DNA of 64,000 nucleotides, from the NCBI GenBank assembly GCA_025153775.1, contig JAOALC010000003.1, positions 248,001 to 312,000 of the forward strand, given 5' to 3'. Of the stretch, positions 1 to 64,000 are shown piece after piece. The translations under genes were made by a program, and so were the position numbers. The DNA comes from SAR92 clade bacterium H231. Lineage in GTDB: Bacteria; Pseudomonadota; Gammaproteobacteria; Pseudomonadales; Porticoccaceae. The stretch's first letter is position 1. Each line of letters starts with the position of its first letter. The notes beneath the pieces were generated by a model. It was not told the DNA's origin. It saw nothing but the letters and a program-made list of their open reading frames with translations, and did not search any database.

Positions 1-823
1 CGGTTTTTTTACTTAGCCGGCTGAGTTCGACCGAGGCTATATCGGCGATAAATTCTGAGGTCAGGCGCTTGGCTTGGTCTATATAGGGAGTGTCTAGGCT
101 CAGCTGATTTAACTGAATTAGCAGGCTCTCGCGGATGTCACGGGCAAATACTCCAGGGGGATCGAACTGCTGCAGGCGTTTGAGCACAGCGACCAGTTCG
201 TCCTCTTCCAGGGCATCTTCAGGATCCTGGTAATCTATATGATGGGTAATATCCTCAAGATTGCTATTGATAAATCCATTGTCATTGATGGCATCTATAA
301 AAGCTTGGGCTATCTCGCGGTCGCGATCGGAGAAGGGGGTCAGGTTGAGCTGCCAGTGCAGGTGGTCTTGCAGTGACTCTGTCACCTGATACACCTGCTC
401 CAGATTTATCTCGCCACCGCCGCTACTTGCAGGTGCGGGACTACTGTAGACCTCATCCCAGTTAGCATCTACGGGCAAGTCCTGAAAACTGTCCTTGTCC
501 CAGTCGCTCGAGGCCTCGGATTCAGTGACTGTTAATTCGGTGGCATCTGCTGCGGTGCTGTGGAGGCTGGGGTCGTCGGTATCAAAGTTGACGTCCTGGT
601 CCTCTGTGCTGGGTTTTTCTGCGTCCTGTTGCTCGCTGTTTTGCTCCTGGGAATCAGGTTGACCCTGGTCTTCATCCATTTCCAGCAACGGGTTGCTATA
701 GAGCTGTTCTATCACCTCTTGCCGCAGCTCGAGAGTCGACAGCTGGAGCAGTTTGATGGCCTGCTGTAACTGCGGCGTCATCGTAAGCTGCTGGCTGATC
801 TTGAGCTGTAAGCCTGGGCGCAT
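1..823 (-). CDS. rpoN: RNA polymerase sigma-54 factor RpoN (partial, C-terminus beyond window)
   Basis: About 274 N-terminal codons are present and the gene runs off the left edge. Sigma-54 directs core polymerase to -24/-12 promoters that need AAA+ activators. The first 50 residues are the Gln/Leu-rich region I (LQLKISQQLTMTPQLQQAIK begins at residue 5), which contacts activator and holds the closed complex. A very acidic linker (region II) follows to about residue 110, then the start of the core-binding domain. The start is the ATG at 823. No clear Shine-Dalgarno sequence is visible. The position after lptB is the usual one in gammaproteobacteria. Confidence 0.95.
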   Translation of the reverse strand, partial: MRPGLQLKISQQLTMTPQLQQAIKLLQLSTLELRQEVIEQLYSNPLLEMDEDQGQPDSQEQNSEQQDAEKPSTEDQDVNFDTDDPSLHSTAADATELTVTESEASSDWDKDSFQDLPVDANWDEVYSSPAPASSGGGEINLEQVYQVTESLQDHLHWQLNLTPFSDRDREIAQAFIDAINDNGFINSNLEDITHHIDYQDPEDALEEDELVAVLKRLQQFDPPGVFARDIRESLLIQLNQLSLDTPYIDQAKRLTSEFIADIASVELSRLSKKT

Positions 824-910
824 AGATAAAAATCGATTTATAAAGACAGATGCAATTTTAGTGCCGATTTATACTGTCTGGCAATCATCCATTTGTGAAT
901 TAGGCCATTA

Positions 911-1636
911 TTAGAGAGTAAAATGCTCTCCGAGGTAGGTTTTTCGAACTTTTGCGTCATTTAGAATATGTTCTGTGGTGCCTTCGGCGATTACATGACC
1001 CTCACCTATTATGTAAGCGTGCTCACAGATATCTAAGGTTTCCCTGACATTGTGGTCGGTGATCAGAACGCCAATGCCACTATCGCGCAGATGGCGAATA
1101 ATATTCTTAATATCATTGACCGAAATAGGGTCGACTCCGGCGAAGGGCTCATCCAGTAAAATAAACTGTGGATTTGCCGCCAGAGCTCGGGCAATTTCTA
1201 CCCGCCGTCGCTCGCCACCAGACAGGCTCATGCCGGTATTTTTGGCCAGATGGGAAATATGAAACTCATGGAGCAGATCTTCCAGTCGCCCACGTCGCTG
1301 CTGGCGGCTGAGTTCAGCGTTAGTCTCCAAAATAGCGAGAATATTGTCCTCCACACTGAGCTTTCTGAAGATTGAGGGTTCCTGAGGCAGGTAGCCCAGG
1401 CCACGCCGAGCGCGGCCATGCATGGGAAGGGCGGTGATATCCTGCCCGTCGACCGTCACTGCGCCACCATCCTGAGCAACCAGGCCAATAATCATATAGA
1501 AACAGGTCGTTTTGCCCGCCCCATTGGGACCCAGCAGGCCGACTATCTCTCCCTGTTTTACCGACAGGGACACATCTTTGACCACTGGTCTTTTACCATA
1601 GGATTTGGCCAGGTTGCGCGCTTCTAAAATTGCCAT
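911..1636 (-). CDS. lptB: LPS export ABC transporter ATPase LptB
   Basis: This is the cytoplasmic ATPase that, with LptFG, pulls lipopolysaccharide out of the inner membrane into the LptC-LptA bridge. At 241 residues it has the normal length. Walker A GPNGAGKT lies at residues 36-43, the ABC signature LSGGE at 138-142 and Walker B FILLDEP at 158-164, followed by the family-typical FAGVDP. Its ATG overlaps the lptA stop by one base (TGATG), so translation is probably coupled. LptFG are not in the window. Confidence 0.97.
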
Positions 1637-2172
1637 CAGGGACTGGTCTCCTGTTGACTGTCAGTTGCAGAATTCTCTTGGGTAGAGGGAGGTATCACAA
1701 GTTGAATGCGTTTTTGGTTAGCTCGGTCTCCGCCCTTGGCCTTCCAGGTTTCATTTTTTAAATCATAGGTAATATGCTCACCTTTAATCAGGGTGCCATT
1801 GCGCGACAGAGAAGCATTGTTTTTGAGGTTGATCTGATCGTCGGCAAGCCGATATTCAATCACCTCACCTCGAGCTATCACCATGCCGCCCTCAGCCTGT
1901 GGCTGCTGCTGATAACTGGCGGGCGAGCCCAGAGACACTATACGACTGACCTTATTGTCTTTGTAGTGAATGGTCACTCTGTCCGCATCAATCAATACTG
2001 AGCCCTGACGGATGACCACATTGCCTAGATACTGGGTTAACCCAGATTGCTCGTTGCGCTCGGCAGAGTCCGATTCGATAGTAATAGGTTGCTGGCGATC
2101 ATCCGGAAGCGCCTGCGCTGAGACTGAACACAGCAGCAATATACCTGTGGTTAAAACATTAAAGCGGTTCAT
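1636..2172 (-). CDS. lptA: Periplasmic LPS-bridge protein LptA
   Basis: LptA oligomers form the periplasmic part of the LPS transport bridge between LptC and the outer-membrane LptDE complex. I place the start at the ATG encoding MNRFNV (2172). This gives a clean signal peptide with probable cleavage after SAQA, and a 14-base overlap with lptC. An upstream in-frame start would put an unlikely polar extension before the signal peptide. The mature part ([20 protein letters not shown]) matches the OstA/LptA beta-jellyroll family. The C-terminus is polar and disordered-looking. Confidence 0.93.
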
Positions 2173-2725
2173 GCACAGCTCGGACCTTGGATTTGATGGT
2201 AAAAACTTCATTGGCGAGATTAGCCTTTAGACCTGTCCCGGAGAGTGTAACCTGCGGTGTGCGCAGTTTAAAGCGGCCTGCGGTGGAGGCTATATGACTG
2301 GCCGGCCTATAGCTGACAGTGGCTGCAGTCAATTCAGTGATTCCCGTCGGCTTATCGACAACAGCAACTACATTACCCACCAGATACAGTGTTTTGCCAT
2401 TGTCAGTCAGTATGCCAGTGCGGGCATTAATTTTGGTAAGCACCTCTTCCTGTCCCTGCCTGGCTAGCAGCTGTGGGTCGCTGAGTTGCAGTTTAGAATT
2501 TTCATTAAAGAAATCTATCTTCGGGGAGGAGAGAATATATTGTTCAGTGCCGTCGGCACTAAAGCGTCGGCTCACCACAGATGTCATGTAGCTGTCGGCG
2601 CTGGGCGTCTGTTCAATCTGGCCGACCTGGCTGCGCATAAAGGATTCCGGCGGGCTGTCCCAGACCAGCAGAAACCCGCCAATCAGCAATAGCAAACTAA
2701 ACACAAGGGAGAACTGCTTTATCAT
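2159..2725 (-). CDS. lptC: LPS export protein LptC
   Basis: LptC is a bitopic inner-membrane protein that takes LPS from LptBFG and passes it to LptA. The 188-residue product has one N-terminal membrane segment (about residues 5-22) and then a periplasmic beta-jellyroll domain. The family is divergent, so the call rests on size, topology and position between kdsC and lptA. The start overlaps the kdsC stop by four bases (ATGA), as expected in this compact operon. Confidence 0.92.
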   Translation of the reverse strand: MIKQFSLVFSLLLLIGGFLLVWDSPPESFMRSQVGQIEQTPSADSYMTSVVSRRFSADGTEQYILSSPKIDFFNENSKLQLSDPQLLARQGQEEVLTKINARTGILTDNGKTLYLVGNVVAVVDKPTGITELTAATVSYRPASHIASTAGRFKLRTPQVTLSGTGLKANLANEVFTIKSKVRAVHEPL

Positions 2726-3252
2726 TGAAAGCTTGCCAGTATGGGCTGCAGTTTGCCCTGAGCCTCAAGGATCATCTCAGCAGCCTCGCGCACAGCGCCC
2801 TGACCGCCCTGTTTAGATGTCTGCCAATGGGCCTGCTCGGCCAGAGTGGCAGAGCCGTTGGCGGGAGTAATCCCCAGGCCAACTCGTCGGATAACGGCAA
2901 GATCGGGGAGATCATCGCCCATAAAGGCAATCTCATCCATCTGCACATCCAGGGTCAGAAGCAATTCATTGAGAGCAGTTAATTTATCTTCTCGGCCCTG
3001 CACAACAGGGTTTATTGAAAGCTCATCAGCTCGCCGTTGGAGTAGCGCAGAGACTCGGCCAGTAATAATTCCCACCTGTATATCGCCCTTTTGTAGCAGC
3101 TTGATACCCAGGCCGTCCTGAATATTAAAGGCTTTCATCTCTTCGCCGCTATTGCCGTAATAGAGGCGGCCATCGGTCAACACGCCGTCCACATCGAGCA
3201 GCAGTAGCTTTATTTTCTTGGCGGCTTCGATCACATTAGCTGGGACAGTCAT
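2722..3252 (-). CDS. kdsC: 3-deoxy-D-manno-octulosonate 8-phosphate phosphatase KdsC
   Basis: A HAD-superfamily phosphatase that removes phosphate from KDO-8-phosphate to give KDO for the LPS inner core. The 176-residue protein has the nucleophile motif DVDGVLTDG near residue 20 and the metal-binding MGDDLPDL motif near residue 115. It has no large cap domain, as is normal for the tetrameric KdsC family. Its ATG overlaps the kdsD stop by one base. Confidence 0.96.
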   Translation of the reverse strand: MTVPANVIEAAKKIKLLLLDVDGVLTDGRLYYGNSGEEMKAFNIQDGLGIKLLQKGDIQVGIITGRVSALLQRRADELSINPVVQGREDKLTALNELLLTLDVQMDEIAFMGDDLPDLAVIRRVGLGITPANGSATLAEQAHWQTSKQGGQGAVREAAEMILEAQGKLQPILASFQ

Positions 3253-4223
3253 TACACAACTCCTGCGCGCAGAATATCGTGCATATGTAAGACGCCCACA
3301 GGGTGACTATGTTGATCTTCAACAATCAGTGCAGTGATGCTGGAGGCTTCCATGATAGTGAGGGCCTCGGCGGCAAGTATGTCACCACTGATTGTTTTTG
3401 GATTGGCCGACATTACCTCTTGCATGCTGGTAACACTTATATCCACTTTTTGATCAATGACCCGCCGCAAATCACCATCTGTAAACACACCCAGCAATGT
3501 ATTGTCGGCATCGACTATGGTGGTCATGCCGAAACCCTTTTCGGTCATTTCCAAGAGAGCATCTTGCAGCGGTTGTTCGGCCCCGACTCTTGGGACTTCG
3601 CTGTCACTGTGCATAATATCGCTGACTCGCAGCAGCAGTTGGCGCCCCAGAGCTCCGCCGGGATGAGAGAAAGCAAAGTCTTCAGCACTAAAACCGCGGG
3701 ATTCCAATAGCGCAATCGCCAAGGCATCACCCATAACCAATGTGACTGTGGTGCTGGTGGTTGGTGCCAGATTTAATGGGCAGGCTTCAGCTGTGACACT
3801 CACATTTAGGTTGGCGCAGGCTGACTGGGCGAGCACTGATTCCGGATCGCCGGTCATACTAATTAGAGGAATGCCCAGGCGCTTAATCAGGGGCAGTATG
3901 GTAATGACCTCTGCCGTGCTGCCAGAGTTGGATATAGCGATCACCACATCGTTCTTTGTGATCATACCCAGATCTCCGTGACTAGCTTCGCCCGGGTGAA
4001 CAAAAAAGGAAGGGGTCCCAGTACTGGCCAGAGTAGCGGCAATTTTATTACCTATATGGCCAGACTTGCCCATGCCGGTAACCACCACGCGGCCCTCGCA
4101 GGCGAGGATGGTTTTACAGGCTGTCTCAAAATTACTGTCGATAAAAGGTGCCAGCTGACTGACCGCCAGAGCTTCCATCTCTACGGTGCGCAGGCCTGAT
4201 TTAACAAAGTCTTGTGATGCCAT
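3252..4223 (-). CDS. kdsD: Arabinose-5-phosphate isomerase KdsD
   Basis: It converts ribulose-5-phosphate to arabinose-5-phosphate, the first step toward KDO. An N-terminal SIS domain contains TGMGKSGHIGNKIAATLAST (starting near residue 50) and the ISNSGSTAEV segment. Two CBS domains follow from about residue 205, the standard architecture at 323 residues. It is probably the first gene of the kdsD-kdsC-lptCAB-rpoN unit, or follows the exchanger gene 75 bases upstream. Confidence 0.96.
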   Translation of the reverse strand: MASQDFVKSGLRTVEMEALAVSQLAPFIDSNFETACKTILACEGRVVVTGMGKSGHIGNKIAATLASTGTPSFFVHPGEASHGDLGMITKNDVVIAISNSGSTAEVITILPLIKRLGIPLISMTGDPESVLAQSACANLNVSVTAEACPLNLAPTTSTTVTLVMGDALAIALLESRGFSAEDFAFSHPGGALGRQLLLRVSDIMHSDSEVPRVGAEQPLQDALLEMTEKGFGMTTIVDADNTLLGVFTDGDLRRVIDQKVDISVTSMQEVMSANPKTISGDILAAEALTIMEASSITALIVEDQHSHPVGVLHMHDILRAGVV

Positions 4224-4298
4224 AATTTTTTAGTTACCCATGATAGGCTGCAGATCAATGCCCCATTATAGGGCAAAACCACAGGCTGGTGTGGCCCC

Positions 4299-5282
4299 TT
4301 AGCCCGCAGCTATAGCGGGCCATAGCAATACATAATAAAAGCCATAGCCCGCCAGCAGCAACAGCCCCATGGTTCTGGACAGGCGAGCTCTCTGGGGGTT
4401 TTGACGCAGGGCCAGTGCTACCAGAGCAATCATTAGCAGAGTCATAAAACACATGGCGGCAAAGTCTCTGGAGAACACCTGGGCGTTGAGAGCCATGGGA
4501 GATATGGCCCCAGCTGAGGTCATAACCAGCATCAGATTAAATAGATTGGAACCAAATACATTGCCAAGGGCAATATCATGATGGCCGCGCATCGCGCTGA
4601 TTACCGAGGCAGCCAGTTCTGGCAGGCTGGTACCTATGGCAACGACGGTGAGCCCAATAACCAGCTCGCTGATGCCCATATAGACAGCTATGGACTGAGC
4701 TCCCCAGACTGTAACTCTGGCGCTGATCAATAGTACAGCTAGGCCAATAACGAACCACAGGCCAGCGGTCGCCATAGTTAGCTCCGGAATATCCTCAGCT
4801 TCTTCCAAGGCCTCTGGGTTGGGATTGCTCTTTTTATATTTTACAATCAGCACCAGCAGTGGGATCACCAGCAGGGCCAGAGAGATACTTTCACCGCGGC
4901 CTAAAAATCCGTTGTAGAGGCATAATCCAGCCAGGGCTGTAATCAGTAAAAGCACCGGGCTCTCTTCTTTCAGAAGATGTTTTTGCACCGGCAGAGGCGC
5001 AATCAGGGCTGTAATACCAAGCACCAGCCCTATATTGGCCAGATTTGATCCCAGCGCATTGCCCACGGCCATCTCTCCCACATTGCTGAGAGCGGCATTA
5101 ATGGACACGATTATTTCTGGTGCTGAGGTGCCTACAGACACCAGGGTCAGGCCAATCACCATAGGCGAGACCCCAAAGTTGCGGGCCGCGCCCGCACTGC
5201 CAGTGACAAATCTGTCTGCGCCCCAAAGAAGCCCTAATATTCCCGCGATCAAGGCAAGTATGGGTAGATAAATTGCGGACAT
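4299..5282 (-). CDS. yrbG: Calcium/sodium exchanger of the YrbG family
   Basis: An inner-membrane cation/Ca exchanger of about 327 residues with roughly ten hydrophobic segments. Two inverted repeats carry the exchanger signature: SVGTSAPEIIVS in the N-terminal half and AIGTSLPELAAS in the C-terminal half. I choose the ATG at 5282 because GGAG lies just upstream. An upstream start at 5321 would add 13 polar residues. In Enterobacteria the same gene sits between kdsD and the divergent mla operon, as it does here. Confidence 0.92.
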   Translation of the reverse strand: MSAIYLPILALIAGILGLLWGADRFVTGSAGAARNFGVSPMVIGLTLVSVGTSAPEIIVSINAALSNVGEMAVGNALGSNLANIGLVLGITALIAPLPVQKHLLKEESPVLLLITALAGLCLYNGFLGRGESISLALLVIPLLVLIVKYKKSNPNPEALEEAEDIPELTMATAGLWFVIGLAVLLISARVTVWGAQSIAVYMGISELVIGLTVVAIGTSLPELAASVISAMRGHHDIALGNVFGSNLFNLMLVMTSAGAISPMALNAQVFSRDFAAMCFMTLLMIALVALALRQNPQRARLSRTMGLLLLAGYGFYYVLLWPAIAAG

Positions 5283-5419
5283 AGAGTCTCCGGTCATGGC
5301 CTGAGTTGGTTTAATCAACAAAGCGGGAATGGTATAGTGCGCGGCCGCCGTTGTCAGTAATGATGCACTAGATTTTTAAGCTGCTGTCAAAAACAAGGAA
5401 TTAATTAGGAACTGGTACT

Positions 5420-6043
5420 ATGAAAAGAGTGAAACTGAGTCTGGCTCTGCTATTAGCGGGGATATTGACTAGTCTGGCGCCAATGGTTTCGGCTGAAAAT
5501 GCCATGGACGACCCCTATACACAAATCGAACAGGTAACCGGTGATCTGCTGACTGTGATAAGCAGCTACAGCGAGGGTTATCCAGAGAATGAACAGGCCT
5601 ATTTTCTCGCTCTTGCGGAGCTGATGCAGGAGCATGTGGACTTTGACTATATTGCCCGGCAGGTTATGGGCCCCTACAAGGCTCAGGCAACTGCTCAGCA
5701 GCGCCAGTTATTTGAGAGTGTATTTCGCGATGGATTAATAGAAACCTATGGCCGAGGATTGATTGGCTATGGGGATGAAGAGATTGTGCTGGTTAACAGG
5801 TCCGATTTGAAAGCTGGTCAGCGCAAGGTGTCGGTCAAGCAGGAAATTCGCAGCGATGGTGTGGTTTATCCCATGGAATACTCTATGGCGCTGAGCAAGA
5901 GAACGGGCAAATGGAAGGCGATTAATGTAATTATCAATGGCATTAATATGCGCAATATTTTCCGCAGCCAGTTTGTTAACGCGGCACAGAAGTCCGGTGG
6001 CGATCTAGACAGGGTGATCGCTGGATGGTCTGCTGAATCCTGA
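5420..6043 (+). CDS. mlaC: Periplasmic phospholipid-binding protein MlaC (orphan)
   Basis: MlaC shuttles phospholipids between the outer-membrane MlaA complex and the inner-membrane MlaFEDB transporter. The 207-residue protein has a signal peptide (cleavage probably after VSA near residue 25) and the MlaC/Ttg2D fold, including VNRSDLKAGQRKVSVKQEI and WKAINVIINGINM segments. AGGA lies 7-10 bases before the ATG. The usual mlaF, mlaE and mlaD upstream and mlaB downstream are absent: yrbG is directly divergent and ibaG follows. Confidence 0.9.
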   Translation: MKRVKLSLALLLAGILTSLAPMVSAENAMDDPYTQIEQVTGDLLTVISSYSEGYPENEQAYFLALAELMQEHVDFDYIARQVMGPYKAQATAQQRQLFESVFRDGLIETYGRGLIGYGDEEIVLVNRSDLKAGQRKVSVKQEIRSDGVVYPMEYSMALSKRTGKWKAINVIINGINMRNIFRSQFVNAAQKSGGDLDRVIAGWSAES

Positions 6044-6074
6044 GTCGCACCAACACTAATAAAGAGTTAATTAA

Positions 6075-6314
6075 ATGAATCCTGAAGATGTAAAAACACT
6101 GCTGGAAGCTGCCCTGGCCGACTGTCAGATCCAAGTAGAGAGCGAAGGTAGTCACTTCAATATTATTGCCATCGGCGATATATTTGAAGGCAAGCGGGCT
6201 GTGCAGCGCCAGCAGATAATCTATGGGGCTCTCAATGAGCAAATTTCCTCTGGCGCGATTCATGCCGTCAATATGAAGATTTTCACTCATCAAGAGTGGC
6301 AGCGGCGCGGCTGA
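6075..6314 (+). CDS. ibaG: BolA-family protein IbaG
   Basis: A 79-residue BolA-like protein. The family partners with monothiol glutaredoxins in iron-sulfur cluster handling and affects acid stress and the cell envelope. The core GDIFEGKRAVQRQQIIYGAL matches IbaG. The position just before murA is conserved across gammaproteobacteria. A CGFS glutaredoxin (grxD), the family's usual partner, lies elsewhere in this window. Confidence 0.93.
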   Translation: MNPEDVKTLLEAALADCQIQVESEGSHFNIIAIGDIFEGKRAVQRQQIIYGALNEQISSGAIHAVNMKIFTHQEWQRRG

Positions 6315-6370
6315 GCCAGTCTCCAGAGCTGGCCTTAGAGGCTCAGTTCTGCTCACAATGGTATTTCTAA

Positions 6371-7648
<1,278 letters not shown>

Positions 7649-7672
7649 ATTGAACGAGATTACCAGACTGTT

Positions 7673-8323
7673 ATGACCCAGATTACTCTGGCCCTGACCA
7701 AGGGTCGCATATTGAAAGAAACCTTACCGCTGCTAGCTGCTGCGGGAATAGAGCCTGCGGAAGATATTTTCACCAGCCGCAAGCTGGTATTTGCGACCAA
7801 CCATCAGGGGCTGCGACTGCTGATTTTGCGGGGCTCAGATGTGCCTACCTATGTTCAATTTGGCGCCGCTGATTTGGGCGTGGCAGGCAAGGATGGCCTA
7901 TTGGAGCACCAGGGTGACGGTTATTACGAGCCACTGGATCTGGGTATTGCTCGCTGCAAATTAATGACCGCCGTCCCTGTGGGCGCCAAGCCACAGCAGG
8001 GTCGTCTGCGGGTGGCGACAAAATATATCAATGTAGCCCGGCAGTTTTATGCCGAGCAGGGCCGCCAGGCCGACCTGATCAAGCTCTATGGTGCCATGGA
8101 GCTAGCGCCCATATTGGATCTGGCCCATGAGATTGTCGATATTGTGGACACAGGCAACACGTTAAAAGCCAACGGTCTGGAGCCCAGAGAAGAAATTGCT
8201 GACATCAGCTCGCGGCTAATTGTTAATAAAGCGGCCATGAAAACCAAACATGCTGAGATCCAACGCATAGTCAGTGCTATTGGAAGCGCCGTGGCGGATA
8301 AAGGGTCAGTGGCAAAAGCATGA
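7673..8323 (+). CDS. hisG: ATP phosphoribosyltransferase, short form HisG
   Basis: It catalyses the first step of histidine synthesis, condensing ATP and PRPP. At 216 residues it is the short form without the C-terminal ACT-like regulatory domain. Family knowledge says this form works in a hetero-octamer with HisZ, which is not in this window. The PRPP-binding motif [16 protein letters not shown] is present near residue 155. The stop overlaps the hisD start by four bases (ATGA). Confidence 0.96.
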
Positions 8324-9627
8324 GCAACTTTAGTATCAAACGCCTAGACGCAAGCGAAGCAGGGTTTTTGCCCGCACTGGACCAGCTAATCGCCTGGGAT
8401 ATGGTCTCCGACAGTGCTGTGGAAAGCACTGTGACAGAGATTCTGCAGCAGGTGCGCAGCCGCGGTGATGCTGCTCTGGTGGAGTACAGTAATCGCTTCG
8501 ACCGCCGTGACTGCAGCAGCATTGACGACTTCTGCCTGCAGGCCGACCAGTTACAGCAGGCTCTTCAATCTATAGATTCTGAGACTCGCTCGGCGCTGGA
8601 GATTGCAGCCGAGCGCATCCGTGACTACCACAGCCATCAGCTGCAGCAATCCTGGCAGTATCAGGAAGCTGACGGCACTATGTTGGGTCAGCAGCTTACC
8701 GCACTTGAGCGAGTGGGTATCTATGTACCCGGAGGCAAAGCCAGCTATCCCTCATCGGTGCTGATGAATTGTATTCCCGCGCGGGTCGCCGGTGTCGAAG
8801 AGGTTATTATGATGGTGCCAGCACCGGACAATGAGCTCAGTCCTATTGTCCTGGCTGCGGCTGCCATTGCCGGTGTGGATAAGGTATTTACCATCGGCGG
8901 AGCCCAGGCTATTGCGGCACTGGCCTTTGGAACCCAGACAGTGCCCAGAGTGGATAAGATCGTCGGCCCAGGCAATATCTATGTGGCCACGGCAAAGCGC
9001 ATGGTATTTGGCAGAGTGGGCCTGGATATGGTGGCAGGGCCCAGCGAAATTCTAATTGTCTGCGATGGTGAGACCGATCCCGACTGGATTGCCATGGATC
9101 TATTTTCTCAGGCTGAGCACGATGAAAATGCCCAGTCGATTCTTATAGCCTGGGATGCCAGCTATCTGGATGCGGTCTACCAGAGCATTGAGAAGCTGCT
9201 GCCAGAGATGGAGCGCAGGGCTATTATTTCCGAGTCTCTGGCTAATCGCGGGGCACTGATTAAAGTTGCCGACCAGAGCCAGGCTGTCAGCGTCTGTAAT
9301 CATATTGCGCCGGAACATCTGGAGCTGTCTGTGGCAGACCCACAGGCCTGGCTGCCTAAAATTCGTCATGCGGGTGCTATTTTTATGGGTCGACACAGCG
9401 CAGAGGCGCTGGGCGATTACTGTGCCGGGCCCAATCATGTGCTGCCCACCTCTGCGACCTCAAGGTTTTCATCGCCTCTGGGGGTCTATGATTTCCAGAA
9501 GCGCAGTTCGCTGATTTTTTGTTCCGAGCAGGGTGCCTCTGATCTTGGCAGAGTAGCCTCAGTACTGGGTCGCGGTGAGTCATTGACCGCCCACGCGCGC
9601 TCGGCGGAATACCGCATTAAAGATTAG
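8320..9627 (+). CDS. hisD: Histidinol dehydrogenase HisD
   Basis: A zinc-dependent NAD enzyme that oxidises histidinol to histidine in two steps. At 435 residues it is full length. Visible family motifs are [33 protein letters not shown], the zinc-site segment [11 protein letters not shown] and the HIAPEHLEL catalytic region. It is translationally coupled to hisG. The remaining his genes are not here, so histidine genes are split between loci. Confidence 0.97.
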
Positions 9628-9663
9628 TTACATAAAGATTGGCTCTTCGGAGCAAGGTTGATT

Positions 9664-10722
9664 ATGAGCAGGTACTGGAGTGATTTTGTTAAACAGCTGC
9701 AACCCTATACGCCGGGTGAGCAGCCAAAAATCAGCAATCTCACCAAACTCAATACCAATGAGAACCCCTACGGTCCTTCACCAGATGCACTGGCGGCTAT
9801 GCAGCGCCTGCTCAATGACGACCTGAGGCTCTACCCGCCGCCCAATGCCGATGACCTCAAAGACTGTATTGCCAATTACTATGGTCTAGAGTCCAAGCAG
9901 ATTTTTGTAGGCAATGGTTCTGACGAGGTTCTGGCCCATGTGTTTAACGGATTGCTCAAACAGGATCAGCCATTATTATTTCCCGATATCAGCTACAGTT
10001 TTTATCCGGTGTTTTGTCAGCTCTATGATATTCAGTTCAGCAAAATCCCGCTGGCAGATGATTTCTCCATAGACGTCAGGGACTACCAGCGCCCCAATGG
10101 CGGCATTATTTTCCCCAACCCCAATGCGCCCACAGGTAGGCTGCTGGGCTTGCAGGCCATAGAGCAGTTATTGCAGGCTAATTCTGACTCTGTGGTGGTT
10201 GTGGATGAGGCCTATATAGATTTTGGTGGAGTCAGTGCGGTGTCGTTAATCGCCAAATATAACAATCTGCTGGTTGTGCACACAATGTCCAAGTCCCGCT
10301 CTCTAGCCGGTATGCGAATCGGCTATGCCATGGGTAATGGCGAATTAATTGAAGGTCTGGAGAGGGTTAAAAATAGCTTTAACTCTTACCCACTGGGGCA
10401 TTTGCAGATTGCAGCTGCAGTGGCTTCGTTTAATGATCAGAGCTATTTTGAGCAGACCACAGCCAAAGTGATTGACAGTCGCGAACAGCTGACTAAACAG
10501 CTTCAGGGATTGAATTTCGAAGTGTTGCCGTCGACAGCTAACTTTGTCTTTGCCCGGCACGACCACAGAAACGCTGAACAGCTAGCCAGTGAACTGCGCA
10601 GCAGAGGTATTATTGTGCGGCATTTTAAGCAGGATAGAATCGATCAATTTTTGCGCATTACCCTGGGTTCAGAGCAGCAGAATCAACTGCTGATAGAGGC
10701 ACTGACTGAGATTTTAAACTAA
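9664..10722 (+). CDS. hisC: Histidinol-phosphate aminotransferase HisC
   Basis: A PLP-dependent class I/II aminotransferase converting imidazole acetol phosphate and glutamate to histidinol phosphate. The PLP lysine lies in [16 protein letters not shown], with [10 protein letters not shown] near the N-terminus and FPNPNAPTG in the cofactor domain. I take the ATG at 9664, six bases after AAGG; the TTG at 9658 touches that ribosome-binding site. The gene converges on degS with a 27-base gap. Confidence 0.95.
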
Positions 10723-10749
10723 AACTTGATGTAGCCTGCGCCCGCTCAG

Positions 10750-11901
10750 TTATTGCGGGATGGAGGGGCGTGACCCGGCTACAGCAGTGACTTCAAAGGT
10801 CTGCCCACTGCGCAGAATTCCCAGCTGAATAGGCTTGCCGGGCATTACCTCGGCAATCTGGCTAATGCTGCTGTGACGATCAGTTACGGATATTCCATTA
10901 ATTGAAACCACTATGTCTCCTGGGCGAATATTGGCGCTGTAGGCCGGTCCGCCATTAACAATAGACTGTACCAGCAGACCACTGGTGATACGCAGGTTTA
11001 GCTGTTTGGCAAACTGTGGCGTCAGTGGTAGAGCTTCCATGCCCAGCCAGCCGCGGACCACGCGACCGTATTGAATAATATCCTTAAGCACCTTTTCCAC
11101 TGCATCCGCAGGAATGGCAAAGCTGATGCCGGCGGAACCGTTGCGATTAATCTTGGCGGTATTGATACCCAGTAGATTGCCATAGGCATCCACCAATGCA
11201 CCACCAGAATTGCCCGGGTTAATATCTGCGTCGGTTTGAATAAAGTTTTCAAAGGTATTCAGCCCCAGCCCATTGCGACCTGTGGCGCTGACAATGCCCT
11301 GAGTCACAGTCTGGCCAACACCATAGGGATTGCCTATGGCCAGCACCACATCGCCAATTTTGGCCTGGGCTGGCTCGCCTACAGAAATGGGTTGCAGTCC
11401 GGTGGCCTCGATTTTGAGCACCGCCAGATCCGTATCTGGATCTGTGCCCACAACTGTGGCTGGCACTTCGCGGCCATCGTAGAGCAGCATCAGAATCTCA
11501 TCCACATCGTCGACCACATGGAAGTTAGTCACCACAAAGCCATCGTCCTGCATAATGACTCCAGACCCCAAAGAGGACTGCATGCGCTGCTGTTGAAGAT
11601 TGTACAGTCGCCTAAAAAACGGATCGTTTAGCAATGGGTGAGAGGCTGCGCGAGCCACCTTGCGAGTGTAGATATTGACTACCGAGGGTGCGGCGCGGCT
11701 GACTGCAGCGGAATAAGATACCGGGCCAGACCAGTGGCCAGGCTGAGCATCCTGGCCGCTGTCCTCGGCCGCTATCTCAGCGCCAGGCTGGTTGCGAAAC
11801 TCTGGGAATACCAGCATCAGCATAAAGGCTGTAAATAACCCCACCAGCACCGGCTTGCCGATAAAGTTAAATATCCAGTCTGTAGTTTGTTTGCGCAGCA
11901 C
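10750..11901 (-). CDS. degS: Membrane-anchored HtrA-type serine protease (DegS/AlgW)
   Basis: A periplasmic protease tethered by one N-terminal membrane segment (about residues 15-33). In the family it senses unfolded outer-membrane proteins through its PDZ domain and starts cleavage of the anti-sigma factor of sigma-E/AlgU. The trypsin-like triad is visible as His128 (FHVVDD), Asp158 (TDLAV) and Ser232 (PGNSGGALVD). A single PDZ domain follows from about residue 280, which separates it from DegP/DegQ with two. The place next to hisC is where Pseudomonas has algW. Confidence 0.92.
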   Translation of the reverse strand: MLRKQTTDWIFNFIGKPVLVGLFTAFMLMLVFPEFRNQPGAEIAAEDSGQDAQPGHWSGPVSYSAAVSRAAPSVVNIYTRKVARAASHPLLNDPFFRRLYNLQQQRMQSSLGSGVIMQDDGFVVTNFHVVDDVDEILMLLYDGREVPATVVGTDPDTDLAVLKIEATGLQPISVGEPAQAKIGDVVLAIGNPYGVGQTVTQGIVSATGRNGLGLNTFENFIQTDADINPGNSGGALVDAYGNLLGINTAKINRNGSAGISFAIPADAVEKVLKDIIQYGRVVRGWLGMEALPLTPQFAKQLNLRITSGLLVQSIVNGGPAYSANIRPGDIVVSINGISVTDRHSSISQIAEVMPGKPIQLGILRSGQTFEVTAVAGSRPSIPQ

Positions 11902-11965
11902 AGTGAAATCCCCGTTTGAGCTACTGATTATGACACAGGGGTCCCCGCGTCCTCAATTGCATCAG

Positions 11966-12271
11966 TTAGGGGCGCAGCAGGTTGGATAATTTTGGGTTAG
12001 GTTTCTTGGCGGTGCGATAGAGCAGGATTATATGACCAATCGACTGCACCAGCAGGGCGTCGAACTGCTGGCATATCTGCTCGATGATTGCCTTTTTAGC
12101 ATCGCGATCACCCACCGACAGCTTTACCTTGATAAGTTCATGATCTGCCAGGGCGCGCTCTATCTCAGCAGCCACATTTTCGGAGAGGCCTTTTCCGGCT
12201 ATGGTGACCACTGGCTTAAGATTATGACCCAGGCGTCGTAAATGTTTCTTATCTGCGTTGATACTTGTCAT
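11966..12271 (-). CDS. yhbY: CRM-domain RNA-binding protein YhbY
   Basis: A 101-residue protein made almost wholly of one CRM (CRS1-YhbY) domain. In E. coli it associates with pre-50S ribosomal subunits. The motif LRRLGHNLKPVVTIAGKGLS near the N-terminus and the basic surface are typical. It is divergent from rlmE with about 49 bases between start codons, the arrangement seen in many gammaproteobacteria. Confidence 0.92.
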   Translation of the reverse strand: MTSINADKKHLRRLGHNLKPVVTIAGKGLSENVAAEIERALADHELIKVKLSVGDRDAKKAIIEQICQQFDALLVQSIGHIILLYRTAKKPNPKLSNLLRP

Positions 12272-12320
12272 AATGGTCGGCCGTAGTTAATAAGCTGCGC
12301 ATTCTAGCGAAAACAACCCC

Positions 12321-12941
12321 ATGGCGAAATCTAAAAATCGTAGTTGGATACAACAGCATGTCAAGGATCCCTATGTCCTGCAGTCACAGAGGGATGGTTA
12401 TAGATCTCGCGCCAGTTATAAACTGCTGGAGATTGTTGAAAAGAACCGTTTGATTCGCCCCGGCATGACCGTGGTAGACCTGGGCTCAACCCCCGGGGGC
12501 TGGTCCCAGGTGGCGGCCAGGATAGTGGGCCATGAGGGCCGCGTACATGCCTTGGATATCTTGCCTATGGATCCCATAGCTGGTGTGGATTTTATTCAGG
12601 GAGATTTTACTGAACAGGAAATTTTTGATGAACTGCTATCTGTTATCGGAAATCGTCCCGTAGACCTTGTAATTTCGGATATGGCCCCCAATTTAACAGG
12701 AGCCAAGGCCGTTGATCAGCCGGCGATGATGTATCTGGCAGAACTGGCGATCGACCTAACGGTACAGATAATGAAACCCGAAGGTGTATTTATTGCCAAA
12801 CTATTTCAGGGCGAGGGCTTCGATCAGTTTGTGCGCCATGTTAGAACTGTGTTTAATACGGTAAGTTTAAAAAAACCAGACGCGTCGCGGGCCAAGTCTC
12901 GAGAGGTGTATCTGGTTGCCAAGGGCCTAAAGGCCAACTAA
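12321..12941 (+). CDS. rlmE: 23S rRNA (uridine-2'-O-)-methyltransferase RlmE (FtsJ/RrmJ)
   Basis: It methylates U2552 in the A-loop of 23S rRNA late in 50S assembly. The 206-residue protein has the SAM-binding motif [15 protein letters not shown] near residue 50, the [13 protein letters not shown] catalytic segment, and the K-D-K-E residues of the FtsJ family in plausible positions (SRASYKL, DMAP, IAKLFQG, SREVYLV). It is immediately upstream of ftsH, as in E. coli where the pair is heat-inducible. I see no clear sigma-32 promoter in the short gap before it. Confidence 0.96.
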
Positions 12942-12954
12942 AGAGGAAAATGTT

Positions 12955-14889
12955 TTGAACGATTTGGCAAAGAATTTGATTGTGTGGGTGATATTAGCTG
13001 CGATTTTAATGTCGGTGTTTAACAGCTTTACTCCGCAACCAGTCGATAACAGCCTGGATTACTCAGATTTTGTACAAGAAGTGCAGAATGAGCGAGTATC
13101 CAGTATCTCCATTGATGGGCTTATTATCGAAGGCGAGCGTCGCGATGGCAGCAAGTTTAGAACTGTGCGCCCCAATGTTCAGGACCCTGGTCTGATGGAC
13201 GATTTGCTCAACCACAATGTCAAGGTGGTGGGTAAAGAGCCAGAGACTCCCAGTCTTATATCCCAGTTGCTTGTAGCTGCGTTCCCTATTTTGCTGATAC
13301 TGGCGATTTTTGTGTTTTTTATGCGCCAGATGCAGGGCGGTGGTGGTGGCAAAGGTGGCCCCATGAGCTTTGGTAAGAGCAAGGCCAAGCTGCTTACCGG
13401 CGATCAGATCAACACCACATTTGCCGATGTAGCTGGAGTTGATGAAGCCAAAGAAGATGTGGGTGAGCTGGTTGAATTTCTCAGCGACCCCAGCAAGTTC
13501 CAGCGCCTCGGCGGTCGCATCCCCAAAGGTGTGCTGATGGTCGGCCCCCCAGGTACAGGTAAAACCCTTCTAGCCAAGGCTATTGCAGGTGAAGCCAAGG
13601 TGCCATTTTTCTCAATCTCAGGTTCTGACTTTGTTGAGATGTTTGTGGGCGTAGGTGCCTCTCGGGTGCGCGATATGTTTGAGCAAGCCAAAAAACAGGC
13701 GCCCTGTATTATCTTTATTGATGAAATCGACGCCGTAGGCCGACATCGTGGCGGTGGTTACGGCGGTGGCAACGATGAGCGCGAGCAGACATTAAACCAG
13801 CTGCTGGTAGAGATGGATGGTTTTGAGGGCAATGAAGGCGTAATTGTGATTGCTGCCACCAACCGACCAGATGTGCTTGATAAAGCGCTGCTGCGCCCGG
13901 GTAGATTCGATCGCCAGGTCTATGTGGGCCTGCCAGATATTCGCGGCCGCGAACAGATTCTCAAGGTACATGCTCGCAAAGTGCCATTAGATGAGTCCAT
14001 TGAGCTAAGTATTCTGGCCCGAGGTACCCCCGGGTTCTCAGGTGCAGATCTGGCTAATCTGGTCAACGAAGCTGCACTGTTCTCCGCCCGAGCCAACCGC
14101 CGTGTGGTGGGTATGGAAGAGTTTGAGAAAGCGCGGGACAAAATTATGATGGGCGCCGAGAGACGCTCTATGGTGATGTCGGAGAAAGAAAAAACTAACA
14201 CTGCCTACCACGAGGCAGGCCACGCCATTATTGGGCGGCTGGTGCCCGAGCATGACCCGGTGCACAAGGTCACTATTATTCCCCGTGGGCGAGCTCTGGG
14301 TGTCACCCAGTATCTGCCCGAAGAAGATCGCTACAGCATGAATCGGCGACAACTTAATAGTCAGCTGTGCAGCCTATTTGGCGGCCGTATTGCCGAAGAG
14401 TTGATCGGCGGTATCGATGGCGTAACCACTGGTGCTTCCAATGATATTGAGCGGGCGACTCAGATGGCGCGCAATATGGTGACCAAATGGGGCCTCAACG
14501 AAAAAATGGGCCCGGTGCTCTATGGCGAAGATGAATCCCAGGCGCCTGGCGGTGGCAACACCCATTATTCGGAAGACACCTCTCGCGAGATCGATCAGGA
14601 GGTGCGCACTATCTTGAACGATGCCTACAGCACGGCTAAAAAGTTGCTGGAGGACAATCGCGATATTCTTGAGGCCATGAAAGATGCCTTGATGGAATAT
14701 GAAACCATTGACGCAGATCAGGTGGATGATCTGATGAATAGGATTGAGGTGCGTCCGCCCAAGCAGTGGGACGACAATGATTTTGATAATAAATCCGGCG
14801 GCAATGGTCAGGCGAATAAAGAGTCAGATGCAGATCAGACTGATACCAAAGATGGAGACCCAATTGGTGGCCCGGTAGAGGACATTTAA
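12955..14889 (+). CDS. ftsH: ATP-dependent zinc metalloprotease FtsH
   Basis: A membrane-anchored hexameric AAA+ protease that degrades membrane proteins and regulators such as sigma-32 and LpxC. It has two membrane segments (about residues 5-23 and 103-123) flanking a small periplasmic domain. Walker A GPPGTGKT lies at 197-204, Walker [10 protein letters not shown] near 252-260, and the zinc motif HEAGH at 419-423. The start is a TTG at 12955 behind AAGAGGA. The ATG five bases earlier opens only ATG-TTT-TGA. The C-terminal tail is acidic and variable. A terminator follows. Confidence 0.97.
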
Positions 14890-14908
14890 TCCCAGTCTCA
14901 ACAGTAAA

Positions 14909-14940
14909 CCTCGATGCTCTCTGGGCGTCGGGGTTTTTTT
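14909..14940 (+). terminator. Rho-independent terminator after ftsH
   Basis: An 11-bp stem (arms 14909-14919 and 14923-14933, with several G-T pairs) with a 3-base loop is followed by seven T. It separates rlmE-ftsH from folP-glmM, unless read-through feeds folP, whose start is only 21 bases downstream. Confidence 0.85.
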
Positions 14941-14960
14941 GATTTTACGGCACAATTTTT

Positions 14961-15833
14961 ATGAAAGCATTCAAGTTCGGCAGCAGAACCCTGGATCTAT
15001 CTCGACCCGCCGTGATGGGTATTCTCAATGCCACCCCAGATTCCTTCTCCGATGGCGGCCAGCTGTATTCCAATGGCAGTATAGATCTAAGTAAAACCCT
15101 GCAGGCCATCGAAACCATGCTGGCGGATGGTGCAGATATCATTGATATCGGGGGTGAGTCTACTCGCCCCGGGGCCAAACCGGTGTCTGTGGATCAGGAA
15201 CTGGCGCGGGTAATTCCCATTGTCGAGGCAGTAACCAGTCGCTTTGATACTATTATCTCGGTGGATACCAGCACAGCTCAGGTGATCAATCAGGCCGCCG
15301 CTGCCGGAGCCAGTCTAATCAACGATGTGCGGGCTCTGCAGCGAGAGGGTGCACTGCAGGCTGCGGTCGACTCTGGCTTGCCCGTCTGTCTGATGCATAT
15401 GCAAAACCAGCCAGACAGCATGCAGGCAAACCCCCATTACCAGGATGTGGTTGCAGAGGTTGTAGACTTTTTGCGGCAACGCAAACAGACTTGCCTGGCT
15501 GCGGGAATTGGCCCAGAGCAACTGCTACTAGACCCAGGGTTTGGCTTTGGCAAAACCCTGGAGCATAATCTGACCCTATTTAATGGGCTAGGCCAATTGG
15601 CTGCTGAGGGTCACCCAGTGCTGGTGGGGGTGTCGCGAAAATCCATGATTGGGCAGCTATTAAATTCACAAGTGGATAATCGACTGATCGGAAGTGTTAC
15701 CATGGCGCTGTTAGCCGCCCAGCGGGTAACTGAGGCTCGGGGTTCATTGATACTCCGGGTGCATGATGTCAACGAAACTGTTCAGGCCCTGGACGTCTGG
15801 CAACAGAGCAGCAATAAGGAATTTGGGAAATAA
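14961..15833 (+). CDS. folP: Dihydropteroate synthase FolP
   Basis: It condenses p-aminobenzoate with dihydropterin pyrophosphate in folate synthesis and is the sulfonamide target. At 290 residues it is full length, with signatures [14 protein letters not shown] near residue 20, [11 protein letters not shown] near 60, and [10 protein letters not shown] in the substrate-binding C-terminal region. It overlaps glmM by one base, and folP-glmM is a conserved pair. No strong Shine-Dalgarno is visible in the short gap after the ftsH terminator. Confidence 0.97.
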
Positions 15834-17173
15834 TGGTGAGAAAATATTTTGGTACCGATGGTATTCGCGGCAGAGTTGGTGAGTACCCGGTCACTGCAGA
15901 CTTTATGCTTAAGCTTGGCTGGGCGGCAGGCACCGTATTAACCCGTCACACTGAGGGTAAAAAGCGCGTGCTGATTGGCAAGGACACCAGGGTATCTGGC
16001 TATATGTTCGAGTCAGCGCTAGAGGCAGGCCTAGTAGCCGCCGGTGTTGATGTGGATATGCTAGGCCCCATGCCGACTCCGGCTATTGCCTATCTCACCA
16101 GAACCTTTCGGGCTGCGGCCGGTATTGTGATCAGTGCGTCCCACAACCCTGTCGAGGACAATGGCATCAAATTCTTTGCCGCTGACGGTTATAAATTACC
16201 GGACCAAGTCGAACTTGAAATTGAAGCACTGATGGATGAGCCTCTGATTACTAATAGCTCCCACCATCTGGGTAAGGCCCGCCGTCTGAATGACGCTACC
16301 GGGCGTTATATTGAATTCTGTAAAGGCACATTGCCTGCAGGTTTTGATCTAACCGGTTTAAAAATTGTGGTCGACTGCGCCAATGGCGCTACCTACCACG
16401 CTGGCCCCAGAGTGTTTAAAGAGCTGGGCGCCAAGACTATAGCTATGGGAAATACTCCCAATGGTTTTAATATTAACGAGCAGTGCGGCTCGACCCATAT
16501 GGATGGCCTGCAACAGGCAGTTATAGAACAGCAGGCAGATTTTGGTATTGCCTTCGACGGTGATGGCGATCGCGTGTTGTTTGTTGATGGCAACGGCGAA
16601 GTTGTAGATGGCGATGAGCTGATTTATATCATTGCTCAGCACCGCAGGGCCAGTGGCAACTGCAGAGGTGTTGCTGGTACACAGATGAGTAACCTGGGTC
16701 TGGAATTGGCCCTTAAAGATTTGGGTATCCCCTTTGAGAGAACCAAAGTCGGTGACCGCTATGTGGTTGAAGCCCTAAAAGCTAACAACTGGGAGCTGGG
16801 AGGTGAGGCCTCGGGTCATGTTTTGTGCAGCGACCTCAATAGCACTGGCGATGGCATAGTGGCTGCGTTGCAGGTGGTATTAGCGCTTGCTGAAAGTGGC
16901 CGCACACTGGCCGAGCTAAAAACAGGCATGAGTAAGTTCCCACAGACCATGATCAATGTGCGGCTATCGGCAAAAGTCGATATCAGCAATAATCAGGTGA
17001 TTAATGACGCAGTGACCGCCGCTGAGACTGAGCTGGCAGGCCGGGGTCGCGTTTTGCTGAGACCCTCAGGCACAGAACCCCTAATCAGGGTGATGGTAGA
17101 GGGAGAAGATCAGGCCTTGGTCAACAAGCTGGTTGCCAGCCTGGCAGAAACTGTAGAACAGCAGGTAGGATAA
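15833..17173 (+). CDS. glmM: Phosphoglucosamine mutase GlmM
   Basis: It interconverts glucosamine-6-phosphate and glucosamine-1-phosphate for UDP-GlcNAc synthesis, feeding MurA and LPS. The 446-residue protein has the four-domain phosphohexomutase layout: N-terminal [10 protein letters not shown], the phosphoserine loop [10 protein letters not shown] near residue 100, the metal loop FDGDGDRVL near 240, and the phosphate-binding loop [12 protein letters not shown] near the C-terminus. The start overlaps the folP stop (TAATG). Confidence 0.97.
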
Positions 17174-17207
17174 GCTTTTGACTGGATGCCGAAACCGGTA
17201 TTCCCGG

Positions 17208-17236
17208 TTGTAACTTAGCCCTTTGTCGGGTAGGAT
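17208..17236 (+). promoter_or_regulatory. Candidate sigma-70 promoter for tpiA
   Basis: TTGTAA (17208-17213) and TAGGAT (17231-17236) are separated by exactly 17 bases in the 95-base glmM-tpiA gap. The -10 match is moderate, so this is only a candidate. Confidence 0.4.
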
Positions 17237-17277
17237 TCTCGCCCGTTTCAAAGGCCCCTTCAAGAGGAATGACTAGG

Positions 17278-18027
17278 ATGCCAAATGCGCTAGTTGCGGG
17301 TAACTGGAAAATGCACGGCACAGCTGCATCGGCGGCCCAATTAGCCAGTCAGTTGGCCCGGCAGTGGGCTGATGCAGACGCAGCGGAAGTGATTGTTTTT
17401 CCACCGGCTGTGCATATAGCCACAGTAGCTTCAGTTCTGGTAGAGAGCAGTGTAGCCATAGGCGCACAAAACCTGTCGCAGTTTGAAAGCGGAGCCTTTA
17501 CCGGCGAGATTTCCGCCGCCATGCTGGTTGATCTGGGTTGTAAGTATGTACTAGTGGGTCATTCAGAGCGGCGCACAGTGTTTGGCGAAAGCAGCCACTG
17601 TGTAGCAGAAAAGTTTGTCGCGGCACAGGCAGCGGGCTTAATACCCATACTCTGTGTCGGTGAGACCTTACAGCAGCGCCAGCAGGGTCAGACCATGACT
17701 GTGGTTGCAGACCAGATTGCTGCTGTGGTTGAGCAGGCAGGCCTGGACAGGGTTTGCGATGGAGTTATTGCCTATGAACCAGTATGGGCCATAGGCACAG
17801 GTGAAACAGCCAGCCCGCAACAGGCTCAGCAGGTTCACCAAGGCATCCGAGCCCAGCTTGGTGATGCCGGTATTGATACCAGTCTGCTTTACGGCGGCAG
17901 CGTTAATGGCGACAATGCGCGTCAATTATTTGGCCAGCCAGATATTAATGGTGGGCTGGTTGGCGGAGCCTCATTAGAGGCGGATAGTTTTTTAAATATT
18001 GCACAACAACTGATCGAGCAACAGTAA
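17278..18027 (+). CDS. tpiA: Triosephosphate isomerase TpiA
   Basis: It interconverts dihydroxyacetone phosphate and glyceraldehyde-3-phosphate. The 249-residue TIM barrel has the substrate lysine in AGNWKMHG near the start, catalytic His in LVGHSERR near residue 96, and catalytic Glu in AYEPVWAIGTG near 167. I choose the ATG at 17278 because MPNALVAGNWKMHG aligns with the family N-terminus. The ATG nine bases upstream abuts the ribosome-binding site. The stop overlaps secG by one base. Confidence 0.96.
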   Translation: MPNALVAGNWKMHGTAASAAQLASQLARQWADADAAEVIVFPPAVHIATVASVLVESSVAIGAQNLSQFESGAFTGEISAAMLVDLGCKYVLVGHSERRTVFGESSHCVAEKFVAAQAAGLIPILCVGETLQQRQQGQTMTVVADQIAAVVEQAGLDRVCDGVIAYEPVWAIGTGETASPQQAQQVHQGIRAQLGDAGIDTSLLYGGSVNGDNARQLFGQPDINGGLVGGASLEADSFLNIAQQLIEQQ

Positions 18028-18392
18028 TGGAACAGATTATTTTAATTTTTCACTTTGTGGTAGCCGTTGGCCTGATAGGTCTAATTTTGCTGCAACAGGG
18101 CAAAGGTGCTGAAGCTGGAGCCTCATTTGGTTCAGGCGCTTCACAGACAGTATTTGGCAGTGGCGGCGGCTGGAATTTCTTCAGCAAGACGACAGCTATT
18201 TTGTCGACTATCTTTTTTGTCACCAGTGTCAGCCTGGCTCTGATAGCCAAGAATAAGACCGTAGTTGATGAAGAATTACTGCCTGAACTGCAGTCAATTC
18301 CCACTCAATCTGTTCTTGAAACCGATCTCCCTGTAATTAATTCGGTTGATGATCTGTCTTCAGGAGACATCCCGGAAATACCGGCGGAATAG
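18027..18392 (+). CDS. secG: Sec translocase subunit SecG
   Basis: A small inner-membrane component of SecYEG that stimulates SecA-driven protein export. The 121-residue protein has two hydrophobic segments, the conserved LLQQGKGAEAGASFGSG motif between them, and an acidic C-terminal tail that is longer than in E. coli and unlikely to be membrane-embedded. Overlap with tpiA implies translational coupling. tRNA-Leu follows at 45 bases, as in E. coli secG-leuU. Confidence 0.95.
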   Translation: MEQIILIFHFVVAVGLIGLILLQQGKGAEAGASFGSGASQTVFGSGGGWNFFSKTTAILSTIFFVTSVSLALIAKNKTVVDEELLPELQSIPTQSVLETDLPVINSVDDLSSGDIPEIPAE

Positions 18393-18436
18393 CAGCCTCT
18401 CAATATAGAGGTTAGCAGCAATTTAAATTTAGTTAT

Positions 18437-18521
18437 GCGGACGTGGCGGAATTGGTAGACGCGCCAGCTTGAGGGGCTGGTAACTTCGGTTGTGGGGGTT
18501 CAAGTCCCCCCGTCCGCACCA
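18437..18521 (+). tRNA. leuU: tRNA-Leu(GAG)
   Basis: The 85-base gene includes an encoded CCA. The acceptor GCGGACG pairs with CGTCCGC. The anticodon loop TTGAGGG sits between CCAGC and GCTGG and gives anticodon GAG for CUC codons. A long variable arm typical of class II tRNAs and the T-loop TTCAAGT are present. The location directly after secG matches E. coli leuU. Confidence 0.97.
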
Positions 18522-18540
18522 CTAAATTGCAGGTTGGTAA

Positions 18541-18570
18541 AAAAGCTCCATTTAATGGGGCTTTTTTTTT
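18541..18570 (+). terminator. Rho-independent terminator after tRNA-Leu
   Basis: AAAGCTCCA pairs with TGGGGCTTT (one G-T pair) around a short TTTAA-type loop and is followed by an uninterrupted T tract. It ends the tpiA-secG-leuU transcript and insulates the cassette that follows. Confidence 0.88.
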
Positions 18571-18706
18571 AGCTATAAATCGTCTTTTTATGCAATTTTG
18601 CCGCTGTCGCAGTGCTGTACGTCTTTGTCGCAAGTTCAAAAGCATCGATGCAAACTTAGGAACAAAATGCCGCAAATTCCACTTATGAATGATTAGAGAT
18701 GCGGCA

Positions 18707-19873
18707 ATGACAACAACCTCAAAAATAACCGAGACCAAGCCCTTTGGCTTTGGTACACAGATTCGCAAGTCTCCCTATTTTGATGCCACGTTGCGCTGGG
18801 GTGCAGCCGGATTTTCTGTTTACAATCATATGTATATCCCCAGAGATTTTGGCGATCCAGAGCAAAATTTTTGGAACCTGATTAACAGCGCCACCCTCAG
18901 TGATGTAGCGGTTGAGAGACAGGTTGAGATCACTGGGTCAGATGCGGCCACATTTGTACAGATGTTGACTCCACGCAACCTGTCTAACTGCGCTGTAGGC
19001 CAGTGCAAATATGTGCTGATCACCAATGCTCAGGGTGGCATTCTCAATGATCCCATTCTGCTGCGCTTGGGTGAAAACCACTTTTGGCTATCCCTGGCAG
19101 ACAGTGATATTTTACTCTGGGCCCAGGGTCTGGCTGTGACCTCTGGGTTAGATGTTGAAATTTGCGAGCCCGATGTGTCTCCTCTGCAGCTGCAGGGTCC
19201 CAAATCTGGTGAGATTATGCACAGCTTGTTTGGCGACCGAATCAATGATTTGCGTTACTACTGGTTTGCAGATTTTGAACTGGATGGTATGCCGCTAATT
19301 ATCTCTCGCACAGGTTGGTCCAGCGAGCTGGGATACGAGATTTATCTGCGTGACGGCAGTCGCGGTGATGAGTTGTGGGAGCGTCTTATGCAGGCAGGCC
19401 AGCCCTTTGGTTTGCAGCCTGGCCATACCTCAGCCATACGTCGTATTGAGGGGGGCATGCTGTCCTATCATGCGGATATGGACAGCCACACCAACCCCTT
19501 TGAGTTGGGGCTCGACCGCCTCGTTGATCTGGAAATGGACGCTGACTTTATTGGCAAGGCCGCGCTTAAAAAAATCGCCGAGCAGGGCGTTAGCCGCAAG
19601 CAGGTGGGATTAGAGATCGACGGCGAACCTCTGGTGGGCGCCAATAACGACTTCTGGCCAATTATTGTAGGTTCAGAGCAGATTGGCTGTGTCACGTCGG
19701 CGATCTACTCGCCGCGACTGCAGGCAAATATTGCCCTGGCGATTGTGAGTATAGACTTTAGCGCGCTGGATACTGAGGCCGAGATAGTCACCTCATCAGG
19801 CCGTCGCTCTGTTAAAGTTGTGCCCAAGCCATTTTACGATCCCAGAAAAGCAATAGCGGCCAAGGCCGAATAA
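18707..19873 (+). CDS. GcvT-family aminomethyltransferase, DmdA-like (candidate DMSP demethylase)
   Basis: A 388-residue protein of the GcvT/DmdA fold, which moves a methyl or methylene group to tetrahydrofolate. It looks closer to marine dimethylsulfoniopropionate demethylases (DmdA) than to glycine-cleavage GcvT: SVYNHMYIP (37-45), GQCKY (98-102), GGILNDP (110-116), WLSLADSD (127-134) and EPDVSPLQLQGP (154-165) all have DmdA counterparts as I recall them. The RTGWSSELGYEIY stretch (201-213) differs from the SKQGG form I recall in proven DmdA, so substrate is uncertain. The start at 18707 follows AGAG by eight bases; the ATG at 18689 has no ribosome-binding site. It heads a tight operon with CoA-related genes. 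Confidence 0.72.
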   Translation: MTTTSKITETKPFGFGTQIRKSPYFDATLRWGAAGFSVYNHMYIPRDFGDPEQNFWNLINSATLSDVAVERQVEITGSDAATFVQMLTPRNLSNCAVGQCKYVLITNAQGGILNDPILLRLGENHFWLSLADSDILLWAQGLAVTSGLDVEICEPDVSPLQLQGPKSGEIMHSLFGDRINDLRYYWFADFELDGMPLIISRTGWSSELGYEIYLRDGSRGDELWERLMQAGQPFGLQPGHTSAIRRIEGGMLSYHADMDSHTNPFELGLDRLVDLEMDADFIGKAALKKIAEQGVSRKQVGLEIDGEPLVGANNDFWPIIVGSEQIGCVTSAIYSPRLQANIALAIVSIDFSALDTEAEIVTSSGRRSVKVVPKPFYDPRKAIAAKAE

Positions 19874-19882
19874 AAATAATCC

Positions 19883-20332
19883 ATGGGTATTGCAATCAAT
19901 CACAATAACTACTCAGACGCCTACCTCAAGCAGATACTCAGCGAGGTCAAAACCATAGCGCTGGTGGGAGCCAGTCCAAGGCCAGAGCGCGATAGCTACA
20001 GGTGCATGGCAGCGCTGCTCGACGCTGGTTACAATATAATTCCGGTAAATCCTCGTGAGGCGGGCAATAGCATCCTGGGTCAGCGCTGCTATGATTGTCT
20101 CGCTGCCATAGAGCAGCCCATAGATATGGTAGAGATTTTTCGCTCATCAGAGGCGGCATTGGCTGTCACTGAGGAGGCGATCTCTATAGGTGCAAAGGTG
20201 GTGTGGATGCAGCTTGAGGTGCGCAATCAACAGGCCGCCGAGTTGGCTGAGGCCGCCGGTATCAAGGTTGTTATGGATCGCTGCCCAAAGATAGAATTGA
20301 CCAAACCCTATTGGACTGGAGTAGAGGCTTAG
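19883..20332 (+). CDS. CoA-binding-domain protein (YccU type)
   Basis: A 149-residue single-domain protein with the Rossmann-like CoA_binding fold: IALVGASPRPERDSY near residue 30, YNIIPVNPRE, and VVWMQLEVRNQQAAELAEAA. It resembles the N-terminal CoA-binding domain of succinyl-CoA synthetase alpha and E. coli YccU. The biochemical role of the family is unknown. It lies 9 bases after the DmdA-like gene and 49 bases before the crotonase-fold gene, so it probably acts in the same CoA-dependent process. Confidence 0.85.
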   Translation: MGIAINHNNYSDAYLKQILSEVKTIALVGASPRPERDSYRCMAALLDAGYNIIPVNPREAGNSILGQRCYDCLAAIEQPIDMVEIFRSSEAALAVTEEAISIGAKVVWMQLEVRNQQAAELAEAAGIKVVMDRCPKIELTKPYWTGVEA

Positions 20333-20381
20333 TTCAAATTCAAAAAATAATAAACCCCAAGGCAGGGGCTGAGAGGCGGTT

Positions 20382-21188
20382 ATGGCAGATCAGGTAGACA
20401 GTGATATTTTACTCAGTGAAACATCAGAGGGTATTCTAAGGCTGACATTAAATGACCAGAAGCGTCGCAATGCACTCTCTGAAACTATGTTGGCGCAGCT
20501 GTCTGACACCTTTGCCCAGGCGGCTCTCGACCCCGCAGTGCGGGTAATAGTGTTAGCCGCTAATGGCCCCGCCTTCTGTGCAGGCCACGATCTCAAAGAA
20601 ATTACTGCAGCCAGGTCTGGAAAAGATAACGGCAAGGCTTATTTTGAAGCGCTGTTTGCTACCTGTGCCTCTCTAATGCAACTTATTGTGCGCAATCCCA
20701 AGCCGGTGATTGCAGAGGTGACCGGTGTGGCCACGGCGGCGGGCTGTCAGTTAGTCGCCAGCTGTGATCTGGCTATGGCTGCAGACTCAGCGCTGTTTGC
20801 TACGCCCGGGGTCAATATAGGCCTCTTCTGTTCAACTCCTATGGTGGCCCTGTCACGCAATGTCGCCAATAAGCAGGCTATGGAAATGTTATTGACCGGA
20901 GATATGATCAGTGCACAAAAAGCGCAGCAAATTGGTTTAATTAATCAGGCTATCAGCCCTGAGGAGTTAACTGAACAAACCATGGCTATGGCAACCAAAA
21001 TTGCTGCCAAGTCGACCATGACCATTGCTATGGGCAAGCGAGCATTTTATGAGCAGGCAGAGATGCCATTGGAAGACGCCTATAACTATGCTTCTCAGGT
21101 GATGGTGGATAATATGCTTAAGCATGATGCTGAAGAGGGCATAGGCGCCTTTATCGGAAAGCGTTCACCAGAATGGCAAGATAGATAG
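20382..21188 (+). CDS. Crotonase-fold protein, ECHDC3-like, lacking both catalytic glutamates
   Basis: A 268-residue enoyl-CoA hydratase/isomerase-fold protein. The oxyanion-hole motif FCAGHDL (65-71) and GVATAAGCQLVASCDLA are present. However, the positions of the two hydratase glutamates are Gln123 (GCQL instead of GCEL) and Gly143 (TPG instead of PEI). Together with GLFCSTPMVALSRNV, this pattern matches the ECHDC3 subgroup, whose reaction is not settled. It is therefore unlikely to be a standard enoyl-CoA hydratase or a DmdD methylthioacryloyl-CoA hydratase. It lies 8 bases before the acyl-CoA ligase gene. Confidence 0.85.
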   Translation: MADQVDSDILLSETSEGILRLTLNDQKRRNALSETMLAQLSDTFAQAALDPAVRVIVLAANGPAFCAGHDLKEITAARSGKDNGKAYFEALFATCASLMQLIVRNPKPVIAEVTGVATAAGCQLVASCDLAMAADSALFATPGVNIGLFCSTPMVALSRNVANKQAMEMLLTGDMISAQKAQQIGLINQAISPEELTEQTMAMATKIAAKSTMTIAMGKRAFYEQAEMPLEDAYNYASQVMVDNMLKHDAEEGIGAFIGKRSPEWQDR

Positions 21189-21196
21189 TACAGGCT

Positions 21197-22840
21197 ATGC
21201 CCAGCATCTATGATCTTGACCTCGACCAACAGCAGGCTAATTATCAGCCCCTGACGCCGCTGGCATTTTTAGAGCGCGCCGCCGCGGTGTTCCCCGACCA
21301 CACAGCAGTGATTTATGGTGAGCTGCAAATAAACTACCGGGATTTTTATCGTCGCTGCCGACAGTTTGCCTCGGTTTTAGCGGCCCGTGGAATTGGCCGT
21401 GGCGACACAGTATCAGTGATGCTGGCCAATACTCCGGCCATGCTGGAAGCCCATTATGCGATCCCTATGTGCGGTGCTGTATTGCACAGCATGAACACCA
21501 GGCTGGATGCTGGGGTGATTGCCTTCCAGTTGGACCATGCAGAGTCGCAGGTATTGATTACAGATACCGGATTTTCCGCGACCATGGAAGAAGCCCTGAG
21601 GCTGGCCAGTGTTGAGCCTCTGGTTATCGATTATCAGGATGCAGTTTTTCCGCAGACCGGCGAACGGCTGGGTAGCCATGACTACGAAACTTTACTGGCT
21701 GCAGGTGATGCAGACTTTGCCTGGTTGATGCCTGAGTCTGAGTGGGATGCTATTGCCCTAAATTATACCTCGGGCACCACAGGCGATCCCAAAGGCGTGG
21801 TGTATCACCATCGTGGCGCCTGCCTACTGGCCCAGGGTAATGCGATCACAGCCTGCATACCCAAACATGCGGTCTATCTCTGGACCCTGCCTATGTTCCA
21901 CTGCAATGGCTGGTGTTTCCCCTGGACCCTATCCGCGGTCAATGGCACCCATATCTGTCTGCGCGAGGTTCGCGCTGATGCTATCTGGGCGGCGCTGGCA
22001 GACCATCAGGTTACCCATCTCTGCGGTGCGCCAGTGGTTATGTCGACTATTCTGACTGCTGAAGCAGCACAAAAGCGACCACTGCCCCAGCCTGTGGAGT
22101 TCTTCACTGCTGCCGCGCCGCCACCAGAATCTGTGCTCTCAGATATGCGTGAGGCCGGATTTAATGTCACTCATCTCTATGGCTTGACCGAAGTCTATGG
22201 CCCTGCTGTGGTCAATGATTGGCATGCCGACTGGGATCTGTTGCCTGCCCCAGAGCAGGCGGCATTAAAAGCTCGCCAGGGGGTGCGCTATCAGGCTCTC
22301 GAAGCGCTGGATGTGCTCGACCCAGAAACCATGATTCCCGTGCCCAGGGATGGGGAAACATTGGGCGAGGTAATGTTCCGCGGCAATGTGGTGATGAAGG
22401 GCTACCTTAAGAATAAGCAGGCTACAGACAAGGCATTTGCCGGGGGCTGGTTCCACTCTGGAGATCTGGCTGTGGTCTATCCCGATGGCTATATACAGCT
22501 AAAGGATCGCTCCAAAGATATTATTATTTCCGGGGGCGAGAATATTTCCTCTATTGAAATTGAGGAGGTGCTGCACAAGCATCCTCAGGTCGCCGCCGCC
22601 GCTGTGGTGGCCATGCCCCATGTTAAATGGGGTGAAACCCCCTGTGCCTTTATTGAATTGGTGGCTGGAACAGAGGCGACGGCAGACGATTTGACCCAGT
22701 GGTGTAAACAGCATCTGGCCAGTTTTAAGGTGCCCCGCCAATTTGTGTTTGAGAATATAGTTAAAACCTCTACAGGTAAGGTACAGAAGTTTATACTTCG
22801 CCAGCAGGCAGAAAAATTAGCTGGGGAGCAGAATTTTTGA
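21197..22840 (+). CDS. Acyl-CoA synthetase (AMP-forming), DmdB-like candidate
   Basis: A 547-residue adenylate-forming ligase that activates a carboxylate to its CoA thioester. The ATP loop YTSGTTGDPKGVVYHH lies near residue 195, the LYGLTEVYGP adenylate motif near 325, the hinge region YIQLKDRSKDIIISGGENIS near 435, and the catalytic lysine region TSTGKVQKF near 530. It belongs to the short/medium-chain group that includes 3-methylmercaptopropionate-CoA ligase (DmdB), the second enzyme of DMSP demethylation. The neighbour supports that reading, but sequence alone cannot set the substrate. It overlaps djlA by four bases. Confidence 0.85.
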   Translation: MPSIYDLDLDQQQANYQPLTPLAFLERAAAVFPDHTAVIYGELQINYRDFYRRCRQFASVLAARGIGRGDTVSVMLANTPAMLEAHYAIPMCGAVLHSMNTRLDAGVIAFQLDHAESQVLITDTGFSATMEEALRLASVEPLVIDYQDAVFPQTGERLGSHDYETLLAAGDADFAWLMPESEWDAIALNYTSGTTGDPKGVVYHHRGACLLAQGNAITACIPKHAVYLWTLPMFHCNGWCFPWTLSAVNGTHICLREVRADAIWAALADHQVTHLCGAPVVMSTILTAEAAQKRPLPQPVEFFTAAAPPPESVLSDMREAGFNVTHLYGLTEVYGPAVVNDWHADWDLLPAPEQAALKARQGVRYQALEALDVLDPETMIPVPRDGETLGEVMFRGNVVMKGYLKNKQATDKAFAGGWFHSGDLAVVYPDGYIQLKDRSKDIIISGGENISSIEIEEVLHKHPQVAAAAVVAMPHVKWGETPCAFIELVAGTEATADDLTQWCKQHLASFKVPRQFVFENIVKTSTGKVQKFILRQQAEKLAGEQNF

Positions 22841-23628
22841 ATACAGGCAAAATTATTGGTGGGCTGGTGGGATTTATGGTGGCGGGCCCCTTCACAGCGC
22901 TGTTGGGCCTGTTTATAGGTCATCAATTCGATAAAGGCCTGGGTGGCGCGCTCAGACCCATGTCTGCCCAAGAGCAGGAGCTTGTTCGCACCACATATTT
23001 CGAGACATTATTTAGCCTGCTTGGTCATTTAGCCAAATCCGATGGCCTTATATCTAAGGTTGAGATTGCCCAAGCCGAGTCTCTGATGGGCAATATGGGG
23101 CTGGATACCAGTAGCCGCCGCGCTGCTATTGAGCTATTTCAGCAGGGTAGTAAAGCTGAGTTTTCCATTGATCAGACCATGGCCACATTTAATAGGGTCT
23201 GTGGCCGTCAGAATAATCTCAAGCGCTCTCTACTGAATTATCTGCTGGCGTTGGCCATGGCTGATGGTGAGCTGCACCCGGCAGAGCAGGATGTGCTGCA
23301 AATCGTGGCCAAACACCTGGGTTTTTCCGCGTCTCTGTTTAAAAAGTTTATTGAAATGGTTAAGGCCCAGTCCCAGTTTAGGGACTCGGGCTACCAGCCC
23401 CAGGGTCCCAATACTCAGGGCCAACTGGATGCTGCCTACACTGCTCTGGGAGTTAAGGCGTCCAATACAGATGGGCAAATCAAAAAGGCCTACCGAAAAT
23501 TAATCAGTGAAAACCATCCAGATAAATTGATTGGCCAGGGTATGCCTGAGGATATGGTCAAGTTGGCAACCGAGCGCACCCAGAAAATTCAAACCGCCTA
23601 TGACTGTGTGGTTGCTCACCGAAAATAA
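22837..23628 (+). CDS. djlA: DjlA-type membrane-anchored J-domain co-chaperone
   Basis: The 263-residue protein starts with one membrane segment rich in glycine (GKIIGGLVGFMVAGPFTALL, from residue 4). A TerB-like helical domain (about 50-175) and a C-terminal J domain with the HPD motif in ENHPDKLIGQGMP follow, the architecture of E. coli DjlA. DjlA stimulates DnaK at the inner membrane. The start is a TTG overlapping the ligase stop (TTGA), behind GGGGAG. Overlap with the ligase gene suggests shared transcription even though the function looks unrelated. Confidence 0.9.
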   Translation: MNTGKIIGGLVGFMVAGPFTALLGLFIGHQFDKGLGGALRPMSAQEQELVRTTYFETLFSLLGHLAKSDGLISKVEIAQAESLMGNMGLDTSSRRAAIELFQQGSKAEFSIDQTMATFNRVCGRQNNLKRSLLNYLLALAMADGELHPAEQDVLQIVAKHLGFSASLFKKFIEMVKAQSQFRDSGYQPQGPNTQGQLDAAYTALGVKASNTDGQIKKAYRKLISENHPDKLIGQGMPEDMVKLATERTQKIQTAYDCVVAHRK

Positions 23629-23653
23629 AAATCGTTTGTTTGTCACTGTGTTG

Positions 23654-23682
23654 TTGACCTTGCAGGGCCCTCTACCTATAAT
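23654..23682 (+). promoter_or_regulatory. Strong sigma-70 promoter of metY (stringent type)
   Basis: TTGACC (23654-23659) and a perfect TATAAT (23677-23682) are spaced by 17 bases and followed by a GC-rich discriminator (GCGCGTCC), typical of stringently controlled stable-RNA promoters. The initiator tRNA begins 50 bases downstream. Confidence 0.88.
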
Positions 23683-23731
23683 GCGCGTCCTCTCAAAGAG
23701 GGCGGTTTTAAGGTTTAAATCGCTGTGTCGG

Positions 23732-23808
<77 letters not shown>

Positions 23809-23976
23809 ATTTTCACAGTTCAACTTGATGTGAAAACTTCTGACACTAAAGGTGATGTACTTGCAGTATTTTTTGTCTATGCTTGCATTACTAAGTAGAA
23901 AAAGGAGCCCCTGATAAGCTTGTTTTGATTCAGGTTTCTACTATGAAAATTCGCGTCGGGTCCGGCGCAAATCGAG

Positions 23977-24000
23977 GAGCCCCATTTTGGGGCTTTTCTT
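23977..24000 (+). terminator. First of two tandem terminators between metY and rimP
   Basis: AGCCCC (23978-23983) pairs with GGGGCT (23989-23994) around ATTTT, followed by TTTCTT. It probably trims or attenuates the metY transcript before rimP. Confidence 0.75.
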
Positions 24001-24009
24001 TAGCAGTTG

Positions 24010-24040
24010 AAAAAATGGGCCCTTGGCCCATTTTTTGTTT
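24010..24040 (+). terminator. Second tandem terminator, 13 bases before the rimP ribosome-binding region
   Basis: A 12-bp perfect stem (24010-24021 with 24025-24036) has a three-base loop and a T-rich tail. The rimP ribosome-binding site GGAG lies just after it. Partial termination with NusA-dependent read-through would fit an autoregulated nusA operon; that is inference. Confidence 0.8.
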
Positions 24041-24053
24041 GTAGGAGTTACCC

Positions 24054-24512
24054 ATGGCTGTTGCCGATATAAAATTAAAACAGCTGTTACAGCCAGTAGT
24101 CGAAGCTTTGGGTTGCGAGCTCTGGGGCCTGGAGTTGCAGGCTGGTGGCAAGACTAAGCTGCTGCGCATTTTTATAGATCGCGCAGAAGAGGGTGTAGGT
24201 ATCGAAGACTGTGAGCGAGTGAGTCGTCAGTCGAGTGCGGTGCTGGATGTAGAGGATGTTATTAATGGTGAGTACATATTAGAAGTGTCCTCGCCAGGTA
24301 TGGATAGGCCTCTGTACGAGCTCAGTCAGTATGAGCAGTACATAGGCGAAGATATTTCGTTGCGTCTAAGGTTTCCCTATGAGGGAAGGCGTAATTTTAA
24401 AGGTCGGCTTACAGGAGTCGACGGTGACGAAATTATAGTGGTGGCAACAGATCATGAGTTTCTGTTTCCGGTTGAAGGCATAGAGAAGGCTAACGTGGTT
24501 CCTCGCTTCTGA
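24054..24512 (+). CDS. rimP: Ribosome maturation factor RimP
   Basis: RimP is needed for efficient 30S subunit assembly. The 152-residue protein has the two-domain layout, with LGCELWGLELQAGGKTKLLR followed by FIDRAEEGVGIEDCERVSRQ in the N-terminal alpha/beta domain, then the VSSPGMDRPLYE link to the C-terminal SH3-like domain. It is the first protein gene of the rimP-nusA-infB-rbfA-truB-rpsO-pnp block, 19 bases before nusA. Confidence 0.96.
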   Translation: MAVADIKLKQLLQPVVEALGCELWGLELQAGGKTKLLRIFIDRAEEGVGIEDCERVSRQSSAVLDVEDVINGEYILEVSSPGMDRPLYELSQYEQYIGEDISLRLRFPYEGRRNFKGRLTGVDGDEIIVVATDHEFLFPVEGIEKANVVPRF

Positions 24513-24531
24513 GGCATGTGGAGTTTGAACA

Positions 24532-26028
24532 ATGAGTAAAGAAATTTTAATGGTTGCTGAAGCTGTATCCAACGAGAAAGGCGTGGATCAGGGTATTATT
24601 TTTGAAGCAATTGAGCAGGCACTGGCTATGGCCACCAAGAAGCGCTACGAAGAGGGCGCTAATATTCGCGTGGTGATTGATCGCGAGACAGGTGACTATC
24701 AGTCATTCCGCTGGTGGGATGTGGTCGCCGACGACCAGATGGCCGAGCTGGGCACCCAGTTCACCACTGAAGAAGCAATTGAGCAGGACCCGACGCTAGT
24801 GGTTGGTGACACCTACGAAGAGACCGTTGAGAATATTGCCTTTGGCCGCATTGCAGCGCAAACCGCCAAGCAGGTGATTGTGCAGCGGGTTAAAGATGCT
24901 GAACGGGAACTGATTATTAATCGTTTCCGTCACCGTGTTGGCGAGCTGCTCAGCGGCACCGTCAAAAAAGTGACCCGCGACCACATAGTTGTAGACTTTG
25001 GCGAAAACGCTGAGGGTATGCTGCCCCGTGAAGAGTTAGTGGGCCGTGAAATCTTCCGCATCAATGATCGCACCAGGGTGATATTGACAGCTATCCGCGA
25101 AGAGACTCGCGGTCCACAGCTGCTGGTTTCCCGTGCAGCGCCAGAGATGCTGATTCAGTTATTCCAGATCGAAGTGCCGGAAATTGCTGAAGGAATTATC
25201 GAAATTAAAGGTGCCGCCCGCGATCCGGGGCAGCGCGCCAAAATCGCAGTAAAGAGTAAAGACGCCCGTATCGACCCGGTTGGAGCCTGTGTGGGTATGC
25301 GCGGAGCGCGAGTTCAGGCAGTCTCTAACGACCTGGATGATGAGCGTGTTGATATTGTGCTCTGGGACGATAACCCGGCCCAGCTGGTAATCAATGCCAT
25401 GGCGCCCGCAGAGGTTGAGTCCATTGTTGTCGATGAAGACAGCAACACCATGGATGTAGCCGTCAATGATGAAAACCTGGCCCAGGCAATTGGCAAAGGC
25501 GGACAGAATGTACGTCTGGCCTCTGAGCTGACCGGCTGGAATATCAATGTTATGACCATTGAAGATGCCCAGCAGAAGCATGATGATGAATCATCAAACT
25601 TTGTTGAGAGTCTGATGACCGCACTGGACGTAGATGAAGATGTTGCTGTTGTTCTGGTTGAAGAAGGTTTTACCAGCATTGAAGAAGTTGCCTATGTTCC
25701 CCTAGAGGAGATGAGTGCAATCGAAGGCTTTGATGAGGATATTGCTGAAGAGCTGCGCGCTCGAGCTAAAGATGCTCTTTTAACCATGGCCCTGGCCAGC
25801 GAAGAGCAGCTATCCAATGTGCAGCCCGCCGAGGACCTTCTGACTATGGAAGGTATGGATTCGGAACTGGCATACAAGCTGACCGCAAAGAACATTATTA
25901 CCATGGAAGATCTGGCTGAGCAGGCTGTAGATGATCTGATGGATGTAGATGGTATGGATGAAGAGAAAGCAGCAGCATTGATCATGACTGCTCGTGCACC
26001 TTGGTTTGCAGAAGAGCAAGGCGAGTAA
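24532..26028 (+). CDS. nusA: Transcription termination/antitermination factor NusA
   Basis: NusA binds RNA polymerase and modulates pausing, termination and rRNA antitermination. At 498 residues it has an N-terminal polymerase-binding domain (1-130), an S1 domain (about 135-200), two KH domains (about 200-345, with AIGKGGQNVRLASELTGW) and two C-terminal acidic repeats (about 360-495) as in E. coli. In E. coli NusA autoregulates this operon through termination upstream, and tandem terminators upstream of rimP here would suit the same control. Confidence 0.97.
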   Translation: MSKEILMVAEAVSNEKGVDQGIIFEAIEQALAMATKKRYEEGANIRVVIDRETGDYQSFRWWDVVADDQMAELGTQFTTEEAIEQDPTLVVGDTYEETVENIAFGRIAAQTAKQVIVQRVKDAERELIINRFRHRVGELLSGTVKKVTRDHIVVDFGENAEGMLPREELVGREIFRINDRTRVILTAIREETRGPQLLVSRAAPEMLIQLFQIEVPEIAEGIIEIKGAARDPGQRAKIAVKSKDARIDPVGACVGMRGARVQAVSNDLDDERVDIVLWDDNPAQLVINAMAPAEVESIVVDEDSNTMDVAVNDENLAQAIGKGGQNVRLASELTGWNINVMTIEDAQQKHDDESSNFVESLMTALDVDEDVAVVLVEEGFTSIEEVAYVPLEEMSAIEGFDEDIAEELRARAKDALLTMALASEEQLSNVQPAEDLLTMEGMDSELAYKLTAKNIITMEDLAEQAVDDLMDVDGMDEEKAAALIMTARAPWFAEEQGE

Positions 26029-26056
26029 TTAGTCGAGCGGTACTAGAGGAAAAATA

Positions 26057-28720
26057 ATGGCTGAAGTTACAGTAAGTGAACTGGCAAAAACCGTAGGCGC
26101 ATCTGTCGATCGTTTGCTAATGCAAATGAAAGAGGCTGGGCTGAGCCACGGCTCCGCCGATGCGACCGTCTCCGATGAAGAAAAGCAAACACTGCTGGCC
26201 TATCTGAAGAGCCTCCACGGAGCAAGCTCTGCAGAGCCAAAGAAAATCACATTGCGGCGCAAGACTGTCAGTACATTGAAATCTGGCAATCGCAAAACCG
26301 TTAATATTGAAGTGCGTAAAAAGCGCACCTATATCAAGCGCAGCGACGAGGAGTTAGAGACTCAGGCTGCAGCGGAAGCCGAAGAAAAAACGCGCCTTGA
26401 AGAAGAGGCCGCAGCCGCGGCACTGGCAGCAGCTGAAGCAGCTGAGGCCGCCGAAGCAGCCGAGCCCACAGAACAGGAAGCCCCAGCAGAAGAGGCCAGC
26501 CCTGAGCGCAAGCTAGTCAAAAGCTCAGGTATTGACGATATAGAAGAGAGACGTCAGACCGCTATTCAAAATCGCCGCAAGGCAGAGGTTGAAGCCAAGG
26601 CTGCGGCTGAGGAAGCAGCCAAGGCCAAGCTGGAAGAAGAGGTCCGCAAAGCAGCAGAGGCAGCCTCTGCCCTTGAGACAGGTGAAGCCAAAAAAGCCGC
26701 TAAGCCTACCAAGACCATGCCAGCCTCCGAGCCCGTGCACGATAAGGGTCGCCGCCATGGTAAGCCCGTCGATGATGATGACGATAAGCCGGGCAAGAAA
26801 ACAATTAAAAAGACTCTAGGCAAAGGTGGCAAAAAGAAAGGTCGCCTGCAGCTGGACGATGGCTTAGATGAGCGCGGCAGAAAAGGTCGCCTGCGCACCA
26901 GCTCTGTGGTTCTTAAAGTCGATAACAAGCATACCTTCCAGAAACCAGTAGAGAAGAAAGTGCTGGAAGTCGCAGTTCCCGATGAACTCACCGTGGGCCA
27001 ACTAGCGCAGAGCATGGCCATTAAATCTGGTGCTGTGGTCAAAGAGCTGATGAAACTGGGCGTAATGGCCAACATCAATCAGGTTATTGACCAAGAGACC
27101 GCCTTCCTGGTAATTGAAGAGCTTGGACACACTGGAGTTGCCGCTCAGGATGAAACCGTAGAAGACGAGCTAGCCAAAGAATTTGAAAACATTAAGTCTG
27201 AGGGTGATGAAGCTCCTCGAGCTCCTATTGTCACAGTGATGGGCCATGTAGACCATGGTAAGACTTCACTGCTGGACTATATTAGAGAGTCAAGGGTTGC
27301 CTCTGGCGAAGCCGGTGGTATTACCCAGCATATTGGTGCCTACCATGTGGACACGCCCAAAGGCATGGTCACATTCCTGGATACTCCCGGACACGCCGCC
27401 TTTACCGCAATGCGTGCCCGTGGTGCCCAGAGTACCGATGTGGTGATTCTGGTGGTCGCCGCCGATGATGGCGTGATGCCGCAGACTGAAGAGGCGATTC
27501 AACACGCGCGCGCTGCTGGTGTGCCCATTGTTATTGCCATTAACAAAATGGATAAAGAGGGTGCTGACCCAGAGCGTGTCACCACCGAATTAGCAGCTAA
27601 AGATGTTATTCCAGAAGAATGGGGCGGCGATACTCAGTTTATTAAAGTATCCGCCCAAACTGGTGAAGGCATTGACGATCTGTTAGAAGCTGTGTTGCTG
27701 CAGTCTGAGCTACTTGAGCTTACAGCACCGGTTGATGTCCCAGCTCGCGGTGTCATTGTAGAATCTCGCGTTGATAAAGGTCGTGGTGTTGTGGCCACAG
27801 CACTGGTTCAGCAGGGAACATTGCGCAAAGGCGACTTTATGCTAGCCGGTGAGAGCGTGGGTAAAATTCGCGCTATGACCGACGAAGCCAAGAAGCCGAC
27901 TACCGAAGCTGGTCCGTCCATTCCTGTAGAGATACTGGGACTGGATGAGACCCCCAATGCGGGCGATGAGTTTTTTGTGGTTGCCGATGAGCGCAAGGCC
28001 AAAGAAATTGCCGAGTTGCGCACCAATAAAGCACGTCATGAGCGCATGTCGCGTCAGCAGGCCGCCAAGCTAGAAAATATGTTTACCGATATGGGTGTAG
28101 AGCAGGTCAACAAGCTCAACCTTATTGTTAAGACCGATGTGCGCGGCTCTCTTGAAGCTATTAATAGTGCACTGCACGATTTTGCTACCGACGAGGTTGC
28201 TGTAGATATTGTTGCTTCCGGTGTGGGTGGCATTACCGAATCCGATATCAACCTGGCGCTGACAACTGGCGCTATTGTGCTGGGCTTTAATGTGCGTGCT
28301 GGCGGATCTGCCCGTGCCCTGGCTGAGAAAGAAGAGGTTGAAGTACGCTACTACAGCGTAATCTACAACCTTCTCGACGAAGTTAAACAGGCGCTGTCTG
28401 GTATGTTGGCCCCTGAAACCCGCGAAGAAATTGTGGGTATCGCCGAAGTGCGCGACGTGTTCCGTTCACCCAAGTTTGGTGCAATTGCCGGCTGTATGGT
28501 TATTGAAGGTACTGTGTATCGCAACAAACCAATCCGTGTACTGCGCGACGATGTGGTTATCTATCAGGGCGAGCTGGAATCTCTGCGCCGCTTTAAAGAT
28601 GAGGCCGCGGATGTTCGCAACGGTATGGAATGTGGTATCGGCGTTAAGGATTACAACGATGTTAAAGCGGGCGATCTGATTGAAGTCTACGACGTCACTC
28701 AGGTAGAGCGCTCGCTGTAA
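26057..28720 (+). CDS. infB: Translation initiation factor IF-2
   Basis: IF-2 is the GTPase that brings fMet-tRNA to the 30S subunit. The 887-residue protein has a small N-terminal IF2N domain, a long low-complexity Ala/Glu/Lys linker (about residues 75-290), a second IF2N region near 310-360, the G domain ([12 protein letters not shown] near residue 395, [17 protein letters not shown]), then domains II-IV that bind the initiator. Alternative internal starts for IF-2 beta-type forms are known in relatives, and I cannot place one with confidence here. Confidence 0.97.
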
Positions 28721-28737
28721 CAGCGGTCAGGATATAG

Positions 28738-29133
28738 ATGCCAAGAGAATTTACCAGAGCTGAGCGAGTATCAGATGCTGTCCAACAGGAGTTGGCAGTG
28801 CTGATACGCGACAATGTGCGGGATCCCAGAGTGGGTATGCTCAGCGTGACAGATGTGGATATTAGTCGAGATCTGGCCTACGCAAAGATTCATATCAGCT
28901 TTGTGGGTGAGCGCAGTCAAGATGAAATTGATCAGGGTATTGGCGCGCTCAATGGCGCCTCTGGCTATTTGCGTAAACTGCTGGCCTCAAGTATCAAGCT
29001 GCGAATCACGCCTAAGTTAACCTTCTTTTTTGACGAGTCTGGCCGCCGTGGTCAGCATCTGTCTGCCCTAATTGATTTGGCTGTCTCTAAAGAGAGCCCT
29101 GTGGCAGAAGAGACTGACAGCGAGGAAAGCTAG
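28738..29133 (+). CDS. rbfA: 30S ribosome-binding factor RbfA
   Basis: RbfA acts in late 30S maturation and cold adaptation by binding near the 16S 5' helix. The 131-residue KH-like protein begins MPREFTRAERVSDAVQQELA and contains the RDPRVGMLSVTDVDISRDL motif. The acidic C-terminal tail after about residue 115 is typical. It lies 17 bases after infB and 2 bases before truB. Confidence 0.96.
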   Translation: MPREFTRAERVSDAVQQELAVLIRDNVRDPRVGMLSVTDVDISRDLAYAKIHISFVGERSQDEIDQGIGALNGASGYLRKLLASSIKLRITPKLTFFFDESGRRGQHLSALIDLAVSKESPVAEETDSEES

Positions 29134-29135
29134 AC

Positions 29136-30080
29136 TTGGCTCGCAGACGCAATCGCGGTCGTTCGATCAACGGTATATTCCTGCTCAACAAACCTCTGAG
29201 CCTCTCGTCCAATCAGGCATTACAGCGGGTGAAGAACCTATTTGATGCCAACAAGGCAGGGCATACAGGTGCGCTGGATCCACTGGCTACCGGAGTATTG
29301 CCGATCTGCTTGGGCGAAGCGACCAAATTTAGCCAGTTTCTGTTGGACTCCGACAAGCATTATCGCAGTACCTTTACTCTGGGCGTAGCCACAGAAACCG
29401 GTGATTGCGATGGCGATATTGTTGCAGAGGCAGATGCCTCAGGTCTAACCCAGGATCAAATCGAAACGGCTATAGACGCCTTTCGCGGTGATATCCAGCA
29501 GGTGCCATCCATGTATTCAGCACTGAAGCACAATGGTCAGCCCCTCTATAAGCTGGCGCGCCAGGGCATTGAAGTAGAGCGCGAAGCCAGAGATATTACT
29601 GTTTATAAGTACCAAATTCTCGATTTCCGCCCCGGCCCCCAGGCTGAGTTGGATGTAGAGGTTCATGTCAGCAAAGGCACCTATGTGCGCAGCCTGGCAG
29701 AGGATCTGGGAGTGGCACTAGGCTGTGGCGCTCATGTCAGTGCGTTGCACCGCCATATCGCCGGGCCTTTTACCCATGAAGAGACCTTGACGCTGCCAGA
29801 GCTAGAAAAAATCCGTGAAGGTTGCGAACAGCCGGCGGACCTAGACTATCTGCTCAAGCCCATGGATATAGCAGTTGCCGACAGAATGGCCGTGGAATTG
29901 AGTGAAATTGTGGCCGGATATTTCCAGCTGGGCCAGGAAGTAATGTCGACTCAGGCCTTTCGCAATGGACAAGAAGGCGATATAGTGCGCGTCTTTCGCG
30001 AGGGTGGCACTTTTTTAGGTGTTGGAACAGTTACCGAAGACGGTAAAGTAGCCCCGAAAAGATTGGTAGTTGAGAGCTAA
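29136..30080 (+). CDS. truB: tRNA pseudouridine-55 synthase TruB
   Basis: It makes the universal pseudouridine at position 55 of tRNA. The 314-residue protein has catalytic Asp48 in GHTGALDPLATG, the KPLSLSSNQALQ N-terminal motif, and a C-terminal PUA domain from about residue 245. The start is a TTG at 29136 behind GAGGAAAG, with no good in-frame ATG nearby. The family N-terminus (RGRSINGIFLLNKP) supports this start. Confidence 0.96.
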   Translation: MARRRNRGRSINGIFLLNKPLSLSSNQALQRVKNLFDANKAGHTGALDPLATGVLPICLGEATKFSQFLLDSDKHYRSTFTLGVATETGDCDGDIVAEADASGLTQDQIETAIDAFRGDIQQVPSMYSALKHNGQPLYKLARQGIEVEREARDITVYKYQILDFRPGPQAELDVEVHVSKGTYVRSLAEDLGVALGCGAHVSALHRHIAGPFTHEETLTLPELEKIREGCEQPADLDYLLKPMDIAVADRMAVELSEIVAGYFQLGQEVMSTQAFRNGQEGDIVRVFREGGTFLGVGTVTEDGKVAPKRLVVES

Positions 30081-30163
30081 CTTCCCAAAAATTTGTAATA
30101 GGTTGTCTGTAAATATGCGCGGGCAACCTGAATTTAACTAACCCGCATATTGGAGAAAGTATC

Positions 30164-30433
30164 ATGGCACTGAGTGCAGAAGAAAAAGCAGCAATCGTTA
30201 CTGAACACGCAACCTGCGAAAATGACACAGGTTCACCCGAAGTACAGGTTGCACTGCTAACCGTAAACATCAACAAGCTACAGGGTCACTTTGGAGATCA
30301 CAAAAAAGATCACCACTCACGTCGTGGTCTGATTCGCATGGTTAACCAGCGTCGCAAGTTGCTCGACTACTTAAAGAGCAAAGATGCAGAGCGTTATTCC
30401 GCGTTGATCAAAAAGCTTGGTTTACGTCGATAA
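30164..30433 (+). CDS. rpsO: 30S ribosomal protein S15
   Basis: An 89-residue primary 16S-binding protein. The family motif [20 protein letters not shown] is followed by the basic [20 protein letters not shown] helix region. GGAG lies 10 bases before the ATG. In E. coli S15 represses its own translation through a leader pseudoknot; I did not find a convincing equivalent in the 83-base gap here. A hairpin terminator follows and pnp is next. Confidence 0.98.
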
Positions 30434-30443
30434 GTGTTCTCGG

Positions 30444-30480
30444 TGCGGCTCCTGTTAAACTAGGGGCCGCATTCATTTCT
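30444..30480 (+). terminator. Terminator-like hairpin after rpsO
   Basis: TGCGGCTCCT (30444-30453) pairs with AGGGGCCGCA (30462-30471) around an eight-base loop, followed by a T-rich but broken tract. It likely gives partial termination between rpsO and pnp, as in E. coli. Confidence 0.72.
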
Positions 30481-30533
30481 AAGAGCACATAATTTAATCG
30501 CCCCAATGCTATGTCCCTATCTTTGCTGATCGA

Positions 30534-30571
30534 GTTACTTATGGCTGTCAATGCTGGCAGCCATAAGTAAC
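30534..30571 (+). promoter_or_regulatory. Long perfect hairpin in the pnp leader (probable RNase III site)
   Basis: A 14-bp perfect inverted repeat (30534-30547 with 30558-30571, extendable by a G-T and a G-C pair) lies 61 bases upstream of the pnp start. In E. coli the pnp leader forms a long stem that RNase III cuts, after which PNPase degrades the leader and represses its own translation. Position and shape fit the same autocontrol. There is no T run, so it is not a terminator. Confidence 0.75.
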
Positions 30572-30631
30572 CCGAGCAGCGCACAGGGCATGCAGAAAGG
30601 CGCTAATTGGTAAAAATACAAAGGTAAAAAT

Positions 30632-32779
30632 ATGACTCCTTTAATTAAGAAGTTTCAATACGGCAACCATACCGTAACTCTAGAAACTGGCCGTATTGCC
30701 CGTCAGGCAACTGGTGCAGTTTTATGTTCAATCGATAACACCTCAGTACTCTGTACTGTAGTTGGCGCACGTGAAGCCAAGCCGGGAATGGATTTCTTCC
30801 CACTGGGCGTTCATTACATTGAGAAAGCTTACGCAGCGGGCAAAATCCCCGGTGGCTTCTTCAAGCGTGAAGGTCGCCCCAACGAAAAAGAGACACTGAC
30901 ATCGCGCCTGATCGACCGCCCGATCCGTCCTCTTTTCCCCAACGGCTTTAAAAACGAAGTACAGGTTGTTTGTACTGTTATGTCAGCCGAGAAAAACATT
31001 GATCCAGATATCGCCGCAATGATCGGTACCTCTGCAGCACTGTCTATTTCAGGTATCCCCTTTAACGGCCCAGTTGGCGGCGCTCGTGTAGGTTACACCG
31101 AAGAGCAAGGCTACCTGCTGAACCCAACCTACTCAGAGCTGGAAGGCTCATCACTGGATATGGTTGTTGCCGGTACTAAAGACGCAGTATTGATGGTTGA
31201 ATCAGAAGCCAGCGAACTGTCAGAAGATATTATGCTGGGTGGCGTACTGTTCGCTCACCAGGAGATGCAAGCTGTTATCAGCGTGATTGAAGAACTGGCC
31301 GCTGAAGCGGGCAAGCCTCGCTGGGACTGGCAGGCAGAAGAAGAAAACATTGAACTGAAAGACGCCCTTAAAGCAGCAGTTGGCGCCGAACTGGACGCAG
31401 CCTACCAGGTGGTAGACAAGCAGGCTCGTGTTGCCTCAATTAACGGTCTTCGCGATCGCGCTATTGCAGAACTGGCAAGCGAAGATGGTCACTCAGAAGA
31501 AGACATGAAAGATGCCTTCAAAAAGCTTGAGAAAACCATTGTTCGTGGTCGTATCATCCGCGGTGAGCCGCGCATTGATGGCCGTGACACCAAGAAAGTT
31601 CGTGCTATCAACGTAGAAGTAGGCATCCTGGACAAGGTTCATGGTTCATCATTGTTTACCCGTGGTGAAACTCAGGCCATAGTTGCTGCAACACTGGGTT
31701 CAACCCGTGATGCACAGATGATCGATGCTCTGGAAGGCCGCCGTGACGACCCCTTCATGCTGCACTACAACTTCCCTCCCTACTCAGTAGGCGAATGTGG
31801 CCGTATCGGCTTCACCAGCCGTCGTGAAGTAGGCCACGGTCGTTTGGCTCGTCGCGGTATCAACGCCGTACTGCCTTCACAGGAAGAGTTCCCATACGCC
31901 ATGCGCGTAGTATCAGAGATCACCGAATCTAACGGTTCAAGCTCAATGGCCTCAGTTTGTGGCTCAAGCCTGGCACTGATGGATGCTGGTGTACCTCTGA
32001 AAGCACCAGTTGCCGGTATTGCCATGGGTCTGGTTAAAGAAGACGAAGGCTACGCAGTACTGACCGATATTCTGGGCGACGAAGATCACCTGGGCGACAT
32101 GGACTTTAAAGTGGCTGGTACAGCTGCAGGTATCACTGCACTGCAGATGGATATCAAAATCGAAGGTATTACCGAAGAGATTATGGAAATTGCCCTAGAG
32201 CAAGCCATGGAAGCTCGTCTGCATATCCTCGACGAAATGAACAAAGTCATAGCCGCAGGCCGTGACGAAGTTGCTGAAACCGCACCTCGCATGGGCCTGA
32301 TGCAAATCGACCCAGACAAGATCCGCGACGTTATTGGTAAGGGCGGCGCAACCATCCGTTCACTCTGTGACGAGCACAACTCAACCATCGACATCACAGA
32401 CGATGGCGCAGTTAAGATCTACTCCGAAGACACAGATGGCCTGAACTCAGCGATGGAAGCGATCAATGCAATCGTCGCCGACCCAGAGCCAGGTACCATC
32501 TACGAGGGTAAAGTGGTTCGCATCGTAGACTTCGGTGCCTTCGTTAACTTTATGCCGGGTACAGACGGACTGGTACATATCAGCCAGATCGCCCAGGAGC
32601 GTGTTGCCAAGGTAACCGATTACCTGAGCGAAGGTCAGGACGTTCGCGTTAAGGTTCTCGAAATCGACAACCGCGGCCGCGTTAAGCTGTCCATCAAAGA
32701 AGCTCAGCTGGAAGAGGGCACAGTCCCAGAAGCACCAGCTGCCGCTGAGTCGACTGAAGAAGAAGCTCCAGAAGCCTAA
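30632..32779 (+). CDS. pnp: Polyribonucleotide nucleotidyltransferase (PNPase)
   Basis: A phosphorolytic 3'-5' exoribonuclease of the RNA degradosome. The 715-residue protein has two RNase PH-like domains (about 10-215 and 310-540) joined by a helical domain, then KH ([20 protein letters not shown] near 567) and S1 ([20 protein letters not shown] near 618) domains. The C-terminus is acidic. Serine codons are mostly TCA, unlike most neighbours. The leader has an RNase III-type hairpin and a bidirectional-looking terminator follows. Confidence 0.98.
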
Positions 32780-32793
32780 TTCTCAGTCGCAAT

Positions 32794-32832
32794 AAAAAAT
32801 CCCCGCCTGCACTGCAGCCGGGGATTTTTTTT
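32794..32832. terminator. Bidirectional terminator between pnp and the convergent unknown gene
   Basis: A-rich then TCCCCG arm (to 32805) pairs with CGGGGA (from 32819) and ends in eight T. Because an A tract precedes the stem, it can serve pnp on the plus strand and the convergent gene on the minus strand. Confidence 0.85.
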
Positions 32833-32968
32833 GTTCTAAATTTTGTCGATCCTCCTGGGTGGGTATACACGGGACCCCAGCCCATAACCATTCCAAATCC
32901 GGCAACAGCGGTTGTAAGTAATTGCTAGCAGTGCGACTTATTTTGGAGAAAGGCATTTGCCTATGTGA

Positions 32969-33748
32969 CTACTTATAAATATCGTCACCAGGCAAGGCCT
33001 TATAGGTTTCGAGAACCTCAGAATGCAATATTTTATTAATAATAGTTGTTGATCCACCAAAGTAGGATGATGGTCTGTTGTAGGGGCTGGCCAAGAACCA
33101 ATCGCAGGTTGTTGGCCATATCGCATTGGGAACCAGGCCAGCTACTTCAATACCGTGACGATTAACTGCCTGTTCATAGGCTGCCAGCCAGCAGTCTCTA
33201 AGCCTAGATAATGTAGAGCTGAAGAGTAAATAGCTTTGTTGTCCGGTGTAGGTCTCAAACTTTGCTTTTGCCTGGTGGTATATAGGAAGATTGAACCCTT
33301 CCCAGATACCACACAAGACTTCCTGATTAGGGCCACCTATTTCAGCAAGGATCGCAAACAGGCTGTCCATCATATCTACGGTTAATTCACCCTCTAAGGG
33401 CCTATCGATGCCCGCCGTACCAGGTTCTTGGGTAATGAATGGAAAGGTTTGAAGAAATTGCATCAGCCGGTGGGGGCGTCGGTTGTTGGCGATTTCGACG
33501 TCATCCCATCGAACAGGAGTTAACTTTTCCTTATCGACCCAGCCAGCGCGAAGCGCCGCCCAGCCTTCTTTATCGTTTGGGTCTAAAGCGTCAAAAGACC
33601 AACCAGGGTGGCAAATGCGCACATAGCTTGCAAATCCCGATGGCACAATGGTGTGCAGTGTGTGCTTGGGGCCAATACATCGATCAACTGCCCAGGCTGC
33701 GCGTTTTGCGTTGGGTTCTATATCGTAAAATTCTAAAAAATTATCCAT
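32969..33748 (-). CDS. Unknown protein of about 259 residues
   Basis: I do not recognise a named family. The product looks soluble, with no signal peptide or membrane segment, and is rich in Trp and Pro. A conserved-looking C-terminal stretch WPTTCDWFLASPYNRPSSYF is followed by GGS and a hydrophobic helix. The N-terminal half includes a HPGWSFDALDPNDKEGWAAL motif. I choose the ATG at 33748, nine bases after GGAAG; a GTG at 33769 has no ribosome-binding site. It lies between pnp and recN, downstream of recN on the same strand with a 98-base gap. Confidence 0.8.
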   Translation of the reverse strand: MDNFLEFYDIEPNAKRAAWAVDRCIGPKHTLHTIVPSGFASYVRICHPGWSFDALDPNDKEGWAALRAGWVDKEKLTPVRWDDVEIANNRRPHRLMQFLQTFPFITQEPGTAGIDRPLEGELTVDMMDSLFAILAEIGGPNQEVLCGIWEGFNLPIYHQAKAKFETYTGQQSYLLFSSTLSRLRDCWLAAYEQAVNRHGIEVAGLVPNAIWPTTCDWFLASPYNRPSSYFGGSTTIINKILHSEVLETYKALPGDDIYK

Positions 33749-33846
33749 AGGTAATGACTTCCATGCCACTGATCTGAACTGGTAATTACGTCTACTATAG
33801 CAGGACGTTCGGGACGCTTAGAGAAGGAGTTTAAGGCGAGATAACT

Positions 33847-35520
33847 TTAGTTAGATGCCAATGAAAGCAATTCCGAAGCATGAGAAAGCGTCTGATCTGT
33901 CACCTGAGCACCACCCAACATACGAGCCAACTCATCCACTCGCTGCTGACGATCCAGCGCAACCATCAATGACTCGGCATTATTCGCCTCAATCACCTTG
34001 CTGGCCCGATAATGATGATGGGCATGGGCCGCCACCTGAGGCTGGTGAGTCACGCTAATCACCTGGCCCCGATCACCCAGTGTCTTCAGCAACTGCCCAA
34101 CAATATCCGCCGTACTGCCACCAATGCCCACATCTACCTCATCAAAAACTAGCGTAGGAATCTTAGAGTGCCCGGCCGCCACCACCTGAATGGCTAGGCT
34201 TACCCGAGAGAGTTCACCACCTGAGGCAATCTTGGCCAATGGCTTATGAGGCTGGCCTGGATTAGTGGCAATCACAAACTCCACTTCCTCAAGACCACTG
34301 GCGCGGAATTCGCCCTCAGATACAGATTTGAGTTGCACCAACAGCTCAGCACCCTCCATAGAGAGCTTCTGCAGCTGCTGATTGATTTCTGCCGCCATGG
34401 TTTGGGCGGCTTGCTGGCGAACAGCGCTTAACTTTTGCGCCGAAGCCTCATAGGCAGATGCTAGCTTGGTCAACTGCTGTTGCAGAGCATCGATACTCTC
34501 ACCGCCATCCTGTAGGCTCTGCAACTCTGCCTCCAGCTCCGTTAGAGTCTCCGCCAACTGATCCGCATTGACCCTATGCTTGCGCGCCAGCTGGAAAATC
34601 ACCGCCAGCTGCTCCTCTACCTGCTGCAAGCGCTGGGGGTCAGCTTCAAAGCGATCCACATGGCTCTCGATTTCCCGAGTGGCTTCCTCAATCTGAATAA
34701 GACCGCTCTGCAGCAGTTCTTCAGCGTTAGACAGAGCTTCAGGCTTGTGTTTAAGCCCAGCCAGGGTAGACAGCGCACGGTTGAGACCGTCGCGCACATT
34801 AAAACCTTCATTTTGATCACAGATTGCCAGCACGCTCTGGCTCTCCTGCAAAATTTGCTCGGCATTGGCCAATGTTTGCTGCTCAGTCTCCAACTTATTC
34901 AGTGACTCTGGTTGCAGATCCAGCTGCTGTAGCTCATTGACCTGAAAGCTCAATAAATCCTTGCGGGCAATCAACTCATCCGAGCGTTCCATCAGGCTGC
35001 GTAGCTTTTTATCCGCAGCATGCCACTGGCGGTAGTCCGCAGCGACCTGAGCGGCTAAATCTGAGGCGCTGGCATAGTCATCTAGAAGTTTGCGATGGGT
35101 TTCTCGACGCAGCAGCGATTGATGTTCGTGCTGGCTGTGAATGTCAGTCAGCATTTCGCCGAGCTGTTGCAGTTGCTGCATGGTGCAGCTCTGGCCATTG
35201 ATATAGCCTCTGGAGCGCCCCTCTGTAGTATAGATGCGGCGCAGAATGCACTGCTCATCTACACTAAAATCATGCGCATCCAGCCAGCTGTTAGCCTCCT
35301 CGAGGCCTTTTATATCAAAGGTTGCAGTGATTTCGGCGCGATCTTTACCATGACGAATAGTGCCAGTATCTGCGCGGTCACCCAGCGCCATACCCAGAGC
35401 ATCCAGCACCAGAGACTTACCGGCACCAGTTTCACCTGTTATGGCCGTAGTGCCCGCGGAAAATTCTATTTCCAGAGACTCTACCAGAGTGTAATTATTG
35501 ATATTTATCGATAGCAGCAA
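33847..35520 (-). CDS. recN: DNA repair protein RecN
   Basis: An SMC-like ATPase that acts early in double-strand-break repair. The 557-residue protein has Walker A GETGAGKS at 29-36, a long central coiled coil interrupted near the middle, and the C-terminal ABC signature LAKIASGGELSRVSLAI and Walker B LVFDEVDVGIGG. It is divergent from grpE, a conserved arrangement. No LexA box is obvious in the 156-base intergenic region. Confidence 0.97.
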   Translation of the reverse strand: MLLSININNYTLVESLEIEFSAGTTAITGETGAGKSLVLDALGMALGDRADTGTIRHGKDRAEITATFDIKGLEEANSWLDAHDFSVDEQCILRRIYTTEGRSRGYINGQSCTMQQLQQLGEMLTDIHSQHEHQSLLRRETHRKLLDDYASASDLAAQVAADYRQWHAADKKLRSLMERSDELIARKDLLSFQVNELQQLDLQPESLNKLETEQQTLANAEQILQESQSVLAICDQNEGFNVRDGLNRALSTLAGLKHKPEALSNAEELLQSGLIQIEEATREIESHVDRFEADPQRLQQVEEQLAVIFQLARKHRVNADQLAETLTELEAELQSLQDGGESIDALQQQLTKLASAYEASAQKLSAVRQQAAQTMAAEINQQLQKLSMEGAELLVQLKSVSEGEFRASGLEEVEFVIATNPGQPHKPLAKIASGGELSRVSLAIQVVAAGHSKIPTLVFDEVDVGIGGSTADIVGQLLKTLGDRGQVISVTHQPQVAAHAHHHYRASKVIEANNAESLMVALDRQQRVDELARMLGGAQVTDQTLSHASELLSLASN

Positions 35521-35583
35521 GGTATTTTAATCAGCTAAAAGTCAATTTAGGTTTATACAGAACAGATTGATGTTAAGCAATCG

Positions 35584-35611
35584 CTTGAAACTCAATAGTT
35601 TGTCCCCATAT
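35584..35611 (+). promoter_or_regulatory. Sigma-32 heat-shock promoter of grpE-dnaK-dnaJ
   Basis: CTTGAA (35584-35589) and CCCCATAT (35604-35611) are separated by 14 bases, an essentially perfect match to the sigma-32 consensus (CTTGAA, 13-15 bases, CCCCATNT). It lies 66 bases upstream of the grpE start. Confidence 0.93.
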
Positions 35612-35676
35612 CTAGAAACAGAGTGAATATAAGGATCCGCAGGATCAACCCAATGAACAGAAAGTGAGGAGTTGGC

Positions 35677-36294
35677 GTGTCAGAAGAAACCAACAATGAT
35701 GAAAAAACCGCAGCAAATGATGAACCACAGACCTCTTCGACAGAAGAAAACATCAAGGCAACCTTAGATGAGGTTAATGCCGAGATTGAAGCTGAGCTTG
35801 TGGACGAAATGGATGCCGAGGCAGCTCAGCAGGAGCAGCAGTCGGAAACAGAACAGTTAAAGGCTCAGGTAGCCACAGCCAATGATCAGGTACTCAGGGT
35901 ACAGGCGGAGATGCAGAATGTGCGTCGTCGCGCCGAGCGAGACGTTGAAAATGCCCACAAGTATGCGCTGGACAAGTTTGCCGCAGATCTGCTGCCAGTA
36001 GTCGACAATCTTGAGCGAGCGCTGGCCGCTATAGATAGTGCCGATGAGGGGCAGAAAGCCGTCGCCGAGGGGCTGGAGCTGACCTTAAAGTCCTTTATGG
36101 ACGTGCTCACCAGGTACAAAATTGAAGCTATAGACCCAGCTGGCCAGCCCTTTGACGCCGAGCTACATCAGGCGGTAAGCATGGTGCCCAATCCCGATTT
36201 GGAGCATAACACTGTGATGGATGTGTTCCAGAAAGGCTACAGCCTCAATGGTCGGCTGGTAAGGCCTGCCATGGTGGTGGTTTCCCAAGCATAA
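35677..36294 (+). CDS. grpE: Nucleotide exchange factor GrpE
   Basis: GrpE releases ADP from DnaK. The 205-residue protein has an acidic, disordered N-terminus (1-55), a long coiled coil (about 55-135, [20 protein letters not shown]) and a C-terminal beta domain with [16 protein letters not shown]. The start is GTG at 35677 behind AGGAG. Transcription from the sigma-32 promoter just upstream is expected. dnaK follows after 103 bases. Confidence 0.96.
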
Positions 36295-36320
36295 AAAAAC
36301 ACTCAATACTGGCTGCGACC

Positions 36321-36348
36321 CTTGAATTTTTATAAATCGCACCCAAAT
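36321..36348 (+). promoter_or_regulatory. Candidate second sigma-32 promoter before dnaK
   Basis: CTTGAA (36321-36326) is followed after 14 bases by ACCCAAAT (36341-36348), six of seven informative matches to CCCCATNT. It would give dnaK-dnaJ extra transcription independent of grpE. Confidence 0.6.
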
Positions 36349-36397
36349 ACCCAACAAGCAGTTAAATATTTACAAATAAGTAACGGAGAAACAGAAA

Positions 36398-38329
36398 ATG
36401 GGAAAGATTATCGGAATTGATTTGGGAACCACCAACTCTTGTGTGTCGGTTCTCGAAGGCGATAAGCCCAAGGTGATTGAAAATGCCGAGGGGGCGAGAA
36501 CTACTCCCTCAGTAGTGGCTTTCACTGATGAAGGGGAAATTTTAGTAGGCCAGTCAGCCAAGCGCCAAGCGGTAACTAATCCTCACAATACAGTGTATGC
36601 GGTCAAGCGTCTTATAGGTCGTCGCTTTGAAGACGATGTAGTGCAGAAAGATATCAAAATGGTGCCCTACAAAATCGTTAAAGCAGACAATGGCGATGCC
36701 TGGGTAGAGATCAAAGGCGAGAGCAAAGCAGCGCCACAGATTTCCGCTGAAGTTCTAAAGAAAATGAAGAAAACCGCCGAAGACTATCTGGGTGAGACCG
36801 TATCAGAAGCAGTAATTACTGTGCCTGCCTACTTTAACGACTCCCAGCGTCAGGCCACCAAAGACGCAGGTCGCATTGCCGGCTTAGATGTTAAGCGTAT
36901 TATCAACGAGCCCACTGCTGCGGCGCTGGCCTACGGTATAGATAAAACCTCTGGTGACAGCGTGGTTGCTGTGTACGATCTGGGTGGTGGTACTTTCGAT
37001 ATTTCGATTATTGAAATTGCCGATGTGGATGGCGAGAAGCAGTTTGAAGTACTGGCAACCAACGGTGACACATTCCTTGGTGGTGAAGACTTTGATATGC
37101 GCTTGATCGAATATTTATCCGAGGAATTCAAAGCTGACAGTGGCATAGATATTCACGGTGATCCACTGGCTATGCAGCGTCTTAAAGAAGCGGCAGAAAA
37201 AGCCAAGATCGAATTGTCTTCCAGCTCACAGACCGAAGTTAATCTGCCCTACATCACTGCAGACGCAACTGGTCCCAAGCATTTGGTGGTTAAGTTAACT
37301 CGCGCCAAGCTTGAGTCACTGGTTGAAGATCTGGTAGAGCGTTCGCTGGCACCATTGAAAATGGCCCTTAAAGATGCAGGTAAGTCTACGTCTGAAATCG
37401 ACGAGATTATCCTGGTAGGCGGTCAGACTCGCATGCCGTTGGTCCAGGAAAAAGTAACCGCATTCTTTGGCAAAGAGCCGCGCAAAGACGTTAACCCAGA
37501 CGAAGCTGTTGCTGTGGGTGCTGGCTTGCAGGGCGCTGTACTGGCCGGTGATGTAACCGACGTACTTTTGCTCGACGTAACTCCGCTGAGCCTAGGCATT
37601 GAGACCATGGGCGGCGTTGCTACTCCGGTGATTGAGAAAAACACCACGATTCCTACCAAGAAATCGCAGATTTTCTCTACAGCTGAAGACAACCAGACAG
37701 CAGTAACTATTCACGTGGTTCAGGGTGAGCGCAAACAGGCTACAGGTAACAAATCGTTGGGTCGCTTTGACCTGGCTGATATTCCTCCTGCGCCGCGCGG
37801 CATGCCTCAGATTGAAGTGACTTTTGACATTGATGCCAACGGTATTTTGAATGTTGGCGCTAAAGACAAGGCCACTGGCAAAGAGCAGTCGATTATTATT
37901 AAAGCCTCCTCAGGCCTGTCAGATGATGAAATTGATGCGATGGTTAAAGACGCTGAGGCCAATGCCGCTGAAGATAAAAAGTTTGAAGAGTTGGTTCAGG
38001 CGCGCAACACAGTTGATGGCCTGGCCCATGCAGCCAAGAAAACTCTTGAAGAGGCTGGTGACAAAGCCACCGACGAAGAGAAGACAGCGATTGAAGCGGC
38101 TATCAAGCAGGCAGAAGAAGCAGTTCAGGGCGACGACAAAGAAGCCATAGACGAAGCAGCCAAGGTTCTCTCGGAAGCTTCATCTGGTCTAGCTCAGAAG
38201 ATGTATGCCGAACAGGCAGAGGCTGGCCAAGCTGAAGGTGGAGAGCAGCCCGCTGGTGATGAGGCTATGGACGCCGAGTTTGAAGAAGTGAAAGACAATG
38301 CAGAGGAAGAGGTAAAAGAAGACAAGTAA
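36398..38329 (+). CDS. dnaK: Chaperone DnaK (Hsp70)
   Basis: The main Hsp70. The 643-residue protein has the ATPase domain ([15 protein letters not shown] at the start, [13 protein letters not shown] near 193, [13 protein letters not shown] near 340), the [11 protein letters not shown] linker region near 390, a beta substrate-binding domain to about 505 and a helical lid. The tail ends EEVKEDK, close to the co-chaperone EEV-type tail of E. coli. GGAG precedes the ATG by nine bases. Confidence 0.98.
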
Positions 38330-38353
38330 GTCTTCGGTCGTTTTCTCTACGTT

Positions 38354-38385
38354 TATTAGGCGCGGGCTGAGTTCCGCGCCTAATA
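38354..38385 (+). promoter_or_regulatory. Hairpin between dnaK and dnaJ
   Basis: A 12-bp inverted repeat with TTAGGCGCGG (38356-38365) and CCGCGCCTAA (38374-38383) around an eight-base loop sits in the dnaK-dnaJ gap. No T run follows, so it more likely stabilises the upstream mRNA or marks a processing site, helping produce more DnaK than DnaJ. Confidence 0.6.
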
Positions 38386-38419
38386 TTATCAGCGATATTT
38401 AGGAATAAAGAATCAACTT

Positions 38420-40400
<1,981 letters not shown>

Positions 40401-40450
40401 AAGCACTGTCAAAATAGCGCCTAAACGGGCGAATTTATAGATAACAGTGA

Positions 40451-40479
40451 TAGACAAAAACTGCCTCTTTCAATACAAT
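40451..40479 (+). promoter_or_regulatory. Sigma-70 promoter of carAB
   Basis: TAGACA (40451-40456) and TACAAT (40474-40479) are separated by 17 bases and each match consensus at five of six positions. Transcription would start near 40486, giving a leader of about 165 bases that contains the terminator hairpin at 40551-40586. Confidence 0.75.
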
Positions 40480-40509
40480 GCCGTTCTAACACCGCGACAT
40501 TAAAAGCGG

Positions 40510-40586
40510 TCTCGTTCCGAGAGGTTAGGCCACAGAATATTATTTAATTAAACGAGATGAGACGCCGAGTTTCATCTCGTTTTTTT
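40510..40586 (+). promoter_or_regulatory. Probable transcription attenuator in the carA leader
   Basis: An intrinsic terminator (arms 40551-40560 and 40572-40581, then a T run to 40586) lies inside the carA leader. The segment TCTCGTT (40510-40516) can form a small hairpin with CGAGA (40518-40522) or pair with AACGAGA (40551-40557), the 5' arm of the terminator. That makes a plausible antiterminator. A 13-codon reading frame (40557-40598) rich in Arg codons crosses the terminator but lacks a clear Shine-Dalgarno. A simple dapB terminator is the alternative, but it lies after the carA promoter. Confidence 0.6.
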
Positions 40587-40652
40587 GCAAATGTCTGATG
40601 TGCATTTCGGATTTATCTGATTCCAGGTCCATGTGACTAATTAGGAGGTTGT

Positions 40653-41789
40653 GTGAATTCCCATACTCACCGGGAAGCCGTACTCGCGCTCGCAGACGGA
40701 ACAATTTTCAGAGGAACTGCCATAGGTGCAGATGGATCCTCTGTTGGTGAAGTAGTCTTTAACACAGCTCTCACAGGGTATCAGGAGATTCTTACTGATC
40801 CCTCATACGCTCGTCAGATTGTGACTCTCACCTATCCCCATATAGGTAACACAGGTGTCAACAAAGAAGACGAAGAGTCCGATCAAATCTGGGCCGCTGG
40901 CTTGGTGATTCGCGACTTGCCTCTGCTGGCCTCTAATTTCCGCAGCGAGCAGAATCTCGATGACTATCTCAAAGAGAAAAATATTCTTGGTATCGCCGAT
41001 ATAGATACCCGCAAATTGACCCGGATACTGCGTGAAACCGGTGCCCAGAGTGGCTGTATTATGGCCGGCGATATTGATGACCAGGCTGCACTCTCAGCAG
41101 CTCGAGGCTTTGCTGGCCTCAAAGGTATGGATCTTGCCAAAGAGGTGACAACCAGCAGCAGCTATTCCTGGAACGAACACAGCTGGGAACTGGGTGTTGG
41201 TCACAGGCAGTCTAGCGGCGGTAAATATAAAGTCGTGGCCTACGACTACGGTGTTAAACGCAATATTCTGCGCATGCTGGTTGATCGCGACTGCGACCTG
41301 ACCGTGGTGCCTGCTCAGACTCCAGCCAGCGAAGTGTTGGCCATGAACCCTGATGGTATTTTTCTATCCAATGGTCCGGGCGATCCCGAGCCCTGCGACT
41401 ATGCGATTCAGGCCATAGGCGAAATTCTTGAAACAGATATCCCGGTATTTGGCATCTGCCTGGGTCACCAGCTTCTGGCTCTGGCCTCTGGAGCACAGAC
41501 CGAGAAGATGAAGTTCGGTCACCATGGTGCGAATCATCCTGTAGAAGATATAGACAAAAATATTGTCATGATTACTAGCCAGAACCATGGCTTTGCGGTG
41601 GAAGAAAAGAGCCTGCCAGACTGTCTGCGGGCCACCCATCGCTCATTATTTGATGGCTCGCTGCAGGGTATTCATCGCACTGACAAGGCTGCCTTTAGTT
41701 TTCAGGGGCACCCTGAAGCCAGTCCAGGCCCCCATGATGCAGCATCATTGTTTGATCACTTTATTGAATTAATGGAACAGCGCGGTTAA
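40653..41789 (+). CDS. carA: Carbamoyl-phosphate synthase small subunit CarA
   Basis: The glutaminase subunit that channels ammonia to CarB for carbamoyl phosphate, the precursor of arginine and pyrimidines. The 378-residue protein has an N-terminal CarA-specific domain and a class I glutamine amidotransferase domain with the nucleophile Cys in GICLGHQ and the His/Glu pair in GHPEASPGP. The start is a GTG at 40653, four bases after AGGAGG, consistent with the family N-terminus. carB starts 6 bases after carA ends. Confidence 0.97.
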
Positions 41790-41795
41790 TCCCCT

Positions 41796-44700
41796 ATGCC
41801 AAAAAGAACTGATATAAAAAGCATTCTAATCCTCGGCGCTGGACCTATTATTATCGGCCAGGCCTGTGAATTTGATTACTCTGGTGCTCAGGCCTGTAAG
41901 GCGCTGCGCGAAGAGGGCTTTAGAGTTATTCTGGTCAACTCCAATCCAGCCACCATTATGACCGACCCGGCGATGGCCGATGCCACCTACATAGAGCCCG
42001 TGGAGTGGCGCACCGTTGCTAAAATTATTGAAGACGAACGCCCAGATGCTCTGCTGCCCACCATGGGCGGTCAAACTGCGCTGAACTGTGCCCTAGATCT
42101 GGCCAAGCACGGAGTGCTGGATAAATTTGGCGTTGAGATGATTGGCGCCAATGCCGATGCTATCGACAAGGCAGAAGATCGCGAGCGCTTCGACAAGGCC
42201 ATGAAAGCCATTGATCTGGACACTCCCAATTCAGGAATAGCCCACAGTCTGGAAGAGGCCTACCAGGTTGCCGATCGCTTTGGCTTCCCCTGCATTATTC
42301 GCCCCTCATTTACCATGGGTGGCTCCGGCGGTGGTATTGCCTACAACCGCGAAGAATTTGAAACTATCTGTCGTCGTGGTCTGGATCTTTCGCCCACCAA
42401 TGAACTGCTTATCGATGAGTCGTTAATTGGCTGGAAAGAGTTCGAAATGGAAGTGGTGCGTGACCGCAAGGACAACTGCATTATTGTCTGCTCCATTGAA
42501 AACCTCGACCCTATGGGTATTCACACTGGCGACTCAATCACTGTAGCCCCGGCCCAGACACTGACCGACAAAGAATATCAAATTATGCGCAATGCCTCGA
42601 TTAAGGTGCTGCGCGAGATTGGTGTGGAGACTGGCGGCTCCAATGTGCAGTTTGCGGTAAATCCGGAAGATGGCCGCCTAATTGTGATTGAGATGAATCC
42701 CAGAGTATCTCGTTCATCGGCTCTGGCATCCAAGGCCACAGGCTTCCCTATAGCCAAGATCGCAGCAAAACTGGCTGTGGGCTATACCCTCGACGAGTTG
42801 CAGAATGAAATCACCGGTGGTGCTACTCCGGCATCGTTCGAGCCCAGCATTGACTATGTGGTAACAAAAATACCGCGCTTTGCTTTCGAGAAATTTAATC
42901 AGGCCGACGCCTCACTGACTACTCAGATGAAGTCTGTGGGCGAGGTTATGGCCATAGGTCGCACTTTCCAGGAGTCCATGCAAAAAGCACTGCGTGGTCT
43001 GGAAGTGGGTGTGGCAGGCTTTGATCCGCAACTTGATCTCAGCGATGAAGGATCCACCGCTATCCTCAATAACCAGTTGGCAGAAGCTGGCCCAGACCGC
43101 ATCTGGTATCTGGCCGATGGCTTCCGCCGAGGTATGAGCATCGAAGAAATTTTTGCCATGACCAAGGTTGATCCCTGGTTTCTGGTACAGATTGAAGATT
43201 TGATCAAAGAAGAACAGAGTTTGGCTGGCAGCCAACTGGCAGATTTAGACAAGCAGAGCCTGTATAGGCTCAAGCGCAAAGGTTTTGCCGATCGCCGTCT
43301 CGCCGATATTTTAGGCTGTGCCGAAGCCGATGTGCGTGAGCTGCGCTACAAGCACGAATTGCACCCAGTGTATAAGCGAGTGGATACCTGTGCCGCCGAG
43401 TTCAGTACAGAAACCGCCTATATGTATTCAACCTATGAGGAAGAGTGCGAGGCCAACCCCAGCGACAGAGAGAAAATCCTGGTTCTGGGTGGCGGTCCCA
43501 ACAGAATTGGTCAGGGTATTGAGTTTGATTACTGCTGTGTCCATGCGGCGCTGGCTATGCGTGAAGATGGTTACGAGACCATTATGGTCAACTGTAACCC
43601 AGAGACAGTGTCAACCGATTACGACACCTCCGACAGGCTATTTTTTGAGCCAGTGACCTTGGAAGATGTGCTGGAAATTGTGCGCGTCGAAAAACCCAAG
43701 GGGGTGATAGTTCAGTTCGGCGGTCAGACGCCATTAAAATTGGCTCGCGCCCTTGAAGCCCAGGGTGTGCCAATTGTGGGTACAACGCCAGACGCTATTG
43801 ATCGCGCTGAAGATCGAGAGCGCTTCCAGCAGATGATTGAGAAGCTGGGCCTCTTGCAGCCTTCCAACAGCACTGCGCGCAGCGCCGCAGATGCAGTGGA
43901 GCTGGCCAAACAGATTGGCTATCCATTGGTAGTGCGCCCCTCCTATGTACTGGGTGGCCGGGCGATGGAAATTGTCTACAAAGAAGATGAACTGCGACAC
44001 TATATGAAAACTGCTGTGGAGGTCTCTGAAGACTCTCCTGTACTGCTGGACTTCTTCCTACCCAATGCTATTGAAATGGATGTGGATGCTGTCAGTGATG
44101 GCGAGCAGGTAGTGATTGGCGCGATTATGCAGCATATTGAACAGGCCGGCATTCACTCCGGTGACTCCGCCTGTTCTCTGCCTCCCTACAGCCTCGGCGA
44201 AGAGATTCAGGATGAAATGCGCGAAGTCTGCAAGAAGATGGCTCGCGAGTTGGGCGTTCGTGGATTGATGAATGTTCAGCTGGCCCTGCAGGACGGCAAA
44301 ATTTATGTGATTGAGGTCAATCCTCGAGCATCTCGTACCGTGCCCTTTGTATCCAAGTGCATAGGCACCTCCCTGGCCAAGATTGCCGCCCGCTGCATGG
44401 TGGGCCAGAGCCTGGAGTCCCAGGGCTTTACCAAGGAAATTATCCCCCCATACTTCAGTGTTAAAGAAGCTGTGTTCCCCTTTAATAAATTCCCTGGCAT
44501 TGATCCGATTCTTGGGCCAGAAATGAAGTCTACGGGCGAAGTGATGGGTGTGGGCGAAACCTTTGCTGAGGCCTATGGTAAAGCGGAACTTGGCGCCAGC
44601 GATGAGATACCCTCCCAGGGCAATGCCTTTATCAGTGTGCGCGAGCGGGATAAACATCAGTTGCCCGCTCTGGCCGGAAAACTCAAAGAACTGGGCTTTA

Positions 44701-45014
44701 ATCTGATTGCCACCGAGGGCACTGCGGCTGTTATTGAAGCTTCTGGTGTCGAAGTGGAGAGGGTTAAAAAGGTAAAAGAGGGCCGGCCCCATATTGTGGA
44801 TATGATTAAGAGTGATAAGATTAATCTAATTATCAACACCACCGAGGGGCGCCAGGCAATTACTGATTCCTCAACCATCAGATCCAGTGCTGAGCAGCAC
44901 AGGGTTTATTACACTACCACCATGGCTGGTGGCAGCGCAGTCTGTGAAGCACTGCAGTTTGGCGGCGACATCAAGGTGCGCAACCTGCAGGCTCTGCACG
45001 AGGGTATTATCTAA
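41796..45014 (+). CDS. carB: Carbamoyl-phosphate synthase large subunit CarB
   Basis: The synthetase subunit with two homologous ATP-grasp halves (about residues 1-400 and 555-935), an oligomerisation domain between them and a C-terminal MGS-like allosteric domain (about 940-1072). At 1072 residues it is full length. Visible landmarks are [20 protein letters not shown] at the start, the second-half match [17 protein letters not shown], and ATP-grasp loops [12 protein letters not shown] and [11 protein letters not shown]. It overlaps greA by one base. Confidence 0.98.
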
Positions 45015-45493
45015 TGCAAAAAAATCCTATGACAGTCGAGGGTGAGGCTGCTCTGAGAGCCGAGCTAGACCGCCTTAAGAAGCAGGATCGCCCTGTGGTA
45101 ATTCAGGCTATTGCCGAGGCGCGGGAGCATGGCGACCTCAAAGAGAATGCCGAATACCATGCAGCGCGAGAGCAGCAGGGCTTTATTGAAGGTCGTATTC
45201 AGGATATTGAAGGCAAACTCTCCACGGCCCAGGTGATTGATATATCAGCCATGCCCCAGGGCGATCGGGTGATTTTTGGCTCTAAGGTGACCATTCTTAA
45301 CGTTGAGACTGACGAACAGGTGACCTACCGCATAGTGGGTGACGATGAAGCCAATGTTAAAGAGGGAAAAATCTCCTACCAGTCACCTATAGCTCGCGGT
45401 CTTATCAGCAAGGAAGTAGGCGATGTTGTAGTGGTAAAGACTCCGGGCGGCGACGTTGAATTTGAAATTGACGATGTAGTCTACACTGTCTAA
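45014..45493 (+). CDS. greA: Transcript cleavage factor GreA
   Basis: GreA rescues backtracked RNA polymerase by stimulating transcript cleavage. The 159-residue protein has an N-terminal coiled coil whose tip carries the acidic catalytic pair ([16 protein letters not shown] near 38-53) and a C-terminal FKBP-like domain. Its ATG overlaps the carB stop (TAATG). It converges on argF with a 26-base gap that contains a hairpin. Confidence 0.96.
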
Positions 45494-45512
45494 AAACAGT
45501 TGCCTGATACCT

Positions 45513-45533
45513 AAGCCAGCTAGCTGCTGGCTT
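45513..45533. terminator. Hairpin between convergent greA and argF
   Basis: AAGCCAGC pairs with GCTGGCTT across a five-base loop (45513-45533) and overlaps the argF stop. Without a clear T run on either side, its role as a terminator is only likely. Confidence 0.4.
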
Positions 45534-46434
45534 GCATAAGAAACAGCATCAATGCCTTTTGCGCATGCAGACGGTTCTCCGCTTCATCCCAGACCACTGA
45601 AATTTCAGTATCTTCCAACAACGCCGCAGACACCTCTTCCTCGCGGTGAGCGGGCAGACAGTGCATAAATAGCGCCCTATCTGCAGCATGGGACATCAGT
45701 TCGTGGTTGACCTGAAAGCCGGCAAATTTCTGCAGTCTCTCTTGCTGTTCCTGTTCCTGCCCCATAGAGGCAAATACATCTGTAGTGACCAGGTGCGCCC
45801 CTGTTGCAGCCTCAACTGGGTTATGGCTGAGGCTGACTAAATTACTGGCCTCTGCCAACAGATCTGCGCAGGGTTCATAGCCCGCAGGGCAGGCAATCTG
45901 CAGATTAAAGTCAAACTGTATAGCCGCATTGATCCAAGAGTTGCACATATTATTGCCATCGCCAATCCAGGCGACAGTTTTGCCTTTGATGGATCCGCGG
46001 TGCTCGGTAAAGGTCTGTATATCCGCCAGTAGTTGGCAGGGGTGATATTTGTCGGTGAGCGCATTGATCACAGGTACTCTGGAATAGGCTGCAAAACGCT
46101 CTGCAATTTCCTGACCATGGGTGCGAATCATCACCATATCCACCATGCGGGATATTACTCGGGCGGAATCCTCAATGGGTTCACCGCGTCCCAGCTGGGT
46201 GTCATTTGGTGACAGAAACAGGGCATGGCCCCCCAATTGAGCCATGCCGGCCTCAAAAGATACGCGAGTTCTGGTAGACGATTTTTCAAAAATCATACCC
46301 AGCACCTTGCCGGCAAACACTGGTTCTTGACGGTCTTCCAGCTTGGCAGCTTTCATTTCAATAGCTAGATTAATCACCTGCTCTAATTCGGCAGGGCTCA
46401 GATCGCGCAGCGAGAGAAAATGTCTAATAGCCAT
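45520..46434 (-). CDS. argF: Ornithine carbamoyltransferase ArgF
   Basis: It joins carbamoyl phosphate (made by the nearby CarAB) to ornithine, giving citrulline. The 304-residue protein has the carbamoyl-phosphate motif STRTR at 53-57 and the ornithine/catalytic motif HCLPAHR near residue 265. It lies 6 bases after argD, forming an argD-argF arginine unit next to carAB-greA. Confidence 0.96.
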
Positions 46435-46440
46435 AATGCA

Positions 46441-47619
46441 TTAGTCCTTATCAAAGTCTTTAATAAGTGGCACCAGAATATCTACTAGCTGATCTGCCTG
46501 GTTAGAGGTCATGACAAAGGGCGGCAGCAGTCTGATTACCGAGTCAGCGGTGACATTAATAATCAGGCCTTTTTCCATCGCCGCCATAAACAGTGATTTA
46601 CAGGGTTTGTCCAACTCTATGCCAATCATGCAGCCGCGGCCACGAATCTCCAACACATGGTCGGTATCTGCCAGCTCTGTCTGTAGATTATTAATAATTC
46701 TGTCACCCAGTTCCGCCGCTCGCTTATCCAGCCCGCCATCGACAATTTCAGTAACCGCTGCCAGGGCAGCAGCGCAGGAGAGGGGGTTGCCACCAAAGGT
46801 TGAGCCATGATTACCCGGCTGCATTAGCCCTGCGGCCTTGCCGGAGGCCAAAATGGCACCAATGGGTACACCATTGCCCAGCCCTTTTGAGGTGGTCACC
46901 ACATCGGGCACAATACCGCTGTGTTGGTAGCAAAAATATTTACCTGTGCGGCCATTGCCGGTCTGAACCTCGTCCAGCATCAGCAGCCAGCCACGTTGAT
47001 CACAGAGCTCTCTGAGTTGCGACAGATAGTTGTTGTCGGCAACTCTGATGCCCCCTTCACCCTGAATAGGCTCGACAAATACAGCACAGATATCAGGGTT
47101 GTTGTCGCCTATGGTCTTTAGCGCTTGAATATCATTAAACGGGCCCCGGGCAAAGCCGCGCACCAGGGGTTCGAAGCCAGCCTGTACCTTGCGGCTTCCA
47201 GAGGCGGTCAATGTGGCCAGGGTGCGACCATGGAAGGCATTATCCATCACCAAAATAGTAGGCAGCTTGATGCCTAGTTTATTGCCGTAGAGCCGTGCCA
47301 TTTTTATTGCAGCTTCGTTGGCCTCGGCACCTGAGTTGCCAAAAAACACGTTGCTCATGCCGCTGACATCACAGAGCTTATCGGCCAGAGCCTGTTGATT
47401 GGGAATGGCGAAAAAATTGGAACAATGGGTCAGTTCAGAGGCCTGCTGGGTAACAGCAGCAGCTATGGCCGGGTGAGAATGGCCCAGACCACAGACAGCA
47501 ATACCTGATAGCCCATCGAGATACCTATTTCCCCTATCGTCCCACAGCCAGGCGCCTTCTCCCTTAACCAGAGTGGCAGCTCTTGGGCCGTAAGTATTCA
47601 TTAGAGCTTCTGTAGTCAT
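46441..47619 (-). CDS. argD: Acetylornithine aminotransferase ArgD
   Basis: A class III PLP aminotransferase for acetylornithine, possibly also succinyl-diaminopimelate, the known dual role in this family. The 392-residue protein has the PLP lysine in TTSKGLGNGVPIGA, LMLDEVQTGNGRTG upstream and FFGNSGAEANEAAIKMAR at the cofactor phosphate site. It starts the argD-argF pair. No convincing ArgR box was found in the short upstream gap. Confidence 0.94.
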   Translation of the reverse strand: MTTEALMNTYGPRAATLVKGEGAWLWDDRGNRYLDGLSGIAVCGLGHSHPAIAAAVTQQASELTHCSNFFAIPNQQALADKLCDVSGMSNVFFGNSGAEANEAAIKMARLYGNKLGIKLPTILVMDNAFHGRTLATLTASGSRKVQAGFEPLVRGFARGPFNDIQALKTIGDNNPDICAVFVEPIQGEGGIRVADNNYLSQLRELCDQRGWLLMLDEVQTGNGRTGKYFCYQHSGIVPDVVTTSKGLGNGVPIGAILASGKAAGLMQPGNHGSTFGGNPLSCAAALAAVTEIVDGGLDKRAAELGDRIINNLQTELADTDHVLEIRGRGCMIGIELDKPCKSLFMAAMEKGLIINVTADSVIRLLPPFVMTSNQADQLVDILVPLIKDFDKD

Positions 47620-47660
47620 AGCAGTCCTACTTCGGGAGGTTAATCCCTATTTATTACAAT

Positions 47661-47690
47661 AAAAAAAGGCAGCAGTGCTGCCCTTTATGA
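47661..47690 (-). terminator. Terminator of the porin/FMN-protein/PepSY operon
   Basis: On the minus strand AAAGGGCAGCA pairs with TGCTGCCTTT with one bulged G, followed by a seven-T run. It lies about 66 bases after the PepSY gene and before argD. Confidence 0.7.
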
Positions 47691-47755
47691 TTATTTTTAT
47701 AGTATTGGCCGATGATATAGCGGTTTTTTTATGCTGGCAACCGAGGATTTAGCTG

Positions 47756-48502
47756 TTACTGTTTGCGCAACCGCTGGTGGTTAACCCAGGCCCAGAGGCC
47801 GGTAAAAGCCAAAAAGCAGATCAGCAGCCCAACAATGTCCACGAACAGTACGCCGGCATCGCCAAAAAAGCGGCCACTGTGTAGATCGACAATCAGGGTT
47901 TCCAGTGAAATCCCCTGGCTATTGTCTCCGCTATTAAAGGCTGGGGGCAGAGTAGCGGGCTGCAAAATACTCGCCTGGTTTATTATTGACAGATCATCGA
48001 CAGCGCTGAGATTTAACAGTTCGGGATCAAATTCCCAGGCCATAGCCTCACCTAGAACAATAATTCTCTGGTCAATGGAGGCCAGACCAGTGCTATTGGC
48101 AGGCAGGCCCTGTACCTGATTAAAGGTTTCCAGTAATAATCCTTGGGGAGTTAGCAGAGCCATAGAGCCCTTGCACAGGGCGACAATTAATTGATCAGTC
48201 GTGGCCACAGCAGCTAGTGGCGGCGGGCAATAACCCAGGGGCTGGTGGTTAAAATACAGCTGCTCTGAGCCAGTGCCATAAACCCAGTTATCCGCAACAG
48301 CATATGCCTCCGCTCTCTGGGGTGCTACACCGTACCAGGACAGCAGCCAGTCGCTAGTTAAATTGATTTTACTTAGACTGAGGGCAGGGGAGTGGTTGAG
48401 AGCAAAGCCGGTAATAGCCAAGAAAATCATCACCACAAACACCGACAGACCTATACGTCGATGCCAGCGCAGGTTCAGAATAATTGACTTCTTAATATCC
48501 AC
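47756..48502 (-). CDS. PepSY-type two-pass membrane protein
   Basis: A 248-residue inner-membrane protein with one membrane segment near the N-terminus (SVFVVMIFLAITGFALNH) and one near the C-terminus (VDIVGLLICFLAFTGLWAWV), enclosing a periplasmic domain of about 170 residues. Flanking histidines in LRWHRRIG and LNHSP resemble PepSY-associated membrane proteins, some of which are thought to bind heme or pass electrons. I take the GTG at 48502, six bases after AAGG. It is the last gene of the Fur-box operon and is probably a partner of the FMN protein. Confidence 0.8.
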   Translation of the reverse strand: MDIKKSIILNLRWHRRIGLSVFVVMIFLAITGFALNHSPALSLSKINLTSDWLLSWYGVAPQRAEAYAVADNWVYGTGSEQLYFNHQPLGYCPPPLAAVATTDQLIVALCKGSMALLTPQGLLLETFNQVQGLPANSTGLASIDQRIIVLGEAMAWEFDPELLNLSAVDDLSIINQASILQPATLPPAFNSGDNSQGISLETLIVDLHSGRFFGDAGVLFVDIVGLLICFLAFTGLWAWVNHQRLRKQ

Positions 48503-48528
48503 GGCGAGCCTTATCAATCAGGTTAGTA

Positions 48529-49068
48529 CTAGTCTGTTTTCTTGGTTTGGCTATGATAATACAAAGCGAGAGCTGCTACCTTATTTACCGCCCACATAGA
48601 TAATGTAGCGCCAGTAATACCGTCTATATTTTGATTCAGCTTCATGTCCTGGGTCAGTGATGCGCCACGATACTGAGCAGTGTAAGCTGGGTAGCGCACC
48701 TCGCCACCGCGGCTCTCCCTGTAAGCCAGAATTTTTATCTGTTCGATTTTATCCTGATGGATGACTATACCAATGGTGATTGGCATTTCTTTGCCAATCT
48801 CTTCCAGTATCCAGGCAGTTTTGCTGCCCGCCATATGATAGCGTACACGCAACCCAGCTACAGGCCGGTCGAGAATATTTTGGGCCTGCTGTCGAATCTC
48901 TGCAGTCAACCAGAGAACTCCAGGTTTGGGCGTTTCAGGGGCAAATGTCTGGGCGATAAAATCTGGACCAGACTGATAAACCCCTTTGGCCATCACCAGG
49001 GGTGAGACCAAAGGGGTTAGTAGCATGGCACCCACCAGCATCAGGGCTTTGAAATTAAGTCTGTGCAT
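48529..49068 (-). CDS. Periplasmic FMN-binding-domain protein
   Basis: A 179-residue exported protein with a signal peptide (cleavage near LVMA, residue 27) and a C-terminal FMN_bind domain. DGITGATLS (149-157) contains the [ST]GAT motif to which ApbE flavin transferase attaches FMN through a Thr. It likely carries electrons in the periplasm. It lies directly after the porin gene and before the PepSY protein gene on the minus strand, suggesting a membrane-to-periplasm redox chain. The substrate is unknown. Confidence 0.85.
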   Translation of the reverse strand: MHRLNFKALMLVGAMLLTPLVSPLVMAKGVYQSGPDFIAQTFAPETPKPGVLWLTAEIRQQAQNILDRPVAGLRVRYHMAGSKTAWILEEIGKEMPITIGIVIHQDKIEQIKILAYRESRGGEVRYPAYTAQYRGASLTQDMKLNQNIDGITGATLSMWAVNKVAALALYYHSQTKKTD

Positions 49069-50253
49069 TTAGAAAGAATAGCCGACGCCCATATTAATAC
49101 CGTCATAGCCTTTTTCACCTGGCGCATCCTGATTCTGGTAGTCAAGCTTGAATACCACATTGGGATGTAGCCAGTAGTTGAGGCCCAGATCGATCTGAGT
49201 GATTTCAGAATCTGTAGCACTGGCGGCACTGTTGTCCCACTGGCTATAACGGGCAAATAAACCCAGTTTTTCGTTCAGTCTGTAGGATGGCTCAATATAC
49301 AGACCAGTCTGCTCACTGGCCCCATCCATAGTGGCATTAATCACATTATCAAAATCCCACTGGGCATAGAGCGCGCGCAACTGAAAATCGTCTCTCTGCC
49401 AGGCGACATGGGTTTCAAATAGGGTGCCATCAATGGCAGCCCCCTCACCCTGTCGCACGTCAGCCTGGTACTGCAGAGATGCAGCGACTTCCAGTCCGGG
49501 AATCGCGGTGTATTTTAGACGTCCGGTAAAGGCCATATTGTCGGCCTTAGCCTTGCCTACTTTTTGGCGACCATCGCGGGGTTTGTGCTTGCCTTCAGCA
49601 ATATACAATCCAGAGTGGGCAGCAATGTCGTAGCTCAGTCCAGGGCTCAGTTCGCCGTTTAAAGCAGCGCCGGCTTCCCACCAAGTCGCTGGGATAATAT
49701 TTTTCTCAACATTATTGCGCTCGGTACCATAAAAAGTATTGGGCTCGTGGGTTTCATTGAGCAGGCCTATAGGCATCAAAAATAGTCCAGCCTTTGCAGA
49801 CAGGCTGTCTGTTGCATCCCATTCGATATAGGCTTGCTCTAGCTCTATCTCACCCGCTTTGCCTTCGCCGGCAATGCTATGTTCCAGCTCCAGCTCAGAG
49901 AAGAAGCGAATTTTGTCGCTAAACTGATGACCGGTAAACATCACATAGCGGTGAAAATCTACCTCATCCTTGGTGGCAGAGGCATCATCTTTTTCAAGAC
50001 TGTTGTAATGTACCTCGCCATATCCACCGAAAGTGGTTTTACTGGCAGCAGCAGGTGCAAGTGCGATCTGCTCTACGGCGGTAATAGTAGCTTCTGTTAT
50101 AACTTCAGTTTCTTTTAGCTGGCTTTTAAGCTCGGCAATTTCAGCCTGCTGATTCTGAATCATCTGCCACATCTGCTCTAGTGTTGGCGTCTCTGCCTGT
50201 GCTGTTGCAGTTAGGTTCAAGCCAATTGCTAGGGCAAGAATCTTTTTGTACAT
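49069..50253 (-). CDS. Outer-membrane porin of the OprO/OprP-like superfamily
   Basis: The 394-residue protein has a signal peptide (cleavage after AQA, residue 20), a short coiled coil (about 22-50, LEQMWQMIQNQQAEIAELKS) of the kind that tethers some porins to the wall, and a beta-barrel ending in Phe (GVGYSF), as BamA requires. FGGYGEVHYN begins the barrel. The first gene of a three-gene operon, it has a Fur-type site across its promoter. The solute is not evident from sequence, and iron or a chelate is an inference. Confidence 0.88.
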   Translation of the reverse strand: MYKKILALAIGLNLTATAQAETPTLEQMWQMIQNQQAEIAELKSQLKETEVITEATITAVEQIALAPAAASKTTFGGYGEVHYNSLEKDDASATKDEVDFHRYVMFTGHQFSDKIRFFSELELEHSIAGEGKAGEIELEQAYIEWDATDSLSAKAGLFLMPIGLLNETHEPNTFYGTERNNVEKNIIPATWWEAGAALNGELSPGLSYDIAAHSGLYIAEGKHKPRDGRQKVGKAKADNMAFTGRLKYTAIPGLEVAASLQYQADVRQGEGAAIDGTLFETHVAWQRDDFQLRALYAQWDFDNVINATMDGASEQTGLYIEPSYRLNEKLGLFARYSQWDNSAASATDSEITQIDLGLNYWLHPNVVFKLDYQNQDAPGEKGYDGINMGVGYSF

Positions 50254-50306
50254 CAGTGAACTCCTAAAAAGAATTAAATTTAATGGGATAAGTTATTTAA
50301 GACGAG

Positions 50307-50335
50307 ACTATAGCTCTGATTAAACGCAAATGCAA
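50307..50335 (-). promoter_or_regulatory. Sigma-70 promoter of the porin operon
   Basis: On the minus strand TTGCAT (50335-50330) and TATAGT (50312-50307) are separated by 17 bases, 54 bases upstream of the porin start. The -35 is overlapped by the Fur-type site. Confidence 0.7.
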
Positions 50336-50356
50336 ATCGTTCTCATTTGCATTATC
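50331..50356 (-). promoter_or_regulatory. Fur-box-like operator
   Basis: TGCAAAT and ATTTGCA form a perfect 7-base inverted repeat (50331-50337 and 50345-50351). Read on the minus strand, the site begins GATAATGCAAATGAGAACG, with GATAATG and TGAnAAnnATTnnCA matches to the Fur consensus. It covers the porin -35. It may also affect the divergent grxD. Confidence 0.7.
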
Positions 50357-50498
50357 AAAAAATAGCATTTATCCCGCGAGTCCCTATGGATTTATCGACA
50401 ACTAAAAATTATTAACCTGAAGCCCTGTATCAGCGTCGTTGAAATTGGTACCATTCCAGCCATACACAACTAGCTATTATCTTTAGAGGTTTGTCTTA

Positions 50499-50831
50499 AT
50501 GGACATTATGGAAACGATCCGCGATCAGGTGGAAAACAACTCAGTACTTCTCTACATGAAAGGGTCTCCCAATCAGCCTCAATGTGGTTTTTCTGCACGC
50601 ACAGTGCAGGCCCTTATGGCCTGCGGCCAGCGCTTTGCCTATGTGGATATTCTGTCTAACCCGGAAATCCGCAGTAATCTGCCAGCCTTCGGCAACTGGC
50701 CTACCTTCCCTCAGCTCTGGGTTGCCGGAGAGTTAATCGGCGGCTGCGACATAGTGACGGAAATGCAGGAGAAAGGTGAACTCAAACCTTTGATTGATGA
50801 AGCTATAGGTGAAGAGCCCTCAGCGGAATAA
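50499..50831 (+). CDS. grxD: Monothiol glutaredoxin GrxD
   Basis: A 110-residue CGFS glutaredoxin (CGFS at 29-32) that carries [2Fe-2S] clusters, often with BolA proteins such as IbaG, also encoded in this window. KGSPNQPQCGFSARTVQAL and WPTFPQLWVAGELIGG are family motifs. The C-terminus EEPSAE and its stop lie in the first copy of a 19-bp tandem repeat. The gene is divergent from the Fur-box porin operon and closed by a perfect terminator. Confidence 0.96.
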   Translation: MDIMETIRDQVENNSVLLYMKGSPNQPQCGFSARTVQALMACGQRFAYVDILSNPEIRSNLPAFGNWPTFPQLWVAGELIGGCDIVTEMQEKGELKPLIDEAIGEEPSAE

Positions 50832-50984
50832 AGAGCCCTCAGCCGAATAAAGAGCCCTCGGCGGAATAGAGAGCCCTCGGCGGAATAGAGAGCCCTCGGC
50901 GGAATAGAGAGCCCTCAGCGGAATAAAGAGCCCTCAGCGGAATAGAGAGCCCTCAGCGGAGTAAAGAGCCCTCAGCTCAATTAA
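50814..50984 (+). repeat. Minisatellite: nine 19-bp units overlapping the grxD stop codon
   Basis: Nine head-to-tail units have the consensus GAGCCCTCAGCGGAATAAA. The first covers the last codons and stop of grxD (E-P-S-A-E-stop). Units 3, 4 and 5 are identical, pointing to recent copying, and the last is degenerate. The 19-base period is not a multiple of three, but each unit repeats the same five codons and stop in its own frame. The array fills the gap between the stop codon and the terminator. Confidence 0.97.
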
Positions 50985-51015
50985 AAAGCCTGGATCCCCA
51001 TCCAGGCTTTTTGCC
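50983..51015 (+). terminator. Terminator after grxD and the minisatellite
   Basis: A 13-bp perfect stem (50983-50995 with 51000-51012) around CCCC, with the A tract pairing with the T tract. It terminates grxD on the far side of the repeat array. Confidence 0.88.
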
Positions 51016-51169
51016 GTCTATCATCTCGATGTCAACCGTTTAGGGTCCCCAGCTGTTCTATCAAAACAATAGCCAATTTCAATTGGCTGATGGCCATCCC
51101 CAGTGCCATTATCTCCGTACAATCTATTCTTTGAATTTCAATTTTATTTTTTTATTAAAGGAGCACTTT

Positions 51170-51775
51170 ATGGGTGTTTTAGTTGGACGATCAGCACCTG
51201 ATTTTACCGCAGCAGCAGTTACTGGAAGCGGAGAAATCCTCGATAACTTTAACCTCAGCGAAGCCATCAAGGGCAAGAAGGCCGTAGTTTTCTTTTACCC
51301 GCTAGACTTTACCTTTGTCTGCCCCTCTGAGTTGATCGCTTTTGATCATCGCTACGAAGAATTCCAAAAGCGTGGTGTAGAGGTAATAGGTGTGTCTATC
51401 GACTCCCAGTTCTCTCACAACGCATGGCGCAATACCGCTATTAATGACGGTGGCATTGGTGCAGTTCGCTACACATTGGTTGCAGATGTAAAGCACGAGA
51501 TCTGCCAGGCCTATGATGTTGAGCATCCTGCTGACGGAGTTGCTTTCCGCGGTTCTTTCTTGATCGATGAGCAGGGTATGGTTCGTCATCAGGTAGTCAA
51601 CGATTTGCCTCTGGGTCGCAATGTAGATGAAATGCTGCGTATGGTTGATGCACTGAGCTTCCACGAAGAGCACGGTGAAGTTTGCCCCGCAGGCTGGAAC
51701 CGCGGCGACAAAGGCATGAAAGATACCACTGCAGGTGTGGCCGAGTATCTGTCGGAGAACGCCGACGCTCTGTAA
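51170..51775 (+). CDS. Typical 2-Cys peroxiredoxin (AhpC/Prx type)
   Basis: A thioredoxin-fold peroxidase reducing H2O2 and organic peroxides. The 201-residue protein has peroxidatic Cys51 in DFTFVCPSE and resolving Cys172 in EVCPAGW, so it is the 2-Cys type reduced by thioredoxin or AhpF. I choose the ATG at 51170, nine bases after AAAGGAG; the upstream in-frame ATG at 51083 adds a non-homologous extension. It stands alone between two terminators. Confidence 0.95.
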   Translation: MGVLVGRSAPDFTAAAVTGSGEILDNFNLSEAIKGKKAVVFFYPLDFTFVCPSELIAFDHRYEEFQKRGVEVIGVSIDSQFSHNAWRNTAINDGGIGAVRYTLVADVKHEICQAYDVEHPADGVAFRGSFLIDEQGMVRHQVVNDLPLGRNVDEMLRMVDALSFHEEHGEVCPAGWNRGDKGMKDTTAGVAEYLSENADAL

Positions 51776-51801
51776 TATTGGGCAGTAGCCACAGGCAAAA
51801 T

Positions 51802-51834
51802 AAAAACCCCGCGTCTAACCTCGCGGGGTTTTTT
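51802..51834 (+). terminator. Terminator after the peroxiredoxin gene
   Basis: AAAACCCCGCG pairs with CGCGGGGTTTT around an eight-base loop and is followed by further T. Confidence 0.9.
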
Positions 51835-51924
51835 GATTTACCTGTTGGCGAAGTGGATCACATATTGGCTGTGCAGGGTTGGCTAACATAGCTGCTAAAT
51901 TTTATCAGTCTCCAAGGACCCATC

Positions 51925-52674
51925 ATGAAACCTGTATCTCAATTACTCAGTGCTGCGATAGCACTTACCCCTCTGACCGCCGCCGCAGATTTTATGGGCC
52001 TCTATCTGGGAGCGGGCTCCTGGCAGAGCGCTCCCGCAGGCGGTATTGGTCGCACCGATATAGATCTGGAGTCCACACTGAATCTTGAGGAAGAGAGCAA
52101 CGGATTTGCCTATATGGCCATCGAACACCCACTTCCCCTGCTGCCCAATCTGCGACTCCAACACAGCGAGATGAATTGGACTGGCAGCGCCCTTATCACT
52201 GCTGGCACAGATTTAAACGGCAATCCATTTACCACCAGTCAGCAGGCCGATATTAGCCTAGATCTCACCCACACAGACGCAACTTTCTACTATGAGCTGC
52301 TGGACAACATTATCGATTTAGATCTGGGAGTAACTGCCAGGCTATTTGATGGTGAGGCCAGTCTGGTCGGCTCAACCCAACAGGAGACTATTGAGTTAGA
52401 GGCTGTGGTGCCAATGCTATATGGCAAATTGGGGGTAGCTGTACCTACCACTGGATTAGTCGCCGAGCTTTCAGCGAACTGGATTAATGTGGACGAATTT
52501 AGATTGGTGGACTGGTCTGCTCAGCTAAATTATGAGTTCGATGTACTGCCAGCCATGGATGCGGGCATTATTCTGGGTTACAGATCTCAGTTGATTGAGT
52601 TGGATGATCTCGATGAGTTGCAGTCAGACGCCAAATTTGAAGGCTACTTTTTAGCTTTGCAACTGCATTTTTAA
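51925..52674 (+). CDS. Outer-membrane beta-barrel protein, small TIGR04219-like family
   Basis: A 249-residue exported protein with a signal peptide (cleavage after TAAA near residue 21) and alternating hydrophobic strands ending in Phe (ALQLHF), the mark of a BamA substrate. GLYLGAGSWQSAPAG at the start of the mature part resembles a family of conserved outer-membrane proteins of unknown function in marine gammaproteobacteria. It is monocistronic, and I cannot propose a substrate. Confidence 0.78.
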   Translation: MKPVSQLLSAAIALTPLTAAADFMGLYLGAGSWQSAPAGGIGRTDIDLESTLNLEEESNGFAYMAIEHPLPLLPNLRLQHSEMNWTGSALITAGTDLNGNPFTTSQQADISLDLTHTDATFYYELLDNIIDLDLGVTARLFDGEASLVGSTQQETIELEAVVPMLYGKLGVAVPTTGLVAELSANWINVDEFRLVDWSAQLNYEFDVLPAMDAGIILGYRSQLIELDDLDELQSDAKFEGYFLALQLHF

Positions 52675-52685
52675 TTAGCCGGGCT

Positions 52686-53237
52686 CTAAGCTCGTCTGCT
52701 GCGCCAGGGCCGGGCTATCTGCTCATGTTTGACCTCATATTCTCCGGTTTGACGATCCCTAAGGTAATGGTCAAGAGCCAGCTCCACAACGGGAAAGGCC
52801 AGTTCAGACCAGGGAATATCAGCCTCATCAAACAGGGCTACCTCTGAGGATTCTGAGCTGGGGCCGAAAACTGGCTCAGCCAATTCTGCCCTGTAGAACA
52901 CATAGACCTGGTTGATCTGAGGAATATCAAACAGCCCATATAAAGAGGGGTTGATAACCTGAGCATTGGCTTCTTCAACACATTCCCGCAGTGCACCATC
53001 CAGAGAGGATTCTCCGTTCTCCAAAAAACCCGCTGGCAGAGTCCAAAAACCATGGCGAGGTTCAATAGAGCGTTTGCACAGCAACACCTGATCCCCGTAG
53101 ATGGGCAATACGCCGGCAATAACCTTGGGATTCTGATAATGGATAATCTCACAGGTCACACAGACATGACGTTCCCGATTGTCACCCTCAGGTATCTTTT
53201 TTATAACGGCATTGCCGCAAGCGGAACAAAAATTCAT
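52686..53237 (-). CDS. NUDIX hydrolase with N-terminal zinc ribbon
   Basis: The 183-residue protein starts with a four-Cys zinc ribbon (CSACGN near residue 4, CVTCEIIHYQNPK near 27) and has a NUDIX box GFLENGESSLDGALRECVEE (from about residue 72) whose final Gly is Asn. Such proteins hydrolyse nucleotide sugars, ADP-ribose or dinucleotides; substrate cannot be fixed here. I take the ATG at 53237, just before the ribbon. It is divergent from a second NUDIX gene with only 41 bases between the starts. Confidence 0.88.
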   Translation of the reverse strand: MNFCSACGNAVIKKIPEGDNRERHVCVTCEIIHYQNPKVIAGVLPIYGDQVLLCKRSIEPRHGFWTLPAGFLENGESSLDGALRECVEEANAQVINPSLYGLFDIPQINQVYVFYRAELAEPVFGPSSESSEVALFDEADIPWSELAFPVVELALDHYLRDRQTGEYEVKHEQIARPWRSRRA

Positions 53238-53278
53238 GAAAAGCTCAGAAAATATAGTCAGCCGAGTATAATGCACAA

Positions 53279-53911
53279 ATGCTTGAAACGATCAAAAATC
53301 AATTAAAAAAATTTCCACTCAACCCCGCACAGCCTAGCCGACAAGATTCAGGCTCTTTAGCTGCGGTGATGGTTCTGTTGCACGGTGATCAGGATAATCC
53401 CCAGGTGGTGTTAACTCAGCGGGCAATGCATCTGAATAATCACGCTGGCGAAGTTGCCTTTCCGGGCGGCATGTGGGACCGAACAGACAGGGATCTGCTC
53501 CATACAGCGCTGCGGGAAACAGAGGAAGAAATTGGATTGGCACCGACTCTGGTAGAGCCTATTGCCATGTTGCCAGCGGCCTCACCAAAGAGGCGCAGAC
53601 TTCGTGTAACACCCTTTGTGGGGCTGGCTCAGGGGCCACTCAAGCTGCGCTCCGAGCCATCAGAGATAGCCTCTATATTTGATGCGCCTGTCAGTTTGTT
53701 TACCGATATTAATAACTACCAATATTTTGACTTAAAAAATAAGCACGGTGCTCTCAGTTTTCCCTGTCTGCCGTATAAGGGTTATAAAATTTGGGGCTTT
53801 ACCCTCAACGTGCTGGTAGACCTGTTTAATAGTACCCTGGATGCTGCTGTTGAATTAGAATACCCCAGCGAAGAGTTAATTCAAGAATTACGCGAGAGAG
53901 GTCAGCAATGA
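53279..53911 (+). CDS. NUDIX CoA pyrophosphatase (NudL/CoAse family)
   Basis: A 210-residue NUDIX protein with the CoA-pyrophosphatase signature LTQRAMHLNNHAGEVAFPGG (near residue 46) before the NUDIX box GGMWDRTDRDLLHTALRETE (from about residue 64). Family members cleave CoA and its thioesters to 3',5'-ADP and 4'-phosphopantetheine. A Pseudomonas-type gene order (NUDIX, gamma carbonic anhydrase, DUF1289) follows. Its stop overlaps the next start (ATGA). Confidence 0.88.
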   Translation: MLETIKNQLKKFPLNPAQPSRQDSGSLAAVMVLLHGDQDNPQVVLTQRAMHLNNHAGEVAFPGGMWDRTDRDLLHTALRETEEEIGLAPTLVEPIAMLPAASPKRRRLRVTPFVGLAQGPLKLRSEPSEIASIFDAPVSLFTDINNYQYFDLKNKHGALSFPCLPYKGYKIWGFTLNVLVDLFNSTLDAAVELEYPSEELIQELRERGQQ

Positions 53912-54432
53912 TTTACCGTATTGGCAGCGATATTCCAGAGATTCACGAGTCGGTATTTGTGGCTGAGAGTGCTGATGTGATGGGTAAAGTGGTGCTCAAG
54001 AAAGGCTCCAGCGTCTGGTTTAATGCCGTTATTCGTGGCGACTGTGACCTGATTGAGGTGGGCGAGCGCAGCAATATTCAAGACGGTGCTGTACTGCACT
54101 GCGATCCGGGCCAGCCGCTGATTATTGGTGAGGATGTGACTGTGGGTCACAACGCTATGATTCATGGGCTGGAGGTGGGCGACCGCACTCTGGTGGGTAT
54201 TAATGCAGTTATTCTCGACGGTGCCAAAGTGGGCAGCGACTGCATTATCGGCGCTAACACATTGGTTAAAGCTGGCGCAGTTATCCCCGACGGCTCGCTG
54301 GTTATAGGTTCTCCGGGAAAGGTCGTGCGCGAGAATGATGAACAGACTCGACAGTTTTTATTGGGCTCAGCCGCCCATTATGTAGAGAAGGGGCTAAAAA
54401 TGGTCACTGATCTGGTTGAGGTAAAGCGCTAA
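53908..54432 (+). CDS. Gamma-class carbonic anhydrase-like protein (YrdA/PaaY type)
   Basis: A 174-residue left-handed beta-helix protein built from hexapeptide repeats. The three zinc histidines are in LHCD and TVGHNAMIHG, and SVWFNAVIRGD is the family motif. Relatives have carbonic anhydrase or CoA-thioesterase activity, or neither; catalytic ability is not certain here. It overlaps both flanking genes, so translation is coupled. Confidence 0.88.
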   Translation: MIYRIGSDIPEIHESVFVAESADVMGKVVLKKGSSVWFNAVIRGDCDLIEVGERSNIQDGAVLHCDPGQPLIIGEDVTVGHNAMIHGLEVGDRTLVGINAVILDGAKVGSDCIIGANTLVKAGAVIPDGSLVIGSPGKVVRENDEQTRQFLLGSAAHYVEKGLKMVTDLVEVKR

Positions 54433-54617
54433 TGTTAGACAAACCAGTTGCCTCTCCCTGCACATCTATCTGCTCGCTTAACGACCAGGATATCTGTATA
54501 GGTTGCTACCGCACCAGTAAAGAGATACGTGAGTGGAGCTATCTGGACAACCACCAGCGCCTGGATGTATTGGTGCTCTGTGGTGAACGCAACCAGAAGA
54601 ACAACCCATTCTATTGA
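54432..54617 (+). CDS. DUF1289 small Cys-rich protein
   Basis: A 61-residue protein with the DUF1289 pattern SPCTSICSLNDQDICIGCYRT: four cysteines that look like a metal site. Function of the family is unknown. The ATG overlaps the previous stop (TAATG), making it the last gene of a three-gene unit. It converges on the corC-type gene with 17 bases between stops. Confidence 0.9.
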   Translation: MLDKPVASPCTSICSLNDQDICIGCYRTSKEIREWSYLDNHQRLDVLVLCGERNQKNNPFY

Positions 54618-54634
54618 TTGCCGCCCACGGCTGA

Positions 54635-55912
54635 TTACTCTTCCTGAACTTTCTTGGGCTCAAGGCAGGTGACTATCAGTGTTTTGATCATAGTCTCGTT
54701 AATCTGCTCTGTCTCAAATTTGAAACCATCAATTATAAAGCTGACATTGCCGTCGGGAATGCTCTCCAGTTGTTCTAGAGCCAAACCATTCAGCGTTTTA
54801 GGGCCATCTGTTGGCAGGGCCCAGCCGGTAGCCTTGTTGATCTCACGAATTGTGGCCACGGCATATATCTCGTAACTACCATCGCCGCGGGGAATAACCT
54901 CTTCAACCTCATCGGCGGTATTGGTGGTGAAATCGCCAACAATCTCTTCCAGAATATCCTCCAGCGTCACCAGCCCCTGCACCTCGCCGTATTCATCTAC
55001 CACCACCGCAAAGCGGTTGCGGTTCTTTTTAAAGTTAAGCAGCTGTTGGGTTAAGGTGGTGCTCTCCGGAATAAAGTAAACATCTTCGGCAAAGCGCATC
55101 AGGGCTTTATGGGTCACCTGCTCAGAGCGCAACAAATGATTGGCCTTGCGCACATGGAAGATACCCACAATATTATTGATATCACCCTCATACAGCGGCT
55201 GCCTGGTGTATTCGGAAGACACAATAGTATTCATTAGCTCTTCGATACTGTCTTCAAGGTCCAGGCCCTTGATCTCGTTGCGGGGGATCATAATATCCTC
55301 CACGGTCACATTCTCCAGATCGAGAATACCCTTCAGCATGCCCTGGTTACTGTCTGAGAGCTTGTGGCCAGAGACATCCACCAGAGACTTGAGCTCCTCG
55401 GTATCCAAACCATCATCGCGGTCTTTATTGGGGTCAAAGCCGAGCAGAGAGATCACCGCATTGGTGAGTTTATTGACCAGCCACACCAATGGGGTCAAAA
55501 GCTGCAACAGGGGTTTGAGAATATGGCTGGCTCTAAAGGCAAACCACTCGGGGTTTTGGGCAGCGATAGTCTTAGGTGTAACCTCTGAAAAGACCAGCAC
55601 AGTAATGGTCAGGGATGCAGTGGCCACCCAGGGTGCAGCCGCTTCGCCCACATAAAGGATAGCCAGCATATTGGCGATAATTGCCGCCAGAATATTGACC
55701 GCATTGTTGCCAATCAGAATAAGGCCAATCAGCCTGTCCGGTTTGGCCAGTAGCTTAGCGGCGCGCCTAGCGCCAGAGCTCTTTTTCCTTTGATGGCGCA
55801 GCCGATAGCGATTCAGCGACATCATGCCGGTTTCTGAGCCCGAGAAAAAAGCGGATACGATTAGAAGAACTACAAGTGTTAACCACAACACCAGGGGGTG
55901 TGAACCGTCCAA
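54635..55912 (-). CDS. CorB/CorC-type CNNM-domain membrane protein with CBS pair
   Basis: A 425-residue protein with an N-terminal DUF21/CNNM membrane domain of three to four segments (residues 5-150, including SAFFSGSETGMMSLNRYRLR), two CBS domains (about 200-330) and a C-terminal CorC_HlyC domain. The family is linked to magnesium and cobalt efflux or resistance. It sits downstream of the CcsA-like gene, facing DUF1289. The same gene pair flanks ffh in Pseudomonas. Confidence 0.9.
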   Translation of the reverse strand: MDGSHPLVLWLTLVVLLIVSAFFSGSETGMMSLNRYRLRHQRKKSSGARRAAKLLAKPDRLIGLILIGNNAVNILAAIIANMLAILYVGEAAAPWVATASLTITVLVFSEVTPKTIAAQNPEWFAFRASHILKPLLQLLTPLVWLVNKLTNAVISLLGFDPNKDRDDGLDTEELKSLVDVSGHKLSDSNQGMLKGILDLENVTVEDIMIPRNEIKGLDLEDSIEELMNTIVSSEYTRQPLYEGDINNIVGIFHVRKANHLLRSEQVTHKALMRFAEDVYFIPESTTLTQQLLNFKKNRNRFAVVVDEYGEVQGLVTLEDILEEIVGDFTTNTADEVEEVIPRGDGSYEIYAVATIREINKATGWALPTDGPKTLNGLALEQLESIPDGNVSFIIDGFKFETEQINETMIKTLIVTCLEPKKVQEE

Positions 55913-55997
55913 TGAATGAGGACCTCTGAATTTAAGGGCGATTATGTTGGATTAGTTTACCGTTTTTAGCAACAGGCTTTTTGCACTGAAAAAATCC

Positions 55998-56795
55998 TCA
56001 CGAGAGGATAAACTCAACCACAAATTTACTGCCAATAAAGCCCAGCAAAATAGCGCTGAAGCCAGCCCAGGTCCAGCGAATAGCCTTGTTGCCGCGCCAG
56101 CCACGGTAATGACGACCCCAGAGCAGTATGGCATAGACGGCCCAGGCCACCAGGCTAAACACCACCTTGTGTACCAGCTTCTGGGCGAACAAATCATCGT
56201 AGAACAAAAAGCCGCTGAGCAGCGACAGTGTCAGCAGTATTTCCCCAGCCCAGATCAGCTCAAACAGCAGGGCTTCCATAGTCTGGACCGGAGGAAAGGT
56301 GCGCATAAGCAGATTCTGATGCTTGTGTTTGAGCTGCCAATCCTGATAGCCCGCCAGCAGCGCCTGCAGCGCAGCTATGGCCAAAAGGCTGTAGGCAAGG
56401 AGTGAAATCAGAACATGGGCCTGCATATCGGCAGACATTGTCAGCGCAGGCTTGGTGCTGGGACTGAGCAGCGCAATCAGCAAACTCAGCGCAGAGATGG
56501 GGAATAAAAATAAATTCAGGCTTTGCAGGGGCTTTTTCAAGCCGCTAATCCACACCAGAATATTGATCACCAGAGCCAGCAGGGCAATAATTTTAAGTAG
56601 GCTTAAATCCAGGCCACCGTCTACAAACAACATAGCGGCAATAGCCAAACCATGCAGAACAATAGCACCAGCAGCAACCAGCTGCAGTGCCAATGGCTGA
56701 GTTTGCTTGTCGAGACGCAGTTGCCGCTGATGGAAGAACCATCCTGCCAGATAGGTGGCAATGGCAGCGAACCCCAGTATTGAGCCTGTCATCAT
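55998..56795 (-). CDS. ypjD: CcsA/HemX-like cytochrome c assembly-type membrane protein (YpjD)
   Basis: A 265-residue protein with about eight membrane segments and a C-terminal WWD-less CcsA-like domain containing conserved His in LHGLAIAAML, HVLISLLAYSL and VHKVVFSLVAW. It is usually divergent from ffh, as here. A heme-handling role is inferred only from similarity to cytochrome c assembly proteins. No cytochrome c gene lies nearby. Confidence 0.88.
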   Translation of the reverse strand: MMTGSILGFAAIATYLAGWFFHQRQLRLDKQTQPLALQLVAAGAIVLHGLAIAAMLFVDGGLDLSLLKIIALLALVINILVWISGLKKPLQSLNLFLFPISALSLLIALLSPSTKPALTMSADMQAHVLISLLAYSLLAIAALQALLAGYQDWQLKHKHQNLLMRTFPPVQTMEALLFELIWAGEILLTLSLLSGFLFYDDLFAQKLVHKVVFSLVAWAVYAILLWGRHYRGWRGNKAIRWTWAGFSAILLGFIGSKFVVEFILS

Positions 56796-56909
56796 ATCAA
56801 TTCTTAAAATAGCCTAACGAAGTGTGGCATATTCAGCACACAGGGTGAAGAGCAGGACAAAATTATTGCTATAATGCCTGCCTTAATTCGTGAGTTGGAA
56901 GCAAATTGC

Positions 56910-58298
56910 ATGGCCATGTTCGAAAGTTTGAGTGATCGCCTTTCCCAAAGTCTTAAAAAGATATCCGGGAAAGCCAGTCTCAGTGAGAAAAATATCCAGG
57001 AAACCCTGCGCGAAGTGCGTATGGCGCTTCTTGAAGCAGATGTGGCGCTGCCCGTAGTAAAAGAGTTTGTCGAGCAGGTAAAACAGCGCGCCGTTGGCAC
57101 CGAAGTGAGCAGCAGCCTAAACCCGGGCCAGCAATTTCTGAAAATCGTCCAGGCTGAGCTCGAAGCGGTAATGGGGGAGAAGAACGAGTCCCTTAACCTG
57201 GCAGCCCAACCACCGGCAATTATTCTGATGGCAGGTCTGCAGGGCGCAGGTAAAACTACCTCGGTAGCCAAGCTGTCCCGTTATCTGCAGGACAGAGAGA
57301 AGAAAAAAGTGATGGTGGTATCAGCGGATGTCTATCGTCCCGCCGCTATACAGCAGCTGAAGACGCTGGCCTCAGAGGTTGGCGCTGAATTCTTCCCCAG
57401 CGAAGCCAGCCAAAAACCCGTAGATATTGTTAACAGCGCCATTGCCGCGGCCAAGACCAAATTTGCCGATGTGCTAATTATTGATACCGCAGGTCGGCTG
57501 GCGATTGATGAAGAGATGATGGCCGAGATCAAACAGGTTCACGCCGCGGCCAACCCCATTGAAACACTCTTTGTGATAGATGCGATGATAGGTCAGGACG
57601 CCGTCAATACGGCCAAAGCCTTTAATGAAGCTCTTCCCCTGTCTGGCGTTATCCTGACTAAGGTGGATGGCGACGCCCGCGGTGGTGCTGCGCTCTCTGT
57701 CCGTCAGGTCACTGGTAAACCGATTAAATTCCTGGGTGTGGGAGAGAAAGTAGACGCTCTGGAGCCTTTCCATCCCGAGCGTATTGCCTCGCGCATACTG
57801 GGAATGGGCGATGTGCTCAGCCTGATCGAAGAGGTTGAGCGCAAAGTAGATAAGGTAAAAGCCGAGAAACTGGCCAAAAAAGTCTTAAAAGGCAAGGGTT
57901 TTGACCTTGAAGATCTCCGCGAACAGCTTCAGCAGATGAAAAATATGGGGGGCATGGCCGGTTTGATGGACAAACTACCGGGCATGGGCAATATGGCGCA
58001 AATGGCTCAGCAAAACGACGTTACCAGCCAGTTTGGTCGCATGGAGTGCATTATTGACTCCATGACGCCCAAAGAGCGCGCCAATCCGGATATTCTAAAT
58101 GGCTCCCGCAAAAGACGTATCACCAGTGGTTCAGGTACCAGCATTCAAGATCTCAACCGATTGCTTAAACAGCACAAGCAAATGGGTAAGATGATGAAAA
58201 AAATGAAGGGCAAGGGTATGCAGAACATGATGCGTGGTATGGGCGGTATGGCGCCTCCGGGTGGCGGTTTGCCCCCAGGTGGGTTTCCAAAGTTCTAA
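56910..58298 (+). CDS. ffh: Signal recognition particle GTPase Ffh
   Basis: Ffh binds 4.5S RNA and signal sequences and brings ribosomes to FtsY. The 462-residue protein has the N and G domains (Walker A GLQGAGKTTS near residue 104, DTAGRL near 190, TKVDGDARGG near 246) and a Met-rich M domain with QMKNMGGMAGLMDKLPGMGN and a C-terminal Met/Gly/Pro tail. The ATG at 56910 follows GGAAG by eight bases. Another ATG six bases later is also possible. Confidence 0.96.
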   Translation: MAMFESLSDRLSQSLKKISGKASLSEKNIQETLREVRMALLEADVALPVVKEFVEQVKQRAVGTEVSSSLNPGQQFLKIVQAELEAVMGEKNESLNLAAQPPAIILMAGLQGAGKTTSVAKLSRYLQDREKKKVMVVSADVYRPAAIQQLKTLASEVGAEFFPSEASQKPVDIVNSAIAAAKTKFADVLIIDTAGRLAIDEEMMAEIKQVHAAANPIETLFVIDAMIGQDAVNTAKAFNEALPLSGVILTKVDGDARGGAALSVRQVTGKPIKFLGVGEKVDALEPFHPERIASRILGMGDVLSLIEEVERKVDKVKAEKLAKKVLKGKGFDLEDLREQLQQMKNMGGMAGLMDKLPGMGNMAQMAQQNDVTSQFGRMECIIDSMTPKERANPDILNGSRKRRITSGSGTSIQDLNRLLKQHKQMGKMMKKMKGKGMQNMMRGMGGMAPPGGGLPPGGFPKF

Positions 58299-58542
58299 CC
58301 TCAGTGCGGCGGGGCTTGCGGGCTATTTTGCAGTCTATTCCAAAGGCTTTTAATTAGCGCTAAAAGTAGTTTCCTTTCATCTTCTTTTGACGTAATATAC
58401 CGCGCCTTTCGTGGGGGTCCTGCTATGGCTGCGTGGATCGGTTAAAACAGACCGAGCAACAGCGCATTCAGGGCCTGAAGTGACAGTAAAATATACAGCA
58501 TCAAGTAGGTGATTATGCCGCTTGAACACAGGATTTTAGTAA
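58299..58542 (+). other. 244-base leader region upstream of rpsP
   Basis: No gene is visible. A weak promoter (TTTCCT, 17 bases, TAATAT at 58393-58398) has a GC-rich discriminator typical of ribosomal operons. The downstream leader can form a stem with TCGGT (58438-58442) and ACCGA (58451-58455) inside GCTG/CAGC arms (58428-58431 and 58460-58463). A structured autoregulatory leader is possible. I saw no 4.5S RNA gene. Confidence 0.4.
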
Positions 58543-58794
58543 ATGGTAACAATTAGATTGGCTCGTGGCGGCTCCAAAAAACGCCCGTTTTACCACCTCA
58601 CAGTTTCTGATTCGCGCAATGCGCGCGATGCTCGTTACATTGAGCGTATTGGCTTCTTTAACCCGATTGCCCGTGGCGGTGAAGAGCGTCTGCGTGTTGA
58701 TCTTGAGCGCGTTGCCTACTGGCAGGGCCAGGGAGCACAGATCAGCGAGCGCGTGACTGCACTGGTTAAAGAGGCTGCCAAAGCAGCAGCTTAA
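58543..58794 (+). CDS. rpsP: 30S ribosomal protein S16
   Basis: An 83-residue 30S assembly protein with the family start [20 protein letters not shown] and the [13 protein letters not shown] motif. The operon rpsP-rimM-trmD-rplS is conserved in proteobacteria. No strong Shine-Dalgarno is visible immediately before the ATG, so translation may depend on leader structure. The stop is directly followed by the rimM region. Confidence 0.97.
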
Positions 58795-58821
58795 TTGGTA
58801 CTGCAGCCCGGGAGTCTTCCA

Positions 58822-59343
58822 TTGGAAACACTTGTAGTTGGGCGGATTACAGCAGTATTTGGTGTGCGGGGATGGGTCAAAGTCCACTCCTACACCCAAC
58901 AGTTAGAAGCGGTTTTTGACTACCAACCCTGGTGGATTGATACGCCGGACGGTCGACAGCAGGTACTGGTGGACGACTGGAAGCGTCAGGGTGATGGGCT
59001 GGTAGTGCATATTAAAGGTGTTGACGATAGAGATATCGCCCGCGCCTGGTGTCAGCAAGATATTTTAGTGGATAAGTCCCTGCTGCCCGTCCTCAGTAAC
59101 CAGGAGTTCTACTGGCATCAACTTGAAGGGCTTGCAGTCACAAGCTTCTTTGAGGGACAAGAGATCCGCCTGGGACTGGTGAAGTCTCTGCTAGAGACCG
59201 GCGCCAATGATGTGCTAGTAGTTGTGGGAGACGTGCAGAGTGTCGATCGTGAAGAGCGATTAATCCCCTACGCAGAGCAGTTTGTCACCAGGATAGACAT
59301 TGAGAATGGCACCATCGACGTAGTTTGGGACCCCGAGTTCTAG
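58822..59343 (+). CDS. rimM: 16S rRNA processing protein RimM
   Basis: RimM helps mature the 30S head domain. It has an N-terminal RimM domain (VVGRITAVFGVRGWVKVHSY, FDYQPWWI) and a C-terminal PRC-barrel with the EFYWHQLEGLAVTS junction and LLETGANDVLVV. I start at the TTG 58822, seven bases after GGGAG, giving 173 residues. Another in-frame TTG at 58795 directly after the rpsP stop lacks a ribosome-binding site. No ATG is available near the family N-terminus. Confidence 0.93.
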   Translation: METLVVGRITAVFGVRGWVKVHSYTQQLEAVFDYQPWWIDTPDGRQQVLVDDWKRQGDGLVVHIKGVDDRDIARAWCQQDILVDKSLLPVLSNQEFYWHQLEGLAVTSFFEGQEIRLGLVKSLLETGANDVLVVVGDVQSVDREERLIPYAEQFVTRIDIENGTIDVVWDPEF

Positions 59344-59377
59344 GGTTCAGGAAGTATTGGGCGCAGAGGTCAGATGA

Positions 59378-60130
59378 ATGAAAATTGCATTGATTACCCT
59401 GTTCCCAGAGATGTTTGCAGCATTGACCGACCATGGTATCAGCGGTCGGGCCGTCAAACAGGGGTTGCTGGAGATAACCAGCTACAACCCGAGAGATTTT
59501 ACCGAAGACCGCCATGAGACGGTCGACGACCGACCCTACGGGGGCGGGCCAGGTATGGTAATGATGATAGAGCCGTTGCGAAGGGCCATATCAGCTGCCA
59601 GAGAATGGACAGATAACAAAGCGCTGGTGGTGTATCTTTCCCCCCAGGGCTCGGTGTTAAACCAGAGTGCAGTCAATGGTTTCGCCAAACAGCAGTCACT
59701 GATACTGGTGGCTGGTCGCTACGAAGGTATCGACGAGAGATTGATACAGTTGGAAGTTGATGAGGAATGGTCCATTGGTGACTATGTGCTCAGCGGCGGA
59801 GAGCTGCCGGCTATGGTGCTAATGGATGCCCTGATTCGCCAACTCCCCGGTGCGCTGGGGCACAAGGATTCCGCCGACCAGGACTCCTTTGCGGACGGTC
59901 TGCTGGACTGTCCGCACTACACCAGGCCAGAGCATTACCAGGGCCTAGAGGTTCCAGAAGTACTACTCTCTGGCAACCACGAAAAGATTAGACGTTGGCG
60001 TTTGCAGCAGTCATTAGTGCGAACCCAGCAAAGAAGACCAGACTTATTGGACAGCCTGCGGCTCAATGCTGAGCAACAGGCCCTACTCAAGGAAGTGAGT
60101 GCTGCGCTGGCGGACGATGACAACGGATAA
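59378..60130 (+). CDS. trmD: tRNA (guanine37-N1)-methyltransferase TrmD
   Basis: It makes m1G37 in tRNAs, preventing frameshifts. The 250-residue SPOUT-fold protein starts [13 protein letters not shown] and contains [14 protein letters not shown] and the trefoil-knot SAM site [15 protein letters not shown] and [20 protein letters not shown]. It follows rimM by 34 bases in the conserved operon. Confidence 0.97.
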
Positions 60131-60203
60131 TGTTCATCCTCTCTGTACAGAGCTCTAAATCAGGTGGCACAGCCACCAACCAATGAAAATTGAGGAGCAA
60201 GAA

Positions 60204-60560
60204 ATGACTAGCAAGACCAATATTATCGCTGCCCTAGAAAAAGAGCAGATGACCAAAGAAATTCCAGATTTCAGCCCAGGTGATACCGTGGTTGTTCAGG
60301 TAAAGGTAAAGGAGGGCACTCGTGAGCGTCTTCAGGCCTTTGAAGGTGTGGTACTGGCTAAGAAAAACCGCCAGCTAAACTCCGCATTTACTGTACGCAA
60401 AATCTCAAATGGTATTGGCGTAGAGCGTACCTTCCAGACTTACAGCCCACTGGTTGATAGCATTGAAGTCAAGCGCCGCGGTGCGGTTCGTCGCGCCAAG
60501 CTGTACTACCTGCGCGAGCGTTCAGGTCGATCTGCACGTATCAAGGAAAAGTTGGGCTAA
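60204..60560 (+). CDS. rplS: 50S ribosomal protein L19
   Basis: A 118-residue protein at the 30S-50S interface. [19 protein letters not shown] and the C-terminal [19 protein letters not shown] are family motifs. The start at 60204 is favoured by GAGGAG seven bases upstream and by the family N-terminus [12 protein letters not shown]. An upstream ATG at 60183 would add seven residues across the ribosome-binding site. A strong terminator ends the operon. Confidence 0.97.
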
Positions 60561-60582
60561 GCTTCCAGCTTATCCAGCAGCG

Positions 60583-60612
60583 AAAAAGGCGATCTTAAAG
60601 ATCGCCTTTTTT
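60583..60612 (+). terminator. Terminator of the rpsP-rplS operon
   Basis: A 14-bp perfect stem (AAAAAGGCGATCTT with its complement) around a two-base gap and ending in a T tract closes the operon, separating it from the exopolysaccharide locus. Confidence 0.92.
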
Positions 60613-60682
60613 ATTGCCTGCAAATAATTCCATACCTTGACAGGCCATGCCCATGGTCTACGCTTAATATTGCTCACAGATG

Positions 60683-60704
60683 AAATGTGATCTAAGTCAC
60701 AAAA
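60683..60704 (+). promoter_or_regulatory. CRP/Vfr-type binding site
   Basis: AAATGTGATCTAAGTCACAAAA contains a perfect TGTGA-N6-TCACA palindrome (60686-60701) matching the CRP consensus closely. It lies about 80-100 bases before the exosortase-substrate gene, at a distance suitable for activating its promoter (weak -10 near 60717). Confidence 0.8.
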
Positions 60705-60718
60705 TGGCCGTTACACTG

Positions 60719-60776
60719 TTATTCCCGGACGCTGGCGTCTGGAACCGCCACAGGGAAGCAAAGACTGAATTAGGGA
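60719..60776 (+). promoter_or_regulatory. Structured leader of unknown type upstream of the exosortase-substrate gene
   Basis: CCGGACG (60725-60731) and CGTCTGG (60736-60742) form a 7-bp stem with one G-T pair around CTGG. The unpaired AACCGCCACAGGGAAGCAAA follows (from 60743). It ends about 20 bases before the ATG. Parts resemble the ACAGGG and GCAAAG elements of the c-di-GMP-I riboswitch core, but order and length do not fit. Its nature is unknown. Confidence 0.4.
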
Positions 60777-60782
60777 TTGATT

Positions 60783-61400
60783 ATGAAAAAGTTATTTCTG
60801 GTAGCTGTTATTGCTCTCTGGCCTTTCATATTGTTACCAGCGCAGGCAGACACCGTTGAGCTGCTCAGTATCTGGGCAGCAGACAAGCCAAATGCTTCGG
60901 GCGGTGTCGACGAAGATGGCGATGGTTCTATTGATCAAGGCTATGGCTCCTGCATTGTTCCCAACTGTGAGGTCAATACAGGGGATTTAAGCAAAATTAC
61001 CTCTGATGAGTTCTGGCAGGGCAGTAGCGCCAATGACCACCCCAACCCAGATATGCAAAATATGTTGGCTTTTGAGGGTTTCAGCCTGGGCAGTCTCTCT
61101 AAAACTCTAGAGGTAGAACCTGCGAGCACAAAGAGTCTGCTTTCCAGTATAGATTTCTCCGGTTATATCACAGTTAAAGCCTCTGGCTCTGTTTGGCTTT
61201 ATCTGGTTGAGGATATGGACAGCAACGGAGTTGAGATCACCATAGGTCAAGCGCTCGACGGCAAGTTACACGATATTTCCCACTATTCTGAATGGGGTGT
61301 TGCCGAGATACCCATACCTGCGGCTGTGTGGTTCTTTATCACCGGCCTAGTTGGACTATTTGGCCTTCGCGGGCGGAGATGCGGTGTAACACCAGATTAA
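60783..61400 (+). CDS. Exported protein with VPLPA/PEP-CTERM-like sorting tail (candidate exosortase substrate)
   Basis: A 205-residue exported protein with a signal peptide (cleavage after AQA near residue 23) and a C-terminal signal of the exosortase type: EIPIPAAVWFF, hydrophobic segment ITGLVGLFGL, then RGRR. The IPIPA core matches VPLPA/PEP-CTERM variants. The middle has Asp-rich segments (GVDEDGDGSID) that may bind calcium. I choose the ATG at 60783, seven bases after AGGG, over the TTG at 60777. It precedes a polysaccharide locus, as is usual for this sorting system. No exosortase is in the window. Confidence 0.78.
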   Translation: MKKLFLVAVIALWPFILLPAQADTVELLSIWAADKPNASGGVDEDGDGSIDQGYGSCIVPNCEVNTGDLSKITSDEFWQGSSANDHPNPDMQNMLAFEGFSLGSLSKTLEVEPASTKSLLSSIDFSGYITVKASGSVWLYLVEDMDSNGVEITIGQALDGKLHDISHYSEWGVAEIPIPAAVWFFITGLVGLFGLRGRRCGVTPD

Positions 61401-61503
61401 AGTGATAACTGCGTCTCATTTCTGCTGATAAGAGATTCGCACAATAATTATTTATAGATACACTTTTCGCTGAGAACTCAAAACTCGGCAGTTATTTCGG
61501 TAT

Positions 61504-62916
61504 ATGAAAGATTTATCAAGGATGGTACGTCCCCAGGACGCAAAAATTAACGCGCTCTCTCGTCTGATCGATGCAGGGATTATTTGCAGCACCCTAGTGG
61601 CCCTGGTCTCTATACTTCAACTTGAATGGTTGCCCTCCTACAACTGGTTGCTGCTGATTGCCATACTGCTATTTAGTTTCTTTACCGAGTGCAGCCGCAC
61701 CTACAAAGCCTGGCGAGACATAAGCATAAGTGCCGAACTTATAGCAGTGACCAGCAACTGGGGCATTATTGTGGCGATTTTTGTTGCCATCGAATTTATT
61801 TTTCACCCGGTCGACCTCTACAATCGCGAGATGGTGCTCTACTGGTTTGTGCTGACCCCTATCGAGTTGATCTCCTGGCATTCCATTATGCGCATGCTAC
61901 TGCGGGCATTTCGCAGCACAGTGGTCAGTGCTAAAAAGGTTGCGATCTACGGTGCCACAGAACTGGGCGTGGGCCTGGAAAAGCGCATTCAATCAATGCC
62001 CTGGGCCGGCTACCATTTTATTGGCTACTTTGACGATCGCCGCACCAATGGCAACCGCCGCTTTATTTCAGATCCAACTCTTATAAAAGGTAGCTCTCAG
62101 GATCTGATTGAGCAGGCCCGCAAAGGGGAAATAAACACTATTTTTATTACTCTGCCCCTGGCCGCCGAAGCTCGCATCAAAAGCCTGTTAAACCAATTGT
62201 CAGATACCACAGTATCCGCCTATATGATGCTGGACCTATTTAGCTTTGACCTACTCAACGCCAGTTGGTTGGATATTCAGGGCATGCCTGCGGTGAGTAT
62301 TTTTGAGTCACCCCACAGAGGGCTGGATAGCATCAGCAAACGCATATTCGATGTGGTTTGCAGTATATTAATTCTTATATTAATCGCTGTGCCTATGCTG
62401 ATGATTGCCACTGGTATCAAGCTTACCTCTAAGGGCCCGGTAATCTTCCGCCAGCAGCGCTATGGCATAGGCGGCGAGCCTATCAGTGTCTGGAAATTTC
62501 GCACCATGATATGCACAGGCTCTGAGAATGGCGAGGTGATTCAAGCCAGCAAAACCGACCAAAGAATTACCCCCTTTGGGCGCTTCTTGCGCAGAACCTC
62601 ACTGGATGAGTTGCCACAGTTTTTTAATGTGATCGCTGGCACCATGTCCATAGTGGGCCCCAGGCCCCATGCAGTGACCCACAATGAATTTTATCGCACC
62701 GCTATTCACGGCTATATGCTCAGGCATAAAGTCAAACCGGGCATCACTGGGCTGGCCCAGGTAAAAGGTTACCGCGGCCAGACCGAAGAGCTGGAAAAAA
62801 TGGAAGGGCGCATAAAATACGACCTGGAATATATACGCAACTGGTCCCTCTGGTTAGACCTCAAGCTTATTGTGGTCACAGTGTTTGTGGGCTTTACCAA
62901 CAAGAACGCCTACTGA
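61504..62916 (+). CDS. Undecaprenyl-phosphate glycosylphosphotransferase (WcaJ-like)
   Basis: A 470-residue integral membrane enzyme that starts exopolysaccharide repeat units by moving a sugar-1-phosphate to undecaprenyl phosphate. It has about four N-terminal membrane segments (residues 20-130), a central Rossmann-like CoA_binding_3 domain (AIYGATELGVGLEKRIQ near 145), another membrane segment near 285-305, and the catalytic PssA/WcaJ domain with DELPQFFNVIAGTMSIVGPR near 385. The sugar is probably glucose or galactose, but sequence does not fix it. Confidence 0.88.
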   Translation: MKDLSRMVRPQDAKINALSRLIDAGIICSTLVALVSILQLEWLPSYNWLLLIAILLFSFFTECSRTYKAWRDISISAELIAVTSNWGIIVAIFVAIEFIFHPVDLYNREMVLYWFVLTPIELISWHSIMRMLLRAFRSTVVSAKKVAIYGATELGVGLEKRIQSMPWAGYHFIGYFDDRRTNGNRRFISDPTLIKGSSQDLIEQARKGEINTIFITLPLAAEARIKSLLNQLSDTTVSAYMMLDLFSFDLLNASWLDIQGMPAVSIFESPHRGLDSISKRIFDVVCSILILILIAVPMLMIATGIKLTSKGPVIFRQQRYGIGGEPISVWKFRTMICTGSENGEVIQASKTDQRITPFGRFLRRTSLDELPQFFNVIAGTMSIVGPRPHAVTHNEFYRTAIHGYMLRHKVKPGITGLAQVKGYRGQTEELEKMEGRIKYDLEYIRNWSLWLDLKLIVVTVFVGFTNKNAY

Positions 62917-63010
62917 AAACCAAACTGGAGGGCAGTTAAGCGTCGCAACATGAAATTCAGGTCTACAATTAACTGGAATGGATATAACTAATACCACAGG
63001 AACGGTAATC

Positions 63011-63583
63011 ATGAACAGCAAATGGCAAAGCAGCAGACTGTGCACTTTAATCGCATTGGCAGGGATATTATTGGCGGGATTGGCCAATGCTGCGAAAGCA
63101 GACACCTATTTATTAAACCCCGGAGATCAGCTCGATATCTCTGTTTGGAATGAAGAAGCACTACAAAAAACCATTATTGTGCTGCCCGATGGCATGATCT
63201 CATTTCCACTGGTAGGCCATCTTAGGGCTGCCGGGCGCAGCGCCGCAGCAGTGGAAAAAGCCATCTCTGACAAGCTCGACTCCTTTATAGCTGAACCCGA
63301 GGTCAATGTCACAGTCACCAGCACCAGGGGCAATGTGACCTATGTGGTGGGCAAGGTGCTTAAGCCCGGCCCCATTGTGATGGTGCAGAACACCAATGTG
63401 ATGCAGGCGTTGGCTATTGCTGGGGGTATCAATGAATTTGCCTCAGGTAACGCCATTAAAATAATCCGCAGCAATGGAGAGGAGCCAATTATTCTCAAGG
63501 TGCGTTATTCAGATTTAGAGAAGGGCAGCGACCTATCTAGCAATCACAGACTACAGGCCGGAGACGTGATAGTCGTACCCTAG
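63011..63583 (+). CDS. Periplasmic polysaccharide export protein (Wza-like)
   Basis: The 190-residue exported protein has a signal peptide (cleavage near ANAAKA, residue 31) and the Poly_export and SLBB domains: YLLNPGDQLDISVWNEEALQ, LPDGMISFPLVGHLRAAG and VVGKVLKPGPI. Unlike Wza, no lipobox cysteine follows the signal peptide and the length is short, as in PEP-CTERM-associated exporters. I choose the ATG at 63011. It lies 16 bases before the beta-barrel gene and is likely to help polymer cross the envelope. Confidence 0.87.
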   Translation: MNSKWQSSRLCTLIALAGILLAGLANAAKADTYLLNPGDQLDISVWNEEALQKTIIVLPDGMISFPLVGHLRAAGRSAAAVEKAISDKLDSFIAEPEVNVTVTSTRGNVTYVVGKVLKPGPIVMVQNTNVMQALAIAGGINEFASGNAIKIIRSNGEEPIILKVRYSDLEKGSDLSSNHRLQAGDVIVVP

Positions 63584-63598
63584 TCCATGGAGGGCAAT

Positions 63599-64000
63599 AT
63601 GAAAAAAACAGCAAAATATGCAGCGGTGGTGGCCGCATCAATATTGGTTCCCGCAGTTGCCTCTTATGCGGGCACCTGGGTTCCCGACTGGGGTCTGGAC
63701 ACCAGTGCCAGCTATGACGACAACTTTTTTATGGATGACACAGAGCAGGATACCTGGCGCTATAGCATCAAGCCTGAACTCTCGTTGCGCTACCTGACAC
63801 CGGCGGTTGAATCCTCTTTAAATGCCAGTCTGGCGGCGCGCCGTTATTCTGAGTTTGAGGAGTTTGATACCACAGATCCCTCGATTCAATGGGACAACAG
63901 TATTTCTGGCCAGCGCTCTGTCTGGACCTTAAATTTTGGCTATCAGGAAAATTCTCAGCGAGACTTTGCTGAGCTCGACACCGGTCAGTTTAATTCCAAC
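63599..64000 (+). CDS. Outer-membrane beta-barrel protein of the polysaccharide locus (partial, C-terminus beyond window)
   Basis: The first 134 codons are present. The start ATG follows GGAGG by six bases. A signal peptide (cleavage after SYA near residue 25) leads into alternating polar/hydrophobic strands (WGLDTSASYDDNFFMDDTEQ, YSIKPELSLRYLTPAVESSL) typical of the barrel proteins that accompany exosortase-type loci. The order (transferase, exporter, barrel) supports this role. The frame stays open to the right edge. Confidence 0.8.
   Translation, partial: MKKTAKYAAVVAASILVPAVASYAGTWVPDWGLDTSASYDDNFFMDDTEQDTWRYSIKPELSLRYLTPAVESSLNASLAARRYSEFEEFDTTDPSIQWDNSISGQRSVWTLNFGYQENSQRDFAELDTGQFNSN

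Follow-up and report, generated by a model that had tools for sequence, protein, structure and literature searches.

Does the DmdA-like gene of SAR92 clade bacterium H231, which sits in a tight run with three genes of CoA metabolism, mark a route for the demethylation of dimethylsulfoniopropionate (DMSP), and how would such a route go on without an adjoining dmdC or an intact dmdD? Demethylation of DMSP partly sets the share of algal sulfur that is withheld from dimethyl sulfide. We addressed the question in a 64,000-nt stretch of the genome (contig JAOALC010000003.1, 248,001-312,000; hereafter the window, to whose first base all positions refer) and by comparison with related and distant loci.

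A four-gene cassette conserved at several genomic sites

The first gene (18689..19873, + strand) encodes a 394-residue GcvT-fold protein with GCV_T and GCV_T_C domains (388 residues if the ATG at 18707 is the start) that by family, tree and residues is a DmdA-like protein of a branch designated here as A1. On the same strand follow a 149-residue YccU/PH1109-like protein matching CoA_binding_2 (19883..20332), a 268-residue PRK08139/ECHDC3-type crotonase (ECH_1/PRK08139; 20382..21188) whose alignment lacks both catalytic glutamates, and a 547-residue AMP-forming acyl-CoA ligase (AMP-binding/PRK08162; 21197..22840), by families and similarity a probable 3-methylmercaptopropionate (MMPA)-CoA ligase. 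The genes are separated by 9, 49 and 8 bases, and djlA (22837-23628) shares 4 bases with the end of the ligase gene. Gene calls and family matches agree, confirming the close-set cluster of DmdA-like, CoA-binding, crotonase and ligase genes that a first-pass annotation had described. The cassette is flanked by secG and tRNA-Leu on one side and djlA and tRNA-Met on the other; position 18571, where that annotation began, lies inside the gap between tRNA-Leu and dmdA. There is no step in base composition at the cassette (GC 46-54% per kb), and the 14 families of short direct repeats include no convincing pair around it that would mark integration. Promoter and terminator patterns at the locus are not clearly more frequent than in shuffled sequence (8 versus 5.8, sd 2.3, and 6 versus 5.2, sd 2.3, respectively).

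Among 50 genomes of the same genus, 25 have a DmdA-type match (E <= 1e-50), and in 16 of these, termed class 1, the protein is 74-100% identical to that of H231. All 16 carry the other three genes beside dmdA in identical order, which was seen again in each of the 15 class-1 loci fetched, and the cassette lies between secG and djlA in six genomes and elsewhere in eight, the site being hidden by short contigs in two. The ligase frame is shortened in three class-1 loci (L032, L039 and L046; longest 308-369 residues). Of the 25 genomes with a DmdA-type match, 20 have the crotonase; the 25 others all lack it. Cassettes of the same order are also found on plasmids of Phaeobacter and Loktanella, with OsmC in place of the CoA-binding gene; we found no published description of such an OsmC, hydratase and synthetase cassette with DmdA in Phaeobacter in the literature available to us. 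We consider it likely that the four genes are a horizontally moving DMSP-demethylation cassette, with the remainder of the molecule passed on towards methanethiol; the class-1 order, kept at several sites and on plasmids, speaks for this.

The partners do occur apart. Crotonase-synthetase pairs lie without an annotated DmdA-like gene in Caballeronia and in Paracoccus seriniphilus (where the record ends nearby), four SAR92 genomes have the CoA-binding, crotonase and ligase genes with no dmdA adjoining, and an A1 gene neighbours the crotonase in just 3 of 60 places surveyed in Pseudomonadota (from 100, picked to spread over the list). Such cases would be expected if dmdA served DMSP and the other three genes a general short-chain acyl-CoA or thiol function, yet the constant order in class 1 and on plasmids makes the absence of a common pathway highly improbable, and the four detached SAR92 genomes still carry another DmdA-type gene, 13-19 kb away in three of them.

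The A1 protein is a probable DmdA outside the sampled clades

The DmdA-like motifs attributed to the first gene hold up on alignment. Eight residues of P. ubique DmdA (Y32, N33, M35, N107, D108, S122, D125 and E204) are kept in 102/102 A1 sequences and 10/10 canonical DmdAs, the H231 protein matches the DmdA-typical set (YNxM, S122, D125, W/Y197, E204 and Y206, P. ubique numbering), and its nearest solved structure is P. ubique DmdA (3tfh). An ordinary GcvT identity was excluded, as the protein is only 25% identical to the other stand-alone GcvT-like protein of the genome (L005) and has DmdA residues that both GcvT and L005 lack. Although A1 proteins share the fold family and the DmdA-typical residues with canonical DmdA (P. 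ubique 3tfh; Phaeobacter inhibens), they are only 36-40% identical to it, form a separate branch and score below the NCBI equivalog cut-off: the H231 protein reaches 373.7 bits against NF009133 (cut-off 410), and in 16 named genomes the A1 proteins likewise fall below 410 whereas canonical DmdAs score 442-692.

In the tree, A1 is a supported branch outside the Roseobacter-type and SAR11-type DmdA clades, which are the clades sampled (AU p 8e-7, for a group chosen only once the first tree was known). Since that first tree warned of long-branch joins, the tree used is of a thinned set minus distant outgroups; it is without the SAR116 canonical reference (L164), and L166 was taken from an over-long frame. 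The first-pass annotation had proposed that placement outside all DmdA clades would refute a DMSP demethylase. The protein is indeed outside those sampled, but this does not overturn the DMSP reading, because He et al. (2023, PMC10746254) describe the active SAR92 DmdAs, too, as lying at the periphery of clades A-E.

In that study, a Ruegeria pomeroyi dmdA mutant given dmdA from any of three SAR92 strains again produced methanethiol, at 34-54% of the wild-type level. Pairwise DmdA identities among H231, G026 and G001 (73.6, 73.6 and 86.3%) agree with the published 73.8-86.5%, and the H231 genome has a gene run resembling in layout the dddD-dddTBC-iclR-lysR cluster that the study reports in H231 and H921, so the gene type is probably the same. 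From these sequence comparisons we infer that the complementing DmdAs are of the A1 type, and one of them is probably the H231 cassette gene. The complementation supports DMSP demethylation as the best reading of the first gene, as had been proposed, and the core of that reading is thus already known. The layouts differ: the SAR92 cluster order is given as dmdA-acuH-dmdB-dmdC (PMC10746254), whereas in H231 the CoA-binding gene follows dmdA, no dmdC adjoins and the crotonase is not AcuH/DmdD-like.

A1 and canonical DmdA occur together in 8 of 16 genomes searched, including three of four SAR11 genomes, which suggests a partly different role for A1. It might mainly demethylate another sulfonium, an N-methyl compound or MMPA, with DMSP secondary; a lichen bacterium plasmid encodes a 57% identical protein amid folate C1 genes and transporters, without a ligase, and SAR11_1265, a second DmdA-related aminomethyltransferase of SAR11, has been proposed to take off the second methyl (PMC3160333). 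We regard this as unlikely in view of the complemented Ruegeria mutant, the methanethiol oxidase near some A1 genes, and the H231 genome itself, where none of the seven GCV_T matches is a second DmdA candidate.

Ligase and dehydrogenase

That CoA activation is encoded beside DmdA, as first suggested, is supported by the resemblance of the ligase to operonic DmdB: it is 47% identical to the ligase encoded beside dmdA in P. inhibens and 50-51% identical to ligases whose genes, in three SAR11 genomes, have a DmdC homologue on one side and dmdA on the other. Against the NCBI MMPA-CoA ligase model (NF005426, cut-off 822) it scores 291 bits, and two other H231 ligases score far nearer the cut-off (772 and 709). 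The operon of P. inhibens DSM 17395 (dmdC, dmdD, ligase, dmdA) is similar in its demethylase and related CoA ligase, but it includes a dmdC, and its DmdD, 26% identical to the H231 crotonase, retains the two glutamates; the H231 cassette has neither a dmdC nor these glutamates.

No acyl-CoA dehydrogenase or dmdC lies near the cassette, and four DmdC-family (PF12806) dehydrogenases are encoded on other contigs of the genome. The earlier view that DmdC is missing and the route incomplete therefore stands for the cluster but not for the genome. The best match to AcuI (acryloyl-CoA reductase) in the genome reaches 99 bits, below the cut-off of 297. An SBP56-family methanethiol oxidase was not found in it either, so methanethiol would probably be assimilated or released.

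Spread and gene company of A1

The A1 branch occurs in Rhodobacterales, SAR11, SAR86, SAR116, Halomonas and on conjugative plasmids, and this taxonomic spread is new. Among 80 named A1 loci, the crotonase lies no more than 7 kb from the DmdA gene in 23, a methanethiol oxidase in 9 and a DmdC homologue in none; 45, including all 23 from Pelagibacteraceae, have no cassette family within that distance. In L142 and L143, methanethiol oxidase, ferredoxin, CoA-binding, crotonase, ligase and DmdA genes form one run, and in a SAR11 genome (L216) the crotonase adjoins methanethiol oxidase. Also new is that in some relatives, SAR11 included, the crotonase and the CoA-binding protein recur next to methanethiol oxidase and a ferredoxin, and the related literature available to us yielded no description of a cassette with methanethiol oxidase and dmdA. 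Published SBP56 neighbourhoods, as presented in PMC5739008, include SCO1/MauG genes instead. They have an IclR-type regulator upstream, and an IclR-looking gene, to judge from its sequence, is in that place in L104, L126 and L133 too.

A crotonase without catalytic glutamates

The absence of a catalytically intact DmdD from the cluster, noted at the outset, is borne out: Gln and Gly occupy the two catalytic Glu columns in the H231 crotonase, as in 39/39 PRK08139-type rows aligned (a count that leaves out the DmdD-type L054, L055, L060, L069 and P. inhibens DmdD, and the other crotonase L124). An AcuH/DmdD label was excluded on these absent residues. The genome search suggested earlier gave no DmdD above 36% identity elsewhere in H231 (12 matches). 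The family, and the motif around the absent glutamates, are common to ECHDC3/PRK08139 crotonases (human 2vx2; 3myb). For ECHDC3, no methanethiol role was found among the literature matches listed. As the residues that DmdD works with are absent from the crotonase, the suggestion that the route is different may be right.

We propose that the DmdA-like enzyme would transfer a methyl of DMSP to tetrahydrofolate, giving MMPA, which the cassette ligase, judging from similarity and gene context, would convert to MMPA-CoA. One of the four remote DmdC-family dehydrogenases may oxidise this to methylthioacryloyl-CoA, from which thioester the crotonase, given its genomic company, might help free methanethiol; this step is the least certain, and its chemistry must differ from the one described for DmdD. 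The CoA-binding protein, or OsmC replacing it, could be an accessory, perhaps for the thiol or CoA product. Against this main reading count the scores of DmdA and ligase below NCBI cut-offs, the missing glutamates, the lack of an adjoining dmdC, and the report that H231 released no detectable methanethiol from DMSP, HTCC2207 alone releasing some (PMC10746254).

The 0/80 loci with a DmdC homologue against 23 with a crotonase, and the adjoining genes in L216, would also fit a crotonase that expels methanethiol from MMPA-CoA by beta-elimination, giving acryloyl-CoA and bypassing DmdC and DmdD. This is doubtful: with both glutamates replaced there is no evident base, DmdD, likewise a crotonase, is reported unable to free methanethiol from MMPA-CoA (PMC3660561), AcuI falls below its cut-off, and the genome has four DmdC-family enzymes, dmdC being reported as DMSP-induced (PMC10746254). 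More broadly, PRK08139/ECHDC3 crotonases might release methanethiol from MMPA-CoA or methylthioacryloyl-CoA, with the CoA-binding protein as partner, and feed methanethiol oxidase, a tentative idea that we hold improbable. In the 60 Pseudomonadota places, the neighbours were a thioesterase (36), rpsI (34), the CoA-binding gene (24) and O-acetylhomoserine sulfhydrylase (15), a pattern that may be inherited synteny and at most hints at a sulfur role.

Implications

A survey trusting the NCBI cut-off would overlook A1 DmdAs, which score below it, and this overlooked type occurs in SAR11, SAR86, SAR116, Rhodobacterales and on plasmids. DmdD is reported to be absent from most DmdA-carrying marine bacteria (PMC5395565). 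The missing DmdD step has a concrete candidate in the crotonase, which moves together with a branch of DmdA and a ligase like DmdB and, in some relatives, has methanethiol oxidase for company. In human methionine transamination, the methanethiol-forming step upstream of SELENBP1 is not known to have an assigned enzyme. If methanethiol release by this family were true, the PRK08139/ECHDC3 crotonase would fill the place of the missing DmdD in many marine bacteria, and the human ECHDC3-type protein would be a candidate for that step.

A four-gene cassette recurring in the genus

Four + strand genes occupy positions 18689-22840 of the window, with intergenic gaps of 9, 49 and 8 bases: a GcvT-fold protein resembling the dimethylsulfoniopropionate (DMSP) demethylase DmdA (394 aa; 18689-19873), a CoA_binding_2 protein (149 aa; 19883-20332), a crotonase of NCBI family PRK08139 (268 aa; 20382-21188) and an AMP-forming ligase of PRK08162 (547 aa; 21197-22840). 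secG and tRNA-Leu lie upstream and djlA and tRNA-Met downstream. The window corresponds to G000:C3:248001-312000 of a genome of 2,931,580 bases, which we compared within a sample of 50 genomes of the genus. The DmdA-like protein was matched in 25 of the 50 (E <= 1e-50); 16 genomes have a class-1 protein (74-100% identical) and 11 have one that is 46-52% identical, with both present in two. The tight spacing seen in the first-pass annotation was confirmed, and downstream of all 16 class-1 copies the order CoA-binding, crotonase, ligase is kept; a count over the fetched loci of this class gave 15 of 15. Three of the class-1 copies offer only a short frame for the ligase.

Class-1 copies lie between secG and djlA in six cases, in other surroundings in eight, and on contigs too short to place in two. 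Three extra genes share the secG-djlA site with the cassette in locus L043, and in one genome (L291) the site is empty, with secG, tRNA-Leu and djlA. Just upstream of djlA, L289 has a ligase fragment and L293 a dmdA fragment, both in genomes without a DmdA match (E <= 1e-50), as if the cassette had decayed at this site. The crotonase was found in 20 of the 50 genomes, each of which also has a DmdA-type match (as do 25 in total), a split with a chance of ~1e-9 by our own arithmetic, which ignores relatedness. Four of these 20 have the CoA-binding, crotonase and ligase genes with no adjoining dmdA; another DmdA-type gene is 13-19 kb off in three and on a different contig in one.

The probable demethylase forms a branch of its own

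The best solved relative of the window protein is P. ubique DmdA (3tfh; 39.5% identity across 331 available residues), and the NCBI DmdA model scores it at 373.7 bits, under the cut-off of 410. A 48-sequence tree separates the window-type branch (A1; 29 rows, support 98/95) from ten canonical Roseobacter- and SAR11-type DmdAs (100/100), and grouping the window protein with these ten was rejected (AU p = 8e-7). Tree placement, the check proposed at first pass, thus sets it apart from the sampled Roseobacter- and SAR11-type DmdAs. Eight checked DmdA positions (Y32, N33, M35, N107, D108, S122, D125 and E204 in P. ubique) are invariant in 102 of 102 A1 sequences. W197 is retained in 101 of them and is Tyr in 6 of the 10 canonical DmdAs; by our own mapping it would correspond to the residue numbered W171 and called key to DMSP in Hernandez et al., 2020 (PMC7487153). 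At Y206, 72 of the A1 sequences have Tyr and 30 have Phe.

The proposal that this gene demethylates DMSP finds support in He et al., 2023 (PMC10746254), where the DmdAs of SAR92 strains HTCC2207, H921 and H231 (73.8-86.5% identical to one another and branching peripherally to clades A-E) restored methanethiol production in a Ruegeria pomeroyi dmdA mutant to 53.8%, 34.3% and 37.2% of wild type, respectively. Pairwise identities among the window protein and those of genomes G026 and G001 are 73.6, 73.6 and 86.3% when only aligned residues are counted, and 72.6, 73.2 and 85.6% relative to alignment length. The same text reports a dddD/dddT-B-C-iclR-lysR arrangement for H231 and H921; in the window's genome, L198 266-9255 (G000:C1:272000-290000) holds a run whose order and sizes resemble dddD divergent from dddT-B-C-iclR-lysR, with two PF02515 domains in an 875-aa frame, and is probably a DMSP cleavage cluster. 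From the matching DmdA identities and ddd arrangement we infer that the window DmdA is the published complementing protein of H231, or that of a close relative. H455 is described there as lacking a bona fide dmdA, and G025 gave no match to the DmdA-like protein (E <= 1e-50). Two points in that text do not fit smoothly: methanethiol release from DMSP was detectable only in HTCC2207, with none from H231 or H921, and the SAR92 gene order is given as dmdA-acuH-dmdB-dmdC, whereas no dehydrogenase gene adjoins the cassette in the window or in the fetched G001 and G026 flanks.

Outside the window, in L049 4470-15052 (G000:C3:573000-589000), the same genome encodes a second free-standing GcvT-like protein (393 aa). 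Its gene comes after two FAD-oxidoreductase-like genes and is followed by one for a 696-aa protein whose sequence resembles an ADP-forming acyl-CoA synthetase. Elsewhere in the genus, L054, L055 and L060 carry a second DMSP cassette of different build: a dmdA of another class, then a DmdB-like ligase (52-53% identity with its P. inhibens counterpart) and a DmdD with both glutamates (roughly 71-72% with that of P. inhibens).

The crotonase and the ligase

Aligned with P. inhibens DmdD, the window crotonase and all 39 PRK08139-type rows have Gln and Gly at the catalytic glutamate columns, and the DmdD rows retain Glu at both; the observation that the cluster lacks a catalytically intact DmdD therefore holds. 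The nearest solved chains, 3myb and human ECHDC3 (2vx2), share the window motif. In R. pomeroyi DmdD, according to PMC3660561, the two glutamates are proposed to act as general base and general acid; the enzyme is unable to free methanethiol from 3-methylmercaptopropionyl-CoA (MMPA-CoA). With these residues replaced, an acuH or dmdD label was rejected. The PRK08139-type family occurs in 96 of 398 Pseudomonadota genomes (E <= 1e-60). Among 60 Pseudomonadota crotonase loci (L226-L285, e.g. L229-L236 and L238), a CoA-binding gene lies beside 24 and an O-acetylhomoserine sulfhydrylase beside 15.

The cassette ligase misses the NCBI MMPA-CoA ligase model widely (291 bits against a cut-off of 822), whereas two further ligases encoded in the genome score far closer to it (772 and 709). 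Yet the P. inhibens ligase whose gene immediately precedes dmdA shares 47% identity with the cassette ligase and 33-34% with those two. Three SAR11 genomes carry, between a DmdC homologue and canonical dmdA, a ligase with 50-51% identity to that of the cassette. On this likeness to ligases encoded beside dmdA, we read it as the cassette's putative DmdB.

Spread of the branch and its gene neighbours

The closest plasmid-borne relatives are in Phaeobacter inhibens and Loktanella (six records, 71-74% identical); P. inhibens DSM 17395 has an annotated DMSP demethylase with 36% identity to the window protein. On P. inhibens plasmid pP30_b, typed as conjugative, two tyrosine-recombinase genes flank the cassette (L064 7283-14011). 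A scan of named genomes gave at least 574 confirmed relatives. Among the best 80 (62-77% identity) are many Rhodobacterales, 23 Pelagibacteraceae, SAR86, SAR116, Marinobacterium, Halomonas, Thioglobus and one Acidimicrobiales bin. The DmdA model was run on 16 of these genomes, and 8 proved to have a canonical DmdA as well, including 3 of 4 from SAR11. In Marinobacterium the A1 gene is present as two tandem copies (L078, L081), which in L081 are separated by a formyl-transferase-type gene.

We counted neighbours lying up to 7 kb from the DmdA gene in these best 80 loci (52 with 6 kb of sequence on both sides): crotonase in 23, Lrp in 23, ligase in 19, OsmC in 15, CoA-binding protein in 9, SBP56 in 9 and ferredoxin in 8; none of the sought families was found within that distance in 45, including all 23 Pelagibacteraceae. 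That SBP56 oxidises methanethiol is established (PMC5739008). The fullest run, SBP56-ferredoxin-CoA-binding-crotonase-ligase-DmdA, is in L142 and L143, and in L104 and L126 the first five are divergent from DmdA; Pfam confirmed SBP56 in L126 and L133 and ferredoxin in L126. SAR11 genome G061 has a lone A1 gene and, away from it, a single run (L216 2196-5160) of crotonase, SBP56, ferredoxin and CoA-binding genes. No SBP56 gene was found in the window's genome; 2 of the 50 genus genomes have one, and both are distant. The neighbour genes point to methanethiol.

Demethylation of DMSP, shown for SAR92 DmdAs in PMC10746254, would be followed by formation of MMPA-CoA by the cassette ligase, oxidation by a DmdC-family enzyme and methanethiol release helped by the crotonase. 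DmdC, noted as missing at first pass, is indeed absent beside the cassette, but the genome encodes four DmdC-family enzymes. For the last step, the crotonase may hydrate methylthioacryloyl-CoA by means of different residues, or else expel methanethiol from MMPA-CoA by elimination, with no dehydrogenase needed. The second route is favoured by the lack of any DmdC homologue up to 7 kb from the DmdA gene in the best 80 loci; against it, the crotonase has no evident base and the window's genome no AcuI above the model cut-off.

The core function, DMSP demethylation, is already published (PMC10746254). Added here are the spread and mobility of the A1 branch, the DmdB-like nature of the cassette ligase, the finding that the crotonase fits neither DmdD nor AcuH, and the recurrent company that the crotonase and CoA-binding protein keep with methanethiol oxidase.
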